Shown piece by piece: positions 1 through 64,000 of a DNA stretch of 64,000 nt. This DNA is from Planctomycetota bacterium (lineage in GTDB: Bacteria; Planctomycetota; Planctomycetia; Gemmatales; Gemmataceae), in assembly GCA_016195405.1 (NCBI GenBank), contig JACPZP010000020.1, positions 1 to 64,000 on the forward strand, read 5' to 3'. The notes below the pieces were generated by a model, which had not been told where the DNA came from, searched no databases, and saw only the letters and a list, made by a program, of their open reading frames with translations. The position numbers and the translations under genes were made by a program. Numbering within the stretch: position 1 is the stretch's first letter; each line of letters begins with the position of its first letter.

Positions 1-33
1 ATCGAATCCGGAACTTTACGAAGAGAGCATCCC

Positions 34-411
34 GTGGCGAATTCTCCGATCCCCGTCGAAGGGGAGTTCACGCTTCTCTCGCCCAAGTCTTTTGGCAGAG
101 GTTTGCGGCGCGCGCGCCGTTACCGCTGCCCCCTGGCCACCATCGGCAAAATCCGCTTCCCCGACAAAGATGACGCCCACGAAGCCTGCGTGCTCAACCT
201 ATCGAAGACGGGCATTGGCTTGTCGTTGCCTGAACCGCTTACCGTCGGCTGCGAATTGGCGCTTCGTCTGCGCATTTCCGGTGAAAAGACGCAACGGTCC
301 TTTGTGCTGCGGGTCATCCACGCCACGCAGGAGGCCGACCGCTCCTGGCGAATCGGCTGTGCGTTCGACGAGCCGCTGTCAGCCGAATTGCTGGAGCTTC
401 TGCTTCAGTAG
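34..411 (+). CDS. PilZ domain protein
   Basis: A 125-residue soluble protein that is essentially one PilZ domain. An arginine-rich RxxxR-type segment lies at residues 22-31, and NLSKTG at 55-60 matches the (D/N)xSxxG motif; in this family these two elements bind cyclic di-GMP. A beta-barrel-like alternation of hydrophobic strands follows to the C-terminus. There is no signal peptide or membrane segment. The start is GTG, with a GAAGAGAG ribosome site about 5 bases upstream. No effector domain is attached, so it could be a c-di-GMP adaptor or a degenerate PilZ. The next gene is convergent, so this one ends its own transcript. Confidence 0.85.
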   Translation: MANSPIPVEGEFTLLSPKSFGRGLRRARRYRCPLATIGKIRFPDKDDAHEACVLNLSKTGIGLSLPEPLTVGCELALRLRISGEKTQRSFVLRVIHATQEADRSWRIGCAFDEPLSAELLELLLQ

Positions 412-420
412 CTCCCTTAG

Positions 421-711
421 TCAATCTTTCCTGTTGATCCTATCTTGAACGTTCTTCAACCGTGCGCGTAGGGCATCTTGTTTGTCTGCCGCAAGGGCCG
501 AGATCCGCGTTTCCAGGGCGTCAAAGTCACCTTTAAGCTTTTCCACTGCTTTGATGCGCTCGGCGATAACCGTGGTTTGTCTGTTGATCGCGCCCATCTT
601 GTCGTTTAGGGCGTCGAGTTCCTTGTTGATGCTGTCCACATCCGACGGCCCGCCGCAGCCGATGAACAGACTAAGCAGGGCCACACCGAGAATAGACGAG
701 AGTGCTCTCAT
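421..711 (-). CDS. Small coiled-coil lipoprotein
   Basis: A 96-residue protein. The N-terminus is a lipoprotein signal with a hydrophobic stretch at residues 4-17 and a lipobox LFIGC ending at Cys19. Residues 25-95 are charged and heptad-like (INKELDALNDKMGAINRQ and onward), predicting one long coiled coil. I chose the ATG at 711 because it places the signal peptide at the true N-terminus; the reading frame extends further upstream but that part looks non-coding. It resembles Lpp-like structural lipoproteins only in general form. Function unknown. Confidence 0.7.
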   Translation of the reverse strand: MRALSSILGVALLSLFIGCGGPSDVDSINKELDALNDKMGAINRQTTVIAERIKAVEKLKGDFDALETRISALAADKQDALRARLKNVQDRINRKD

Positions 712-1293
712 GCGGACGCTCCACGGAGTTTGAGGTGCATTTCCTAGAAGCTTAAAGGACCAGAGCGAAAAGACAAGCAAAAAATCACCTGACGCATCCC
801 TTCCATCCGAATCGCCCATGGGTCGGGGTTTTTTCTGGGAATTGCCGGCCTTGTTATGGTGAAGTCGATGGGCCATCGTTCTTTCTCGAACAGGACACAT
901 CGCCCCCACGCTGCCCTCGGATCCCGTCAGACCCTTGAGTGGGCCCAGATTCGACAAGGAAGTGGGACCGGATTGGGCGAGGATTAAGAAGCCACAGGTC
1001 CAAACTCGGAGTCACAGACTCACGCACTTTGGCGGCGAGCGCGTCGACGCAAGACATTGATTTTATGAAGGTTACGGCGACGAAAATGTCAGGGACTCAC
1101 AGACTCAAAGTCATATACCCCCACAGAGCCTGGACACCAAAAAACGCGCTTATCTACGGAATTTCATCGCAACGGAGCTTGACTTCGGCAAACAGGCCGA
1201 ATGGGGTCAGAGAAAAGCGGATAATAATAAATATGAATGTCCCAGGACGCGAACCGTTTCTTGATACCCCGGGCCGCATTCGGAGGAACCGGC
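712..1293. other. Intergenic, no gene recognised
   Basis: About 580 bases without a convincing gene. Short frames on both strands lack ribosome sites and protein-like composition. Two imperfect copies of a 'GACTCACAGACTCA'-type phrase occur near 1008-1022 and 1093-1107. The stretch presumably holds the divergent promoters of the lipoprotein and of the DUF2277 gene. I see no clear -35/-10 pair. Confidence 0.4.
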
Positions 1294-1569
1294 ATGTGCC
1301 GAAACATCAAAACGCTGTTCAACTTCGAGCCGCCGGCGACCGAAGAGGAGATCCTGGCGGCGGCCCTTCAGTTCGTGCGCAAGCTCAGCGGTTTCAACGC
1401 GCCTTCTAAGTCGAATCAGGCGGCGTTCGATACGGCGATTGAAGAGGTCGCGGATGCGGCGCGAACGCTGATCTCGTCGCTCATGACATCGTCCCACCCA
1501 CGCAATCGGGAAGAGGAAGCCAAACGAGCACGAGCGCGAACCGCCGCGCGTTTCCCTCGCCGGGCGTGA
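1294..1569 (+). CDS. DUF2277 family protein
   Basis: A 91-residue protein starting MCRNIKTLFNFEPPATEEEI, the hallmark start of the DUF2277 family, followed by a helical part with FVRKLSGF at about residues 29-36. The C-terminal 25 residues are basic and arginine-rich, longer than usual for the family. The start at 1294 follows a GGAGGA ribosome site at 1282-1287 and matches where family members begin; an earlier in-frame ATG at 1237 was rejected. The biochemical role of DUF2277 is not known. The inverted repeat at 1573-1698 lies just after the stop. Confidence 0.85.
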   Translation: MCRNIKTLFNFEPPATEEEILAAALQFVRKLSGFNAPSKSNQAAFDTAIEEVADAARTLISSLMTSSHPRNREEEAKRARARTAARFPRRA

Positions 1570-1572
1570 CGA

Positions 1573-1698
1573 AAAAAGGTGTCAGGACCCTTTTTCACTT
1601 GCTTTTGCGCGTGCGGACTGGTCTACTGTCGTTATGGGTCGCGCCTTACGCAGGGCTCTAGGTGTAGGAATGCTGGAAAAGGGTCCTGACACCTTTTT
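1573..1698. repeat. Inverted pair of GGTGTCAGGACCC elements
   Basis: The phrase AAAAAGGTGTCAGGACCC followed by a T run is at 1573-1595, and its reverse complement is at 1677-1698, about 80 bases apart. Together they form a REPIN-like hairpin between the DUF2277 gene and the next gene. A third copy of the same element is at 60196-60218. The right arm ends 3 bases before the ribosome site of the downstream gene, so the structure could affect its expression. Confidence 0.8.
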
Positions 1699-1714
1699 AA
1701 CGGAGGGATTCGTC

Positions 1715-4700
1715 ATGAACGGCAGCACCATCTGGCGTGCAAGAATCCTGGCGGTCAGGCTCACTGTGGTGGGCTTGGCGCTTCTCGCAACGCTCATCCT
1801 GCAGATTCCCCAAAAGCAGGGAGCCTGGGCCGATGACCCCACCGATCGGCTCACAAGCAAGCCGAGCGTCGCCGCGCCCGCCCCGACCGTTCTCAAAGTC
1901 GGCGCCGACATTGCCACCGAGATTGGCCAACGCCGCCGAATCGCGCTCGAAGGCGGCGTGGCGGCTTACGTCAACGAGACCAGCCGCTTGCGTTTTGCTG
2001 CCAAGGATGAGCTGGCGCTGGACCAGGGAGAAATCTACGTCGAGGTTCCCTCACGTGAGACTCCCTTCCGGATCCGTGCGGGCGGGAAAGTGATTGCCAG
2101 CAAGCAGGGGCGGTGGTCAGTCCACCTTTCGAAGAACGGTCCCGAGGTTCGCGTCAGCGCCGGCAAAGTGCAGATGAACGAAACGTTCATCGCCGCCGGG
2201 TGGCAACTCGACGCCAATGCGAAGGCGCCCGTTGCGATGCCGCGCGCCTCACACGCCCTCGCTTGGCTCAAGGACTTGATGATCGCCGCCGAGTCGCCGC
2301 TCGTTCCCGGCAGCGAATTCGCCGGCGGCGACCTCGTCGCCAAGGACCCCGACGGCCAGGAAGCCAAGATCACTTTGCGCAAGTTCCACGTCGACGTCGT
2401 CATCGAAGACGGCTTCGCCAGCACCACCATCGACCAAACCTATTTCAATAACGAGCAGTTCCAGCTCGAAGGCACGTTCTATTTCCCGCTGCCCGCCGAC
2501 GCTTCTCTGTCGCGGCTGGCCATGTACGTGGGCGGCATCCTGATGGAAGGCGGCATGGCCGAGCGCGACTATGCCCGTAACGTCTATGAGTCGATCCGCT
2601 ACGCCAACCGCGACCCGGCCCTCTTGGAATGGCTCGACGGCACCACTTTCAAGATGCGCGTCTTCCCCATGGAACCGCGCACCGAAAAACGCATCATCCT
2701 CAGCTACACGCAGAAGCTGCCCACGCTTTACGACCGCACGACCTACCGTTTCCCCGCCGGGCACAACCTCAAAACGGTCGAGAAGTGGTCGGTGGAGTGC
2801 CGTGTCCGCGAGGGGGCAGAGTCGAAATGGACAAGCCCTTCGCATCAATTGAAAGCGCGCAAGGACGGCGGCGATCTCTTGCTCGAAGCGTCGGCGAAGA
2901 ATACCAAGCTTGACCGCGACCTCGTACTGCAACTAACTTCCCCCCTCGCCCGCGCAAATGATGGAACGACTCCCGCCATTCGCTTCAACAAGACGAAGCT
3001 CGACGACGCCCAGTACCTCATGGTTCGCTATCGCCCGGAACTGAAGCTTGACGCGCCGCCGGCGGCCGGGAAGCCGCGCACCTGGCTGTTCTTGTTTGAG
3101 GCCTCCGGCGACCGCGATCCGCTATTGGGTCGCACGCAGATTGAAATCGTGCGCCACCTGCTTGCCCAGCTGCCGCCGGAGGATTCGTTCCTGGTAGCGA
3201 CGGCGAACACGCGCGTAAAACCTCAAAGTGCGAAGCCGCAAGCGGCGACCACGGAGAACATCGACGCGGCCCTCGAGTTTTTGGGTTCGGCGCATCTCAT
3301 CGGGGCGCTCGATGTGGGCCACACGCTGGAGCATTTAAGTCCGTACCTAGGCGGCGACGCGTGTCTTGTGCACCTGGGCAGCGGCATCGCGGCGATGGGC
3401 GAGAAGCGCGTTGATGCCCTGGTCAAGAAGCTCCCGCCCGGCACGACGTACGTCGGCGTGGGCGTCGGCCGCCGCTGGAACCGCGCGCTCATGAAAGCCG
3501 CCGCCGAATCGACCGGCGGCTATTACACGCAAATCAACCCCGACGAACCGATCGCCTGGCGAGCCTTCGATCTATTCGCCGCCCTGCACACGCCCAGGCT
3601 GCACCAAATCGAAGTCCTCGCCGTGGACGGCCAAACCTCTACGGCGGACCCGCAATCCGGCGAAGAGAAATCCGGCCGCCCGAACTTCCTACTGATGCAG
3701 CAATCCTTATCTCAAGGCGAAGAACTGTGCGCCTTGACGCGCGCCGTAGGGCAGGCCGCCAGCCTGCCCAAAACAATCCGCATCAAAGGCGCCCTCAACG
3801 GCAAACCCGTCGAACAATCGTTCAGGATCGCCGATGTCGCCGGCAGCGCCGATTACTTGCCGCGCACCTGGGCCAAGCTCGAAATCGACCGCCTGCTCGC
3901 CGAGGACGCGGTGAAGCACAAAGCCGCGATCATCGCGCTCTCGAAAGCCATGTACGTGATGACGCCCTTCACCTCGCTCTTGGTGCTCGAGCACGAAGAC
4001 CTCTACACGCAATACAAGGTAGACCGCGGCCGCAAAGACCACTGGGCGATGTACAAGACGCCGGCGAAGATCGATGTCGTTTACGAGCCGGAGCCCGGCC
4101 AAGGCGATCCGCGGAAGTGGTCGGGGAAACCGTCGGCGAAAGAAGTGATCACTAGCCTGGGATTTCGCGCGCCAGTTAACGTCAAAGTGAGCCGTACAGC
4201 CAATGCTTTTCGAAACCTCGTGAGCGATCATGATTCCGAGTGGTCGGTGGGTTTAAGTCTAAATACTCCCTTGGGATTTCGCATGAAGCATTCTTCAATG
4301 AGCCCCGCTCAGCAACTTCGATCTTTGGCTCAGTATGCTCCTGTAGGGTTTGGGACGAGCCTGGATGGCGCGTCAACTCACTTCTTGTTTCCGCCAGCAC
4401 TAAATCTACCACCGATCTCCGCAGGGCCTCGGTCTCAATCAGCTAAAGTGGGGCAAGTCTTCATTGTTGGTGGGCGCACTCAAATGGATCAACTTGTGCC
4501 CGCGCGCGACGACCTAGGCCAGGTTGACGGGGAGTGGCGCCGATTTTGGCATACACAACAAATGCTCGGCGTCTCGGATCCGCGAAGAGTTAATTTCAAT
4601 GGGGCAAGTTCAAATTTCTCTACTGAGGGGTTCCTCAACAACTTGACGATGCCTGGGGAAGTTCCGGCCGCGGGAGTACGACTCGCGAAATTCAAAGCGT

Positions 4701-7288
4701 TGGAGCCTGTAGAACGAATGCTCGCCATTACGAATCTGAGTAGCGAAACTGTCGTCAGTCCAAACGATATTAGTCCTAAAGACCGCACCTTCTTCGACCT
4801 CCTCGCTTACGCCCCCGGCATGAACACGAGCGCCGCCGATATCCAGGCCGTCGTCGAAGCCGAAGCCTATCCGATGGCGTCGAGCCGGTCGGGCCAGATC
4901 GATGCCGGAGCGCACGAATTGCTCGCCGAAGCCAAGCTCCCCGGCTGGCACAGCCTCACGATTCCGGGCGAAGCCAATTCGCCCGACCTCCGCATCGCCT
5001 TCGACGGCGATGGCCGCTACGTCTACGAGCGCACGCTGCCGCCCGGCATCCAGGAGCGCGTGGTCTGCGACGCTAAAACCATCACGCATCTCTATCCGCA
5101 GCTATACGTCGGCGCCAAGCGCGACGTGAGCCGTTTCCACCGCAGCACCCTGGCCGCGCTCGTCCCCTGGTTCCTGCCGCCGGCCGAAGACCTGGCCAGA
5201 GGCGCCGATGTGAAGTTGATCGCCGACCGCACCATCGCCATCGTCCCCCACGGCGAAGCGAAACTGCGTCAACTCCTCACCAACCCGACGCGCAAGCAAG
5301 GAGCCGAAAGTAGCCCGACGCGTAAGCGAGGGGAAGAAAGCGACGACCAAAACGCCGCCCCAAAAATCGAATGGCTGCGTCTCGTCCTCGTCTTCGGCAA
5401 CGACAACCGCCTCGCCGAACGCCGTTTGGTCCGCATGCCCGACGACAAAATCGTCCTTCGACAGGTGCTCGATCCGTCCGGCAACTTGCGCGTCCTCGAC
5501 GCCGACGGCAAGGAACTCTTCTCGCGCAAAGGGAAACTGTCAACCACGCCCGACGCCCCCAACATGGCCGCCGACACCAAAAACCTGGTCGTCGTGTCGA
5601 TGCCCTATCGAAGTCCCGACTACGTTCGCAAGGCGCTCAAGATCGAGAAGAAAAACCAGCAGGAATTGCATCTGGCCGAGGCGGTGCCACTCTTCACTGC
5701 GTTCGTCGGCGCCGGCAACGCCAACGAGGCTCTCAACGTCTTTCGGCAGGCCATCGCCGCCCGCGAGCAGAAACAGCTAGGCTACTATGTGCTGTTGGCC
5801 TCCTGCGGCGTCAATCTCGATTCGCAGAACGCCGACGTCTTGAACGAGCATCAAAGCGAGCCGCTCGCACAATATCTCGCCCTGCACACCAGCCCCGTCC
5901 TGCGTAAGCATGCGAGCCAATGGGCTGTCGTCAGCGGCTCCTGGAACGAAGGCTTCCTCCAGCATCTCGCGCAAACGCACGCCCTCTTTCAAACGTGGGA
6001 TACCGAGCGCATCAGCAAGAGCGACAGGGCTCGCGCACGTCAGGAGCGGCAAAAAGCCCTCGATTACGTCCGCAAGAACCGCGAAAGCGCTTATGGATGG
6101 ACGATGCTGCGCCTCATGGAAGACCGGGCAGCGGCGGCTTTCGGAGGCGAAGAAGCCAAGATTGACCCGGAATTTCACCGGGAACTGGCTGAAGGGTTTC
6201 GTCTCTTCGAAGGACAATCGACCTTTGGCGACGCCGCCCGCTACGAGGTCGCCCGCTGTCTCTTCAAAGCCGGCGAGCTTCAGGAAGCCCGCAAGATATT
6301 TCTGGAACAATATCGCCAGGCGCTCAGGGACGGAATGCTGCCCGCCATTGACGCCGACTTCCGCCTAGCGCTTCTGGGCCGTGACGGCGAGAAAGACGCC
6401 TGGAGCGAACTGATGCGCGAGACCGCGGACAAGCTCATTAAGGATAAAAAACGGCCCGCGGTCTTAGCCTTGGCCTCGCAATGCTGGCAGTTGGGCGATG
6501 AGCCGCTCGCCAACGCGCTCCTGCAATCGACCCTTGGAGGCATTGACGACGCCAAGGAGCGGACCGGCATGAAGCTGGCAGGGCTGGAATTCCTTTGGCA
6601 CACCAAGCAGATCGCTCAGGCCGACGACTTGTTGCAAGAACTGCTGAAGGACAAGAAATTAGCGAAGGCGCCGGGCCTCTGGCGGCTGGGCGTGCAGTTC
6701 GCCGAGGAGCGCGACATGCCCGACCGCGCCCTCGAATGCCTCGAAAAAGCACTCGAAGCCGAGTTCCGCCATCGGCCTGAAGTCATCGACTTGAAAGTGG
6801 TCCGCCAGGAATACGGCAAGCTCTTAGGCCACTACGAAAAGTTAGCCGAAGCGATGCTGACCTTGAAGCTGCGGCCTTCGCAGGACTTTCTCACCAACGT
6901 GGTACGGGCCGCCGACCGCTGGCGCGCCCTCGATTCGGAGAGCGCCGGCGCCTGCAATACCGTCGCGTCGATTCTGCAAAGACTTGGCGACAGAGAGCTG
7001 GCCTGGGATTACCTGACGACGCCGGTGGCTCATCAGCCGAGCGAATCGGGGCCGTGGGCGGACATCGCTCAAAACCTCGCCCGCAAGAACGTGCTCGATT
7101 TGGCCGATCGCGCCTACCAGGCCGCCTTCGAAGCCGAGCCGACCAACGCGCAGTTGCTCTGGGATCGCGCGTCGCTGTTGCGCCGAAATCCCCAACCCGC
7201 TTATTTCCAAGCACTTGCGCATTCACCCTCGACGCGCTCGTTTTCCGCGGGGAGGTCTCAAAATCGCTGGATGTCTCACTTTGCGTAA
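1715..7288 (+). CDS. Giant FecR/VIT/TPR exported protein
   Basis: A 1,857-residue protein. Residues 1-38 form a signal peptide. Residues about 50-170 resemble a FecR-type domain. Residues about 215-345 are a VIT (inter-alpha-trypsin inhibitor) domain. Residues about 430-600 look like a von Willebrand A domain whose metal site is degenerate (FEASGDRD in place of DxSxS). The C-terminal 500 residues are helical TPR-like repeats. The start at 1715 follows a GGAGGG site and gives a clean signal peptide. VIT-vWA-TPR proteins are common in planctomycetes and thought to act in the envelope; the exact job is unknown. Three oddities are visible: an AT-richer block at about 4170-4790, an in-frame palindromic repeat at 5284-5332, and a C-terminus that stops looking TPR-like after about 7185, which suggests a truncated 3' end. 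Confidence 0.8.
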   Translation: MNGSTIWRARILAVRLTVVGLALLATLILQIPQKQGAWADDPTDRLTSKPSVAAPAPTVLKVGADIATEIGQRRRIALEGGVAAYVNETSRLRFAAKDELALDQGEIYVEVPSRETPFRIRAGGKVIASKQGRWSVHLSKNGPEVRVSAGKVQMNETFIAAGWQLDANAKAPVAMPRASHALAWLKDLMIAAESPLVPGSEFAGGDLVAKDPDGQEAKITLRKFHVDVVIEDGFASTTIDQTYFNNEQFQLEGTFYFPLPADASLSRLAMYVGGILMEGGMAERDYARNVYESIRYANRDPALLEWLDGTTFKMRVFPMEPRTEKRIILSYTQKLPTLYDRTTYRFPAGHNLKTVEKWSVECRVREGAESKWTSPSHQLKARKDGGDLLLEASAKNTKLDRDLVLQLTSPLARANDGTTPAIRFNKTKLDDAQYLMVRYRPELKLDAPPAAGKPRTWLFLFEASGDRDPLLGRTQIEIVRHLLAQLPPEDSFLVATANTRVKPQSAKPQAATTENIDAALEFLGSAHLIGALDVGHTLEHLSPYLGGDACLVHLGSGIAAMGEKRVDALVKKLPPGTTYVGVGVGRRWNRALMKAAAESTGGYYTQINPDEPIAWRAFDLFAALHTPRLHQIEVLAVDGQTSTADPQSGEEKSGRPNFLLMQQSLSQGEELCALTRAVGQAASLPKTIRIKGALNGKPVEQSFRIADVAGSADYLPRTWAKLEIDRLLAEDAVKHKAAIIALSKAMYVMTPFTSLLVLEHEDLYTQYKVDRGRKDHWAMYKTPAKIDVVYEPEPGQGDPRKWSGKPSAKEVITSLGFRAPVNVKVSRTANAFRNLVSDHDSEWSVGLSLNTPLGFRMKHSSMSPAQQLRSLAQYAPVGFGTSLDGASTHFLFPPALNLPPISAGPRSQSAKVGQVFIVGGRTQMDQLVPARDDLGQVDGEWRRFWHTQQMLGVSDPRRVNFNGASSNFSTEGFLNNLTMPGEVPAAGVRLAKFKALEPVERMLAITNLSSETVVSPNDISPKDRTFFDLLAYAPGMNTSAADIQAVVEAEAYPMASSRSGQIDAGAHELLAEAKLPGWHSLTIPGEANSPDLRIAFDGDGRYVYERTLPPGIQERVVCDAKTITHLYPQLYVGAKRDVSRFHRSTLAALVPWFLPPAEDLARGADVKLIADRTIAIVPHGEAKLRQLLTNPTRKQGAESSPTRKRGEESDDQNAAPKIEWLRLVLVFGNDNRLAERRLVRMPDDKIVLRQVLDPSGNLRVLDADGKELFSRKGKLSTTPDAPNMAADTKNLVVVSMPYRSPDYVRKALKIEKKNQQELHLAEAVPLFTAFVGAGNANEALNVFRQAIAAREQKQLGYYVLLASCGVNLDSQNADVLNEHQSEPLAQYLALHTSPVLRKHASQWAVVSGSWNEGFLQHLAQTHALFQTWDTERISKSDRARARQERQKALDYVRKNRESAYGWTMLRLMEDRAAAAFGGEEAKIDPEFHRELAEGFRLFEGQSTFGDAARYEVARCLFKAGELQEARKIFLEQYRQALRDGMLPAIDADFRLALLGRDGEKDAWSELMRETADKLIKDKKRPAVLALASQCWQLGDEPLANALLQSTLGGIDDAKERTGMKLAGLEFLWHTKQIAQADDLLQELLKDKKLAKAPGLWRLGVQFAEERDMPDRALECLEKALEAEFRHRPEVIDLKVVRQEYGKLLGHYEKLAEAMLTLKLRPSQDFLTNVVRAADRWRALDSESAGACNTVASILQRLGDRELAWDYLTTPVAHQPSESGPWADIAQNLARKNVLDLADRAYQAAFEAEPTNAQLLWDRASLLRRNPQPAYFQALAHSPSTRSFSAGRSQNRWMSHFA
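5284..5332 (+). repeat. Two REP-like units inside coding sequence
   Basis: Two copies of a CCCGACGCG(C/T)AAGC unit lie in direct orientation inside the giant gene, at about 5284-5301 and 5314-5332. They are read in frame as the short peptides NPTRKQG and SPTRKRG between otherwise globular segments. This motif is, to my knowledge, a common intergenic repeat in planctomycetes. Here it is tolerated as a disordered, charged insert. Confidence 0.7.
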
Positions 7289-7353
7289 CCCGAGAGTTAA
7301 TATCCCTCGCCGCCTGCGGTTGGCTGTGCAGCAGCTTGTTACGAGGGACGGAC

Positions 7354-8311
7354 ATGCATGCCGCAGCCGCAGTCTTATGGCATTCCGAGAGCCGCCTGAC
7401 CGCGCTCAGCGCCGGCGGCGGCGTTTTGGCGTGGGCGGGCTTTGTCGCTCTCGCGGACCCGGCGCCGGCGGCCGCGCTCTTTATGCTGGCGCCGCTCGTG
7501 ATCGTGCCTCTGGGGCTAGGCCTGATTGAGATATCGCATCCCGAAGGTCGTACGCGAACCTACTGGCGATGGGTCCTTCGCGCGCAACCATTCGCCGCAG
7601 GCTTGCTGCTCGCTTCCTTTGGACTGGAATGCGGGGTTAACGCGGCGGCGCTGGCCGTTCCGTGGTTCGGCTTCACTTTGGCTCTGGCGTGGATCGGACT
7701 GAATCTCTTCCGCGCAGGCCAATTACCTTTTCGTGCGGTTGCGCTGGCTTACACGGCCGTCGGCGGCTTTTGGGCATTCTTGGCGCGAGCAGGAGTGCGG
7801 CCACTCGGCTTTCCCGACGTGATCGTCTTGGCGACCGCGGTTCATTTCCATTACGCCGGATTTCTTTTTTCTTTTGTGCCTGCTGGCCGGACTAACGGCG
7901 GAACGTCTCGGTACGCAGCGGGCCGCCCGGACCGCATGGTGCATTGTGGATGGCGTTCCCGTGGTGGCATTGGGAATCACCTCCAGCGCTTTCGGAGTTC
8001 GCTTTCTTGAACCGGCGGCGACGATATTCCTGGCGACTGCCTGCGCGGCGTTCGCGATTTTGCAGATGCGCGCGGCACGAAAGTCGAGTTCACGATTGGC
8101 GGCGAGTTTGCTCGTCGCGTCGAGTACGTCGCTGCTTGCGGCAATGGCGCTCGCCGTCGCCTACGCGGTCGGGAGTTTTTTCGAAGCCCCCTGGCTGGAC
8201 ATTCCGCTGATGCTTTCCACGCACGGCGTCCTGCAAGCGTTCGGTTTCGCGCTGCCCGGCGTGATCGGCTGGCGCATGTTCGACGGTTGCCCTCAAGGCA
8301 AGCGCGGTTGA
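7354..8311 (+). pseudogene. YndJ-like membrane protein, frame-shifted
   Basis: A polytopic membrane protein related to the YndJ family, split over two frames. The first part starts with the ATG at 7354 (site GAGGGA upstream) and runs through VHFHYAGFLF, a motif I associate with YndJ-like proteins. The reading then continues in the +1 frame from LLCLLAGLTAERLG to the stop at 8311. The switch lies in the T-rich run at about 7861-7875, where removing one T restores a single frame of about 318 residues with at least seven hydrophobic segments. It could be a real mutation, a homopolymer sequencing error or, less likely, programmed slippage. Function unknown. Confidence 0.65.
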
Positions 8312-8347
8312 CCCGCGAAGTTCGCTCCTCTACCATAACGAAACCAA

Positions 8348-8420
8348 GGACAGATAGCTCAGCTGGTAGAGCGAAGGACTGAAAATCCTTAGGTCGCCGG
8401 TTCGATCCCGGCTCTGTCCA
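8348..8420 (+). tRNA. tRNA-Phe (GAA)
   Basis: A 73-base cloverleaf. The acceptor stem GGACAGA pairs with TCTGTCC, the D arm is GCTC-AGCTGGTAGA-GC, and the anticodon stem AAGGA/TCCTT encloses the loop CTGAAAA, giving anticodon GAA. The T arm is GCCGG-TTCGATC-CCGGC. The discriminator base is A and CCA is not encoded. It sits alone between the YndJ-like gene and the first DUF1501 gene. A small hairpin (CTCTGACA/TGTCAGAG, about 8454-8475) lies downstream and could mark the transcript end, although no T run follows. Confidence 0.95.
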
Positions 8421-8630
8421 CTAGAAGAAGAAGGACTTACGTGAACTCGGTTTTCTCTGACAGCCAATGTCAGAGAATTCTGGCTTTTCGGCGACGGGCC
8501 GTAGTTCAACCGCTTTCCACGGGTCAATTCTCAGTGCCCTCGTGAGTTTTTCGTTGAATTCCAGTCGTTCCCGTGGTGCAATTTCTCTGGACTGAAGTGA
8601 TCCGTCGCGCGGGTATCGGTCGCTTGAGGA

Positions 8631-10046
8631 ATGAAGACCGTGTGGAATCTAGGAGAAGAAGATAACCGGTTTCTGGATGGGCGTAGGACGCGGCGTCAAC
8701 TCTTGCAGGCAGGCGGGCTCGGCATGCTAGGCCTGGCTCTTCCTGAGTTCCTGTGGGCCGGCGCTTCCTCCACCAGGCCGCGTGGCGCCGAGAAGTCGTG
8801 TATCTTCATCGTGCAGTATGGCGGCGCAAGCCACATCGACTCCATTGATCCCAAACCAGACGCTGTCGAAGGCATTCGCGGCCCTTATCGACCGATTGCG
8901 ACGCGCGTTCCCGGCCTTCATTTCAGTGAAATGCTTCCCCGCCTGGCAGCATTGGCCGACAGCTATAGTGTTTTGCATTCATTGAGCCATAGCCGCAACG
9001 ACCACGATGGCGGCATGCACGTTTGCTTGACGGGGAAATCTCAGCCCCAAGATCGGACACCTTGCTTCGGTACCGTGGTGGCTAGGTTGCAGCCAACCCG
9101 AGGGAATCTGCCGTCCTACGTCTGGTTACAAAACCTCGACGCGGACGTGCGTCTGTGGTATCTGACCAGCGGGTTCCTCCCGCCTGTGTATAGTCCGCTG
9201 ATTATCGGCAGAGGCGCCAATAATCCGTCGGCTCAAGGCTTCCGCGTCACCGCCTTTGATCCTCCCGCTAAGGTGACTGCGGACCGCCTTCGGACCCGCG
9301 AACGCCTCTTGACAGCCCTGGAAGGGGTGGCCACAGCCCGGACGGGACCTGGAGTCGCGATGCGACGGTTTCAAGAACGCGCCGTGGATTTGGTGACGGG
9401 GCCGCAAGCCCGCAATGCCTTTAATTTGGAGCGAGAGCCAGCAAAGTTACGTGACCGATATGGCCGTGGGCCGCTCGGGCAAAACCTTCTACTGGCGCGG
9501 CGACTCATTGAAGCCGGCGTGCGTTTGGTAACGGTAAATGCCTGGTGCGGCGTGCCGACCGATGGAGGATTCGTCTACTCTCCGAACTTCACGCAAGGCT
9601 GGGACCATCATGGAGCGGCTGTGCAGAGGTGCGGCATCTTCAGCAACGGGCAATTCGGTCTCGGATTCGTTCTGCCTCGGTTCGATCAGGCGGTGTCAGC
9701 ATTGCTTGAGGACCTAATCCAGCGTGACTTGCTTGGGCAGACGCTGGTGGTTGTCGTCGGCGAGTTCGGTCGAACGCCTGAGATTACAAACCAGCCCTAC
9801 CCAGGGCGCGACCACTGGTCGCAGTGCTACTCGGCAATACTGGGCGGCGCCGGCATCCGCGGCGGCGCCGTTTATGGGGCATCTGACAAGGACGGCCGCT
9901 ACGTAAAGGACAGGCCGGTATCGCCCGAGACCTTTGGAGCCACGCTCTTTCACGCTCTCGGAATTGGCCCCGAGATGCGGCTCAGTCCGGATGGATTCAC
10001 AGAACCTGCCAGCCAAGGTCTGCCGATTCACGAGCTTTTTGGTTAG
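8631..10046 (+). CDS. DUF1501 domain protein, Tat-exported
   Basis: A 471-residue DUF1501 protein. The N-terminus has a twin-arginine signal (RRTRRQLLQAGGLGMLGLAL, residues 20-39). The family's alkaline-phosphatase-like fold follows, with QYGGASHIDSIDPK near residue 64, SHSRNDHDGGMH near 121, a WDHH segment and VVGEFGRTPE near 378. DUF1501 proteins are very numerous in planctomycetes, usually paired with DUF1549/DUF1553 cytochrome-like proteins, but no partner lies beside this copy. The histidine and aspartate residues suggest a metal-dependent hydrolase. A second DUF1501 gene is 2.4 kb downstream. Confidence 0.9.
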   Translation: MKTVWNLGEEDNRFLDGRRTRRQLLQAGGLGMLGLALPEFLWAGASSTRPRGAEKSCIFIVQYGGASHIDSIDPKPDAVEGIRGPYRPIATRVPGLHFSEMLPRLAALADSYSVLHSLSHSRNDHDGGMHVCLTGKSQPQDRTPCFGTVVARLQPTRGNLPSYVWLQNLDADVRLWYLTSGFLPPVYSPLIIGRGANNPSAQGFRVTAFDPPAKVTADRLRTRERLLTALEGVATARTGPGVAMRRFQERAVDLVTGPQARNAFNLEREPAKLRDRYGRGPLGQNLLLARRLIEAGVRLVTVNAWCGVPTDGGFVYSPNFTQGWDHHGAAVQRCGIFSNGQFGLGFVLPRFDQAVSALLEDLIQRDLLGQTLVVVVGEFGRTPEITNQPYPGRDHWSQCYSAILGGAGIRGGAVYGASDKDGRYVKDRPVSPETFGATLFHALGIGPEMRLSPDGFTEPASQGLPIHELFG

Positions 10047-10099
10047 GCATCGTAGAGGCCCACCTTGCTTAACGCGTTCTTCCACGAGGAGTTCCCGTC

Positions 10100-11068
10100 A
10101 TGGCTCGCACCCTAAGGACCGTTGTCTGCTTTGGCCTCTGTCTGAGCATGGTCGGCTTGCAAGGCCAAGCTCAAGAAAAGGACAAAACGGAGGACAGGAA
10201 GAAAGACAACAAGAAGGTCGACAAGAAGCCGGCCATTACGCCGACCCAAGGCGGCGTGGCCTACGGCAAGCATCCGCGTCAAGTGATCGATTTCTACCAG
10301 GCGAAATCGGACAAACCGTCGCCGCTGGTTTTGTACATCCACGGCGGCAGTTGGCAAGGCGGCGACAAGAGCAGCGTCGGCAACGTCAAGCCCTATCTCG
10401 ATGCCGGCATTTCCGTGGCCGCGATCAATTACCGCTATGTCAAAAACGGCGTGGAGGAGAAGGTCGAACCGCCCGTCAAGGCCCCGCTCGAAGACGCGGC
10501 CCGAGCACTGCAGCTTATCCGCTCCAAGGCGTCGGGATGGAACATCGACAAGAAACGCATCGGCGCCACCGGCGGTTCCGCGGGCGGGTGCTCGTCCCTT
10601 TGGCTCGCCTTCCACGACGACATGGCCGACCCCAAGAGCGACGATCCCATCGTCCGTGAATCGACCCGGCTTTATTGCGTGGCCGTCGACGGCGCCCAGA
10701 CTTCGCTCGATCCCAAGGAGCTGCGCGAATGGCTGCCCAATTACACCTATGGTGCGCACGCTTTTGGCCTAAAGGATTTTCAAACAATGTTCGACCAGCG
10801 TGCGCGTGTGCTGAAATGGATCAAAGAGTATTCACCGATCGAACACGCCACCAAAGATGATCCGCCGATCGCGCTGTTCTATGGCGGTGTCAAGGGGGCC
10901 AAGCCTGGCGAAAACCATCCCGATCCGACGCACTCGCCGGTGTTGGGAATGAAATTGGCCGAGAAATTGAAGGACCTCGGCGTCGACGTGGTCCTGTCCT
11001 ACAACGGCAACCCGCATCCGCAATACCCAAGCGCTCAGGCGTACCTAATCGATCGCCTTAAGAAGTAA
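10100..11068 (+). CDS. Secreted alpha/beta hydrolase (esterase-like)
   Basis: A 322-residue protein with a signal peptide at residues 1-24, a lysine-rich linker to about 45, then an alpha/beta-hydrolase domain. The oxyanion motif HGGSW is at 81-85 and the nucleophile elbow GATGGSAGG places the catalytic Ser at 160. A likely catalytic His is in NPHPQYPS near the C-terminus. This is the BD-FAE/acetyl-xylan-esterase-like branch, often found with polysaccharide-degrading genes. It starts 53 bases after the DUF1501 stop and may be cotranscribed. The substrate cannot be told from sequence. Confidence 0.85.
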   Translation: MARTLRTVVCFGLCLSMVGLQGQAQEKDKTEDRKKDNKKVDKKPAITPTQGGVAYGKHPRQVIDFYQAKSDKPSPLVLYIHGGSWQGGDKSSVGNVKPYLDAGISVAAINYRYVKNGVEEKVEPPVKAPLEDAARALQLIRSKASGWNIDKKRIGATGGSAGGCSSLWLAFHDDMADPKSDDPIVRESTRLYCVAVDGAQTSLDPKELREWLPNYTYGAHAFGLKDFQTMFDQRARVLKWIKEYSPIEHATKDDPPIALFYGGVKGAKPGENHPDPTHSPVLGMKLAEKLKDLGVDVVLSYNGNPHPQYPSAQAYLIDRLKK

Positions 11069-11232
11069 TTCGCTTGCACTCGAAAGAAAGGGCAGGGATT
11101 GCTCGCAGCCCTTCTGTTCGGACCCGCGCAACTCAGGAGCGGTGCGGACCAGGCCGCTTGGACGGAGTGGGTAGGCCGTCCTATCGAAAGAAATGCCAAT
11201 ACCAGTCGCGCGGCGATGGTCGTACGCCTTGG

Positions 11233-11427
11233 TCAACTGCAAATCAAGCCTTGCTCCCTCTCGTGGACCAGGATGTAGGTGATAACTGATGATCTCGCCG
11301 GCCTAACCCTGCCGCTCGCTGCGTGATACCGGGAATCCAGTTGCCGAAGTTCCTCTCTGCCTGCTGGTGTTGTGAGCAGGGATTGAAGTTCCTTCTCCCG
11401 CTCTGAGAGTGTTTTCTTTGGAGGCAT
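11233..11427 (-). CDS. Small conserved-looking protein
   Basis: A 64-residue protein starting MPPKKTLSEREKELQSLL. It is charged and helical in the first half, with SSVITYILVHEREQGLI near the C-terminus. The ATG at 1142x is preceded by GGAAGGA at good spacing, which supports real translation. The segment looks like a family I have seen in planctomycetes, but I cannot name a function. It is the last of three short minus-strand genes between 11.2 and 12.0 kb, which may form one transcript beginning at the leader element at 12069-12174. Confidence 0.6.
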   Translation of the reverse strand: MPPKKTLSEREKELQSLLTTPAGREELRQLDSRYHAASGRVRPARSSVITYILVHEREQGLICS

Positions 11428-11531
11428 GGGGTTATCCTTCCCGAAGTGAAATGGGCGAATGTGATGTCCTGATGCCGGGGCGTGAAAATGCTTCGATGGC
11501 TTCTGCCCGGCGCTTACAAGCGGGATAGGAC

Positions 11532-11729
11532 TTAGCCCATTTTTTGCAGGCCAGAGGTTCTCCTGCTTTCAAGGAATGGCTCGTTGTCCTGCGTCCTCTC
11601 ACTTTTCCAGTCCCTTCCCGCTGAAAAAGAGAACGATGCCCCGCCGCAGGTCGGACAAGGAAGCGCATGCATTCCCGTCGTGGTCACGCTAATCGTCTTG
11701 CCCCCGCCGCATCGCCAGCACTTAGCCAT
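11532..11729 (-). CDS. Small zinc-ribbon protein
   Basis: A 65-residue protein from an ATG at 11729 with a strong GGAGGG site 7 bases upstream. Two knuckles, CWRC at residues 4-7 and CPTC at 25-28, form a probable zinc ribbon (MAKCWRCGGGKT...). The C-terminal half is polar. No larger domain is visible, so it may be a stand-alone metal-binding or nucleic-acid-binding peptide. It lies between two other small minus-strand genes. Confidence 0.6.
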   Translation of the reverse strand: MAKCWRCGGGKTISVTTTGMHALPCPTCGGASFSFSAGRDWKSERTQDNEPFLESRRTSGLQKMG

Positions 11730-11801
11730 TGATCTACCCTCCATTAAGGGCCGGGGTGAGCGCCCAGCCTGGGATTACCCGCCAAAAATGGTGTGTGCTA
11801 T

Positions 11802-11963
11802 TCAGCTTTTTGTTCCGCCACGGTTTCGCCGGTTCTTGTTCCGCCACGGCTCCTCCAGGGGAGGCGCTGGGAGTGCGGCACGCACTGCACCGTCCAATAA
11901 GCGTGACACCAGGGAGCGGCGGGAACGAGCCGGTTTCTTGCCAATAGCCTTCTTGTGGATCAT
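11802..11963 (-). CDS. Small basic protein behind structured leader
   Basis: A 53-residue, strongly basic protein (MIHKKAIGKKPARSRRS at the start). The ATG at 11963 has a GGAAGG site 5 bases upstream. It is the first gene downstream of the leader-terminator element at 12069-12174 and may lead the small minus-strand gene group. Composition is low in complexity, so coding is plausible but not certain. An overlapping frame to 11734 is also open. Confidence 0.4.
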   Translation of the reverse strand: MIHKKAIGKKPARSRRSLVSRLLDGAVRAALPAPPLEEPWRNKNRRNRGGTKS

Positions 11964-12068
11964 CGTTTCCTTCCTTACGTTTAGAAAACATGACATTCCG
12001 GCAAAGTCTCTACGCCGACGCCGAGTCGAGTGAGCCACGTTGGGCGGAAGCCTGTGTTTCCGAAAGCG

Positions 12069-12174
12069 AAAAAAAACGACGTGGAGAAACACTTTGAGGT
12101 GTTTCCCCACGTCGGCTAACTCTTTGACGAACCTCCCGGCGGGGCCGGGTTTTCCTTCACCTAGTCATCCGACT
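12069..12174 (-). promoter_or_regulatory. Leader-terminator element, copy A
   Basis: Read on the minus strand, the element begins with a mini-hairpin AGTCGGATGACT (12163-12174), then AGGTGAAGG, then a GC-rich nested hairpin (CCCGGC-CCC-GCCGGG). It ends in a strong stem, CGACGTGGGGAAACAC pairing with GTGTTTCTCCACGTCG with one mismatch, followed by eight T (12069-12114). That last part is a textbook intrinsic terminator. It sits about 105 bases upstream of the 53-residue gene start rather than after a gene, as expected for an attenuator or riboswitch expression platform. A second copy with the same order of parts is at 31894-32005. Confidence 0.65.
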
Positions 12175-12417
12175 ACTCCATCACTGACTCCATCACTGGT
12201 TGTACGTCTCGAAATGGCGAATGCAAGTGCTTCCCCGCGCCTTGTGGCATGTGTAAACGGTACTCTTAGGGGCGCGACGTGTGTATTTTGGCGTCGGCGG
12301 TCGGCCCGTCACAGATACCGGGCTCGTCTATTGCGATGCGACAATGCCGCTTAATCTAATTGCCCCACCCCCCTCCTTTTGTTACATTCGATCATCCCTG
12401 TCTCCGGGAGAGCGGCA

Positions 12418-13938
12418 ATGCTCCGTATCTTGGGTTCCCCCAGAGCCCTGTGCGACAACCTGACCCGCCGGGAGATGCTTTGCGCCGGCGGGCTCGGCAT
12501 GTTCTCCCTTGGGCTGCCTGATTTATGGCGCTTGCAAGCCGCCCAGGCATTCAGCGCAACGCCAAAACACGCACAACCGCCGCCGCGCCGCAGCCATTTC
12601 GGCCGTGCCAAGCGCGTCATTCTTCTCTATCTCTACGGAGCAGCCGCACAGCATGAACTATTCGATCCGAAGCCGCTGGCGCGGGCCGAGATTCGCGGTG
12701 ACTTCCGACCAGGCGCCACCGTCGTGCCGGGCCTCCACATCTGCGAACACCTGCCGCGCCTGGCCCGTGTCATCGACCGCTGCACCGTCCTTCGTTCAAT
12801 GTCACATCCGTTTAACATTCACTCGGCCGCATACACCATGACAGGCGTGGAGCGGGTCGATATTCCGATGGAGCTTAATCCGCGCGATGTCCGCCATTGG
12901 CCTTCGTTCGGCAGCGTCATCGATTACCTGCAGCAGCAGACCGAGCGGACCTCCCCGAAGGTGCCACGCAATATCGGGCTGCCATTCCCGTTCAGCAGCC
13001 GCTCGCCTCAGTTTCAGCGGGCCGGCCCCTTTGGCGGCTTTCTAGGTCCGAGCTTCAATCCAGTCTGGACGGAATGGGAAGGTACGCCCACCACCGTGGT
13101 GTCGCGTTGGAACGGCGCCGGCGACGTTACAGTCGCCGATCCTTATTTGGAAGTCAACCTGGGTGGGAGGTTCTTGGTCTCAAGTGCGGCGCGGGCAGGG
13201 CCGGACCTGACGCTGGATCGCCTTCACAGACGTCGATCGCTTCTTCAACAATTCGAAGATGCGCGCCGCCAGGTGGATGCCTCTCCGGCCGCGCGCAACC
13301 TCGACCGCTACCAGAGTATGGCGTATTCGCTGCTCGCCTCGCCCGAGATGCGCCGCGCCCTCGACTTGGAGCGCGAACCAGCGGCGCTGCGCGAACGCTA
13401 CGGCTGGAATGTGTTTGGACAAGCGACGCTTGCGGGCCGGCGCTTGCTCGAAGCCGGGGCCACGGTAGTGACGGTCATTTGGGATGAGATCACCATCGCC
13501 AACACCGCCTGGGACACGCACTTTCGCCACTTCGAACGGTTGCGGGACGAACTCTTGCCGGGGCTCGACATGGCCCTCAGCTCTCTGCTCTTGGACCTCG
13601 AAGCGCGCGGCATGCTCGACGACACCCTGGTGCTGTGCCTGACCGAGCATGGCCGCACCCCGCTTATCTCCAATACGGCGCGCGGCGCAGGCCGGGAGCA
13701 TTGGTCGAACGTCTATAGCAACCTCATGGCCGGCGCCGGCATCGCGAAGGGGCGGGTCGTCGGCAGCTCCGATCGCGATGGCGCTTTCGTGCGTGACGAC
13801 CCGGTTAGCCCGAAAGACATTCTCTGCACGCTCTACCACCTCTTGGGTATCAACCCACACACCACCATTCCCGACCGCCTCGGGCGTCCATCGCCGCTGG
13901 TTGCGGAAGGACGAGTCCTGTATCAGGCACTGGAGTAA
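12418..13938 (+). CDS. DUF1501 domain protein, Tat-exported
   Basis: A 506-residue second DUF1501 protein. The ATG at 12418 follows GGGAGAGCGG and gives a compact twin-arginine-like signal (LTRREMLCAGGLGMFSLGL). Internal landmarks are YLYGAAAQHELFDPK near residue 70, SMSHPFNIHSAAY, WDTHFRHFERL and CLTEHGRTP. The C-terminal VRDDPVSPKDILCTLYHLLGI is characteristic of the family. It is followed 85 bases later by an enolase-superfamily gene on the same strand. The 243 bases between element A and this gene hold nothing I can name. Confidence 0.9.
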   Translation: MLRILGSPRALCDNLTRREMLCAGGLGMFSLGLPDLWRLQAAQAFSATPKHAQPPPRRSHFGRAKRVILLYLYGAAAQHELFDPKPLARAEIRGDFRPGATVVPGLHICEHLPRLARVIDRCTVLRSMSHPFNIHSAAYTMTGVERVDIPMELNPRDVRHWPSFGSVIDYLQQQTERTSPKVPRNIGLPFPFSSRSPQFQRAGPFGGFLGPSFNPVWTEWEGTPTTVVSRWNGAGDVTVADPYLEVNLGGRFLVSSAARAGPDLTLDRLHRRRSLLQQFEDARRQVDASPAARNLDRYQSMAYSLLASPEMRRALDLEREPAALRERYGWNVFGQATLAGRRLLEAGATVVTVIWDEITIANTAWDTHFRHFERLRDELLPGLDMALSSLLLDLEARGMLDDTLVLCLTEHGRTPLISNTARGAGREHWSNVYSNLMAGAGIAKGRVVGSSDRDGAFVRDDPVSPKDILCTLYHLLGINPHTTIPDRLGRPSPLVAEGRVLYQALE

Positions 13939-14023
13939 AAGATCCGGGGCTCGGACGGAGCCACGATCATTCGCATCGCCATCCACGTCCCTCCCCATTG
14001 GCTTGATTTCGAGGAGTGGCTGA

Positions 14024-15127
14024 ATGAAGATCAAACGGATCGGTGCTTATCAGGTCGAGTTGCCGCTCCACGAAGGAAGTTACAAGTGGTCGGGAGGCAA
14101 ATCGGTTTCGGTCTTCGATAGCACGGTGATCGAGGTCGAAACGGACGCCGGCGTCACCGGTTGGGGGGAGGTTTGCCCGCTCGGGCCCTTCTACTTGCCT
14201 GCTTACGCCAAGGGCGTGCGCGCCGGTATCCTCGAGCTCGGTCCGCATCTGCTTGGCGAGGACCCATGTCAACTCGGGAAATTGAATCGCCGGATGGATG
14301 CCGCCCTCAAGGGGCACGCCTACGTCAAGTCCGGCATCGACATGGCCTGCTGGGACATCCTCGGGAAGGTCACGAACCAACCGGTGTGCGTGCTTCTGGG
14401 CGGCCGGTTCGGCGAAGACTTCTGCCTCTATCGCGCCATATCGCAGGAATCACCTGAGGCGATGGCGAAGCGCGTCGCGCAATACCGTTCGGAAGGCTAC
14501 ACTCGATTTCAGCTCAAGGTTGGCGGCGACGCGGATACCGACATCGAACGTATTCGCGCCGTTCGCGCCTTGCTCCAACCGGGCGACCGCCTCATCGCCG
14601 ACGCCAACACCGGTTGGCTGATGCACGACGCGATGCGGGTCGTCCGCGCGGTTCGTGATGTGGACGTCTACATCGAACAACCGTGCTTGAATTATGAGGA
14701 ATGCCTCAGCATCCGTCGCCATTGCGATCACCCCTTCGTCCTCGATGAGGTGATCGATTCGATCGACATGCTCTTGCGAGGACATGCCGATCGCGCCATG
14801 GATGTCGTCAATCTCAAGATCAGTAAGCTCGGCGGCTTGACCAAGATGAAGCAGGCCCGCGATCTATGTCTTTCGCTCGGCGTGGCCATGACGCTCGAAG
14901 ATAGCTGGGGCGGCGACATCATCACGGCCGCCATCGCCCATTTGGCTCACAGCACGCCACCCGAATTTCAGTTCACTGCGACCGATTTCAACAGCTATGT
15001 CACCGTCAGCGTCGCCGATGGCGCCCCGAAGCGCGTTAAGGGCCGCATGGCGGCAAGCACTTGCCCGGGACTCGGAATCACACCCAAGATGGATGTGCTC
15101 GGCAAACGGGTGCTTGAGGTTTCCTAA
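14024..15127 (+). CDS. Enolase-superfamily dehydratase, cis-3-hydroxyproline type
   Basis: A 367-residue mandelate racemase/muconate lactonising enzyme family member. It has the N-terminal capping domain ([16 protein letters not shown]) and a TIM barrel. Candidate catalytic and metal residues are Lys in FQLKVGG, Asp in IADANTGW, Glu in VYIEQPC, Asp/Glu in FVLDEVID, Lys in LKISKLGG and Glu in LEDSWGG. The [20 protein letters not shown] and [10 protein letters not shown] segments look like cis-3-hydroxy-L-proline dehydratases, which form pyrroline-2-carboxylate; hydroxyproline betaine epimerases are the close alternative. No pyrroline reductase lies next to it. The Gfo/Idh/MocA oxidoreductase follows 37 bases later. 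Confidence 0.8.
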
Positions 15128-15164
15128 CGCGATTCTTCAATGCGATAAGAAGGGAAAGACCTCC

Positions 15165-16478
15165 ATGAACACACGAAAACCCATGCATCGGCGTCAATTT
15201 CTCGGGTCGGCTGCAGCAGGCCTCGCGGCGCCTTTCATTGTGGACTCGCCTATTCGTGCCCAAGACCGGCAAGGACAGGGCCCGAATGGACGCATCAACA
15301 TCGGCTTCATAGGAGTCGGCATCATGGGCCGCGGGCACCTGCAAGCGTTGCTCGGCAATCGCGGCGTTCAAGTGGTTGCCGTGAGTGATGTGCATCGAGG
15401 CCGGCGCGACGACGACGTCGAGCGTGTTCATCGGGCGTACGCTCAGAAGCGCAAGGCGGGGACCTATCGTGGCTGCACGGCGTTCGGCGATTTTCGCGAG
15501 CTACTTGCGCGGCGAGATATTGACGCCGTGCTTATCGCGACGCCGGATCACTGGCACGCCATCCCCGCGATTCTCGCTTGCCGGGCGCGGAAAGACGTTT
15601 ATTGCGAAAAGCCGCTCTCGCTGACGATCGCCGAGTCGCGGGCCATGGTCAAGGCTGCGCGCGACAACAACATCGTCTTTCAAACCGGCAGCCAGCAGCG
15701 GACCGAGTTCGGCGGTGTTTTTCGCAGGGCCGTCGAGTACGTCCGGAGCGCGCGAATCGGTCGGGTGAGAACGGTACGTGTCGGCGTCGGCGGCCCCGCC
15801 CGGCCTTGCGACCTTGCCGACGAAGCGACGCCGGACGGCGTCGATTGGGAAATGTGGAACGGCCCTTCTCCTGCCCGCGCTTTCAACCAGGTGCTCTGCC
15901 CAATCGGAATCCACAACCACTTCCCAGCCTGGCGCAATTATCGCGAGTATGCGGGCGGCGGCTTGGCCGACATGGGCGCACACCATTTTGACATCGCCCA
16001 GTGGGCCCTCAACATGGATTCGAGCGGACCGACCGAAATTCATCCACCGGAGCGCGGCGACACCGGCCTGCGCTTTGTTTACCCCAATGGCATTGAGATG
16101 TTCCACGGCGGTCCGAGCGGCTGCACTTTCGAAGGAACCGAAGGCGCCATCTACGTTGATCGCGGTGTCCTACGCTCGACACCGGCGACCATACTGCAAC
16201 AACCGCTCGGCGAACGCGATTTTCATCTCCCCGACGTGGGCAACAATCATTTGCAAAACTGGCTCGACTGCATGCGCACGCGCCGCCGGCCCGTCGCCGA
16301 CGTCGAGATCGGCGCCAAGAGCGCCCAAGTCTGCCAGCTTGCAAACATCGGCTACCAGCTATGCCGCCCGCTCCGCTGGAACCCACAGCGCGAGAAGTTT
16401 GCAGACAACGCGGAAGCCAATCGGCTGCGGACTCGGGCGAATCGGGCGCCGTGGAACCGGATATTACAGAACGCGTAA
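15165..16478 (+). CDS. Gfo/Idh/MocA oxidoreductase, Tat-exported
   Basis: A 437-residue protein. The ATG at 15165 has AAGGGA upstream and gives a twin-arginine signal (HRRQFLGSAAAGLAAPF). A Rossmann fold begins INIGFIGVGIMGRGH near residue 46. The family motif YCEKPLSL is near residue 146, and the C-terminal domain carries GGGLADMGAHHFDIAQWAL. Exported members of this family are frequent in planctomycetes and act on sugars or sugar acids with tightly bound NAD(P). It is probably cotranscribed with the enolase-type enzyme. The substrate is unknown. Confidence 0.9.
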   Translation: MNTRKPMHRRQFLGSAAAGLAAPFIVDSPIRAQDRQGQGPNGRINIGFIGVGIMGRGHLQALLGNRGVQVVAVSDVHRGRRDDDVERVHRAYAQKRKAGTYRGCTAFGDFRELLARRDIDAVLIATPDHWHAIPAILACRARKDVYCEKPLSLTIAESRAMVKAARDNNIVFQTGSQQRTEFGGVFRRAVEYVRSARIGRVRTVRVGVGGPARPCDLADEATPDGVDWEMWNGPSPARAFNQVLCPIGIHNHFPAWRNYREYAGGGLADMGAHHFDIAQWALNMDSSGPTEIHPPERGDTGLRFVYPNGIEMFHGGPSGCTFEGTEGAIYVDRGVLRSTPATILQQPLGERDFHLPDVGNNHLQNWLDCMRTRRRPVADVEIGAKSAQVCQLANIGYQLCRPLRWNPQREKFADNAEANRLRTRANRAPWNRILQNA

Positions 16479-16552
16479 GGATTCACGCAGCGTGACAATT
16501 GAAGTGCGACGGACTCGAACTCGGAACCACCGGATCTGTATTGGGAAGTACT

Positions 16553-17920
16553 ATGTGCACTTTTTGTTTGCCCCTCCTAGTTCTAGCCGGCTTCTCTTTC
16601 GCCCAGGCGACTGACACGGCCAAGCGGAGCCGAACCGTCATGCTAAGCGAGCGCGCCGGCATCGCGCGGGTACAAGCCCCCACAGAAATTACCGTGCGGT
16701 GGGAGCGGAGCGCACTCAAGGATGCCAGTGATATCCGGCTTTTCCACGTCGTGAACAATCAGAAAACCGCCGTGCCATGCCAAATTCTTGCTGTGACGTC
16801 GCATGATGCCACCGACACCTTCGCACCTGCAGCGCAGTCTTTCATTCGGCTGGCTTTTCTCGCCGACGTCGACGCCAAAGGCACGGCGACCTACGAAGTG
16901 GCTTTGGGCGGTCCGCGCCCTCCTGTGGGCGCCGCACTGAAAGTGGCGGGAACCGGTGTCGGCACTACCGCTGAAACTGGACCGGTCGCATTCGAACTGC
17001 ACGGACCATCCGGTCAATTGCTGGCGTTGACAGCGCCGCATCCGGTCGGATCTGACAAGAAGGCACAGCGCGACCGACTCGTTTTTCTCCAATCCAAAGA
17101 ACGAGGCGAAGTGCCCATTCATTGGAATCCGGACGCTTGGCCCATCGGCAAGCCTTGGGGCCACACCTCTGATTGGAATATGCCGGTTGCCTTCGATCCA
17201 TCTGTGCACGCCGTCGACGTTCCACCGGCTGCAACCGACAAGAAGCTGCCTTTTTTCTATCGCGAATGGCGCGGGCCCCTTTTGTATCGGTTAACACGGT
17301 GGGGTCGAATGCCTTTTGCGCCGGAAGCAGATGTCAGCGTGACGTACACGTTTCATGCGGGCTCGCCCATCGTCTTGGTTGAGTCGGTGATGCAATTCCG
17401 CAAAGCTTTGGCCGTGCATGCCGTGCGAAACGACGAGCTGGTTTTCTCTCGTCATCAGTTCGATACGGCGCTTTGGGTGACGAAAGACGGCAAACTGCAC
17501 AAGGCGCCGGCCTACGACCATAGCGACAAGGATCGCTCCTTCAAGGAAATCGCTCGGCTGCCGCCTGACATACCGTGCTTGGGACTTGCCAACGAAAGAA
17601 AGGGGCACGGCGTTGCACACATTACGCTAAGTACGACGAACGTGAACCGGCTCACGGGCAATGCGGCCGACGAAAGCGCTCATTTCTACATCCGCGATTA
17701 CGACGAGCACGGCCGCGGCAGTCCCGCGAATTTTCTCTACTTCGTGCGCCCCCTAGTCTATCGAGCCGGTTATCTGCCCACCAAAGTCGAGTCCGGGTCG
17801 ATATACGTGGCCCGAAGCGGGATCCTGCTGTTCAATCTGGGCAAGGGTGAAAACCGGTATGAGGAGTTGCTGCGCTGGCAGAGGGCGCTGGCAGAACCGT
17901 TGCAGGTGGTGGTTGACTGA
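16553..17920 (+). CDS. Secreted protein of unknown function
   Basis: A 455-residue protein with a signal peptide (MCTFCLPLLVLAGFSFAQA). I chose the ATG at 16553 after GGGAAG; a TTG 54 bases upstream is open but would bury the signal. The body is beta-rich with many aromatic residues (FFYREWRGPLLYRLTRWGRM, HFYIRDYDEHGRG), resembling carbohydrate-active or polysaccharide-lyase-associated beta folds, but I recognise no catalytic motif. Position after the MocA-type oxidoreductase fits sugar metabolism. No function is assigned. Confidence 0.7.
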   Translation: MCTFCLPLLVLAGFSFAQATDTAKRSRTVMLSERAGIARVQAPTEITVRWERSALKDASDIRLFHVVNNQKTAVPCQILAVTSHDATDTFAPAAQSFIRLAFLADVDAKGTATYEVALGGPRPPVGAALKVAGTGVGTTAETGPVAFELHGPSGQLLALTAPHPVGSDKKAQRDRLVFLQSKERGEVPIHWNPDAWPIGKPWGHTSDWNMPVAFDPSVHAVDVPPAATDKKLPFFYREWRGPLLYRLTRWGRMPFAPEADVSVTYTFHAGSPIVLVESVMQFRKALAVHAVRNDELVFSRHQFDTALWVTKDGKLHKAPAYDHSDKDRSFKEIARLPPDIPCLGLANERKGHGVAHITLSTTNVNRLTGNAADESAHFYIRDYDEHGRGSPANFLYFVRPLVYRAGYLPTKVESGSIYVARSGILLFNLGKGENRYEELLRWQRALAEPLQVVVD

Positions 17921-18328
17921 GCGTCTTGTGGTGCTGCCGTTGACCAGGGAAACTCGCGCCGATGTAAACGTGGAATTTGTTCGTTCCGAGACATTCGGCT
18001 ATTGCTCGACGATCGCCTTGTTCGAGACGCCAGAGATGTGGTTCTCATTGGTTACTCTATGCCTCTCATAGACACTGCGGCCGGCTTTCTGTTCCGCGGA
18101 GGGCTCCAGAATCAGACCAGCGATATCACCGTGGCCGATTTGGCCCGCAGTGTCGATTGGCTGAACCGCCCGCGGACGGCCGGCGTTTACGTTAAGGGCG
18201 CGTTCTTCAAAACCATCCACACGATTCTCTGCGGGCGCAAGAAGTGGGGACCAGGTGGAAGCGGATGTGGTCCCAAGATCAAGAACTCTACGTGTTTACC
18301 CATCGTCAAACGTGTTCGCCTTCGAGAT
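17921..18328. other. Intergenic with a possible gene remnant
   Basis: About 400 bases between convergent genes. On the + strand, 18002-18200 reads a protein-like stretch containing RDARDVVLIGYSMPLIDTAA. This is reminiscent of the GYSxPxxD strand-turn in SIR2-like domains, but it has no start or full domain. It may be a leftover of a lost gene. Nothing else is visible. Confidence 0.3.
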
Positions 18329-19966
18329 CTAGCGCCCGCCTGCGGCGGCGCCAATGCAGACGAGGTCGTCGGCAGTCCGAAAGACCAAGCGGCCCTCCAC
18401 CACGGCGGGCGAGGCGAGCAGGGGAGAGCCAAGGTCGTTGCGGGCCACGATATCTAGACTGCTGCCCGCGCGGAGGACATAGGTGAGTCCCGACTCAGCA
18501 GGGAAATACATGAAGTCGCCCGCAGCGATTGGCGACGCGGAGAAGTGGTCACTGATCCGCTCCTGGTAGATCAACTTGCCGGTTACGGCGTCGAAGCAGG
18601 TCACGATGCCATTGTCATTGGCGGAATAAAGCCGGCCGCCGACCAGCGCCGGCGTCGGTACGTGTGGCCCGCCGCGCACGGCCCGCCAGACCAGATGCGT
18701 TTCCGTGACATCGCCCGAGCCGCCCGGACGCAGCGCCAATGTCGGGCCATTGCGTCCGGAAACGGAGTAGAGTAAGTCCTTGCCGGTGACGATGGCCGGG
18801 ATGACTTCCTGCGTTGGGCCGTGCAGCGACCAGAGTTCCTTTCCCGTGGCCGGGTCGTAGCCGCGCACGGTTTCGCCGCCGGCAATGACCATCTCGTCGC
18901 GCTCTCCGACGCGCACCACGACCGGCGTTGTCCAGGTCATGGCCCTGGGCCGCATCGCCTCCCACACTTTCTTTCCCGTCCTCTTGTCGAGTGCCAGGAA
19001 GATTGAGTTGGCTTGGTTCTGATCCTGAGCGAGAATCACCAGATCCTTGTAAAGAACCGGACTGGAGCCTGTGCCATGGGTCGTCTTCACCTTCAAGGCG
19101 TCATAATGCCAGAGGAGCTTGCCTTTGAAGTCATAGCAGAGGATGCCGCAAGAGCCCAGAAAGCAGATAACGCGCTCGCCATCGGTAACGGGGGTTGCCG
19201 AGGCGTAGCCGTTCTTATCACGTACACCTGGCTCCGGCGGGCTGACCGGAGCTTGGCGCGTCCAGAGCATACGGCCGTCGGCTCGATGGAAGCATTGGAG
19301 ATGGCGGGCGGCGCCCTTAGCGTCGGAACTGGTGAGGAAAATATGCTCGTCCCAGATGATCGGTGATGAATTGCCGACACCGGGGATCTTCGTTCGCCAG
19401 ACGATGTTGCGGCCATCCTTGTCCCACGTGAGCGGCAAGGCGGTCGCGCCAGCATCGCCCTGTCCGCTGGGACCACGGAAGCGCGGCCACTGGCGCTCGG
19501 CGCCTGGACTCGGCAGCACGATTGACAGGGCCGCCGCGGCAGCCGCGGGTTTGGCGGTCACGGTGCCCGCAATCTCAGCCGTGACTCCCTTATCGAAGGG
19601 TGGCACGACCTTGTAGCGGCGATAGCCGTCACGCATGAGTTCCAGATAGTCGTCCCGAATTTTCGCGCGACGCTCATACGCCCGCTTCAAGAGCGGCTCG
19701 GCCAGCACCTTTTCTTTGCCGCCATGTTTTTCGAGAAAGCTCTGGGCATTGTCGGCGGTGGCCACGCGCTGCCATTCCGCGGCCAGATCCGTGATGAGCA
19801 TTTTCTCTAGAACGAGCTGACGATATTTTTCGTTCTTGACGTCTCCCGCCAGGACCTTGCTTTGCGGATCAAGCGGATACTTGTCGTCGGCCTCGTCCGC
19901 ACGCAGCGCGGGCAACAGCACGAAAAAGGACAATAACACAACGCGGATGTGCCAACGGGAGGACAC
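18329..19966 (-). CDS. PQQ-like beta-propeller protein (BamB-like fold)
   Basis: A 545-residue exported protein. A GTG start at 19966 with GGAG upstream gives a signal peptide (VVLLSFFVLLPALRA). Residues about 25-140 form a helical region rich in charged residues. From about 155 (QWPRFRGPSGQGDA) to the end there is an eight-bladed PQQ-type propeller with repeats such as GVGNSSPIIWDEHIFLTS, GTGSSPVLYKDLVILAQD and ASPIAAGDFMYFPAES. The same fold is used by BamB and by quinoprotein dehydrogenases, but no dehydrogenase active-site Asp-Glu pair is evident. The 'outer membrane biogenesis protein BamB' label common in planctomycetes should be read as fold only. Confidence 0.85.
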   Translation of the reverse strand: MSSRWHIRVVLLSFFVLLPALRADEADDKYPLDPQSKVLAGDVKNEKYRQLVLEKMLITDLAAEWQRVATADNAQSFLEKHGGKEKVLAEPLLKRAYERRAKIRDDYLELMRDGYRRYKVVPPFDKGVTAEIAGTVTAKPAAAAAALSIVLPSPGAERQWPRFRGPSGQGDAGATALPLTWDKDGRNIVWRTKIPGVGNSSPIIWDEHIFLTSSDAKGAARHLQCFHRADGRMLWTRQAPVSPPEPGVRDKNGYASATPVTDGERVICFLGSCGILCYDFKGKLLWHYDALKVKTTHGTGSSPVLYKDLVILAQDQNQANSIFLALDKRTGKKVWEAMRPRAMTWTTPVVVRVGERDEMVIAGGETVRGYDPATGKELWSLHGPTQEVIPAIVTGKDLLYSVSGRNGPTLALRPGGSGDVTETHLVWRAVRGGPHVPTPALVGGRLYSANDNGIVTCFDAVTGKLIYQERISDHFSASPIAAGDFMYFPAESGLTYVLRAGSSLDIVARNDLGSPLLASPAVVEGRLVFRTADDLVCIGAAAGGR

Positions 19967-19990
19967 GGGAGCATCTCCACAATTTGAGAT

Positions 19991-20287
19991 TCACAAAGCG
20001 ACGGGCAGCGCTTGGCGGGCCATCGCTTCGATTAGAGCCTGTGAACGGTTCAAGGGCAACGAAAAAGGGGCGGCCGTACCAACATCGACATTGCGAAACA
20101 CCCGGGCATCAGCCGCAAGACGTTGGACGTCCACCGCAGTAAAAGTCTTCGTGGCCTCGACCTTGAAGACGTTCAGGATTTCCGGCCAATAGCCCTGGGG
20201 CGCCGGCCGGAAACGACCGCAGACTGGAACGCGTCCTCGAAGAACGCTAGGCGGTGTCGTCAATTCGCTTGTGAAACCACCGAGCAA
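19991..20287 (-). CDS. Doubtful small reading frame
   Basis: A 98-codon frame in the 348-base gap between two minus-strand genes. The stretch LNVFKVEATKTFTAVDVQRL looks protein-like, but there is no signal peptide, recognised motif or good ribosome site. It could be the 3' remnant of a lost gene. Treated as uncertain. Confidence 0.25.
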   Translation of the reverse strand: MLGGFTSELTTPPSVLRGRVPVCGRFRPAPQGYWPEILNVFKVEATKTFTAVDVQRLAADARVFRNVDVGTAAPFSLPLNRSQALIEAMARQALPVAL

Positions 20288-20314
20288 GGCAGGAGACGAG
20301 TACGTTGTGTGGAA

Positions 20315-21919
20315 TTAATTCGATTTGGGCGTTAACACCTGTCCCGCCGGGATCGCGATCATTCGTCCCTCGTCCACGACCACGTTTCCATTGATGATCA
20401 CATACGGGATACCGCGTGGATGCCGATGTGGATCGCTGAAAGTTGCCTCGTCATTCACATTCGCTGGATCGAAAATCGTGAGATCCGCCGCGAAACCGCG
20501 ACAAATCAGGCCGCGATTCTCGAAACCGAGTTTCGCCGCGGAAAGGCCAGTCATCTTGTGGACTGCCGTCTCCAGCGGGAAAAGCTTCATATCACGGCAA
20601 TACGTCCCCAAGACGCGCGGGAAAGTGCCGTAGGTGCGCGGGTGCGGCCTTCCGGAAAATGGGCCCGGGCCGGCGGTCAGCGTGATCGAGTCGGAGCCAA
20701 CCATTACGTGCGGATGGGCCAGCACCTTTTTCACGTTGTCGGGGCTTTGGGTAAACGTCACCATCGAGACGCCGGCGCGTTCAGCCAACACCAATTCCAT
20801 CATCGCCTCGGGCGGGGACTTGCCCGTTTGTCGCGCCAGGTCCGCGAGATTCATCCCTTCGAGGTCGCGCCGGGAGCATGAGGCGATAGCGATTTCGTCC
20901 CAACCGACCGTGCCGCCGTGGCCTCCCCATCGGCCATCCTTCAAGAAGCATTCCGCGAGAACGCGGCGGCGCATCTCTGGTTCTCGCAGGCGCGCGAGGC
21001 ATTTCTCAATGCCACCGTCGTGCATCCAGCCCGGAAGCAGATTATCCATCTTGGTCGACCCGGCCGCGTAGGGATAGACGTCGCCGGTGACGTCGAGACC
21101 GCGCGATCGAGCTTCGTCGATCATTGCCAGGACGCGATCGAGCTTGTCCCAGTTCTCGCGACCCGAAGCCTTGACGTGTGAAATCTGCACGGGTACGCCC
21201 GCCTCCTCGCCAATCTGGATCGCCTCGGCAATCGCCTCCAGGAGCGTATGGGCTTCGCCGCGGATGTGCGAACAATAGATGCCGCCGCGCCCGGCCATGC
21301 GGCGTGAGAGACCGATCAACTCCTCCGTGGAGCCATACTCGCTGGGTGGATAGACCAGCCCCGTGGACAGGCCGAATGCGCCCGCGGCCAGCGCTTCATC
21401 GAGCAGGCCGGCCATGCATTCGATCTCAACATCGGTCGCGGCTCGCTTGTCCGCTCCGACGGCCGCAAGGCGCAAGGCGCCGTGGCCGACGAAGTGGGCG
21501 ACGTTGAGCGCGACCCCGAGGCGACGCAGATGATCGAGATACTGTCGAAAAGTTTCCCAGCAAATATCCAAATCGGCGCCCAGGCCCGCCGCCCAGTCGT
21601 GAACGGCCTTCTCGCGTCCAGGGACGACCGGCGCCGGCGAAAAGCTGCACATTCCGACGACTTCGGTGGTCACTCCTTGCCGTACCTTCGACTCGGCTGA
21701 CGGGCACTTGTGATAGACAAGATCGGAGTGGGCGTGCATGTCGATAAAGCCAGGCGCGACGGCCAGGCCGGCGGCATCGATCAAGCGTTCGGCGTCGCCT
21801 TGGAGATTCTGGCCAACCGCAGCGATGCAGTCGCCCTCCACGCCAACGTCCGCTATGACGCCGGGCGTATTGCTACCATCGATAACCGTGCCGCCGCGAA
21901 TCAGAAGGGACCAGGCCAT
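20315..21919 (-). CDS. N-acyl-D-amino-acid deacylase (D-aminoacylase)
   Basis: A 534-residue amidohydrolase-superfamily enzyme that hydrolyses N-acyl-D-amino acids to D-amino acids and a carboxylate. The start MAWSLLIRGGTVIDG at 21919 follows a GAGGAA site; earlier ATGs at 21952 and upstream only add non-homologous residues. The metal-binding motif DMHAHSD lies near residue 63, VGMCSFSPAP provides the family Cys, and further ligands are in YCSHIRGE and VQISHVKASG. The C-terminal composite beta-sandwich contains ADLTIFDP. The enzyme is cytosolic and probably contributes to recycling of D-amino acids from peptidoglycan or the environment. Confidence 0.9.
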   Translation of the reverse strand: MAWSLLIRGGTVIDGSNTPGVIADVGVEGDCIAAVGQNLQGDAERLIDAAGLAVAPGFIDMHAHSDLVYHKCPSAESKVRQGVTTEVVGMCSFSPAPVVPGREKAVHDWAAGLGADLDICWETFRQYLDHLRRLGVALNVAHFVGHGALRLAAVGADKRAATDVEIECMAGLLDEALAAGAFGLSTGLVYPPSEYGSTEELIGLSRRMAGRGGIYCSHIRGEAHTLLEAIAEAIQIGEEAGVPVQISHVKASGRENWDKLDRVLAMIDEARSRGLDVTGDVYPYAAGSTKMDNLLPGWMHDGGIEKCLARLREPEMRRRVLAECFLKDGRWGGHGGTVGWDEIAIASCSRRDLEGMNLADLARQTGKSPPEAMMELVLAERAGVSMVTFTQSPDNVKKVLAHPHVMVGSDSITLTAGPGPFSGRPHPRTYGTFPRVLGTYCRDMKLFPLETAVHKMTGLSAAKLGFENRGLICRGFAADLTIFDPANVNDEATFSDPHRHPRGIPYVIINGNVVVDEGRMIAIPAGQVLTPKSN

Positions 21920-21986
21920 TGGCTTCCTCGAAAAAAACTCTCTCAGCGCCATCGTCACATGAAGCAACTCGCGGATCAAGCCCCGG

Positions 21987-22247
21987 CTATTCCGGCATTT
22001 GATTGAACCAGGGGTCGTAGAATTCCGCGTACTCAGACTCGCCACGCCGCCGGCCGGAGATGCTGGGCGGCTGAGAGATTTGTTGGGGCCCTGCCTGAAT
22101 ATGTGCGGCATACTCCTTTTCCCATTGTTCCAAGTGCGGTCCCAGACGCGTGTGCGCGCCGACGACCGCGGGCCAAGACGACCAGTCCACCTGCACCGGG
22201 ATAAGGAGCTGACCGACCCGGTCCTGCGGAGAACGAAAGCCTCGCAT
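21987..22247 (-). CDS. Doubtful 86-residue frame upstream of D-aminoacylase
   Basis: A minus-strand frame ending YAEFYDPWFNQMPE, with PVQVDWSSWPAVVGAHTRL in the middle. The aromatic-rich composition looks protein-like, but the ATG at 22247 lacks a ribosome site and no family is recognised. It may be a fragment or a small gene upstream of the D-aminoacylase. The rest of 21920-22699 holds only the repeats at 22511-22598 and the presumed promoter of the PEP synthase gene. Confidence 0.3.
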   Translation of the reverse strand: MRGFRSPQDRVGQLLIPVQVDWSSWPAVVGAHTRLGPHLEQWEKEYAAHIQAGPQQISQPPSISGRRRGESEYAEFYDPWFNQMPE

Positions 22248-22510
22248 AAGTCCGTGCCGTGCGCCCGAGTATGAAGATCACCGCTCAATCGCACGTGCCA
22301 AAGACGCGTGCGAATGTTTCCTCATCGGTGCCGCTTAGATCAATCAATCGTCTTCCTTTGGCTACATCGAAACTACGGCTTGAGCGAAAACGCGACTTGC
22401 GGGGTCATTCTATCCCGCCGACGCGCGCTGCGGACTGTGCGAATCCGTCCAAGGTGTGCCAAGTTGGACCAGTCACGCCAATGCTTCATAGATCCTCGAA
22501 TGACAGTAGC

Positions 22511-22598
22511 TGAACTCGTCAGAGTTCGGCTTACTCCGAATTCTCACGAATTCGGCTACAGAGTGCGGTCTAACCCGAATTCTGACGAATTCGGCTAC
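22511..22598. repeat. Three CCGAATTC-type palindromes
   Basis: Two near-identical 24-base units (CCGAATTCTCACGAATTCGG and CCGAATTCTGACGAATTCGG, each followed by CTAC) are at 22536-22559 and 22575-22598. A diverged third unit in the same layout is at about 22511-22534. Each unit is a palindrome able to form a stem of about 8 bp. They lie 100-190 bases upstream of the PEP synthase start. This looks like a REP family of the genome rather than a specific operator. Confidence 0.8.
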
Positions 22599-22699
22599 AA
22601 GATCCGCTTTGACATGATTTCGACGGCCGCTCGTTGCGGTACGAGAGTTGCCATAGGTCGTAAGCCAGGACTGCAACTCGATTATCTTGGTCCACCGCC

Positions 22700-25138
<2,439 letters not shown>

Positions 25139-25167
25139 ATTACACCTATTTCCAAAAGGAGCGGCCC

Positions 25168-25605
25168 ATGTTCGCGATCAAAACCATCTTGCATCCCACG
25201 GATTTCTCACCGCGGTCCCAGGCGGCGTTTGAGATGGCGTGTTCCCTGGCGCGCGAACGCCAGGCGCGGCTTGTATTGCTGCACGTGGTCGAAGTGCCGC
25301 TGGTCGTGCAAAGCGGCGTCATGACGCCTCCGCCTCCGCCGCCACCGGAGGAGGAAAAGAACGCCGCTTGGAGCAAAATCAAAGCCATCAAAGCGCCGGA
25401 CAACTCCATTGCGCTTGATTATCGCGTGGTAATGGGCGACGTGGGAACGTCGATCCTGGACGTCGCCAAGGAAGTCCACGCCGATCTCATCGTTCTGGGC
25501 ACGCATGGCCGCACCGGTCTGAGCCGCCTCCTGATGGGCAGCGTCGCCGAGAAAGTCGTGCGCAACGCGGCGTGTCCCGTGCTTACCCTAAAGACGCCAG
25601 CGTAA
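25168..25605 (+). CDS. Universal stress protein (UspA family)
   Basis: A 145-residue single-domain Usp. It starts MFAIKTILHPTDFSP and has an ATP-binding signature GTHGRTGLSRLLMGSVAEKV (G-2x-G-9x-G-S) near residues 113-132, so it is probably the ATP-binding type. A run of seven prolines at about residues 54-60 (PPPPPPPEEE) interrupts the usual loop and is unusual. Site AAAGGAG lies upstream of the ATG. It sits between PEP synthase and the candidate selenoprotein, all within one probable operon. Confidence 0.92.
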   Translation: MFAIKTILHPTDFSPRSQAAFEMACSLARERQARLVLLHVVEVPLVVQSGVMTPPPPPPPEEEKNAAWSKIKAIKAPDNSIALDYRVVMGDVGTSILDVAKEVHADLIVLGTHGRTGLSRLLMGSVAEKVVRNAACPVLTLKTPA

Positions 25606-25660
25606 CAATATCCCAAAAGAAGTTACTCCTCTCGATTTCGAAAATTCCGAGGACGCAGCC

Positions 25661-25921
25661 ATGATCTCCTTTTCTGACTGGTTTGTACCGGCTCTGATCG
25701 GAGCGACTTTCACCCTGCTCGGCGCCGTGAAGATCTACGGCTTATCCAGAGGAGTCGTCGGCGGCGCCGACAAGCCGTTTGTCACGAGACTCTGCGGCAC
25801 GTGACCGACCTGGGAGAGCCGCGGTCTGCGGCTGGGTGTGCCGCTGCTTTTTTTGGCGGTTGGATTGGTCAACCTCGGTTGGCTTGCGTGGGTTCTATGG
25901 TCAGGCAGCTATCAACAATAA
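25661..25921 (+). CDS. Small membrane protein with in-frame TGA; candidate selenoprotein
   Basis: The frame opens with ATG at 25661 (GAGGA site 9 bases upstream), reads 47 codons, meets TGA at 25802-25804, and in the same frame reads 38 more codons to TAA at 25919. Both halves look like one protein: hydrophobic segment about residues 7-28 (DWFVPALIGATFTLLGAVKI), a basic loop, then a second hydrophobic segment about 60-81 (GVPLLFLAVGLVNLGWLAW). The TGA falls in RLCGT-TGA-PTW, giving a CxxU redox-like motif if read as selenocysteine, or CxxC if the codon were TGC. A hairpin with a GGTCT loop lies at the right distance (25817-25833). If TGA is a plain stop, the gene is a 47-residue fragment or pseudogene. 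The redox role and selenocysteine are inference; the frame and hairpin are seen directly. Confidence 0.6.
25817..25833 (+). promoter_or_regulatory. SECIS-like hairpin
   Basis: Directly after the in-frame TGA (12 bases downstream) the DNA reads AGCCGC-GGTCT-GCGGCT, a perfect 6-bp stem with a five-base loop. The loop begins 18 bases after the TGA. From memory, the E. coli fdhF SECIS has the same GGUCU at the same 18-base distance, and bacterial SECIS elements generally need a G within the first two loop bases, 16-37 bases from UGA. The bulged U of fdhF is not present here. The hairpin lies within coding sequence, as in bacteria. Confidence 0.55.
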
Positions 25922-25932
25922 GAGAGAGACAC

Positions 25933-28626
25933 GTGGGAGGGACCGCCCTGAACGATGAGCGCGTGATCCTGCGCGACGGCTCGACGGCACACATCCGCGT
26001 GGCCGGTCCGGACGATGTGGATCGCCTTGGCGCGTTCTTCGCAGGTCTTTCGCCCGAATCGCGGCGCAGCCGATTCTTCTCCGTCGCCCCTCCCAAGCCG
26101 GATTTCGTCGCCACCTTGTGCCGGGACAATGCACGGGACGCCTGCTTGACTTTGATCGTTACGCGCATCCGCGACGGACAATCCCATATCGTGGCGACGG
26201 GATCCTATCTGGCTCTGGACGAGAGCACGGCCGAGGTCGCATTCGCCGTCGATGATTCCCTACATGGCAAAGGCTTGGCCACAGTGCTTCTGGAGCGGTT
26301 GGCCCAGGAAGCCCGCCGTCAGGGATTCGCGCACTTTTGGGCGCTGACGAAGGCCGACAACCGGGCCATGCGCGATGTATTTCTCGAATCCGGCTTCGAC
26401 GTTCAGGAAAAAGCCGAAGGCAACGAAGTCGTCGTCGATCTCGCGGTGCTCCCCAGTGAAGCAGGACAAGCGCGCATCGAAGAACGCCAGCGGCTTGCGA
26501 CCGTGGCGGCCCTCGGACGATTTTTTCGACCCGAATCCGTGGCTGTCGTCGGCGCGTCCCGCGATCCCGAAAGCATCGGCGCCCGCGTGCTTCAGGCCCT
26601 GATTGAGGGCCAGTTTCATGGCCGCATCTTTCCCGTCAATCCGAAGGCGGCCGAGCTGCGCGGCCTGAATGCGTACCCCGCTGTGAATGCGCTGCCCGAG
26701 ACACCGACTTTGGCGATCATCGCCGTGCCTGCCCATGCCGTTCTCAATGTCGTCGATGACTGTGCGCGCCGGGGCGTACGCGCCATGATTATTCTTTCGG
26801 CAGGCTTTGCAGAGGTCGACGGCTCTGGAACGGATCTGCAGCGGCAGCTATTGGAGAAGGTGCGCGGCCACGGCATCAGCCTCATCGGTCCCAACTGCCT
26901 GGGTCTGCTTTCCACGGCGCCGGACGTTCGGCTCAACGCGACTTTCCTAGTGGGCTTGCCGCCGCAGGGCGCCGTGGCGATGTCGTCGGACAGCGGCGCG
27001 CTGGGCGTGGCGCTCCTCTCGGCCACCGAGCACTACGATCTCGGCATCTCCAGTTTCGTCAGCGTCGGCAACCGCGCGGATATTTCCAGCAACGATCTTT
27101 TGGAGTATTGGGAACAGGACGAAGCGACAAAAGTGATCCTTTTGTACCTCGAGTCGTTCGGCAATCCGCGCCGTTTCGCCCGCATCGTCCGCCGCACCTC
27201 ACGGCAAAAGCCCATAGTCGCCGTCAAGGCCGGACGCACCGGGGCCGGTCGCCGCGCCGCCGGTTCGCACACTGCGGCCCTCGCTGCCAGCGAGCAAGGC
27301 GTCGACGCCCTCTTCGGGCAGACCGGCGTCATCCGGGCCGACACGCTCCAGGAAATGTTCGAAATCGGCACGGCCCTGGCGAACCAGCCTTTGCCGAAGG
27401 GCCGCCGCGTGGGCATCGTCACCAACGCCGGCGGCCCCGGCATCCTCTGCGCCGACGCTTGTGAAGCCGGCGGCTTGGAGCTTCCGCAACTTTCCCAGAA
27501 AACGCGCAACCAGCTCGCGGCTTTCCTTCCTCCGACCGCCAGCCTTGCAAACCCGGTGGACACGATTGCTTCCGCGGGCGCCGACGAATTTCGCAAGACC
27601 GTCTCGACGGTGCTTCAATCGGGCGAAGTTGATTGCTTGATTGTCATCTACGTCTCGATCGGCGGACCCTACGTGAAAGCGATTCCAGACGCCATCGCCC
27701 TAGCGGTCTGTTCGGTCCGCGACTCCGCCGCCCGCGACATACCCGTTCTCGCCTGCCTGATGCCCGATCAAAACGTTCACCATCTCCCCATTCGCGATCA
27801 CGACCGCATTCCGTGTTATGCCTATCCGGAAGCCGCCGCCAGGGCGCTCAGCAAGGCCGCGGCGTACGCAAGTTGGCGCTCGCAGCCCGCGAGCGCCGTT
27901 CCGCGCTTCGCGGACATTGATTTTCAGATCATTCGCTCTGTGTGCCGCAAGGCTTTGCACGAGCGCGGCAGCGGTTGGCTTTCGACGGAGGAAACTCGCC
28001 GAGTCCTTTCTCTGCTGCAAGCGCCCTTGGCCCCGGGCGGCGTGGCGGCAACGGCGGAGCTAGCGGTTGACATCGCTCGTCGCATCGGTTTCCCGGTGGC
28101 GGTGAAGCTCGCCTCGCACGAACTCGTGCACAAGACCGAGATCGGCTGCGTCCATCTCAATTTGCCCAACGAAGCCGCGGTCCGGCTGGCATTCAACGAT
28201 ATCGAAGACCGGTTGCAGAGGAGAAATGAGCGGAAGTTCATGGAAGGCGTTCTCGTAGAGCGCATGATCGCCGGCGGCGCCGAAGTCATGATCGGCAAGA
28301 CGCACGACCCCGTCTTCGGCCCGCTCGTCGCCTTTGGCTTGGGCGGCATTCACGTCGAAATCCTCGGCGACGTCTGCTTTCGCGTCACCCCGCTCACCGA
28401 GCGCGACGCCGCCGGCATGATCCGCTCCATCCGCGGCATCAAGCTCCTCGAAGGCTACCGCGGCCATCCCCCAGCCGATTTGCCCGCCCTCGAGAATCTT
28501 CTCCTCCGAATCTCACAGCTCGTCGAGGAGATTCCCGAAATCGACGAGCTGGACTTGAACCCCGTCATCGCATTGCCGCCGGGACAGGGCTGCCGCATCG
28601 TGGACGCACGTGTGCACGTCAAGTAA
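25933..28626 (+). CDS. GNAT / NDP-forming acyl-CoA synthetase fusion (Pat-like)
   Basis: An 897-residue fusion. Residues about 5-165 form a GNAT acetyltransferase (LRDGSTAHIRVAGPDD, with acetyl-CoA loop HGKGLATVLLERLA). Residues about 195-650 are CoA-binding and ligase domains of the NDP-forming acetyl-CoA synthetase family, with phospho-His candidate His446 in GSHTAALAAS. Residues about 680-890 are an ATP-grasp domain (FPVAVKLASHELVHKTEIG). This resembles protein lysine acetyltransferases of the Pat type but with GNAT at the N-terminus, as in actinobacteria. Such enzymes acetylate acetyl-CoA synthetase and other metabolic enzymes. I chose GTG 25933 (AGAGAGAG upstream, 11 bases after the preceding frame); ATG 25897 is an alternative. 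Confidence 0.85.
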   Translation: MGGTALNDERVILRDGSTAHIRVAGPDDVDRLGAFFAGLSPESRRSRFFSVAPPKPDFVATLCRDNARDACLTLIVTRIRDGQSHIVATGSYLALDESTAEVAFAVDDSLHGKGLATVLLERLAQEARRQGFAHFWALTKADNRAMRDVFLESGFDVQEKAEGNEVVVDLAVLPSEAGQARIEERQRLATVAALGRFFRPESVAVVGASRDPESIGARVLQALIEGQFHGRIFPVNPKAAELRGLNAYPAVNALPETPTLAIIAVPAHAVLNVVDDCARRGVRAMIILSAGFAEVDGSGTDLQRQLLEKVRGHGISLIGPNCLGLLSTAPDVRLNATFLVGLPPQGAVAMSSDSGALGVALLSATEHYDLGISSFVSVGNRADISSNDLLEYWEQDEATKVILLYLESFGNPRRFARIVRRTSRQKPIVAVKAGRTGAGRRAAGSHTAALAASEQGVDALFGQTGVIRADTLQEMFEIGTALANQPLPKGRRVGIVTNAGGPGILCADACEAGGLELPQLSQKTRNQLAAFLPPTASLANPVDTIASAGADEFRKTVSTVLQSGEVDCLIVIYVSIGGPYVKAIPDAIALAVCSVRDSAARDIPVLACLMPDQNVHHLPIRDHDRIPCYAYPEAAARALSKAAAYASWRSQPASAVPRFADIDFQIIRSVCRKALHERGSGWLSTEETRRVLSLLQAPLAPGGVAATAELAVDIARRIGFPVAVKLASHELVHKTEIGCVHLNLPNEAAVRLAFNDIEDRLQRRNERKFMEGVLVERMIAGGAEVMIGKTHDPVFGPLVAFGLGGIHVEILGDVCFRVTPLTERDAAGMIRSIRGIKLLEGYRGHPPADLPALENLLLRISQLVEEIPEIDELDLNPVIALPPGQGCRIVDARVHVK

Positions 28627-28633
28627 ACCTTCC

Positions 28634-28694
28634 CCCTCTCCCCCGCCTGGAGGGAAGAAATCGCTCGCAACAACTGCATCGGCGGGGGAGAGGG
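28634..28694. repeat. Inverted repeat of the CCCTCTCCCCC type
   Basis: The 14-base arm CCCTCTCCCCCGCC at 28634-28647 is repeated in perfect inverse at 28681-28694, 33 bases apart, and is followed by GGCCGGGGTGAGGGGG. It lies between the convergent Pat-like and ankyrin genes. The type is a widespread bacterial REP palindrome; a related copy is inside the RND gene at 56914-56953. It may also serve as a transcript end for both genes. Confidence 0.7.
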
Positions 28695-28724
28695 CCGGGG
28701 TGAGGGGGATGCTCGTGATTGCCG

Positions 28725-29990
28725 TCACCCGTGCCCGCCCCGCTCGGCGATCAGCCGTATCGCGGCCGCGTTGACGAATATCTTGCCGTGAAACCGTTCG
28801 CCCCATGTCGACGGCGTAACATCGCGATACTCGTGCAGGAAGTCAGGTCCATATCCCGGATGAAGCTGCTTGCGCAATGACGCCCGCGCGTTCGGATCGG
28901 CGCCGTGGTCCAATAGCAACTGCGTGAATGGCGCGATCTGCGGCTTGCCGTGATGGTTCATCCAGAAATTCGGCTGCGACACCACGGTTGCGAAGAGCGC
29001 CGTGTGGCCGCCGAAACCGTCGGCATCCACCGTTGCCCGCGCGTCGACGTTCATGCCGCGCTCGAGGAGCCATTGCGCGATCTCCATCTCGTCGTAATCG
29101 ACGCACATGTGCAACAGCGTCGCGCCGGCCAAGGGCGTCCCATGCGTCGCCTGGATCTCGTCGTGACAGCCAAGTTCCGGCGGATAAATCTCTTCGTGCG
29201 TAAACGTCCGCCGCAGCAAGTCCGGATCACGCTTCAGGTGCTTTTCGAGCAAGTCGATCCGCCCACGATGAAGCGCCATCGTCGGCGAATCCGGCAGTTC
29301 GAAGCCATGCTCGACATACATTTCCAAGATCTGATGTTTGGCCGACGGCTTGCGACTATCGGTCTCCAGCACCACATCAACCGGCGCCAACCGCATTCCG
29401 TCCGCATCGCGCACCCGTGCGCCAAGTTCCAGCATCAGCTCCGTTCCAGAGACGCTCAGCGTATAGGCCGGACCATCGAGACAGCCTGCCGGCGGCTTCG
29501 GCCTGCCTAAGAGCGCGTGTAACTTGCGCGCGGTGCCGATCTGGCTCTGCAAGGTCGCCCGGCCCAGCGCCGATTCCAGGTCTTTTGCGCCGAGCCCATG
29601 CAGCATCTCGATGATCGCGTCCCGGCCCAGATTGGCGGCGTAAGACATCGACGGCCCCCAGTTGCTTTTCCTGATCGTGGCGTTTTCGTGTAGCAAATGT
29701 GGATGTTTGACCACCAGCTTGCGGACCGCCTCCACGTCGTCGCGCCAGATGGCGTCGATCAATCGGCAAGCGAGCACCAGCCGTGGCCAGCTCGGCGCCT
29801 GGTAGCTGCGCGCGAGCACGAGCTGGGCATCGGCAAGCTTGGCGCTGCCAGGCTCGATGTGCTCGGGATGATGCACCCGCAATTCCTCAAGAGTCGCAGG
29901 ATCGCCGTTTCGGATTTGGCGCAGCAAATCTTTCGCCTGGTGCTTGAGTTGCTCGACGTTGGGACGGACGGGAAGTTTGCGTTCGGCCAT
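28725..29990 (-). CDS. Ankyrin-repeat protein
   Basis: A 421-residue protein. ATG at 29990 follows GGAGG; the upstream extension of the open frame was rejected. The N-terminus (MAERKLPVRPNVEQLKHQAKDLLRQ) is a helical region typical of planctomycete ankyrin proteins. Ankyrin-like units then recur, for example DDVEAVRKLVVKHPHLLHEN, GATLLHMCVDYDEMEIAQWLLERGMNVDARA and FTQLLLDHGADPNARASLRK. No signal peptide or catalytic motif is present. It is probably a cytosolic protein-interaction module; partner unknown. Confidence 0.85.
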   Translation of the reverse strand: MAERKLPVRPNVEQLKHQAKDLLRQIRNGDPATLEELRVHHPEHIEPGSAKLADAQLVLARSYQAPSWPRLVLACRLIDAIWRDDVEAVRKLVVKHPHLLHENATIRKSNWGPSMSYAANLGRDAIIEMLHGLGAKDLESALGRATLQSQIGTARKLHALLGRPKPPAGCLDGPAYTLSVSGTELMLELGARVRDADGMRLAPVDVVLETDSRKPSAKHQILEMYVEHGFELPDSPTMALHRGRIDLLEKHLKRDPDLLRRTFTHEEIYPPELGCHDEIQATHGTPLAGATLLHMCVDYDEMEIAQWLLERGMNVDARATVDADGFGGHTALFATVVSQPNFWMNHHGKPQIAPFTQLLLDHGADPNARASLRKQLHPGYGPDFLHEYRDVTPSTWGERFHGKIFVNAAAIRLIAERGGHG

Positions 29991-30338
29991 GACGAGCCTC
30001 CTTCGAAAGCTGCCCGCGGTCCGCAAGCGTCGGGCTAAAAGGAGGTTCGTGGGAACCAGTGTTTCAGCGAATAAGCCAGGTGGACTCAGTCCTGCCCGCG
30101 GAGGGGAGGGGTCCTGTACGCCAAGAATCAATCTTATCCCGAAGGGATTGAATCTCAAAGCCCAGGGTCGCCGCATGGCGCACCTTGGGAAGGAACGAGC
30201 GTGTCCCAGCGCCTACCGCGAAGCGGTTGCATCAACATCGGGCTCGTTTGGTTGCATGAACCAAGCGTTCCAAGCGTCAACTACAATGAGCGTCAGGCGT
30301 ATTGCAAAGGTGAATGAACCAGACTCCCGAGGCCCCCA

Positions 30339-31337
30339 ATGCGAACTTCATTGCTGTTGATTTTGGCGGCCTGCTTGTCGGCGCCCCAAAGCCCGCAAGA
30401 CAAGTCGGTACCCGGCGAACTCGAACAACTCAAGGGCGTCTGGTCGCTCGTATCCGGCGCGCGTGACGGCAAACCAATCGCCGACGAAGCCGCCAAACAC
30501 ATGAAGCTCGTCTTCATCGACGATATGCTCACGATCGCCGGCAAGGAGCCCGCGGAGGATTTCAAGATCAAGCTGAAGCCTGACAAGAAGCCCTGCGAGA
30601 TCGACCTGGAAAGCAAGGAGAAATCACGGCTCGGGCTCTATCGAGTCGACGGCGACAGTCTGAAAATCGCGCTCGGCGAATCGGGAGACGCTCGCCCAAC
30701 CCAACTCACGCCAGAGCCTAATTCCAAGGCGACATTCCTAACTCTCAAGCGCAGTCATCCCCGCTTGGTGAAAGACAACGTGATCAAGTCCCCGGAAAAC
30801 CCCGCCGTCAATCTGGAATTCGACAAGGCATTCAAGTACGCGGGCAGCGTCAGCTTCATCCTCTACGGCGTCGCCCATGCCGAGCAGCATTTCTTCGTCG
30901 ATCTCGACAAGGACAATCGCGTCAAGCGGCTCTATTGGGTGCAGTTTGAAGGCTTCTTGCCCAACAACAAGCACACCTATAAGTACAAGGTCACCAAGAC
31001 CGCGAACATCGGCGGCCTCGACTTCGTCGCCGACGCCTCGTTCCGCAACGCCAAAAGCACGGGCCGCAAAAACTCCGACTCCGCCCGTGCCCGCGCTTTT
31101 CTAGAAAGCAAAGGCTATCGCATGCAAAGCGACGAAGTCATCAGCCAGCGCCTCGTTCACCTGATGGGCGAGGAGAAACGCGACGAGCTGATGATCATCT
31201 ACATGGAGGACTTAGCCGGCAATGGGCTGAAAGCCGCCGACTTCAACCGCAACGGCAAAGCGGCGGAGCAGTGGCCAGAAATGTCGAAGCAACTCCTCGA
31301 ACGGGCGGTGAAAGGGATAAAGATCTCGCGAGAATAG
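30339..31337 (+). CDS. Secreted TIGR03067-type protein
   Basis: A 332-residue protein. A short signal sequence (MRTSLLLILAACLSAPQS) is followed by a TIGR03067-like domain at about residues 28-130 (ELEQLKGVWSLVSGARDGKP ... LGLYRVDGDSLKIAL), a lipocalin-like fold expanded in planctomycetes. The C-terminal 190 residues are different, with YGVAHAEQHFFVDLDKDNRVKRLYW and a helical end. A two-part structure of this kind suggests a secreted binding protein. A Cys at residue 12 could be a lipobox (LILAAC). Function unknown. Confidence 0.8.
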   Translation: MRTSLLLILAACLSAPQSPQDKSVPGELEQLKGVWSLVSGARDGKPIADEAAKHMKLVFIDDMLTIAGKEPAEDFKIKLKPDKKPCEIDLESKEKSRLGLYRVDGDSLKIALGESGDARPTQLTPEPNSKATFLTLKRSHPRLVKDNVIKSPENPAVNLEFDKAFKYAGSVSFILYGVAHAEQHFFVDLDKDNRVKRLYWVQFEGFLPNNKHTYKYKVTKTANIGGLDFVADASFRNAKSTGRKNSDSARARAFLESKGYRMQSDEVISQRLVHLMGEEKRDELMIIYMEDLAGNGLKAADFNRNGKAAEQWPEMSKQLLERAVKGIKISRE

Positions 31338-31431
31338 AAATATGGCACCCCCCCCAGAGATGAAAGAAAACTCCTGGGGCGCGTGAATAGGAACTGAAGG
31401 GCCCCAGGATTGGCTTAGCGAGTCGGCGGAG

Positions 31432-31788
31432 TTAGTTGGAGCTTTTCCGCTTCTTGCTGCTGGACAAAGTGATCTCCATCACCCTGCCGTTCGTGACGTT
31501 GATGGTGGCGCGCAGGCCCTTCTCGGCGTCGATCTTGCTGAATTCGCTGGCCTTGAGACCGCCCTCGACAACGATTTTCTGGTCCTCATTGTCCATCTTG
31601 CTGACCTTGACGTCCTTGGCGATTTCATAGGTCTTGGCGTCCTCGAACTTTTTCGTTTCCTTGTCGTAGACCTGGAACGTGACCTTGCTGTCTCCGATCT
31701 TGGTGATCTTGCCCTTCATCTCTTCCGCCATGCTCAGGCCGGCGCTCAGCCCGAGAACCACAACCGCGCAAACGAGCTTTCGCAACAT
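31432..31788 (-). CDS. Small secreted beta-rich protein
   Basis: A 118-residue protein. The ATG at 31788 with AAGGAG upstream gives a signal peptide (MLRKLVCAVVVLGLSAGLSMA). The mature part has repeating short strands, EMKGKITKIGDSKVTFQVYD and GLRATINVTNGRVMEITL, suggesting a single OB-like or beta-barrel domain. The C-terminus is lysine/serine rich. It is the gene directly controlled by leader element B, whose U-run ends about 105 bases upstream. Function unknown. Confidence 0.75.
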   Translation of the reverse strand: MLRKLVCAVVVLGLSAGLSMAEEMKGKITKIGDSKVTFQVYDKETKKFEDAKTYEIAKDVKVSKMDNEDQKIVVEGGLKASEFSKIDAEKGLRATINVTNGRVMEITLSSSKKRKSSN

Positions 31789-31893
31789 AGTTGCTCCTTG
31801 ATTGAGGGAAAAACACGGAACGTATGATGATCCCGGCTCCTTGCCGAGATGCAACGCCGGCTCAGCTTCGCGGCCTTTCCGGCCGCCGAAGGC

Positions 31894-32005
31894 AAAAAAA
31901 ACGACGTGGTCGAACACTCTAAGGGTATTCGACCACGTCGGTTTTACCGGGCGACAAGCCCCGGCCTGTCCGGATCGGCTTTCGCCCAGTCATTCGACTA
32001 ACAAG
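31894..32005 (-). promoter_or_regulatory. Leader-terminator element, copy B
   Basis: On the minus strand the element reads AGTCGAATGACT, then GGGCGAAAGCC opening a nested hairpin (GGGCGA...TCGCCC, AAGCC...GGCTT, CCGG...CCGG). It then forms the stem CGACGTGGTCGAATAC with GTGTTCGACCACGTCG, followed by eight T (31894-31941). Copy A at 12069-12174 shares the AGTCGRATGACT opening, the GG-GAA phrase, the GC hairpin, the CCGACGTGG terminator stem and the T8. The middle hairpins differ in sequence but not in position. It precedes a secreted-protein gene, and no gene ends nearby on this strand. The rest of 31789-32100 holds nothing else. Confidence 0.65.
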
Positions 32006-32100
32006 ATGATCCCGGTTCCTCACCGGTGGACTGTGAATAAGCTATGCAACGCCAAAGGAAAGTCAAGGCTTGGCTATTGCGGATTGCGAACCCGCTCACC

Positions 32101-32448
32101 TCACCGCGGATCGCTCACTGGACAAGATTTCCCCGGTAGCGCTTGCGACAGCTGGCGGTATCTTCCAGGCATGGGAGGCAATCCCTCGGGAACGCCTTCC
32201 AGATAGAATTCCCATTTCTGCGCATTGGGTGTCCCCTTGCCAAACAGTTCGAAGGCTTTTGCATGCAGTTGCGACGTTTCCCCTCGCGTCACCAGGTCCA
32301 CGTCCTTAGTTGCCAGGCTTAGACCGAAGCGCAGAATCAGGGCGGACCGGCCCAATAGATAAAGATCGAAATGCTCTCCTACACTGGCATGTTTGGACAT
32401 CTTCAGGTCAATCGCCTCAAGAAAGCCGATGAGTTCGCTCTTGTCCAT
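32101..32448 (-). pseudogene. Truncated DUF6036-type nucleotidyltransferase
   Basis: A 115-residue product with LYLLGRSALILRFGLSLATK followed by DVDLVT, the core of a nucleotidyltransferase-like fold used in AbiEii/DUF6036-type systems. Full-length members run to about 180 residues, and this one ends abruptly after MPGRYRQLSQALPG, where a new frame takes over. It is therefore probably the broken toxin half of a two-gene module. The 88-residue frame upstream ends 4 bases before its ATG, the usual arrangement for the partner gene. Confidence 0.6.
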
Positions 32449-32452
32449 GGAA

Positions 32453-32719
32453 TCATCCGTGTCGCGCCGGGACCTGACGTCCCTCAGCCTTCGCCAGAGA
32501 CAACAATGCCTTGGCCCGATGCCGAAACGTATCCAAGTCTGCCGCGTAGTTGATCCGCCAGCGCTTCCACACGGGTGAGGTCGGAAGAGTCTGCGCTTGC
32601 CGGCCTATCGGCCTCGAGGATACATGGATTTCCTCGATAGTAGCTCGACTAGATGTGAGCTTGGACGGGGGCGTGCACTGGGAGGTCGAAATGGGAGTTT
32701 CGACGGAGTGCGGTCCCAA
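32453..32719 (-). pseudogene. Partner gene of the nucleotidyltransferase, N-terminus uncertain
   Basis: A frame whose last 45 residues (VWKRWRINYAADLDTFRHRA... to VPARHG) look like the short helical partner that precedes DUF6036-type nucleotidyltransferases. The N-terminal half reads into a palindromic repeat (32711-32736) and does not look like protein, so the true 5' end is probably lost. It lies immediately upstream of the truncated nucleotidyltransferase on the same strand. Confidence 0.4.
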
Positions 32720-32743
32720 AGAGGACTTTGGGACCGAGCCATG

Positions 32744-32884
32744 AATGGCTGGACGAGCTTAGCCACAATCAAGTCGCGAACCTCATGGCCAAAAGCGAGA
32801 AAAAGGGCGCGCGCAAACGAAAACGCGGCAAGATCTGAACGCCGGCCAAGTCTACGGCGGTCTCCACGTCGCGCCGCGGCATGC
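32744..32884 (+). pseudogene. Duplicated 3' fragment of the 82-residue gene
   Basis: These 141 bases are essentially identical to 33330-33470, which covers the last 31 codons and the 3' flank of the gene at 33176-33424. The copy has no start codon in the proper frame and the 5' part is missing. A second block of homology continues at 32965-33060 against about 33482-33575, interrupted by a palindrome-bearing insert of roughly 60-80 bases. It is a partial tandem duplication. Confidence 0.85.
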
Positions 32885-33175
32885 CTTATCCACTAAACCT
32901 CGTGCCCAAAATCCTCTTTGGGCACGCACGGCCCGCAACGCTGCTTCGACGAACCAACCACGATGAGACGGATATTGTTGCGGCTGGGCGCCGGGCCAAC
33001 GAAACGGAGTTTTCTGAAGATGCGGTCCCATAGAGGACTTTGGGGCCCAGGGGAAAGGAGTTTGTGTGTTCGCTTTTTCGCCTGCATCCTTTGGATGGCC
33101 TCAAGGAAATCAAAGCCTATGCTGATGTTGATGTGAGAGCGAGACGATCGGGCTTGTTTCCGAGGTAGCGTTCTA

Positions 33176-33424
33176 ATGGCAACTTCCACAAAAAAACAAC
33201 GAAGAAGCGCGGCTCAGCTCGCCGCCGATGGATTTGCCGCGATCGTTCAAAAATTGGGCATGGCCGACGCCGTCCGCTATGTGCAACTTTACCATCAGGG
33301 TGCGGGCGATTACACCCGCGAGCGCCATCAATGGCTGGACGAGCTTAGCCACAATCAAGTCGCGAACCTCATGGCCAAAAGCGAGAAAAAGGGCGCGCGC
33401 AAACGAAAACGCGGCAAGATCTGA
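33176..33424 (+). CDS. Small helical protein, toxin-antitoxin-like
   Basis: An 82-residue protein starting MATSTKKQRRSAAQLAADGF, with MADAVRYVQLYHQGAGDYTR and a C-terminal lysine/arginine-rich tail. The ATG at 33176 has GAGG about 10 bases upstream. The size, helical character and location in a region of broken defence genes fit an antitoxin or accessory gene, and similar small proteins occur in planctomycetes. No partner toxin is visible downstream. Its 3' part is duplicated at 32744-32884. Confidence 0.6.
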   Translation: MATSTKKQRRSAAQLAADGFAAIVQKLGMADAVRYVQLYHQGAGDYTRERHQWLDELSHNQVANLMAKSEKKGARKRKRGKI

Positions 33425-33931
33425 ACGCCGGCCAAGTCTACGGCGGTCTCCACGTCGCGCCGCGGCATGCTCAACCACATCGAGACGGTTGTTGTTGCGG
33501 CTGGGTGCCGGGCCAACGAAACGGAGTTTCCAGAAGATGCGGGCCCAAAGAGGACTTTGGGGCCGAGGAGAAAGGAGAGTCAAGGTTTGCCATACCGCCA
33601 GGAGCCGCGTGAAAAGTCCAGTCCAGCGTACGTGGCTGCTGATAGTTTGCCAGCCCCGGCCACCCTGCCGCGTGCCCCGGAGCTTACCATGCCTTGGCAC
33701 GCAACCAAACGAGCAATTCCTTGGGCCTGTCTTGACTTTCGGTTGCTCCAAGCCGAAGATAAAGGGAGAGGAGCATCGGCGTTGCGGATGGACGCGATAG
33801 CGTTCTTGCGCTGCAATAGGCACCGGCAGCCGTAAAACCGGATACGGGAACAACCATTGGCCGGACCGTCGACAAGGTTAGGCGTCCCCTAGCTTTTGCA
33901 GAGTTGACTCGTAACGGAAGATCGCTCCTCT
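33425..33931. other. Intergenic with repeats, no gene recognised
   Basis: About 500 bases holding the 3' flank of the duplicated segment and a palindrome at 33541-33564. A minus-strand stretch at 33684-33760 containing LYLRLGATESQDRPKELLVW looks faintly protein-like but has no usable context. No promoter is evident. Confidence 0.35.
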
Positions 33932-34611
33932 TTAGACAAAGGGCGACCCTATCGAAGGGTCGCCCTGGCTTTTCGGAAGCCAGATTATTTTTCCCATCCG
34001 CTTGCGAACGAGCTTTAGGTACTGGTCATCGCCGAGGTGGGCCCGTACGACGGCCCCAGACACCATGTCCGCCAACTGCAAGAGGCTCGACGACCTGGAC
34101 CTCCCTGCGCGTACTTTCTCAACCATCCCTTTGCCTTCAGCCGTCCGCAGTCGCTTGAACTCCTGGCGCAAAACGCGAAGGTACACCGGGTCCTGATTGT
34201 TGTCCACCGTCACCTTCGCGTTTAGTGGGCTCTGGGCCTCGCCTTTTGGGCCAACTCCAAGTAGGTAGCGGCTTGTTCAACCAAGGCACCCACAACTTTC
34301 TCGTAGAGGAACTCCTTGGATTGCCAGTGCTTCCCTCTGATTCTAGTCTTGTCAAGCAAGCAGGAGACGAAGGTGAATTCTTGGTCAGCAATTTCGGTCA
34401 GAATTGCCCTGCGAAAGTCCTCCTTGATCCTGGCGAAATGGAACTCAAAGTTCTTCTTCAGGTCGAGTCCCGCGCGCACGAGGGCAATTGCGGCCTCACA
34501 CTTGGAAACAGCATCGGGCGAACCCACGAAGACGGCGGTAACGGCAAAATAGGGCGACGAGTTCCGGTTCCTCATGCCGCAATCACCCGACTCGTCAATA
34601 AAGATCTGCAT
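33932..34611 (-). pseudogene. DUF3800 protein, frame-shifted
   Basis: A DUF3800 family protein broken by one frameshift. The first part begins at the ATG at 34611 (AGGA upstream) with MQIFIDESGDCGM, the family's RNase H-like signature strand, and runs to a stop at 34222. The second part, in another frame from about 34225, continues with VTVDNNQDPVYLRVLRQEFK and SSLLQLADMVSGAVVRAHLG, the conserved C-terminal segment with the last acidic residue, and stops at 33932. One base removed near 34224-34230 (GGCGAGGCCC on the minus strand) would give about 225 residues. DUF3800 proteins often occur in defence regions. It could be a true mutation or a sequencing error. Confidence 0.75.
33940..33966. terminator. 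Hairpin at the end of the DUF3800 gene
   Basis: A perfect 11-bp inverted repeat, AGGGCGACCCT and AGGGTCGCCCT, lies around a 5-base loop and overlaps the last codons of the DUF3800 frame. A short T-rich stretch follows on the + strand (GGCTTTTC) and TTTG on the minus strand. It could act as a weak terminator or be another REP unit absorbed into the 3' end of the gene. Confidence 0.45.
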
Positions 34612-34706
34612 CGTTGCATCCTGCGTGGGGGTACGGGCAGGCCTATTCTGCCGCAACCGCCTCCTTCGCGTCAAAGTCAAGGACATTGATTCTCTCCACA
34701 CTGCCA

Positions 34707-35588
34707 CTAACCTGCCGGCTCCTCCGTCGCTCCACTGACTTCGCCTTCTTTCTCGGCAGTCCTCGTCAGGGATTTTTTCATGCGTGCCAATGTCTCCGCG
34801 AAACTATCGAAATCCTCCTCGGTCATCGGCACCGGAACCTTCAGCACGGCGATCGTAAGGCTTGGTAGCGTGACGGGGAATTCACGCATTAGTGTCCCTT
34901 GACGCAGCTGGGCAAAGGTTAGCTGATGCCTCGCCGTCTCCACCTGCGTTCTTGCCTGTTCGCTCGGTTCTGTAGTCTTTGGAGCCGGGGAGGCTTCACC
35001 TTCGTCATCACCCACGTTCTCCAACGACAAAATCAGTCCCTCCGGTAATGTTAACGTGCTACCGTCCAATAATCCAGCGCAGGAGAGACTTTGTCGGAAG
35101 TCCTTGATAAATCGATCCGCCGCATTAGGATTGAAGTCCTTATCCGTAATCAATTCTGGTTTCAGCGACTCGTCGGATGGAATGTTACCGTGTTTCTGAT
35201 ACTGCGCGAGCAGTTCCCTGTAAATGGTCGGACTGAACGCTGCCAGCCGAAGGGCCTGGATCTTCCGGGGATGGTTGTCTGGGAACTGGTGAATGTCGAT
35301 GGCAAGTCGTGTGGGGACAATCCGGTCATTCCCTTCTTCAATCAGTTTGAATTTCCGCAGCGCCGATATAATGGTCATTGCCTGGCCATGCGCGCTGCTG
35401 AATCCCATGTGCTTAAGTGCCGCGAGCAACGGAGCGCCAGCCTTCCCGTCCCTGTCGATCAACTTTTTCATCATCTGGACGCCTTCGGGCAAACTCACTG
35501 CTGGATAATTTGGACTTCGACGACGAGGCACTGCTCCAGTCGATTTTTTGGCCAGTGCAGTCGTCGCGCGGGTTGTTTTCTTTGCCAT
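34707..35588 (-). CDS. Winged-helix-like protein in defence region
   Basis: A 293-residue protein. The N-terminus is basic (MAKKTTRATTALAKKSTGAV). Residues about 28-165 resemble DUF5343-type winged-helix proteins (YPAVSLPEGVQMMKKLIDRD, AMTIISALRKFKLIEEG). An acidic linker of about 40 residues leads to a C-terminal part with LTIAVLKVPVPMTEEDFDSF. No signal peptide or enzyme motif is seen. Similar proteins accompany restriction or phage-defence genes, which fits the GmrSD-type gene just upstream, but a role is not assigned. Confidence 0.65.
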   Translation of the reverse strand: MAKKTTRATTALAKKSTGAVPRRRSPNYPAVSLPEGVQMMKKLIDRDGKAGAPLLAALKHMGFSSAHGQAMTIISALRKFKLIEEGNDRIVPTRLAIDIHQFPDNHPRKIQALRLAAFSPTIYRELLAQYQKHGNIPSDESLKPELITDKDFNPNAADRFIKDFRQSLSCAGLLDGSTLTLPEGLILSLENVGDDEGEASPAPKTTEPSEQARTQVETARHQLTFAQLRQGTLMREFPVTLPSLTIAVLKVPVPMTEEDFDSFAETLARMKKSLTRTAEKEGEVSGATEEPAG

Positions 35589-35768
35589 GTCGCACCTGCT
35601 TCGTGTGATTCGCCCATTAACATGTTAGCCGGAATCCTGGAGAGATGCAATAGTGTTGAAGATATATTTGGAGATTTATCGTTTTCTTTAATGAAGACGA
35701 CGTGGTTAAGAATGAGCTCGCGTGTGTCAGGATCGCGAGGTTGGAACCTCCCGCGAGAATCCTGTATT

Positions 35769-35942
35769 CTAGCTTTCTTGCTTTCTGCCTTGCTCAGCCT
35801 GTTCAAGTTTTGGCGCCAAGAGGTTTTCCAGTATCTCCTCATCGCTCATCCCCGACTGCCACCAATACGCCGCGAACACCGCCGCATCCAGCTTCTTGTG
35901 GGCCAGGACTAGATCGTTCCACGGGTCTTCACATGCCTTGCC
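35769..35942 (-). pseudogene. C-terminal remnant of a DNA methyltransferase
   Basis: Minus-strand codons read DPWNDLVLAHKKLDAAVFAA, then YWWQSGMSDEEILENLLAPK and onward to a TAG at 35769. This LDAAVxxAYGW...LSDEEILexLLxLN pattern is the usual C-terminal end of large class I DNA methyltransferases of the type IIG/YeeA kind. The frame is closed by a stop immediately upstream and has no start codon, so it cannot be an independent gene. The matching N-terminal part lies at 38088-38695 on the same strand, beyond the DUF262 gene. Confidence 0.7.
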
Positions 35943-35969
35943 TCAAGTATTCTCAAGTCCATGCTCTGT

Positions 35970-38069
35970 TCACGCATCCATCTCGTAGCCCATTTGCTTT
36001 TCAAAAGACTGGCGGACCAATCCCATTACATAGGGCAGCTCATCAATCGATGCGAGGCCCACTTCTACATCGCCATTCCCCCAGTGTCCTACAGTCGAAA
36101 CGTCTTTGCAAAGCTTCCGGGGATCGCTAATCTCGGGAAAAGCCAAGTTCAAGGCCAAACGTAATCCTTTGCTCTGCGGCTTCAGATCGACGAAGTTTGT
36201 CTCCGCCTTATATGCGACGTAGTTCTTCAGAAACTCTTCCGACACGCAGGGGTCGAGTGCCAAGACCTCCATGCGGAAGGCTTCGAACAACCCATGCATT
36301 GCAGACGCGAGTAAGTTCGGGTGATCTTCGATGGTGTAGCCCACCGCAGTCGCGGGCTTAGGTCGGTAGGTAGCTAGCACTTCAGCGTCCAAACCCGGCG
36401 CATTCCACACGTTTGTCGCCATGCCTGCGAGTTTTTCGGCACGCGACTTTATCGTGTCTTCGTTCCAATGTTCAGTTTGGCCGAGGCCGGCATTCAGCTT
36501 TAGCGGACTTTGCTTGAATCCCTTTTCCATATCGCGTTTTTCAGCGAAGGGCCGGTCACTGTATTCCGAGTTGTAGCCGGTAAGTGTGAGATTCCCTAGA
36601 GTGTGCAGCCATTTTTCTTGGATTCGCTTCCACTCCGGGCCGAGGGAATCGCGCCACTTAGCGGAAAGATTGTCGTTCTGTGGCAGGATGTGCTCGATTG
36701 TGTATTCCTCAACGCTTACCCGTTCCTTACGCCCGTGGTTTTCCAACCGACGAAGCCAATAACTTCGACTGCGGAAGTTGTAAAGATCTCGGGTTTGAAG
36801 GTCGCGCTGGAACTCCGTGTCGCTTGGAAACCGACGTTGCGACTGCAATCCAAGGAAATGCGCTTGGATGCTTTCAACGTAGCGGTCCTTTCTTAGGTAC
36901 TTCGTAAAGTTGGCGAACGTCTTGTTAAGCGAATTCGGTGGAATGGCACAGATGGCTCGCCGGAAGACGTAGGATTCGACTAGGCGGACTATCGCCACAA
37001 AATCGGACTTCACCAGCAATCTTGTGGTGTAATCGTCGTAAAGCTCCAAAAGGAACGGGTAGGCAACGTCGACCTTCAGCTCGCGGAGGTCGTGAAAAGC
37101 TGACTCCAGCTCCTTGTCTGGCTCTTTGCCCAGCGCCATGGAGCAATAGTGGCCTGCAAAAGTGTGGATGTCCGCCACTAATGCATCCACGCCAGCAGCG
37201 GCCACAGAGGATGTGCGCGCGTGAGTCTTGAATGCCTCGTAGACTTCGCGAACATTCGGAATCTCGCCAGTCTTGCGTGTGAGGTAGTGGCGCATGAAGC
37301 TGTCAAAATGGGTACCGTACGCTTCCTGACCAAACACGACCTCCATCGGTCGCCAGTGGTCTGTGTAGAGCCGTGTCTGGTGCGGGGGTTCGAGTCCCAT
37401 AAGTACAAAGTTGCGAATCAGGTCCGCCTGACTCAATTCACGTCCGGTGGAATTCATGCTTTCAAATATCAGTTGCGGGTTGTCTTGGTCGCGGCTAAGA
37501 GCGATATCGACGATGACGAGCTTGGCCAGGCCCTTACAGAGCGAGGCTAAATCCGCTCCGAGCTCAGATACGCAGCTATCGAAAAAGTTGAAGTTTTCCC
37601 TCACCCGAGTCGAGTTTGGCGCCGGGAGAGTTTTCTGTTGGACAATCGCAAGAAGGGTCTCCTTATCAGTCTGAGTAAGTAACAATTTGAATCCGCGCTC
37701 TCCGTCTTCGAGCGGATTGAGTAAATAATAGTTTCGGAGCTTCTTGGCGGAGAACCCGTCTAAGGGTTCGTTATCTCCCAAATGACGAGCCAGAGCTTCT
37801 AGAAGCAGCGAGACGCTCGTTAGGCGCTGCTGACCATCGATCACAAGGAGTGGCGACTGACTTGAGACCTGATAAATCCCCTTTTCGATGTAAACGATTG
37901 AGCCGACAAAGTGTCCCGAAATGGCATCATTGCCGCCCGTGCGCATAATGTCGTCCCAGAGCTGCCGGCATTCTTTTTCAGTCCACGAATACGTGCGCTG
38001 GTAGATCGGGATAACGAATTGCGGCGACTTCTTGAGGAATTCAAGAAGCTTGGCCTCGGTGGCTTTCAT
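35970..38069 (-). CDS. DUF262/DUF1524 protein (GmrSD-type restriction)
   Basis: A 699-residue protein. The N-terminal DUF262 domain has FVIPIYQRTYSW at residues 18-29 and the nucleotide-hydrolysis motif IDGQQR at 77-82. The C-terminal DUF1524 nuclease has EHILPQNDNLSAKW near 465 and LGNLTLTGYNSEYSD near 500, the His-Me/HNH-type core. A tail of about 150 residues (FEAFRMEVLALDPCVSEEFL) resembles DUF5655. This is the single-chain form of GmrSD, a type IV system known to restrict modified phage DNA. The gene is intact, with its ATG at 38069. It lies precisely between the two halves of a methyltransferase gene. Confidence 0.9.
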   Translation of the reverse strand: MKATEAKLLEFLKKSPQFVIPIYQRTYSWTEKECRQLWDDIMRTGGNDAISGHFVGSIVYIEKGIYQVSSQSPLLVIDGQQRLTSVSLLLEALARHLGDNEPLDGFSAKKLRNYYLLNPLEDGERGFKLLLTQTDKETLLAIVQQKTLPAPNSTRVRENFNFFDSCVSELGADLASLCKGLAKLVIVDIALSRDQDNPQLIFESMNSTGRELSQADLIRNFVLMGLEPPHQTRLYTDHWRPMEVVFGQEAYGTHFDSFMRHYLTRKTGEIPNVREVYEAFKTHARTSSVAAAGVDALVADIHTFAGHYCSMALGKEPDKELESAFHDLRELKVDVAYPFLLELYDDYTTRLLVKSDFVAIVRLVESYVFRRAICAIPPNSLNKTFANFTKYLRKDRYVESIQAHFLGLQSQRRFPSDTEFQRDLQTRDLYNFRSRSYWLRRLENHGRKERVSVEEYTIEHILPQNDNLSAKWRDSLGPEWKRIQEKWLHTLGNLTLTGYNSEYSDRPFAEKRDMEKGFKQSPLKLNAGLGQTEHWNEDTIKSRAEKLAGMATNVWNAPGLDAEVLATYRPKPATAVGYTIEDHPNLLASAMHGLFEAFRMEVLALDPCVSEEFLKNYVAYKAETNFVDLKPQSKGLRLALNLAFPEISDPRKLCKDVSTVGHWGNGDVEVGLASIDELPYVMGLVRQSFEKQMGYEMDA

Positions 38070-38087
38070 AGGGTGTTTCCTGTCAGT

Positions 38088-38695
38088 TTAGATCGTGCCT
38101 GGTAACTCCAGTTCGCCGGCGAACATGCAGAACATCAGCTTCATGAGGAAATGAGCCGCCCGCCCCGGATCGATATGCCGCTCGCGCATGCCCTCGGCGA
38201 GCTTGGCGAACTGAGCGGTAATTTCCTTGGTGCTCCGCCGTGGCTTGAGCGCTTCGGGTCCGTGAAAACTTTGCGGAGCAGATCGAGGTTTTTCGGCTCG
38301 GCCAACCCCGCCAAGTCGAAGGCGTGGACTTTGGTGGGCGTGTAGGTGAAGTTCGTGTGGATTTCGAAACGGTTAAGGTCGCAAACAACCAACAGAGGCG
38401 GGTTGTCGAGGTCTTCGCGGTACAGCTGCAGCTGATGGTAGGCGGCAACGAGATCCTTGTGCTTGCCCTTGCATTCCCAGGCGAACCTGTCGCGCATCCA
38501 CACGTCCGCCCACCCTTCGCCGCCTTCCGATTTGTTGACGCCGCGCTCGAAGGTGTACCAGGAGCCATCCGGATCGGCGGCCGCGGGCTTGGCTTGGCCA
38601 AGAAGATCGCACAGGTCGAGGAAGTGCTGCTGCGCCGCGCTGCGTTCGGACAGGTTCGCGCGCTGCCATTTCACGATGAATTCTTGCGGCGTCAT
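38088..38695 (-). pseudogene. N-terminal fragment of a DNA methyltransferase, frame-shifted
   Basis: The ATG at 38695 starts MTPQEFIVKWQRANLSERSA, with GWADVWMRDRFAWECKGKHK near residue 64 and LLVVCDLNRFEIHTNFTYTP near 100, the usual N-terminal region of large type IIG/YeeA-like methyltransferases. A frameshift follows LRKVFTDP. In the new frame the protein continues ITAQFAKLAEGMRERHIDPG and AAHFLMKLMFCMFAGELELP, then stops at 38088, only 18 bases before the DUF262 start. The catalytic NPPY/DPAC motifs are absent. The C-terminal remnant is at 35769-35942. Confidence 0.75.
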
Positions 38696-39189
38696 GGCGA
38701 ATCGTCCGCAGTTCCAATGGGAGGCAATCGCATGGATTCTAGCGGATGTTGTGCAAATGTCCATTAAATAATTCACTGTAGAAGGGGGGTCAGAACCTTT
38801 GATTTAGAGGTCCGGACCCCATCTTGACGACGATGGGGCGGCGTGGGGGGTATATGAGTGTGGAACTGTGGCGCTGAGCTCGAGTTTTCGCCATAACTAC
38901 CAGAATAATAAGCGATTACGCCAGCGAGCTCGCCGCCAAACTGCTTGGCGCTGAGGAGCGCCACCTTGGCGCTCGGGCGGAATCCGCCAGGATTCAATTA
39001 CCGACCTGCCACATTCATTCACCGACATGCCGGATGGTTTCATCGAGGCGCCCGATTGCATCTGTCCCAGCGCCACGCTGAAACCATTTCCGTATCTCTT
39101 TTTCTGATATGCCTTTGTAGCCCAAGAATTGCGCCAGCGTCGAATGAAGCAATCCGTGAGACAATCCTCGCCGGCTCTTGCCCGGTTCG
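38696..39189. other. Intergenic with one hairpin
   Basis: About 490 bases between the methyltransferase fragment and the RND gene. An imperfect inverted repeat, GGGGTCAGAACCT against AGGTCCGGACCCC, is at about 38784-38820. On the minus strand a stretch near 39050-39150 (LLHSTLAQFLGYKGISEKEI) looks weakly protein-like but has no complete frame. Nothing else is supported. Confidence 0.4.
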
Positions 39190-42100
39190 TCACTTCGGCT
39201 TATCCCCAAACCACGTAATCACGTAGTAAAACACCGGCGTCAGGAAGATGCCGAAGAGGGTCACGCCGATCATGCCGCTGATGACCGCGACGCCTAGCGA
39301 GCGGCGCATTTCCCAGCCGGCGCCGGTCGCGATCACCAGGGGAAAGACGCCGAAGATGAACGCGAACGAGGTCATCACGATTGGCCGCAGTCGCAGCCGG
39401 CATGCTTCCAAAGTCGCCTCGCGCCGGCTTAGGCCTTCCTTGCGCTTGTCGACGGCATACTCGACGATGAGGATGGCGTTCTTGGCCGCGAGCGCGATCA
39501 GCACGACGAAGCCGATCTGGCTGAAGATGTCGATCGGCATGTGGGCGATCCACGATAGGCCGGCGATCGAGGCCAGCAAGCACAAGGGCACCACCAACAT
39601 GATGGAAAACGGCAATCCCCAGCTCTCGTAAAGGGCTGCTAGGACCAGGAAGACGACGGCGACGGCGAACGCGAAGACGAAAATGCCGGTGTTGCCCGCG
39701 GTCACCGCCTGATACGCGATGGTGGTCCACTCGTAGCTCATGCCGACGGGCAAATTTTGGTCGCACAATTCTTGCATCAGGGAGAGGGCTTGGCCCACGC
39801 TGTAGCCGGGCTTGGGGCCGGTGATGATGGCCGAGGATGTGAGGTTGTTGTAGCGCATCACGAAAACCGGGCCGCTGTCGTAGCGCACGCGAAGCACCGA
39901 TCCCAAGGGCACCATTTGTCCTTGGCGATTGCGAACTTGGAGCAGCTTGAGGCTATCCGCGTCGGTGCGGAAGTCCCCCTCGGCCTGGACGTTCACCTGC
40001 CAGATGCGGCCAAAGTCGTTGAACTGATTGATGTAAACGGAGCCCATGTTGGCGTTGAGCGTGCTGTTGACGTCGCTCAGGTTCACGCCCATTTGTTTGA
40101 CAGCTTCGCGGTCGATGTCCAGGTAGAGTTGCGGCGTGTTGGCGCGAAACGTGGTGAGGGCGCGGGCGATGGCGGGCTGGGCATTGGCCTTCTCGACGAT
40201 CGTCTCGGTCGCTCCTTGAAGCGTTTGCAAGCCCAGTCCGGTCTTGTCCTCGATCTGCAATTGCAAGCCGCCGCTCTGACCGAGGCCGGGAACGGGTGGC
40301 GCCCCCAGGACAAGCGCCTCACAGGTCAAGACTTCCTCGTGATACTGCTTGGTGAGCTTCGGAATGATGGCCGCCGCCTGCGTTTCCGGCGTGTGGCGAT
40401 GTTCGAAGTCGTCGAGGATAATGAAAACGGTCGCCCAGTTGGACGAATCGCACGTGAAGGCGGCCGAATAGCCCGCGACCGACATAGCCGACTTGACGCC
40501 CGGCGTCTTGAGGGCGATCGCCGAAAGCTTGTCGAGCGCGTCTTGGGTCCGCTGCACCGACGCGGAATCGGGCAGCATGACGTTGACCAGCAAATAGCCC
40601 TGGTCTTGCTCGGGGATGAATCCCTTGGGCGAGGTCACGAATCCGAAGCCGGTCAGAGCGAGGAGGCCGCCGTAGAAGATCAGGACGAGGATGCTGAGCC
40701 GCAGCCCCAGACCCACGCCCAGGCCGTAGACGTGCGTGAAGGCGTCGAAGGCCTTGTTGAAGACGCCGAAGAACCAGCCGAGAGCCTTGTTGATCGCCGG
40801 GCCAAGAAACCAGCCTGCGATGGCGCCGGGAAGAAAGACCGCGACCCGCAAGGCCCAACGGACATATTCATGGCTTGCCGAGCCAGCCTGCCGCAGGACC
40901 ACGCCTTCGAGCAAGAAATAGCTCAAAAGGCCGAGCAGCACGGCGATGCCGACGCGAGGCAGCGCCTCCTTCGCTTCGTGCCCTTCGCCGTGAGGCTTGA
41001 TCCAGGCCACGGCGCGAGCCGGGGCCATCGTCAAGGCATTGGTGGCCGAGAAGATAGCCGCGGTGGCGATCGTCAAGGCGAACTGGCGGAAGAACTGGCC
41101 GACCAGCCCCGGGATGAAGGCGGTGGGAATAAACACGGCCGCCAGGACCAGTGTAATGCCGATGACCGGCCCGGTGATTTCGTCCATTGCTTTGATGGTC
41201 GCCTCCCGCGCCGCCAAACCCTTGCCCATCCAGCGTTCGATGTTCTCGACCACCACGATCGAATCGTCCACGACGATGCCGACGGCGAGGACGAGCCCGA
41301 ACAACGATAAGTTGTTCAAGGAAAACCCCAGCGCCTTCATCACGACGAAGGTGCCAATCAGGGCCACCACGATGTCGATGATCGGCAACAGCATGGCCCG
41401 CCAATCTTGAAGAAACACCATGACGACCACGATCACCAGGCCGGCTGCGATGTAGATCGTGTGGAAGACGTCGTCGACCGAATGGCGAATGAACGGCGTA
41501 GTGTCGTAGGCGATCTGGTAGTCGAGCCCTTGCGGGAACTTCTTCTTGAGTTCTTCCATCTTTTTCTTGACGCCGTCTCCCACGCTGAGGGCGTTGGCCG
41601 TCGGCAGCGCGAAGACGGCCAGGGCCACGGACGGATAGCGCACCTGTTTGCCGTCCTTGACGGTGGTAAGCGTGCAGTTGAGGTCCGAGTTTTGGGCGCC
41701 CAGCTCGATGCCTGCCGTGCCTGGAATCGGGTTTCCCGAGGGATCGAACTTGGTTGCACGGACAACGTCGCGAAGGTAGACGAGGCGGCCGTCCTGGCCC
41801 ACCTTGACGATAATCTCGCCGAACTCCTTGGTGGTGGTGAGCCGGCCCTGCGTGTTCAGCACCAGTTGGAATTGTTGTCCTGGGGGCACCGGCTGCTGGC
41901 CAATGTTGCCGGCGGCGACATCGACGTTCTGCTCCTGGATCGCGTTCATGACGTCGCTAGCGGTCAATTCCAGCGCCGCCAGCTTCTGCGGATCGAGCCA
42001 GGCGCGCATGCTGTATTGCCGTTGGCCGAGAAACGTCACCAGGCCGACGCCGGACGTGCGCGACAGTTCGTCGAAGATATTGATCTGTGCGTAATTGCTC

Positions 42101-42561
42101 ATGTAGAGCGGGTCACGGCGGCCGTTCGGCGAGATCAGATTCACCGCCAAGAGGATGTTGGGCGACTGCTCCTTGACGTTGACGCCCTGCTTTTGCACGC
42201 TCGTGGGAAGCTGCGGCATCGCCAGTTGCACGCGCGTTTGCACCAGCATCAGGGCGGTGTGAGTGTCGGTGCCGACTTCGAAGCTGACCGTCAGCGTGTA
42301 CATGCCGTTGTTGGTGCACGTGGAAGACATGTAGATCATGCCTTCGACGCCGTTGACCTGCGCCTCGATCGGCTGGGCGACGGTATCCGACAGCGTTTGA
42401 GCGCTCGAACCCGGATAGGTCGCCGTCACCTGGATCGTGGGCGGCACGATCGGCGGGTATTGGGCGATCGGCAGGGTAAAGACGACCACCAGTCCGGACA
42501 TCACGATGACGATCGACAAGACCCACGCGAAGATGGGCCGGTCTATGAAGAAGCGCGACAT
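39190..42561 (-). CDS. RND efflux permease, HAE-1 (AcrB-like)
   Basis: A 1,123-residue inner-membrane RND permease. It starts MSRFFIDRPIFAWVLSIVIV, typical of AcrB/MexB relatives. The proton-relay pair is in GIVVDDSIVVVENIERW in the fourth transmembrane helix. Twelve membrane helices and two periplasmic pore domains fit the length; an extra hydrophobic stretch at about residues 530-620 makes it about 70 residues longer than AcrB. The adaptor gene lies 9 bases upstream, so the two are cotranslated. No outer-membrane channel is adjacent; the one at 60217-61533 or another could serve. Drug or solvent export is the family role. Confidence 0.93.
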   Translation of the reverse strand: MSRFFIDRPIFAWVLSIVIVMSGLVVVFTLPIAQYPPIVPPTIQVTATYPGSSAQTLSDTVAQPIEAQVNGVEGMIYMSSTCTNNGMYTLTVSFEVGTDTHTALMLVQTRVQLAMPQLPTSVQKQGVNVKEQSPNILLAVNLISPNGRRDPLYMSNYAQINIFDELSRTSGVGLVTFLGQRQYSMRAWLDPQKLAALELTASDVMNAIQEQNVDVAAGNIGQQPVPPGQQFQLVLNTQGRLTTTKEFGEIIVKVGQDGRLVYLRDVVRATKFDPSGNPIPGTAGIELGAQNSDLNCTLTTVKDGKQVRYPSVALAVFALPTANALSVGDGVKKKMEELKKKFPQGLDYQIAYDTTPFIRHSVDDVFHTIYIAAGLVIVVVMVFLQDWRAMLLPIIDIVVALIGTFVVMKALGFSLNNLSLFGLVLAVGIVVDDSIVVVENIERWMGKGLAAREATIKAMDEITGPVIGITLVLAAVFIPTAFIPGLVGQFFRQFALTIATAAIFSATNALTMAPARAVAWIKPHGEGHEAKEALPRVGIAVLLGLLSYFLLEGVVLRQAGSASHEYVRWALRVAVFLPGAIAGWFLGPAINKALGWFFGVFNKAFDAFTHVYGLGVGLGLRLSILVLIFYGGLLALTGFGFVTSPKGFIPEQDQGYLLVNVMLPDSASVQRTQDALDKLSAIALKTPGVKSAMSVAGYSAAFTCDSSNWATVFIILDDFEHRHTPETQAAAIIPKLTKQYHEEVLTCEALVLGAPPVPGLGQSGGLQLQIEDKTGLGLQTLQGATETIVEKANAQPAIARALTTFRANTPQLYLDIDREAVKQMGVNLSDVNSTLNANMGSVYINQFNDFGRIWQVNVQAEGDFRTDADSLKLLQVRNRQGQMVPLGSVLRVRYDSGPVFVMRYNNLTSSAIITGPKPGYSVGQALSLMQELCDQNLPVGMSYEWTTIAYQAVTAGNTGIFVFAFAVAVVFLVLAALYESWGLPFSIMLVVPLCLLASIAGLSWIAHMPIDIFSQIGFVVLIALAAKNAILIVEYAVDKRKEGLSRREATLEACRLRLRPIVMTSFAFIFGVFPLVIATGAGWEMRRSLGVAVISGMIGVTLFGIFLTPVFYYVITWFGDKPK

Positions 42562-42570
42562 AGGCGGAAC

Positions 42571-43839
42571 TCACTTGGACGTGGTTGCGGACTTTTTGGC
42601 AGCGCCGGCGCCGGACTGCGAATCGTTGAGCAGCGTCAGCATGTCGACGGGCCGAGGATCCACGGTTGCACCGGGCCGGGCGCGCTGCATGCCCTCCACG
42701 ATGATCCGGTCGGTTGGCTTGAGGACTTCGACTTCTTTGGTGACGTCTTTTCCGGACGCATCGGGCTCATTCATTTTCAGGACGCTAAGAACTTCGCGCA
42801 AGCCGGCGCCATGCAACTGGCGGACTTCGACGGGACGGTACTCGACTTCATTCTTGTCATTGACGACCAGGATGTATTTCTTTCCTTGGTCGGTGCCGAT
42901 GGCCCGGTCGAGCACCAGCAAAGCCGGATGCGGGGAACTCATCGGGACCGTTACACGCCCAAATAGACCGGCGAGTAGCTGATCGTTCTCATTCGGAAAT
43001 GCCGCCCGCACGCGGATCGAGCCGGTGTTCGCATCGAGTTGGTTGCTGATGAAATCGATAATTCCTTCGAAGCGCTCGGGATTGCTCGTCACGGTCATCG
43101 TCACCGGCAAGGCTACTTTGCGCGGCGACTTGACCTTGCCCTCTTTGACTTCAACTCCGAAACGCAGTGCCGTGTTCTGATCCACGTCGAAGTACGCCCA
43201 CGTCGGCTTGAGGGACACGATGTTGGTCAACAGGGTCACGTCTTGGCTAACTAGATTGCCGACATCCACAAAATGGCGATTGATCCGCCCGCTGAGAGGC
43301 GACGTGACCTTGCACCAGTCAAAGTTCAGCTGGGCGTTTTCTAGGGCCGCCTTGGCCTTATCGACCGAGGCTTTGGATTCATCGCGAGAGCCAAGGCGCT
43401 TAACTAAATCTTGTTCGCTAATGGCGCCCTTGTCCTGCTTCTGGACCGCGATGCCGATTTCATACTCCGCCTGTGATTTGATGAGAGCGGCCTTGGTGAA
43501 CTCCAGATTCGCCTTGGCCATGTCGAGTGCCGCCTTGTAAGGACGATCGTCGATCTCGAAGAGGACCTGGTTTTCTTTGACCTCGTCGCCGTCCTTGAAA
43601 CAGAGCTTCGTGAGGAAGCCCGTGACGCGGGCCTTGATGTCCACGGATTGCACTGCCTGCGTCCTCGCAGTGAACACCTGGTAGTCCGTGACCTTGCGTT
43701 CGATCGGCTTGCTCACCATGACCACGGCCGGCGGCGTGGCGACGGCCTTTGGGTTCTTTTCATTGCAGCCCGTGACTGCCACAGTCATGGCCGCTAGGAG
43801 AATAACGCACGTACCGAGAACTGACCGCAAAACGCTCAT
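42571..43839 (-). CDS. RND efflux adaptor (AcrA-like lipoprotein)
   Basis: A 422-residue periplasmic membrane-fusion protein. The signal ends in a lipobox VAVTGC at about residue 25. The barrel-sandwich half-motifs are SVDIKARVTGFLTKLCFKDG and VTSPLSGRINRHFVDVGNLV, flanking a coiled-coil hairpin at about 100-165. Beta-barrel and membrane-proximal domains follow. The C-terminus has an alanine-rich tail. It pairs with the HAE-1 permease immediately downstream. The start ATG at 43839 is supported by the signal peptide. Confidence 0.93.
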   Translation of the reverse strand: MSVLRSVLGTCVILLAAMTVAVTGCNEKNPKAVATPPAVVMVSKPIERKVTDYQVFTARTQAVQSVDIKARVTGFLTKLCFKDGDEVKENQVLFEIDDRPYKAALDMAKANLEFTKAALIKSQAEYEIGIAVQKQDKGAISEQDLVKRLGSRDESKASVDKAKAALENAQLNFDWCKVTSPLSGRINRHFVDVGNLVSQDVTLLTNIVSLKPTWAYFDVDQNTALRFGVEVKEGKVKSPRKVALPVTMTVTSNPERFEGIIDFISNQLDANTGSIRVRAAFPNENDQLLAGLFGRVTVPMSSPHPALLVLDRAIGTDQGKKYILVVNDKNEVEYRPVEVRQLHGAGLREVLSVLKMNEPDASGKDVTKEVEVLKPTDRIIVEGMQRARPGATVDPRPVDMLTLLNDSQSGAGAAKKSATTSK

Positions 43840-43954
43840 GGACGCACCTGTTACCCCTGAGGGCAGTCATACTTTCCGCGGCTGACCGAACGAATGGAAC
43901 CTATTGTTTTCTGTAACTGCCTTTGAAGCAAGCAGAAGAGCATTATTTTCCTGC

Positions 43955-45346
43955 CTAAGTTGACTTGTGTTCAAGCACATCCGGCAGAAGCGTCTTGCCC
44001 GGCGCAGCTTCTCCTGTTGCCGGAGCGCTCGCAGGGACGGAGCCAGAGGCGGCCAGGCGGACGAGCAACGCTCGTTCGCTGTCCAGGCTGATCTTGACGA
44101 TGTCCGGCCGAAATAGGAGTGCGAACGTCCAGTCAATCATGATGCGCAGCCTCCGGCCCCAGCCCGGCATCTGGAGCAGGTAATAGCTGCGGCGCACGAA
44201 CCAAGCCAGCACGCCGTAGACGCGCATCTTGAGGAGTTGGCCGAACGCTTTGCCATGACCTAGCGATCCCATCATCCCCATGGTGTCGTAGATGAAGGGC
44301 ATTGGCTCTTTGCCGTTCAGAACTGCATGAATGTTGCGGGCCAGAACTTTGGCTTCGCGCAGCGCGTGCTGGGCAAGGTTGGGGTAAGGTCTACCGTCGG
44401 GCGCGGGGACGAATGCGCAATCGCCGAGCGCCCACACCTCCGGATGGCTCTTGCAGCGCATGGCGCCGTCGACGATGATGTGTCCGTGTTTGTCTTTTTC
44501 CACGGGAAGGGCGGCCACGACCGGACTAGGGACGATCCCTGCCGCCAGGACGATGGTCTCCGCCTCGATCGTTTCTTCAGGTAGGTGAACCCTGCCGGGC
44601 TCGATGGACCGGACGAAAGCGCCCGTGCGGATTTCCGTCCCAGGCCGCCGCCGGAGTACGCGGGCGCCGTAGTCCGCCAACTTGGGATCGATTTCAGGCA
44701 TGATGCGGCCACCTGCCTGAAGCAGAATAAAGCGGATCTCGTCGCGGTTCACGTGCTTGTAAAGAGGCGCGATCCCATCCATGAACGCGGTCAGCTCGCC
44801 CAAAAGCTCCACTCCCACTAGTCCGCCGCCGATGATGACAAACGTGAGCAGCCGGCGTTTACGCCCTGGGTCTTGCTCCACGTCGGCGCGCTCCATGCGC
44901 TCGATCAGGTAATTGCGGAGAACGAGGGCGTCGGCGAGGGTCTTGAATGTGAAGGCATGCTCCGAGCCTGAGATCATCGTCAGGTTGGTCATCGCCCCCA
45001 AGGCCAATACCAGCTGATCGTAAGACAATTCACCCTTCTGTTCCGGCGCGGCCAAATGCACGATGCGACGCTCCAGGTCGATTCCCTGCACCGTGGCCTC
45101 GCCGAAACGAGTGGTCCGCAAAAAGGCGCGGATGGGGAAGGAACAATGGCGCACGTCAAGAGTTCCCGAACATATCTCAAACAAGAGTGGCGTCATAAGC
45201 ACGAAGTTATCCCGGCTCACCAGGATGATCTCGACATCCTTCCGGCGCCTAAGAAGCTTCTCCAGGTGGCGGGCGGTGTAAACTCCGCCGAAGCCGCCGC
45301 CCAGGATCACGATCCGAGTCTTTCTCCCGTTGGCTGCCAGGGTCAC
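43955..45346 (-). CDS. ndh: Type II NADH dehydrogenase (NDH-2)
   Basis: A 463-residue FAD-dependent NADH:quinone oxidoreductase. The FAD site RIVILGGGFGGVYTARHLEK is near residue 10 and the NADH site FVIIGGGLVGVELLGELTAF is near 170. The second FAD contact is EVWALGDCAF near 300, and the amphipathic C-terminal region (RSYYLLQMPGWGRRLRIMID) would hold it on the membrane. I chose GTG 45346 with AGGAG 7 bases upstream, although the frame is open to an ATG at 45400. It is divergent from the caa3 oxidase cluster and would supply quinol to it without proton pumping. Confidence 0.9.
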   Translation of the reverse strand: MTLAANGRKTRIVILGGGFGGVYTARHLEKLLRRRKDVEIILVSRDNFVLMTPLLFEICSGTLDVRHCSFPIRAFLRTTRFGEATVQGIDLERRIVHLAAPEQKGELSYDQLVLALGAMTNLTMISGSEHAFTFKTLADALVLRNYLIERMERADVEQDPGRKRRLLTFVIIGGGLVGVELLGELTAFMDGIAPLYKHVNRDEIRFILLQAGGRIMPEIDPKLADYGARVLRRRPGTEIRTGAFVRSIEPGRVHLPEETIEAETIVLAAGIVPSPVVAALPVEKDKHGHIIVDGAMRCKSHPEVWALGDCAFVPAPDGRPYPNLAQHALREAKVLARNIHAVLNGKEPMPFIYDTMGMMGSLGHGKAFGQLLKMRVYGVLAWFVRRSYYLLQMPGWGRRLRIMIDWTFALLFRPDIVKISLDSERALLVRLAASGSVPASAPATGEAAPGKTLLPDVLEHKST

Positions 45347-45550
45347 AAGAGGGCTCCTACGCGAGATGTGTTTCGGACATCCCCCGCGGCGGAAATGCAA
45401 TCACCTTGACGTAAAGCGAGCCCGGGGGGTTGTCATCCGAGTCGCCGGCTTTTATATGATCCATACCGATCTTTTCCAGAACTTCCGCAAGGGAAGCGGG
45501 CTGAACTATCTCGAGCGTTGCATGTCATTCCTCGCGAGGGATTGCTGGAA

Positions 45551-46585
45551 ATGAGTTTCGCATCATTGCTCGCGGTCAGCGGAGGACCTGCGCAGAATCT
45601 GTCGATCTTCGATCCCGTCTCTCCGCCCGCGGAATCGATTCGCGATCTGGCGTTTCTCATTTTCGCGATTACGGGCCTGATTTTCCTGATCGTCGAAGGA
45701 ATCTTGCTCTATTCGGTCTTTCGCTTTCGCCATGGACCCCCCAACGGCGGCGCGGAGCCGCCGCAGGTTTACGGCAGCACCCCGATCGAAATCGCTTGGA
45801 CGGCAGCGCCCGCGTTAATCGTATTTGTCATGACGCTGGTCATTACGCGGACCTTGTGGGAGGTGAATGTCGATCCCAAAACGCCGCCCACGGATTCGAA
45901 GCCCCTTCGCGTGACGGTGATCGGCCATCAGTGGTGGTGGGAGTACGTCTACGAAAGCTACGACGGCGAGAAACTCGGGTTCATCACCGCCAACGAATTG
46001 CACGTGCCGGCAAGCAATCTGAAGGTTGCCAGCGAACGGCGTCCCGTTTACCTGACTCTGCAATCGGCAGACGTTTGTCACAGTTTCTGGGTGCCGCGCT
46101 TGGCTGGCAAGATGGATCTGATTCCCGGACGAACGAACTCCTTGTGGTTCGAGACCGGTCATAAGGAGTTATTCCTGGGCCAATGCGCGGAGTTTTGCGG
46201 TACCCAGCATGCGAAGATGCTCTTGCGCGTCAACGTCGACGCTCCCGACGATTTCGCGCGCTGGCTCCTGGAGCAGCAAAAACCCGCCATCGACGATGCT
46301 AAGGATCCGAAGGTCGCCGAAGGCAAAAAGACTTTCCTTGCTCACTCGTGCGTCAATTGCCACCGCGTGCGCGGAACCAGTGCGGTTGGGAGCTACGGCC
46401 CGGATTTGACGCATCTGATGAGCCGGAAGACTTTGGCGTCGGGAATCTTGCCCAACTCACGCGATAATCTGCGGAAGTGGATTGCCGACCCTCAGGTCGT
46501 CAAGCCTGGATGCTTGATGCCTGCGTTCGGACTAAGTGCGGAGAATCTCGAACGAATCGTCGACTATCTCGCTTCGCTGCGCTAA
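45551..46585 (+). CDS. coxB: Cytochrome c oxidase subunit II fused to cytochrome c
   Basis: A 344-residue CoxB of the caa3 type. Two membrane helices are at about residues 32-55 and 83-103, then the CuA cupredoxin domain with ligands His177, Cys212, Glu214, Cys216, His220 and Met223 (QCAEFCGTQHAKM). Residues 250-344 form a fused cytochrome c domain with CVNCH (Cys267, Cys270, His271) and a distal Met in CLMPAFG. ATG at 45551 is preceded by GAGGGA. The fused cytochrome lets the oxidase take electrons directly. A 27-bp palindrome separates it from coxA. Confidence 0.95.
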   Translation: MSFASLLAVSGGPAQNLSIFDPVSPPAESIRDLAFLIFAITGLIFLIVEGILLYSVFRFRHGPPNGGAEPPQVYGSTPIEIAWTAAPALIVFVMTLVITRTLWEVNVDPKTPPTDSKPLRVTVIGHQWWWEYVYESYDGEKLGFITANELHVPASNLKVASERRPVYLTLQSADVCHSFWVPRLAGKMDLIPGRTNSLWFETGHKELFLGQCAEFCGTQHAKMLLRVNVDAPDDFARWLLEQQKPAIDDAKDPKVAEGKKTFLAHSCVNCHRVRGTSAVGSYGPDLTHLMSRKTLASGILPNSRDNLRKWIADPQVVKPGCLMPAFGLSAENLERIVDYLASLR

Positions 46586-46586
46586 A

Positions 46587-46644
46587 GGCGAGCCGGGAGC
46601 GTCAGCGACCGGAGTTCTCCGGTCGCTGACGCTCCCGGCTCGCC
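46587..46644. repeat. Perfect 27-bp palindrome between coxB and coxA
   Basis: Starting 2 bases after the coxB stop, a 27-base arm (GGCGAGCCGGGAGCGTCAGC...) is followed by loop GTTC and the exact inverse arm ending at 46644. The transcript would form an extremely stable hairpin 33 bases before the coxA start. The core GGGAGCGTCAGCGACCGG is a repeat I associate with planctomycete genomes. It may adjust the ratio of coxB to coxA message or be a tolerated REP. Confidence 0.9.
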
Positions 46645-46676
46645 ATGTCAGGATTCGCCACGTAAGGATTCGATCG

Positions 46677-48320
46677 ATGGCAACTGCGGCCTATGAATCT
46701 GCCGGAGAGCGCTCCTCTTGGCTCGAGGTTCTCCACGACTGGGTCACCACCGTCGATCACAAAAAGATCGGCATCATGTATGTGATCATGGCGGTTGTGT
46801 TCCTGGTAATCGCCGGGGTCGAAGCGCTTCTGATGCGTTGGCAGCTCTTGCAGCCGGGCAGTGAAGTCATTGCGCCGGACACGTTCAATCAACTCTTCAC
46901 GATGCACGGGACCACGATGGTCTTCTTCGTCGGCATGCCGATCTTGATCGGGATCGCCAACTATGTCGTGCCGTTGCAGATCGGGGCGCGCGACATGGCG
47001 TTTCCCAGGCTGAACGCATTCGGCTTCTGGGTGACGCTTTTCGGCGGCCTGTTTGTATACTTCAGCTTCCTAACCGGCGGGGCGCCGAACTTCGGCTGGT
47101 TCGCCTATTCGCCGCTCACCGAACGAACCTTTGCGCGCGGGCCCGCTGCGGATTTTTGGGCTCTGGGCCTGATCGTCAGCGGCACCGGCACGCTCACCGC
47201 CGGCATCAACTTTATCGCCAGCATCCTGGCCATGCGCGCTCCGGGAATGACCCTGCGCAAGGTGCCGTTCTTCACCTGGACCATTCTCTGGACGGCGGTG
47301 CAAATCGTTCTCGTCATGCCGCCCTTGACAGTGTCGCTGGTGATGGTGATGCTCGACAGGCAGCTCGGGGCCCACTTCTTCGATCCTCAGAACGGCGGCT
47401 CCGCCTACTTGTGGCAGCACCTTTTCTGGTTCTTCGGCCATCCGGAGGTCTATATCCTTATCCTGCCCGTCTTCGGCATGATCTCCGAAGTGATTCCAGT
47501 ATTCGCTCGTAAAGTGCTGTTCGGCTACGAGTTCATGGCCGCCGCGACCATGGCCATCGTCTTTATCAGCCTCGGCGTCTGGGCGCACCATATGTTCTGC
47601 GTGGGCATGGGCCGGACGCTCGACCTCGTTTTCGCGGTCTCGACTTTGCTCGTGTCCATTCCGACCGGCATCAAGATGTTCAATTGGCTGGCGACCATGT
47701 ACGGCGGGCGACTGTGGTTCGCCTCGACGATGCTGTTCGCCGTCGGTTTTCTCTCCATGTTCTTGATCGGCGGCTTGACCGGCATCATGCTGGCGGCGGC
47801 GCCGTTTGATTTTCAGGTCTCCGACACGTATTTCGTTGTCGGCCACTTTCATTTCGTGTTGATCGGCGGCACCCTGTTCGGCGTCTTCGCCGGGATTCAT
47901 TATTGGTATCCCAAGGCGACCGGGCGCATGCTCTCGGAAAGGCTGGCGCGCTGGCAGTTCTGGCTTCTGTTCATCGGCTTCGTGTTGACGTTCGGGCCGA
48001 TGCATCTCTCCGGCATGCTCGGCATGCCGCGGCGGATCTACACGTATGAGATGGACCGCGGTTGGACGTTCTGGAATCAATTGACGACGTTCGGGGCCCT
48101 CGTGCAGGCGCCGAGCTTTTTGATTTTCGCCTACAACGTGGTCGTTTCACTCTGGAAGGGCAAGCCGGCCGGCGACAATCCCTGGCAGGCTTGGACGTTG
48201 GAGTGGACGACGACCTCGCCGCCGCCGTCCTACAACTTCGAGGAAGTTCCGATTGTCCATAGCCGCCGGCCGATCTGGGATTTGCAACATCCGGACGATC
48301 CAGATTGGAAATATGAATGA
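46677..48320 (+). CDS. coxA: Cytochrome c oxidase subunit I
   Basis: A 547-residue haem-copper oxidase subunit I with 12 helices. Low-spin haem and active-site ligands are in FTMHGTTMVFF, FWFFGHPEVYILILPVFG (CuB His with the cross-linked Tyr), GVWAHHMF and VGHFHFVLIGG. ATG at 46677 has AAGGA upstream; the open frame upstream reads through the palindrome and was rejected. It overlaps the coxC start by 8 bases. It forms the catalytic core of the caa3-type oxidase at the inner membrane. Confidence 0.96.
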   Translation: MATAAYESAGERSSWLEVLHDWVTTVDHKKIGIMYVIMAVVFLVIAGVEALLMRWQLLQPGSEVIAPDTFNQLFTMHGTTMVFFVGMPILIGIANYVVPLQIGARDMAFPRLNAFGFWVTLFGGLFVYFSFLTGGAPNFGWFAYSPLTERTFARGPAADFWALGLIVSGTGTLTAGINFIASILAMRAPGMTLRKVPFFTWTILWTAVQIVLVMPPLTVSLVMVMLDRQLGAHFFDPQNGGSAYLWQHLFWFFGHPEVYILILPVFGMISEVIPVFARKVLFGYEFMAAATMAIVFISLGVWAHHMFCVGMGRTLDLVFAVSTLLVSIPTGIKMFNWLATMYGGRLWFASTMLFAVGFLSMFLIGGLTGIMLAAAPFDFQVSDTYFVVGHFHFVLIGGTLFGVFAGIHYWYPKATGRMLSERLARWQFWLLFIGFVLTFGPMHLSGMLGMPRRIYTYEMDRGWTFWNQLTTFGALVQAPSFLIFAYNVVVSLWKGKPAGDNPWQAWTLEWTTTSPPPSYNFEEVPIVHSRRPIWDLQHPDDPDWKYE

Positions 48321-48987
48321 GGGTCCGAACTTGAGCCAAGGCAACCTGGGATCATCGGCTCTCGCTAACGCGGCAAATCCGTTGCCCGTGCCGCCGGCCC
48401 TCGCGCCGGAGGGGCACCTGTCTCCGGGGCAGTGGGGCATGATCACGTTCCTGAGTTCGGACATCACCTTCTTCGGCACGTTGATCGTGGCCTATCTCGT
48501 GTTCTTTGGGCGCGACAGTCAGCCCGGCGGCATGGGCGGTCCAACGCCGCTCGATGCGCTGTCGTTGCCCCTCGCGATCGGCACGACGCTTTGTCTGCTC
48601 GCTAGCAGCGTGACCGTCCATATTGCAGATCGAGCACTGCGGCTGGGCCGTTCTGGATTTGTTGGTCTATGGGCGGCAACCATCGCTTTGGGAATCGCGT
48701 TCCTTCTCGGCACCGCTCACGAATGGAACGATCTGATCAACCGCCATCACTTGACGATAAGCCGAAATCTTTTCGGGACGACCTTCTACACGCTCGTCGG
48801 TTTTCACGCCTTGCACGTCACGATCGGTGTGGTCATCATGTTGCTGGTGCTGGCGCTGGCCCTGCGCGGAAAGCTGGCGGGCAAGAGCCATATGACCGTG
48901 GAGCTGGTTTCCTGGTACTGGCATTTCGTTGACGGCGTCTGGATCGTGGTGTTCAGCGTGGTTTATTTGATGCCACACTTGGGATAA
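48313..48987 (+). CDS. coxC: Cytochrome c oxidase subunit III
   Basis: A 224-residue CoxC. It has five predicted membrane helices, starting with GQWGMITFLSSDITFFGTLI, and the family's conserved end FHALHVTIGVVIMLLVLALA and VSWYWHFVDGVWIVVFSVVY. The ATG at 48313 lies within the last codons of coxA (ATGAATGA overlap), implying translational coupling. It lacks the first two helices of longer CoxC proteins, as is usual for caa3-type short subunits. Confidence 0.93.
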   Translation: MNEGPNLSQGNLGSSALANAANPLPVPPALAPEGHLSPGQWGMITFLSSDITFFGTLIVAYLVFFGRDSQPGGMGGPTPLDALSLPLAIGTTLCLLASSVTVHIADRALRLGRSGFVGLWAATIALGIAFLLGTAHEWNDLINRHHLTISRNLFGTTFYTLVGFHALHVTIGVVIMLLVLALALRGKLAGKSHMTVELVSWYWHFVDGVWIVVFSVVYLMPHLG

Positions 48988-48992
48988 AGCCA

Positions 48993-50288
48993 ATGTCCGA
49001 TCATTCGGAAACGCAGAGCCCACACGACGGGATCGAGATGCCCCAGCCGTCCGCCGCCCCAATCGTCTTAGCGGCCGGAGTTCTCCTGTTTTTCGCCGGA
49101 TTCGCTCTCGGATCGGCAATGTCGTATGTCGGGGCGGCCGTCCTTGTCGCCGGTCTGGCCATCTGGATCGCGCATCTTCTGCCGGGGCGCGGCCATTTCC
49201 ACGAGCAGCGCGTTCCGCCGGACCAACGGCCGCGAGCGATCACGGCAACGCCCGGCGCCGTCGAGCAGTTGCATCGCGGCATGCCCGGCTACCGCATGAG
49301 GCTTCCGCTAGAAGTCCATCCGATTTCCGCGGGAATCAAGGGCGGAATCCTCGGGGGGCTCTTGATGCCGATTCCCGCTCTGATATGGGGTTTGCTCAGC
49401 GGCCACGGCATTTGGTATCCGATCAACCTACTAGCAGGAATGGTCGCAGTCGGCGTGGAAAGCATGACGGTTGCCGAACTCGAGCAATTCCACATGTCGC
49501 TCCTGCTGGTCGGAGGCTTCATTCATGTCGTCACGTCCGTTGTCCTTGGCCTGATTTACGGAGTTTTGTTGCCGACGCTGCCGGCCATTCCGAAGCCCTA
49601 TGCCTGGGGAGCGCTGCTGATGCCAATCCTTTGGACGGCGGTGAGCTACAGCATGATGGGGATCGTCAACCCCGCCTTGCAACACGGCGTGAGCTGGCCG
49701 TGGTTTATGGTCTCGCAGTTCATCTTTGGTATCGTGTTGGCGGCGTGCGTGACGTCGCTCGAAAATATGCCCCCGATCCAGAAGGGGATTGTGGCCGGGA
49801 TCGTGGCCGGTTTGCTGATGGCCGTTCCCGCCGCGTTCTGGGGCCTGGCGAACGGCCACGGGATTTGGTATCCGATCAATCTGCTGGCCGGCATGGTGGT
49901 GCCTGGAATAGGAAATCTTGGGGCAGTCGAGCTGCGCCAATTTCACGGGCAATGGTTCGCCATCGCGACGGTGATCCACTTAGTCTTGTCGGTAGCTTTT
50001 GGCTTCGCTTTGAGCTTGTTGGAGACAAAGCTGCCAATGATTCCGGCGCCCTTTGCATCTGGCGGCCTGCTTTTGCCCTTGCTATGGACGGGCGTCAGCT
50101 ACGGACTCATGGGCGTGGTCAATCCGCTCTTGCAACAAACAGTCGATTGGCCCTGGTTCATCGTCTCGCAGTTTGTGTTTGGAATCGCCGTAGCCATAGT
50201 GGTGATCCGCACCGAAACGATTTCCGTACGTCCGGCGGGAACCGGACCCGACGCCCCGTCGCGGCCAGCTGAGGAAGACGCACCGTGA
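48993..50288 (+). CDS. Membrane protein with internal duplication, cox-associated
   Basis: A 431-residue polytopic protein. Two hydrophobic segments at about residues 22-65 are followed by two tandem homologous halves of about 145 residues (about 105-250 and 262-405). Each half has LMPIPALIWGL or LMAVPAAFWGL, then GHGIWYPINLLAGMV in both, a YSMMGIVNPALQ/YGLMGVVNPLLQ segment and WPWF(M/I)VSQF(I/V)FGI. It lies 5 bases after coxC and overlaps the next cytochrome gene by 4 bases, so it belongs to the respiratory operon. It may occupy the place of subunit IV or be an assembly or quinone-linked protein; no haem ligand pair stands out. Confidence 0.7.
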   Translation: MSDHSETQSPHDGIEMPQPSAAPIVLAAGVLLFFAGFALGSAMSYVGAAVLVAGLAIWIAHLLPGRGHFHEQRVPPDQRPRAITATPGAVEQLHRGMPGYRMRLPLEVHPISAGIKGGILGGLLMPIPALIWGLLSGHGIWYPINLLAGMVAVGVESMTVAELEQFHMSLLLVGGFIHVVTSVVLGLIYGVLLPTLPAIPKPYAWGALLMPILWTAVSYSMMGIVNPALQHGVSWPWFMVSQFIFGIVLAACVTSLENMPPIQKGIVAGIVAGLLMAVPAAFWGLANGHGIWYPINLLAGMVVPGIGNLGAVELRQFHGQWFAIATVIHLVLSVAFGFALSLLETKLPMIPAPFASGGLLLPLLWTGVSYGLMGVVNPLLQQTVDWPWFIVSQFVFGIAVAIVVIRTETISVRPAGTGPDAPSRPAEEDAP

Positions 50289-51118
50289 TCGCACGATCGT
50301 TCAAATCTGGCTCGAGACGCTGTTTGAGTCCGCTTTGTGTCGTCTTCGCGCTCCTTATTGCCGGCTGCAACGCCGATCTCCCTGGGAAACCGAATCCCAA
50401 GGAGCGGCCGATCCCCGCCGAGAAGGTGCTCGCATTTGATGTGCTCTATAGCCGCAACTGTGCGGGCTGCCACGGCAAGGACGGCAAGCAAGGACCGGCG
50501 CCGCCTTTGAACGATCCGCTGTTCAGGGCCATTGTGCCGGCAGACGAACTCGAAAAGGTTGTAAGCCAAGGACGGCCCGGAACGCCCATGGCGGCCTTTG
50601 CCCATCGTAATGGAGGTTCACTGACCGCCGTCCAAGTTCAAGTGCTGGTAAATGAAATCAAAGGAGTGCGTTACCGAATTGTGGACGAACGCGCGGAAGG
50701 CAAGGCGAATGTGGATTTGGTCGCGGACGATGAGGGCATCATGCCCAAATGGGGCGCGGTCGCTCCCGCCGCGCCTTCGATCCCCTCCTACGGCCTCGCA
50801 AAAACCAACGGCAATGACGCACATGGCGCCGAGATTTTCGCCCAGGCTTGTGCGAGTTGCCATGGTAACAACGGTAAAGGCGTCGTGAAAGACGGCAAAC
50901 GCCTCAACAAGATAAACGACCCAGCGTTCCTGGCTCTTATCAGCGATCAGGCCATTCGCCGCATCATCATCACCGGCCGGCTCGATTTGAAAATGCCTGA
51001 TTATTCGCAGAGTCAAGGACGAGTGGATGACTTTCAACCGCTGACTTCCACGGATATTACGGACCTGGTCGCTCTGCTGGCATCCTGGCGGCGCGCAAGT
51101 CCGACCGCAGCGGAGTGA
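50285..51118 (+). CDS. Dihaem cytochrome c lipoprotein
   Basis: A 277-residue exported protein with lipobox LLIAGC (Cys28) and two class I cytochrome c domains. The first haem site is CAGCH (Cys59, Cys62, His63) with a Met in TPMAAF; the second is CASCH (Cys189, Cys192, His193) with LKMPDY providing Met. The start overlaps the previous stop (GTGATCGC; start GTG). It is anchored on the outer face of the inner membrane and probably shuttles electrons between the Rieske/cytochrome b-c module downstream and the oxidase upstream. Confidence 0.9.
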   Translation: MIARSFKSGSRRCLSPLCVVFALLIAGCNADLPGKPNPKERPIPAEKVLAFDVLYSRNCAGCHGKDGKQGPAPPLNDPLFRAIVPADELEKVVSQGRPGTPMAAFAHRNGGSLTAVQVQVLVNEIKGVRYRIVDERAEGKANVDLVADDEGIMPKWGAVAPAAPSIPSYGLAKTNGNDAHGAEIFAQACASCHGNNGKGVVKDGKRLNKINDPAFLALISDQAIRRIIITGRLDLKMPDYSQSQGRVDDFQPLTSTDITDLVALLASWRRASPTAAE

Positions 51119-51132
51119 CCTGTGACTACACC

Positions 51133-51161
51133 CGTAGGACGGATTTGCAATCCGTCCTACG
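51133..51161. repeat. CGTAGGACGGATTTG palindrome
   Basis: A perfect 29-base palindrome (CGTAGGACGGATTT-G-CAATCCGTCCTACG pattern) sits between the dihaem cytochrome stop and the Rieske ribosome site. The same core (GTAGG-CGGATTT) occurs as a longer inverted repeat at 51754-51817 on the other side of the Rieske gene, so the Rieske gene is framed by one REP family. Confidence 0.85.
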
Positions 51162-51183
51162 ACAACTTATCGGAGAGATGGCG

Positions 51184-51753
51184 ATGTCAGAAATCTCCAG
51201 CGATTCACCCGATCCGCCCGAGAATCTTACTCGAAGGACGTTTTCCCAGCGGCTCCTCTTGGGAATCACCGCCGTCGTGGGGCTGTTGGCCACGGTGGCG
51301 TTCGCGATTCCCTTCGTTGGTTATCTGCTGGGGGCCGCTCGCAAGATTCCGGTCCGCTGGGTCAATCTTGGCCCGATTGACGACGAGAAATTCCCCAAGG
51401 ACCAGACCCGGCTCGTGACCTTCGACAACCCGCTCGGCGAAAAATGGGACGGCATGACTGCTCACACCGGAGTCTATGTCCGCAATCTCGGCAAAGACCG
51501 CGGCAACCGCGACCAATTTCGAATCTTCGCCGTCAATTGCGCCCACCTTGGCTGTCCGGTCTCGTGGTTTCCGCAGTCGGGCTTGTTTATGTGCCCGTGT
51601 CACGGCGGCGTCTATTATGAAAACGGCGAGCGCGCCTCCGGTCCGCCGCCGCGTGGCCTGTTCGAGTGCGTTTGGCGCGTGCGGGCCGGCAGTCTCGAAG
51701 TTCAAGCGCCTCATTTTCCGACCCTGCACAATACGCTTAAAGATGAGGGCTAA
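51184..51753 (+). CDS. Rieske iron-sulfur protein
   Basis: A 189-residue Rieske protein of a bc-type complex. A twin-arginine segment (TRRTFSQRLLLGITA, residues 16-30) leads into one membrane anchor at about 24-50. The [2Fe-2S] ligands are Cys119 and His121 (CAHLGC) and Cys137 and His140 (CPCHGG), with Cys124 and Cys139 as the disulfide. The second of two close ATGs (51184) has the better spacing to GGAGAG. It would work with the cytochrome b-c fusion downstream in quinol oxidation. Confidence 0.93.
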   Translation: MSEISSDSPDPPENLTRRTFSQRLLLGITAVVGLLATVAFAIPFVGYLLGAARKIPVRWVNLGPIDDEKFPKDQTRLVTFDNPLGEKWDGMTAHTGVYVRNLGKDRGNRDQFRIFAVNCAHLGCPVSWFPQSGLFMCPCHGGVYYENGERASGPPPRGLFECVWRVRAGSLEVQAPHFPTLHNTLKDEG

Positions 51754-51817
51754 TTTCGTAGGCCGGATTTTCAATCCGGCTTTCAGAAGCGCCGGATTGC
51801 AAATCCGGCCTACGAAA
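51754..51817. repeat. Long inverted repeat before cytochrome b gene
   Basis: Two 27-base arms (beginning TTTCGTAGGCCGGATTTT and ending GGCCTACGAAA) are inverted around a 10-base loop with one mismatch. The repeat starts directly after the Rieske stop and ends 10 bases before the cytochrome b ATG, so it covers the whole gap. It belongs to the same family as 51133-51161 and probably forms a strong RNA hairpin within the operon. Confidence 0.85.
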
Positions 51818-51827
51818 GCAGGCTAAC

Positions 51828-53306
51828 ATGGCATGGCTGCGATACATCGGGCGCTGGCTGGACGCTCGACTCAAGGTGAGCGAGAGCATCCTGCCTATGC
51901 TGACGCACCCTATTCCGCGTGGGGCGGCCGGGCCAATGGGCTGGTGGTACATATTCGGCAGCGCATCACTGACCCTCCTCATCGTGCAGATTCTCACCGG
52001 CATTGGCCTCGCTCTGGTCTACGTTCCCTCCGGCGGCGAAGCCTATGAAAGCCTTTTGAGCCTCGATTACGAGCAGCCCCTCGGCTGGTTCCTGCGCGCC
52101 CTGCATTATTACGCCGGCTCAGGCATGATGGTCATGGTGCTTCTGCACATGACGCAGGTATTTCTACACGGCGCCTACAAATATCCGCGCGAGCTCACCT
52201 GGGTGGTCGGCGTCATGTTGCTTTTGTGCACCTTGGGCATGTTTTTCACCGGCCAGGTCTTGCGCTGGGACCCCGACGCCTACTGGGGACTCGCGGTCGG
52301 CGGCTCCATGGCGGGCCGCGTGCCCTTGATCGGACCCTGGGTTGTCGATCTGCTCTTGGGCGGCCCGATCATCGGCGCCAACACGCTGAGCCGATTCTTC
52401 ACCCTGCACGTTTTCATCATTCCCGGCGCGTTGCTGGGACTTCTAGCGGTACACCTTTGGCTCGTGCTGAAGTGCGGCATCAGTTCCCCACCCGCTCCCG
52501 GCGAGAAAGTCGATCCCAATACCTATCACGCCGAATATGAGAAGGAATTGGAGAAGGGCGTGCCGTTTCTGGGCGAAGCGATGATCAAGGACGCGCTGGT
52601 TTCCGCACTCGCCGTGATCGTGGTCGTGATCATTGCCGCCCTCGTCGGCCCCAAAGGTCCGAGCGGCCCGCCCGATCCGACCCTGAGCGGTGCCAACCCG
52701 CGGCCTGAATGGCCTTTCCTTTGGCTCTTCGGTCTTCTGTCGCTCAGCCCGCCCGCCGCCGAGACGTTCATCATGCTCGTCTTCCCGCTGCTCATGATCG
52801 GCGCTCTTTTCGCCGTGCCTTTCGTCTCCAATCGCGGCGAACGTGCTCCCAGCCGCCGGCCTGTCGCCGTCCTGAGCGTGATCTTGATCGCCACCTTGCT
52901 GGGGATTCTGACTTATCAAGGCGCCACGTCGCCCTGGTCGCCGGTGATGACGGCTTGGAGCGGCGATCCCGTGCCGGTCCGCATCGTCGAGCAAAGCACC
53001 CCGCTCGAATTGCAAGGCGCGCTTGTCTTCCAATACAAGAATTGCCGCAACTGCCATGCTCTCGACGGCGTGGGCGGCATGAAAGGCCCCGACCTGACCG
53101 CCGTCGGCACGCGTCTGACTCCCGGCCAGCTCATCGACCAGGTAAGCAACGGCACGCCAGGCGGCGGCAACATGCCCGCCTATGGCAAACAGATCTCCCC
53201 GGCCGAAATGACTGCGCTCGTCGAATTCTTGACAAGCCTGCGACCCGCCGGCCAACCCGCGGCGCGCGACGCAGCCGCACCCGCGCTTCACGGCAAGAGC
53301 CAATGA
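51828..53306 (+). CDS. Cytochrome b fused to cytochrome c
   Basis: A 492-residue fusion. The N-terminal cytochrome b domain carries two haem ligand pairs, His93/His107 and His194/His209, spaced 14 and 15. The C-terminal half of cytochrome b follows, with PEWPFLW at 293-299 in the position of the quinol-site PEWY motif (Tyr replaced by Pro). From about residue 385 there is a cytochrome c domain with CRNCH (Cys406, Cys409, His410) and Met449 in GNMPAYG. With the Rieske protein this makes a compact quinol:cytochrome c oxidoreductase without a separate cytochrome c1. Its last codons overlap the next start. Confidence 0.9.
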   Translation: MAWLRYIGRWLDARLKVSESILPMLTHPIPRGAAGPMGWWYIFGSASLTLLIVQILTGIGLALVYVPSGGEAYESLLSLDYEQPLGWFLRALHYYAGSGMMVMVLLHMTQVFLHGAYKYPRELTWVVGVMLLLCTLGMFFTGQVLRWDPDAYWGLAVGGSMAGRVPLIGPWVVDLLLGGPIIGANTLSRFFTLHVFIIPGALLGLLAVHLWLVLKCGISSPPAPGEKVDPNTYHAEYEKELEKGVPFLGEAMIKDALVSALAVIVVVIIAALVGPKGPSGPPDPTLSGANPRPEWPFLWLFGLLSLSPPAAETFIMLVFPLLMIGALFAVPFVSNRGERAPSRRPVAVLSVILIATLLGILTYQGATSPWSPVMTAWSGDPVPVRIVEQSTPLELQGALVFQYKNCRNCHALDGVGGMKGPDLTAVGTRLTPGQLIDQVSNGTPGGGNMPAYGKQISPAEMTALVEFLTSLRPAGQPAARDAAAPALHGKSQ

Positions 53307-54487
53307 GAAATGTCATGCGACAGACCATGAGCGTCCTGTTCCGTTCGGCCATCATAGCTTCGATCTTTTCAACCGGCGTTACTTGGGCCCAGGAAAAGCA
53401 GGTCACGTTGCAGAAAACGCCGCACGGAGGCATCCAGCCGCAGGCGGTAATCGACGGCAAGGGCGTGGTCCATTTGCTCTATTTCAAAGGCGAGCCAAAA
53501 GCCGGAGACCTGTTTTGTTGCCGGCGCGAACCGGGCAAGTCCGCATTCTCAGAACCGCTCAAGGTAAACAGCCACCCAGGAAGCGCCGTCGCCATCGGCA
53601 CGATCCGCGGCGGCCAGATCGCGCTTGGTAAGAATACCCGCGTGCATGTCGCCTGGAACGGCTCCGGCGCGTCTAAATCCAAACCCGGCAAAGGATCGCC
53701 GATGCTGTATGCGAGGCTCAACGCCGCCGGCACGACCTTTGAAGACGAGCGCAACTTGATGACGCAAACCGCCGTGCTCGACGGCGGCGGCACGGTAGCC
53801 GCCGACCAGTCCGGCAACGTCTACGTCGCCTGGCACGCGCTTGCTGCCGGCACCGAACGAGGCGAAGACAAACGCAAGGTGTGGGTGGCGCACTCGACGG
53901 ATGAAGGCAAGACGTTTGCCGCCGAGCGTCCCGCATTCGACAAGCCGACGGGCGCCTGTGGCTGCTGCGGCATGAAAGGCTTCGTCGACAGCAAAGGGAA
54001 TGCGTACTTCATTTATCGCACCGCAGCCGACGGCATTCATCGCGACATGTTCCTCCTGTCTTCAGCGGACAAAACCAACATATTCCAGGGCGAGTTGTTG
54101 CATCGTTGGGAAATCGGCTCGTGTCCGATGAGTTCACAATCCTTCGCCGAGGGACCCGACAACCTCTACACCGCCTGGGACACCGACGGCCAAGTCTACT
54201 TCGCACGCATCAAGCCAGGTTCGCCGCAGACGGAGAAACCCATCGCGGCCCCCGGCGACGGCAAAGGCCGCAAGCATCCGGCTCTCGCGGTCAACAAGAA
54301 AGGCGAGATCATCCTTGTGTGGACCGAAGGAACCAGCTGGCAACGTGGCGGCGGTCTCGCGTGGCAGGTTTACGACAAGGAAGGCCTACCCACAAAGGAG
54401 CGTGGCCGGTTGGCGAACGGCATCGCGGTTTGGAGCTTGCCAACGGTCGTCGCCGAGGCGGATGGGAAGTTCACGATACTTCACTAA
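53303..54487 (+). CDS. Exported BNR/sialidase-fold protein
   Basis: A 394-residue exported protein with a signal peptide (MSVLFRSAIIASIFSTGVTWA). The body is a beta-propeller of the BNR type, with Asp-box-like turns such as VWVAHSTDEGKTFAAERPAF and repeated GNVYVAWHA, DNLYTAWDTDG and GEIILVWTEG. The CGCCGMKG segment near residue 215 is a Cys cluster that might bind metal. The start ATG overlaps the cytochrome b stop (CAATGAGA), so it is the last gene of the respiratory operon. A sialidase activity is not implied; an assembly or copper-related role is possible from context. Confidence 0.75.
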   Translation: MRNVMRQTMSVLFRSAIIASIFSTGVTWAQEKQVTLQKTPHGGIQPQAVIDGKGVVHLLYFKGEPKAGDLFCCRREPGKSAFSEPLKVNSHPGSAVAIGTIRGGQIALGKNTRVHVAWNGSGASKSKPGKGSPMLYARLNAAGTTFEDERNLMTQTAVLDGGGTVAADQSGNVYVAWHALAAGTERGEDKRKVWVAHSTDEGKTFAAERPAFDKPTGACGCCGMKGFVDSKGNAYFIYRTAADGIHRDMFLLSSADKTNIFQGELLHRWEIGSCPMSSQSFAEGPDNLYTAWDTDGQVYFARIKPGSPQTEKPIAAPGDGKGRKHPALAVNKKGEIILVWTEGTSWQRGGGLAWQVYDKEGLPTKERGRLANGIAVWSLPTVVAEADGKFTILH

Positions 54488-54507
54488 GTTCGCGTTCAAC
54501 GGTTACT

Positions 54508-54846
54508 TTAGAAAATGGTTCCACCGGGGCTCTGGGACGGACCTGCCCGTTTCATCATCATTTCACGTGAATCCTCCGAGATGAGCCGATATCCCAAGTC
54601 GTTCGCTCGAAAATCGAAGCAGTAGTAAAAGGGCAACCAGCGGATTCGAGGAATGGCAATGGGCACGGCCGGATCGTCCAGGTTGAATCGATGTAACAGG
54701 TGAATGAGAATTCCGTTGCAGTCTTCGCGCGATGTTCCCTCGCGGTCGTGCGGTCCGCCGAACGTATGGCCAAATCGAATCCGCCCGCTGCTTGCGGACT
54801 TGATTGTGTCGTCGCCGAACAAGAACGTTCGCGGAGAGGAACGCAC
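54508..54846 (-). CDS. Uncertain small protein downstream of RND gene
   Basis: A 112-codon minus-strand frame with a GTG start, located just after the stop of the RND permease gene. The segment IRWLPFYYCFDFRANDLGYR looks like genuine protein, and the first 30 residues also read plausibly. No family or signal peptide is recognised and there is no strong ribosome site, so it could be a remnant. The two overlapping alternative frames here do not look like protein. This frame occupies nearly the whole 379-base gap. Confidence 0.4.
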   Translation of the reverse strand: MRSSPRTFLFGDDTIKSASSGRIRFGHTFGGPHDREGTSREDCNGILIHLLHRFNLDDPAVPIAIPRIRWLPFYYCFDFRANDLGYRLISEDSREMMMKRAGPSQSPGGTIF

Positions 54847-54866
54847 AAGTCACCCCGTCACACTTT

Positions 54867-57800
54867 CTACTTCCTCTCGAGCACGATATACCCCACCGGA
54901 ATCACGATCCGCGTAAACAGCATATTCGCCGTCAAGCCGCCGATGACCATGATCGCGAGCGGCTGCTGCATCTGGGCGCCGGGACCGACGCCGAGGGCGA
55001 GCGGGAACAAGCCGAGAATCGCGGCCAGGCTGGTCATCAGGATCGGGCGAAAGCGCGTGCGGCCCGCGAGCAAGAGAGCGGGACGAAGATCCATGCCTTC
55101 ACGGCGAAGTTGCTGGATGAATTCCACCAGGATGATGCCGTTCTTCATGTCCAGGCCGATCAACAGGATCGCCCCCATGTAACTGGAGACGTTTAATGGC
55201 GTGCCCGTCAGCCAGAGAGCGAAAAGACCGCTCACCAGCGACAACGGCTGAGTCATGAAAATGAGGAGCGGCAAGGCGACGGAGCGGAACTGAAAGGCGA
55301 GCATGATGAACACCAGCAGGATGGCCACCACCATCACCACCGCCAGGCTGCGAAATGCGGCCTGCATCTGCACGTAGTGGCCGCCCAGTTCCCAGCGATA
55401 GCCCGGTGGAAAGTCGCCCGCCTCGGTCATCTCGGCCATCCACCCTTTGATGTCGCTGACAACGGAGCCCAGGCCGGCTTCGCCTTCAGCCAATTCCGCG
55501 GTCACGAAGATGCCGGGCTGCTGGTTCTCGCGCGTTTGCTCGTCAGGAGTGCGCACCGGCGTGACCTTGGCCAGCGTTGACACCGGGACTGCCCGCGTTG
55601 GGCCCAGGAGCGGCTGGAAGACGCCCATGTTCGGGGGAACGGCGGCGCTGTCGCCCACGAGCACCCATTGATTCCGTACCGAGTCCGGATCGAATCCGCC
55701 TTGCCCAAAGCGGAAGGCGTTGGGATAGCGCACCCGAACCTCCGTGGCCCTTAGCGCCGACTCAGGAACCAGCGTGGCGATTTGGCCGAAGTAAATGGCT
55801 CGAAGTTGGCGCTCGATCTCAGCGGCGGTCAGGCCGCATTTGGACGCGCGGGCGCCGTCGACTTGGATCAACAGATCGGGATTGCCCTCGAAGACATTGC
55901 TGTTGACCGCTTTGATGCCGCGGCCCTTGCCTTTCTTCTCCAGCGTTTCGCCAACGTTTTCAGCCAGCCGGCGCAGCGTCGCGTATTCGGGACCGAAGAT
56001 TTTGATCTCCACCGCCTTGTTCGCACCGGAGAGATCGTTGAGTTCATCGGCCATGATCTGCATCGTCTCGAAGCGGAGCTGGTGTTCGGAGAAATGTTCC
56101 TTAATCTCGTCCTCGATTTCGTCCTTGATTTCGGACAAGGTCCGACGGCGATACTTCGCACGAAATGCGGCCACGCCTTGCTTCTTGACCTCGTCTTCAA
56201 TCTCGCTGAACTTCGGCCGCACCGGTTTGCGGAGCAAGCTGATCGGGTCGTTTTCCGCGGGCCGCAGAATGACCTGAATGTCGCCGCGGTCCGTCTTGGT
56301 AGCGAACATGCCGTTTTCGCTGCCGGTGCGGCGGACGTAGGCAAGCACATCGGGGTTCTCGGAGAGGATGAGTTCCAAAGTGCGGGCCATCTCTTCGGTG
56401 CGGCGGAGCGGAGTGCCGCTGGGCGCGAAGTAGTCGAGGATAAACGCGCCTTCGTCCATCGCGGGCATCAAGCCGGTTTCGAGGCCTTTGAACAGCGGGG
56501 CATGGGGTGGCTTGCCGGGTTCGTGCTTCGCCCAGTAGTTGGGAATCCCGGTGACGAGCACGACGCCGGCCAAAACAGCGATACCGGACAGCGTGAGCAC
56601 AATTCTGGGAAACCGAAGCGCTCCGGCCAGCATCAGCTCATAGGCATAGGCGACGCCGCGATAGATAGGCCCCGGCGGCGGCATCGGCCTACCCGCCAAA
56701 AACTTGGCCGCGAAAACCGGAATGAGGGTCAGGCTGATGACCATGGACACAAGCACCGCGACGGCGAGCGACCAGCTTAGAGCGGCGAAGAATTGGCCGT
56801 AGACGCCCACGATAAACGCCAATGGCACGAAGACCAGAACGGTGGTGAGCGTAGAGCCGACGACCGCGCCGGTGATTTCTCCGGAAGCCGCGTCAATAGG
56901 ATCCGCAGCCAGTTCCCCTCGCCCCTCGGGGGAGAGGGGTTGGGGGTGAGGGGAGACTCGCGGCGTCAGATGGCGGGCGATGTTTTCGATGACGACGACG
57001 GTGTCGTCGATAATGAGGCCGATGGCGACGGCGAGACCGCCCAGCGACATCAGGTTGAGGGTCTGGCCGCTCCAGTAGAGGAACAGAAACGTGATCGCCA
57101 GCGTGATCGGAATCGCCAGGGCGGAGATCAAGGTCGCCCGCCAACTCCGCAAGAACGCGAGCAGAATCAGCACGCTGAACAGACCGCCGATCAGGATGGC
57201 GTCCCGGACGTTGTCGATGGAGGTTTCGATGAACTGCGATTGGTCATATGCCAGGGTGGCCCGAATGTTCGGCGGTATGGAATGCTCGGCAAGCAACTTG
57301 CGGATGGCTTCGGAAATGTTGACGCTGTTGCCGCCATGCCGGCGGAAGACGCTCACGACGACGGCGTCACGGCCTTCGTAGCCGATCGACTGGACGCGGT
57401 CCTGGTGCTGGATTTGGACGTTGGCAACATCGCGGACACGCAGGGGCTGGTTGTTCTTGGCGGAGATCACCAGATCTTCGATGTGGCGGGCGTCGTCTCC
57501 CTGGGTGTTGACGATGATCTGGAAAGCGAACGGCGGCTCCTCGATGCGGCCGACCGGTTGCAGGCGGTGCACCTTGCCGATCTGATCGGCCAAATCCGCG
57601 GCCGAAAGTCCGGCGGCGAGCAGGTCGTCGGGTCGGACGATGACGTCGATCTCGCGGATGTTGCCGCCGGCGACGTTGGCGTAGAGCACGTCGGGGATGT
57701 TCTTGATCTGCTTGGCGAGTTGGTAGTAGGCGTAGTCGCGCAGTTGAGCCGGATTGTCGCCGCCGACTAGCACCACGGAAAGGATGGGAAAAATGGACGG

Positions 57801-58196
57801 CGTCATCTGCTCGACGGCAATCTCAACGTCGGGCGGCAATTGTGACCGGATGGCGCCGATGCGGTTCCAGGTGAGCTGCTCGGCCCGCTTCATGTCGGTG
57901 CCCGGACTGAAGTCGATGAAGAGATCACAGCCGCCGCGAATGGTCTTGGAGCGGACGCCGGAGACGCCCAAGACCGTGCTGACGGCCTGCTCGATGGGGA
58001 TGGTGACCTGCAGCTCCATGTTGCGCAGGTCGAAGCCGGGTTTCTTGGCGACGATGGCGATGCGCGGAAAGGTGATCTCAGGATAGACGCCGCTCGGCAT
58101 GAGCGTGACGCTGTAGGTGCCGCCGAGCACGAGCAGGATGGTCGTCAGCACCACGGCGCCGAAATAGGGCCTGGCTTTGGAGGCGAGGTTGAACAT
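54867..58196 (-). CDS. RND efflux permease, CzcA/CusA-like
   Basis: A 1,109-residue RND permease. I chose ATG 58196 (MFNLASKARPYFGAVVLTTI); the open frame extends 9 codons to a TTG inside a REP. The proton-relay pair is in GLIIDDTVVVIENIARH. Periplasmic segments FAFQIIVNTQGDDARHIEDL and RRTGSENGMFATKTDRGD fit the heavy-metal/HAE boundary. The second half ends GLDMKNGIILVEFIQQLRRE. A REP-derived peptide (SPHPQPLSPEGRGE) is inserted after helix 4 (56914-56953). The adaptor and outer-membrane genes lie upstream on the same strand, separated from it by the transposase at 58332-58823. The exported substrate is probably a metal or small toxic compound. Confidence 0.88.
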   Translation of the reverse strand: MFNLASKARPYFGAVVLTTILLVLGGTYSVTLMPSGVYPEITFPRIAIVAKKPGFDLRNMELQVTIPIEQAVSTVLGVSGVRSKTIRGGCDLFIDFSPGTDMKRAEQLTWNRIGAIRSQLPPDVEIAVEQMTPSIFPILSVVLVGGDNPAQLRDYAYYQLAKQIKNIPDVLYANVAGGNIREIDVIVRPDDLLAAGLSAADLADQIGKVHRLQPVGRIEEPPFAFQIIVNTQGDDARHIEDLVISAKNNQPLRVRDVANVQIQHQDRVQSIGYEGRDAVVVSVFRRHGGNSVNISEAIRKLLAEHSIPPNIRATLAYDQSQFIETSIDNVRDAILIGGLFSVLILLAFLRSWRATLISALAIPITLAITFLFLYWSGQTLNLMSLGGLAVAIGLIIDDTVVVIENIARHLTPRVSPHPQPLSPEGRGELAADPIDAASGEITGAVVGSTLTTVLVFVPLAFIVGVYGQFFAALSWSLAVAVLVSMVISLTLIPVFAAKFLAGRPMPPPGPIYRGVAYAYELMLAGALRFPRIVLTLSGIAVLAGVVLVTGIPNYWAKHEPGKPPHAPLFKGLETGLMPAMDEGAFILDYFAPSGTPLRRTEEMARTLELILSENPDVLAYVRRTGSENGMFATKTDRGDIQVILRPAENDPISLLRKPVRPKFSEIEDEVKKQGVAAFRAKYRRRTLSEIKDEIEDEIKEHFSEHQLRFETMQIMADELNDLSGANKAVEIKIFGPEYATLRRLAENVGETLEKKGKGRGIKAVNSNVFEGNPDLLIQVDGARASKCGLTAAEIERQLRAIYFGQIATLVPESALRATEVRVRYPNAFRFGQGGFDPDSVRNQWVLVGDSAAVPPNMGVFQPLLGPTRAVPVSTLAKVTPVRTPDEQTRENQQPGIFVTAELAEGEAGLGSVVSDIKGWMAEMTEAGDFPPGYRWELGGHYVQMQAAFRSLAVVMVVAILLVFIMLAFQFRSVALPLLIFMTQPLSLVSGLFALWLTGTPLNVSSYMGAILLIGLDMKNGIILVEFIQQLRREGMDLRPALLLAGRTRFRPILMTSLAAILGLFPLALGVGPGAQMQQPLAIMVIGGLTANMLFTRIVIPVGYIVLERK
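56914..56953 (-). repeat. REP palindrome inside the RND gene
   Basis: The CCCCTCGCCCC / GGGGTGAGGGG palindrome is read in frame as SPHPQPLSPEGRGE within the cytoplasmic loop after the fourth transmembrane helix. This is the same class of element as the inverted repeat at 28634-28694, normally intergenic. The insertion adds about 14-18 residues without breaking the frame. Confidence 0.8.
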
Positions 58197-58225
58197 CGTT
58201 CGTGAAACTAACCGTGGAACCAACC

Positions 58226-58320
58226 GTAGCCGCAGCCTTTAGGCTGCGCTCCTGGCCACGGTGAGTCGTTCGCGTCTGGCGCCCGCCAACGCAGCGTGTA
58301 ACCGCAGCCTTTAGGCTGCG
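58226..58320 (+). repeat. RAYT-associated REPs, left pair
   Basis: Two direct copies of a 23-base palindrome, GTAGCCGCAGCCTTTAGGCT + GCG, at 58226-58248 and (GTAACCGCAGCC...) at 58298-58320. Each folds as CGCAGCC-TTTA-GGCTGCG. They lie just downstream of the transposase gene and overlap the 5' leader of the RND permease. Matching inverted copies are on the other side of the transposase. Confidence 0.9.
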
Positions 58321-58331
58321 AATAGCGGACG

Positions 58332-58823
58332 CTACAGCGTTGCGGTGTCCTTCATAACTTCATTGAGGTCAGCACCGATGGCGCCGGTGAAGGCATAATC
58401 CTGCCAGCTGTCTACTAATCTTTTTCGAACGGGATTGTCGGCGATGTATCGAATTCGCGTGCCCAGCTCTTCCTTTGACCGCAGAATGTGATCGTGGAAG
58501 TCCTTCTGCCATTTGAATTCACGTCCGTGTTGAGCGAACCAAAAGCCAGTTGACTGTTTGAAATCCACCATCGCTTGCCACGTATCCGTGGTTTCGTTCA
58601 ACCCGTGAACTATTAGATGAAGGTGATCGGGCATGAAGCAATAAATGAAAGCGACGCAATGAGTCTTGTGAAGACAGCGCGCCAAGATCGCCAGAAATTC
58701 CTCGACTATGGAAGCCTTCAAGAACGGAGTGCGACGATCTTCAATGCACGCAGTGAAGGAGACCGTAACAATGCCCCGATAACATTCACGTGGTAGGCGA
58801 TGTTTCTTTTCTTGGACAAACAT
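58332..58823 (-). mobile_element. REP-associated tyrosine transposase (RAYT)
   Basis: A 163-residue Y1 (HUH-type) transposase. The HUH-type motif is DHLHL with His67 and His69, and the catalytic Tyr126 is in RIRYIADNPVRKRLV. The family phrase FIYCFMPDHLHL and WQKDFHDHILRS are present. The ATG at 58823 is chosen; a GTG inside the right REP is also open. Length fits RAYTs (about 150-170 for short ones). The gene appears intact and is bracketed by two REPs on each side in inverted orientation, the classical REPtron layout. RAYTs cut and join single-stranded REP DNA and are usually single-copy and domesticated. It splits a pump operon between the permease and the adaptor. Confidence 0.9.
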
Positions 58824-58835
58824 GGCTCCTCCCAG

Positions 58836-58935
58836 CACAGCCTAAAGGCTGCGGCTACGATCCCGAACGCTGCAATTATCGAGTGCACACAGCCGCCTTT
58901 CCTCCAAGACCACGCAGCCTAAAGGCTGCGGCTAC
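58836..58935 (-). repeat. RAYT-associated REPs, right pair
   Basis: Two copies of the same REP as at 58226-58320 but in inverse orientation, at 58836-58858 (CACAGCCTAAAGGCTGCGG...) and 58913-58935 (CGCAGCCTAAAGGCTGCGG...). They fill the gap between the transposase start and the stop of the RND adaptor gene. The inverted arrangement relative to the left pair is typical of mobilisable REP units. Confidence 0.9.
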
Positions 58936-58939
58936 GCAA

Positions 58940-60193
58940 CTACGATTCCAATTTCAGCTCATCGCCGTTACGCAAGCCGTGACCGCCCTCGATCACGAAC
59001 AGCAGGTCATGAGGATCGACGGCTTCGTGGCTTTCGGGATCGATGAGCCTTAAGAGTTCGACCACATGCCGGTTTCGGTCGCGCACTCCTAAGATGGCCT
59101 GAAGCTTTCGGGCTTTCGCCGTTTTTTCCTCCTTGCCAGCGGAGTCCTTCTCGCTCTTCACATCGGCGGCCACGATGACGATCGGCGGGTCTTGATCCTC
59201 CTGAAGAGCGGCCTCCGGAATGGTGAGGCGCTTCTTCTCCGGTTGCGTCACGACTTCAACGCGGACGACGGTGTTGGCTCGCAGACGCAGCTCGCGATTG
59301 GGAAAGCGCACTTTGACGAAGAAGTTGCCCGTATCCGCCTGGGCTTGTTCGGCAAGGAAGACAAGGTTGCCCTGGGGTGCAGGGTTGTTTCCCACGGTCC
59401 CGGCCCTTCGCAGAGAGGCCGGCTGCTGGAGCGCGAGACGCGGCAACATGTGCGGCGGCGCAACGCACAAGATGTCGATGTCCTGCAAGTTGATGATGTC
59501 CGCGACCGGGGCGCCGACGGCCAACGTCTGACCTGGAACCACCTGGATAGATCCGAGGATGCCCGATATCGGCGCCCGGAGCTTGAAATACTCGAGCTGC
59601 GTTTGCAAACCCTGTGCTTCCGCGCGGGCCGCCCGCTGCTTGGCGAGAGCGCCCTTCTGTTTCGAACGTGCGTCTTGCAAGGCGAGCCGGGCCTTGTCCA
59701 ACTCGATGCGCGACACCAGCGGCAACTGGCCGTCGGATGTGTCCGGTGGCCGCAGCTTCTCCAGACGGCCCAGTTCGAGGAGCGCGAGCTGCTCGGTGAG
59801 GTCCGTTTGGGTCTTCAGCTCGTCCAGTTCCTCGGCAAGGGCCTGCGCCTTCTCAACATTGGCCTTCGCAATGCGATCGTCCAGTTGCACGACGACCTGG
59901 CCATGGTCGACCCACTGGCCCTCGTGCAAACGCTTTCCTTTGCCGTCTTCCAGAATGGAGACGATGCGTCCCTCCACCAGAGACGTGATCCGCCCCGCCT
60001 GGTTGGGCAAGGGCACGGCGCCGCCCACCAATTCGGTGCGTTCCTCGAGCGCGAGAACCTGTGGGGCGACGACCTTGACTTGCGCGTGCTGATGTTCTTC
60101 CGTCACGGCCGGCGGCAGGCTGCCGCCACAGCCGGAAGACGAGAGCGTGCAGAGGACGACCGCAAAGACGATTCGGATCCGGGAATGGAGCAT
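58940..60193 (-). CDS. RND efflux adaptor (CusB/CzcB-like)
   Basis: A 417-residue membrane-fusion protein. ATG 60193 gives a signal with lipobox CTLSSSGC at about residue 22. The barrel-sandwich halves are GRITSLVEGRIVSILEDGKG and LRAPISGILGSIQVVPGQTL, around a long coiled-coil hairpin at about 105-205. The C-terminal part has unusual charged insertions (KSEKDSAGKEEKTAKARKLQ). It works with the outer-membrane protein upstream and the permease at 54867-58196. A copy of the GGTGTCAGGACCC repeat lies in its 5' region. Confidence 0.9.
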   Translation of the reverse strand: MLHSRIRIVFAVVLCTLSSSGCGGSLPPAVTEEHQHAQVKVVAPQVLALEERTELVGGAVPLPNQAGRITSLVEGRIVSILEDGKGKRLHEGQWVDHGQVVVQLDDRIAKANVEKAQALAEELDELKTQTDLTEQLALLELGRLEKLRPPDTSDGQLPLVSRIELDKARLALQDARSKQKGALAKQRAARAEAQGLQTQLEYFKLRAPISGILGSIQVVPGQTLAVGAPVADIINLQDIDILCVAPPHMLPRLALQQPASLRRAGTVGNNPAPQGNLVFLAEQAQADTGNFFVKVRFPNRELRLRANTVVRVEVVTQPEKKRLTIPEAALQEDQDPPIVIVAADVKSEKDSAGKEEKTAKARKLQAILGVRDRNRHVVELLRLIDPESHEAVDPHDLLFVIEGGHGLRNGDELKLES

Positions 60194-60195
60194 CG

Positions 60196-60218
60196 GAAAG
60201 GGTCCTGACACCTTTTTC
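60196..60218. repeat. Single GGGTCCTGACACC element
   Basis: A copy of the element found at 1573-1595 and 1677-1698 (AAAGGGTCCTGACACCTTTTT). Here it spans the last bases of the outer-membrane channel gene, contributing to its stop codon, and ends 3 bases before the adaptor ATG. It probably replaced the original junction between the two pump genes. Confidence 0.8.
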
Positions 60219-61533
60219 AGCGTGCGGCCGTCATGGCGGGGTCGGCGACGGCTAGGGCGACGTCGGCTTGGGCCTGGCTCGCTTCCCAGAGCGCGTCGAG
60301 ATGGCCCGAGCGCGCCCGGAGCAGCTTGCGCCGCATGTCGATGACGCGCAGAACGTCCACGCCGGGATCGCCTTGCAGAAAGAGCTTTTCTATTCCCGCC
60401 AGCCCAGATCGCAAGTTCGGCAGGACCTCTTTCTCGTAAACCGCCACTCCGGTCCGGGCGATCTCCCAGCGCGCCAAGGCCGCCGCCACTTCCTGCTCAA
60501 TTTGCACCTCGGTTTGCCGAAGCTCCAACAGGGCCCGCTGCCGTTCCGCCTGCCGTTGCTGAATCTCGCCGCGGCCGGTGTTGCAAAAAGGCAGCGGCAT
60601 AACGACCTGGCCGCCAATGAAATTGATGCGCGATTGGTCGATTTGGTAGTTAGCGCCGACGCTTGGGTTGCCGAATCGATCCGCGACCGTCAGGCGCAGC
60701 TTGGCTTCCGATTCGGCAATGGCAGCTTGCCGCGAACGGCGATCGGGCCGGCGTTCGAGGGCCAGCGCCTCCAGATTGGATCGATCCTCCACGATTGACG
60801 GAACCGCGAGTGAGCCAAGCGGTCGCACGTTGAGGCTGGAGACGCCCAGACTTCGTGCCAATTGGACGGCGCCGGCTGTCAAGGACGCACGCGCCGGCGG
60901 CAGTTGAGCGCGCACGTCATCGACTTCGCTTCGGGCCAAGATTAAGTCCGCGGGGCGGAGCTTGCCGGCTTCGACCAGCTTCTTCACTTGGTCGGCGCCT
61001 TGTTGATTCAGTTGGATCGTTTCTTCGATGAGCTGGAGCTTTTGTTGTTGATAGATGACGGTGCGGAACGCTTTGGCCACGCGGATCGCCAACAAGGTTT
61101 CCGCATGGGCGATGTCCCATTCAGCGCGGGACAGGTTAGCGAAAGCCGCCTCACGCCGATATCTCCCTTGTTGACGGATCTCAACCGGAATGGCAAGGAT
61201 GTACTGGCTTTGCACCGGAGTGGTGATGCCGGTGTCGCGCGGCCCAGAGACGCCTTGCAGGACCGCTTCGAAAGTCGGGTTATGGGGATAGGTTCGTGCA
61301 ATGACCACGCCGGCGGCGGCGACGCCCTGTTGTTGCCGCAGTGCCGCCAACTCTGGATTGTTCTGCAAGGCCCAAGCGACCGCGTCCGGCAGCGTCAACT
61401 CCTGAGGCACCGGAGGCAACAAGCTGGCTGCCGGGCGCTCCTGGCCGAAGCTCGCGGAATGGGAGCACAGCATCATGAGGCATGCCGTCAGCGCTGCCCA
61501 AAATCCGCACCAAACTGTTCGAAGCTTATGCAT
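60217..61533 (-). CDS. Outer-membrane efflux channel (TolC/CusC-like)
   Basis: A 438-residue outer-membrane efflux protein. It has a signal peptide (FWAALTACLMMLCSHSASFG) and the OEP repeats: LPDAVAWALQNNPELAALRQ at the start and QAAIAESEAKLRLTVADRFG in the second half. Long helices form the periplasmic tunnel. The end reads LRVIDMRRKLLRARSGHLDA, characteristic of CusC/CzcC-type proteins. It is the first gene of the pump operon, divergent from the PepSY/two-component genes. Its stop codon falls within the repeat at 60196-60218. Confidence 0.9.
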   Translation of the reverse strand: MHKLRTVWCGFWAALTACLMMLCSHSASFGQERPAASLLPPVPQELTLPDAVAWALQNNPELAALRQQQGVAAAGVVIARTYPHNPTFEAVLQGVSGPRDTGITTPVQSQYILAIPVEIRQQGRYRREAAFANLSRAEWDIAHAETLLAIRVAKAFRTVIYQQQKLQLIEETIQLNQQGADQVKKLVEAGKLRPADLILARSEVDDVRAQLPPARASLTAGAVQLARSLGVSSLNVRPLGSLAVPSIVEDRSNLEALALERRPDRRSRQAAIAESEAKLRLTVADRFGNPSVGANYQIDQSRINFIGGQVVMPLPFCNTGRGEIQQRQAERQRALLELRQTEVQIEQEVAAALARWEIARTGVAVYEKEVLPNLRSGLAGIEKLFLQGDPGVDVLRVIDMRRKLLRARSGHLDALWEASQAQADVALAVADPAMTAAR

Positions 61534-61768
61534 GGCGACCTTGCCGAATGGGAGGCTTGCGCGCTTAACTCTTCATCGACCGATAATGCCGTGCTGCTGG
61601 CGGTAATCCGGTCGTCCAATTGGCCACAAGAAGGCAAATGAGGCACAGAGAAATGGCTGCCCATCTTTCCATCCTTGTGCATCTTGCGCTTTTTCGTGGC
61701 GAACCTCGCCGCAATCATAGCGAGACGAGCTAAGTCGGCGATGAAGTGAAGATAAGAACGAATTTATT

Positions 61769-61784
61769 CTTAATTCACCTTAAG
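61769..61784 (+). promoter_or_regulatory. CTTAA direct repeat, possible regulator box
   Basis: The direct repeat CTTAAT-TCAC-CTTAAG lies in the 329-base gap between the pump operon and the PepSY gene, with a -10-like TATTCT at 61800-61805. OmpR-family regulators of the PmrA/QseB type bind (C/T)TTAA(G/T) half-sites spaced by 5; here the spacer is 4. The candidate would allow the response regulator encoded downstream to control its own operon and perhaps the pump. The rest of 61534-61862 holds nothing else I recognise. Confidence 0.4.
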
Positions 61785-61862
61785 CTCACGCTCGCGCGGT
61801 ATTCTCATCCTCGCGAGTGCAGACAAATCGGTTCAATCAGGATTTCCGCAAAGGAGAATGAC

Positions 61863-62369
61863 ATGCGACGTGTTTGCAGTTTTCTGATGATCGCGGTTCT
61901 CGGCGTTCTTTGGACGAGCGCGGCCGCTCGGCCGGACGAGGAAAAGGTAGCGCTCGACAAGCTTCCCAAAGCGGTGGCCGACGCCGTAAAGAAGCGCTTC
62001 CCGAAGGCCGAGATGACCGAAGCCGCCAAGGAAACCGAAAACGACAAGACGGTGTTCGAAGTCACCGTCAAGGACGCCGGCAAGACGATTGACGTGACCC
62101 TGACGCCCGAAGGAACCATCTTGGGGTTGGAGAAAGAAATCGCCGCCAAGGATTTGCCCAAAGCCGTCACCGAGAGCATCGACGCTAAGTATCCCAAGGC
62201 AAGCTATAAGTACGCCGAAGAGGTCATCAAGGTCAAGGACGGCCAAGAGAAACTGGAATACTATGAGGTGAGACTCGTCACCGCCGACTGCAAGATGTTG
62301 GAAGTGGTGGTCGCGCCAAACGGTAAGATCACCAAGGTCGAAGATCAAACGAAGAAAAAGAGCGATTGA
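61863..62369 (+). CDS. Exported PepSY-like protein
   Basis: A 168-residue exported protein. ATG at 61863 with AAAGGAG upstream gives a signal peptide (MRRVCSFLMIAVLGVLWTSA). The mature part has two PepSY-like repeats, LDKLPKAVADAVKKRFPKAE and LPKAVTESIDAKYPKASYKY, each followed by strands (FEVTVKDAGKTIDVTLTPEG and YEVRLVTADCKMLEVVVAPN). Proteins of this kind (BLIP-like PepSY) are often encoded with two-component systems and may modulate the kinase. It is 12 bases from the response regulator. Confidence 0.85.
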   Translation: MRRVCSFLMIAVLGVLWTSAAARPDEEKVALDKLPKAVADAVKKRFPKAEMTEAAKETENDKTVFEVTVKDAGKTIDVTLTPEGTILGLEKEIAAKDLPKAVTESIDAKYPKASYKYAEEVIKVKDGQEKLEYYEVRLVTADCKMLEVVVAPNGKITKVEDQTKKKSD

Positions 62370-62381
62370 ACGGGTGACGGT

Positions 62382-63080
62382 GTGGGCATTCGCATCCTGG
62401 TCATTGAGGACGAAGACGAGATCGCCGATTTCCTGGTGCGCGGACTCCGCGAGGAAGGTTTCACGGTGGAGCGCGCCGCCGACGGCGAAGAGGGCTGGCA
62501 CTTCCTGCAACACGGCCCTTGGGACGGCGTGCTCCTCGACTGGAGGCTTCCCGGACCGGACGGCTTGACGCTCTTGCGCCGCTATCGCCGCGTGGATCAG
62601 GCGACACCCGTCCTGTTCTTGACCGCGCGTGACACCGTGCCCGACCGCGTTCAGGGACTGGACGGCGGCGCGAATGATTATTTGTGCAAGCCGTTCGCGT
62701 TCGAGGAACTCCTGGCAAGGATTCGTGTCATGACTCGGCGCAGCGACGGCGCATGCCGAGATGGCGCCGTCGTCGGCTATGAGGACATCCAGGTCGATCT
62801 CGCCACCCACCGCGCATTGCGCAGCGGCCAACGTCTCGATCTGACCGCCAAGGAACAAGCGCTCCTGGTGTTTTTTCTGCGCCATCCCGGCGAAGTGTTG
62901 ACGCGTACGCGCATCTACGAAAACGTCTGGGACGACCGCTACGACGGCCTTTCCAACACGCTGGAAGTTCACGTCATGGAGTTGCGCCGCAAGCTCGAAG
63001 CCCACGGACCACGCTTGATTCACACTCTTCGCAACCGGGGTTACCGTTTCGGTGAGTGCCCGGAAGGCAAGGCGAGGTGA
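62382..63080 (+). CDS. OmpR-family response regulator
   Basis: A 232-residue regulator. The receiver domain (residues 1-120) has acidic residues at 9-12, phospho-acceptor Asp53 in VLLDWRLPG, Thr81 and Lys103 (LCKPF). The C-terminal winged-helix DNA-binding domain has RLDLTAKEQALLVFFLRHPG and TLEVHVMELRRKLEAHG. It uses a GTG start. The kinase gene follows after 4 bases. The family resembles QseB/PmrA/CusR-type regulators of envelope and metal responses. Confidence 0.93.
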   Translation: MGIRILVIEDEDEIADFLVRGLREEGFTVERAADGEEGWHFLQHGPWDGVLLDWRLPGPDGLTLLRRYRRVDQATPVLFLTARDTVPDRVQGLDGGANDYLCKPFAFEELLARIRVMTRRSDGACRDGAVVGYEDIQVDLATHRALRSGQRLDLTAKEQALLVFFLRHPGEVLTRTRIYENVWDDRYDGLSNTLEVHVMELRRKLEAHGPRLIHTLRNRGYRFGECPEGKAR

Positions 63081-63084
63081 AGCC

Positions 63085-64000
63085 GTGACTCTCACGAATC
63101 GGTTGTCGGCGTTCTTTTTGGGCTTTCTTGGCCTTGTGCTGGTCGGCTTTTCCGTCAGCGTTTTCTTCCTTGTCCGCAATCATCTGTATCGTCAGGTTGA
63201 CGATCGCCTGGAAGCCGCCCTTAACGTCCTGGTTGCGGCGGTAGAGGTGCGCAGGGATGCCGTCGAGTGGGAGCCGGAAGAGCGCCGGTTGCATCTGGGC
63301 CGAGGCGCCGCTGGGGCGGAAATCATTTGGCTGGTTCGCGACGGCGCGGGACGTTTTGTGGACGGCTCACAACCACTTTCCGACTCTTTGTTGAGCGAAA
63401 TGGCGAAAGCCTTTGCAACCGACCAAGAGGCTGCCAAGCGATTGGACCTTCAGGATAGCTCGTGGCAAGTCGGGCAGCGCCACGTGCAGCCCGCGGACGG
63501 CGTCGCAAGGGACGCGGGTTCTCTGGTCGCGCCTGAGGCCGACGACAATGCCAAGAGATTCGCGGCTCTCGTGCTGACGGCAGGAGTTCCGCTGCTTTCC
63601 GTGGAAGCGACCCTCGGGAAACTGGGCTGGGCGCTTGCCGCCGTCTCCGCCGGCATTTGGTTCTTCGCGTTTCTAGTAGGGCGAGGCGTCTGTCGCCGCG
63701 CGTTGCTTCCGGTGCACCGCATGGCCGAATCGGCGCGCACGCTGGATGTGACCGATCGGCGTCAACGACTTCCCGTATCCGCCAGCGCAGACGAGCTTGA
63801 AGACCTGGCCCGAGCGTTCAACAATCTAATTGACCGCTTACAGGAGTCCTTTGAGCGGCAACGGCGCTTCACGGGCGACGTTTCCCATCAACTTCGCACG
63901 CCCTTGGCCGTAATCCTTGGCCAGATCGAGGTGGCCCTAAGGCGCGATCGGCCGATGGAAGAATATCAGCGAGTCTTGACCACGGTCCACGACAAGGCGC
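63085..64000 (+). CDS. Sensor histidine kinase, truncated by window end
   Basis: The first 305 codons of a membrane kinase, from a GTG at 63085. The first membrane helix is at about residues 9-30 (FFLGFLGLVLVGFSVSVFFL), then a periplasmic domain, and the second helix at about 178-198. A HAMP domain (LPVHRMAESARTLDVTD) is followed by the HisKA dimerisation helix with phospho-acceptor His268 in DVSHQLRTPL. The ATPase domain lies beyond the window. It pairs with the response regulator directly upstream. Confidence 0.9.
   Translation, partial: MTLTNRLSAFFLGFLGLVLVGFSVSVFFLVRNHLYRQVDDRLEAALNVLVAAVEVRRDAVEWEPEERRLHLGRGAAGAEIIWLVRDGAGRFVDGSQPLSDSLLSEMAKAFATDQEAAKRLDLQDSSWQVGQRHVQPADGVARDAGSLVAPEADDNAKRFAALVLTAGVPLLSVEATLGKLGWALAAVSAGIWFFAFLVGRGVCRRALLPVHRMAESARTLDVTDRRQRLPVSASADELEDLARAFNNLIDRLQESFERQRRFTGDVSHQLRTPLAVILGQIEVALRRDRPMEEYQRVLTTVHDKA

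Follow-up and report, generated by a model that had tools for sequence, protein, structure and literature searches.

The window, the 64-kb stretch of Planctomycetota DNA analysed here, contains a short forward-strand gene between a universal stress protein gene and a gene for a multidomain Pat-like protein (Table 1). Its frame runs from an ATG to a TAA through 86 codons and is crossed by one TGA at codon 48. With the TGA read as selenocysteine (Sec, U), the predicted 86-residue product is MISFSDWFVPALIGATFTLLGAVKIYGLSRGVVGGADKPFVTRLCGT-U-PTWESRGLRLGVPLLFLAVGLVNLGWLAWVLWSGSYQQ, which has two hydrophobic segments. With TGA taken as a stop, gene prediction would yield just a 47-residue peptide. 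TGA is the ordinary stop of 13 of the 37 long ORFs in the window, so the code is not reassigned here. A first-pass annotation had described the 86-codon frame and its TGA, and the positions agree in every detail checked. Its account of the downstream part, a membrane segment running up to the TAA, is also confirmed, with the next start, the GTG at 25933, lying 11 nt past that codon.

Table 1. Features of the locus, in window coordinates.
Feature	Position	Strand	Basis
Universal stress protein (PF00582), upstream neighbour	25168..25605	+	Co-oriented; adjacency not conserved in relatives
Gene of 86 codons for a predicted selenoprotein, with Sec at the TGA of codon 48 (ATG 25661, TAA 25919-25921)	25661..25921	+	Frame, orthologs, alignment
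First membrane helix, residues 4-29	25670..25747	+	AlphaFold model
Lys/Arg-rich loop with conserved GG, P39 and CGTU-P-x-W; predicted cytoplasmic	25748..25819	+	Positive-inside inference, alignment, model
TGA codon for predicted Sec48; a Cys codon in homologues whose genomes lack selA/tRNA-Sec	25802..25804	+	Homologue comparison
Bacterial SECIS-type hairpin: stem 25817-25822 / 25828-25833, loop 25823-25827 (GGTCT)	25817..25833	+	Published rules, fdhF numbering
Second membrane helix, residues 54-85, all coded downstream of the TGA	25820..25915	+	AlphaFold model
Pat-like downstream neighbour: GNAT, CoA-binding, succinyl-CoA-ligase-like and ATP-grasp domains	25933..28626	+	Adjacency not conserved in relatives

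Homologues were sought in 59 relatives, in a phylum-wide set of about 390 genomes and in about 400 genomes from the class. The same gene, with a single in-frame TGA at the same codon, is found in 11 Planctomycetota genomes (the window's own and ten further), which belong to at least seven families as labelled (f1, f3, f10, f60, f65, f73 and f111). In all of these orthologs the TGA lies in the context C/R-G-T/S-(TGA)-P-S/T/D-W. Full-length members share 43-64% identity with the window protein, and the protein is conserved on both sides of the TGA across several species in the 11 genomes. Synonymous changes per site exceed nonsynonymous changes on both sides in most ortholog pairs. By this measure purifying selection acts on the downstream half in most of the pairs. 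The gene is patchily distributed, with matches in just 9 of the 392 genomes of the phylum-wide sample, two of the nine being spurious. Four weak matches (L020, L037, L038 and L047) were dropped on reading, as the motif is absent from them. No homologue was found on viral contigs or plasmids.

Six genomes, five planctomycete and one Verrucomicrobium, carry homologues with a cysteine at exactly the Sec position. The equivalent of residue 48 is Cys in all six of these intact sequences and never Trp or Arg. A single branch of the tree, with support of 97/94, separates the Sec forms from the Cys forms. Ten columns are invariant among 15 full-length members: F17, K24, G27, G34, G35, G46, U/C48, P49, W51 and S53. 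The G709 member, which has Ser in place of W51, was left out of this alignment. The first-pass annotation had proposed looking in relatives at codon 48 and at the downstream half. The downstream half is kept, and codon 48 is TGA in 11 separately assembled genomes and Cys in 6 others. A sequencing error is very unlikely, since these separate assemblies agree on the TGA at this codon.

The host genome (6.86 Mb in 214 contigs, 90% complete) has selA, selB, selC and selD, the genes that the first-pass annotation had suggested searching for. selA is on contig C127 (563 bits), and the tRNA-Sec gene, with anticodon UCA, is on contig C27 (74.8 bits). The N-terminal part of selB is on contig C166 (339 bits), where it runs off the contig; the C-terminal part is at the end of contig C127, adjoining selA. 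The host selB thus appears to be cut by contig breaks. selD is on contig C67 (294 bits), inside a 765-residue frame. In this frame (L022) selD is fused behind a domain that, judged by eye, resembles an NADH-dehydrogenase-like FAD domain. The SelD part reads GGCGSK, and SelD itself looks like a Cys form.

Across the family, the form at position 48 follows the Sec machinery. selA and/or tRNA-Sec is present in 11 of 11 TGA genomes. selA scores above the cut-off in nine of them and is split over two contigs in G044; G590 has tRNA-Sec without selA, and G121 has selA without tRNA-Sec. Neither gene scores above the cut-off in any of the six Cys genomes. A perfect split of this kind among 17 genomes would arise by chance once in 12376, a figure that overstates the case because the genomes are related and because the planctomycete Cys members of stated family all fall in a single one, f4, that mostly lacks selA. 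The association is confounded with phylogeny. As background, 191 of 294 sampled Planctomycetota (about two thirds) have selA. One TGA genome, G284, has two strong tRNA-Sec genes, at C207:368-459 (77 bits) and C85:90747-90838 (73 bits), from a duplication or a mixed bin.

Directly downstream of the TGA is a hairpin, AGCCGC-GGTCT-GCGGCT. It begins 12 nt after the TGA and its loop follows after 18 nt, with the 6-bp stem, loop and spacing that the first-pass annotation had given. Published rules for bacterial SECIS elements specify a loop of 3-9 nt, a stem of 4-16 bp, a G among the first two loop bases, a spacing of 16-37 nt and a minimum free energy of -7.5 kcal/mol or lower (PMC13188914). The window hairpin has a loop of 5, a stem of 6, G as the first loop base, a spacing of 18 and an energy of -9.9 kcal/mol. 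On its own it is not significant (P about 0.1), so its significance comes from the orthologs jointly. A hairpin lies at the same exact spacing in 8 of the 11 TGA genes, against 0.96 expected from synonymous-codon shuffles, in a joint test that treats genomes as independent. Counting the U of UGA as 1, all eight of these hairpins have G at position 23 and seven have U at position 24. E. coli fdhF is described with G23 and U24 at these positions (PMC8659212), and the fdhF element, to which the first pass had likened the hairpin, has nearly the same spacing. Compensatory double changes are seen in 5 of 7 pairs, a result reached in 0 of 500 shuffles; most of the double changes come from the single sequence of G121. 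In G121 the protein differs at this point and has an insertion, but the same place is still taken by a hairpin, of 7 bp and with an unrelated sequence. The strong hairpin of G590 lies further downstream, and those of G284 and G262 are weak or bulged. No hairpin qualifying under the rules was found in the Cys homologues. An Rfam search returned a chance match only.

These observations bear on how the TGA is read. It might be a real stop, leaving a 47-residue one-helix peptide, with the overlapping GTGA starting a 941-codon frame and the downstream half being a relic, or the TGA could be a sequencing error. The GTG overlapping the TGA does open a long frame (25801-28626). However, the conserved frame is the one that runs through the TGA, not the GTG frame, and the adjoining gene is different in every relative. 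Together with the recurrence of the TGA in 11 assemblies and the conservation of a downstream half mostly under purifying selection, this makes a real stop highly improbable. Equally little weight falls on a UGA read through by another route, such as a near-cognate Trp-tRNA or a suppressor tRNA, that would leave a residue other than Sec at position 48. Such a route would have to account for Cys, never Trp or Arg, in the six intact Cys forms, for Sec genes in every TGA genome and for a conserved SECIS-like hairpin. Conserved coding across the TGA, the exchange of Sec and Cys, co-occurrence with the Sec machinery and the conserved hairpin are all established at the level of comparative analysis. 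The sel genes, TGA orthologs and Cys homologues support the selenoprotein reading that the first pass had put forward. We infer that selenocysteine is inserted at position 48, and the window gene very probably encodes a selenoprotein with its TGA read as Sec. SelB and Sec-tRNA(UCA) would bind the hairpin just past the UGA, selenocysteine would go in at 48, and the ribosome would continue through the second membrane helix to the TAA.

The AlphaFold model of the protein (mean pLDDT 80.9) has two long helices plus a short helix ahead of the Sec. The loop between the long helices holds 4-7 Lys/Arg residues and the N-terminus 0-1, so by the positive-inside rule the Sec48 loop is probably cytoplasmic. 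Sec48 would lie in this loop at the cytoplasmic face, near the strongly conserved Gly46, Pro49 and Trp51. Its most likely role would be that of a selenol/thiol redox centre anchored in the membrane, which would reduce a disulfide or a peroxide on the cytoplasmic side; in members that have Cys45, this residue would be the resolving thiol. The Sec/Cys exchange and the CGTU motif fit such a role, and given a selenoprotein we favour it by a modest measure. The CxxU redox pair proposed in the first pass holds for the window protein, which has CGTU, but not for the family. The partner cysteine is not universal: the Cys forms have CX5C, with the second Cys three residues further upstream, and the Sec form of G590 (L046) has RGSU in place of CGTU. 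The latter has no other Cys and is a single-chalcogen variant.

The same selenoprotein might instead bind or carry a soft metal or metalloid in the manner of MerF/MerT, a proposal that competes with the redox role only and that we regard as possible but unlikely. The small size, the two membrane helices, the chalcogen pair in a loop of cytoplasmic type and the flexible partner position (CXXU, CX5C) would suit it. The membrane helices, however, lack a conserved chalcogen. MerT and MerF use Cys pairs within membrane helices. Listed selenoproteins include one for putative mercuric transport (MerT, PF02411, C/SxxU; PMC13188914), likewise a small membrane protein with a spaced chalcogen pair. The window protein differs from it in not matching PF02411 at E values up to 5, in carrying its Sec in the inter-helix loop and in having neighbour genes that are not conserved. 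The lone chalcogen of the G590 Sec member also speaks against metal binding, as does the want of any gene, of any kind, that recurs beside the relatives of the window gene.

The first-pass annotation had placed the gene in an operon with PEP synthase, UspA and a Pat-like GNAT/acyl-CoA synthetase. That arrangement is common to no relative. BLASTP clustering revealed no neighbour gene shared among the 16 loci; the clusters it did give are the antisense frame of the gene (CL1) and the gene in its Cys form (CL2). With no neighbour conserved, the PEP synthase/UspA/Pat-like context is local. We therefore rejected a function based on the operon, as the neighbour genes differ in every relative.

In its in-frame UGA, the hairpin directly downstream with G23/U24 at nearly equal spacing, the presence of selABCD and the Cys homologues in Sec-less species, the window gene resembles fdhF-type SelB/SECIS selenoproteins. 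Unlike them, its small, two-helix membrane product matches no modelled family. Pfam and NCBIfam gave no match at E up to 5 when three TGA forms were searched first; with 11 members, NCBIfam gave none and Pfam and PHROG stray matches only (E >= 0.02). Nothing significant was found in the PDB by sequence, and no significant fold match in a PDB fold library or a viral fold library. The CxxU motif is shared with SelW-like and AhpD-like redox selenoproteins. Those are soluble proteins, no fold or sequence similarity to them was found, and the partner Cys is not universal in the window family. A membrane location with Sec is shared with YeeE/YedE, the SO_0444 efflux transporter and SaoP. These are large transporters, and unlike them the window family has no NCBIfam or Pfam match. 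All three, with motifs GUxSG for YeeE/YedE and UxC for SO_0444, are in an inventory of May 2026 that covers 119 families and subfamilies of prokaryotic selenoproteins, among which we found no identifiable entry for the window family (PMC13188914). Judged against Pfam, NCBIfam, the PDB and this inventory, the protein is of a known kind, a selenoprotein, and apparently of a new family.

This family is likely to consist of minimal two-helix selenol proteins of the membrane, facing the cytoplasm and scattered in Planctomycetota, with a Cys form, its partner Cys re-sited, replacing the Sec form in relatives without Sec machinery. It would add to the 119 families and subfamilies of the 2026 list, and selA is present in about two thirds of the genomes sampled from its phylum. 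Its protein is unusually small for a membrane selenoprotein. The exchange of Sec for Cys, with the partner cysteine at another place, would offer a clean case on why selenium is used. Two copies look irregular. In the TGA copy of G262 (L055/L036), one of the 11, the first helix is not recognisable in any frame; this copy may be decayed, frameshifted, a pseudogene or the product of an assembly indel. A seventh Cys homologue, in the Verrucomicrobiota genome G970 (L060 1371-1742, reverse strand), is split between two frames shortly after GRCPSW, a break that reflects frameshift or decay.
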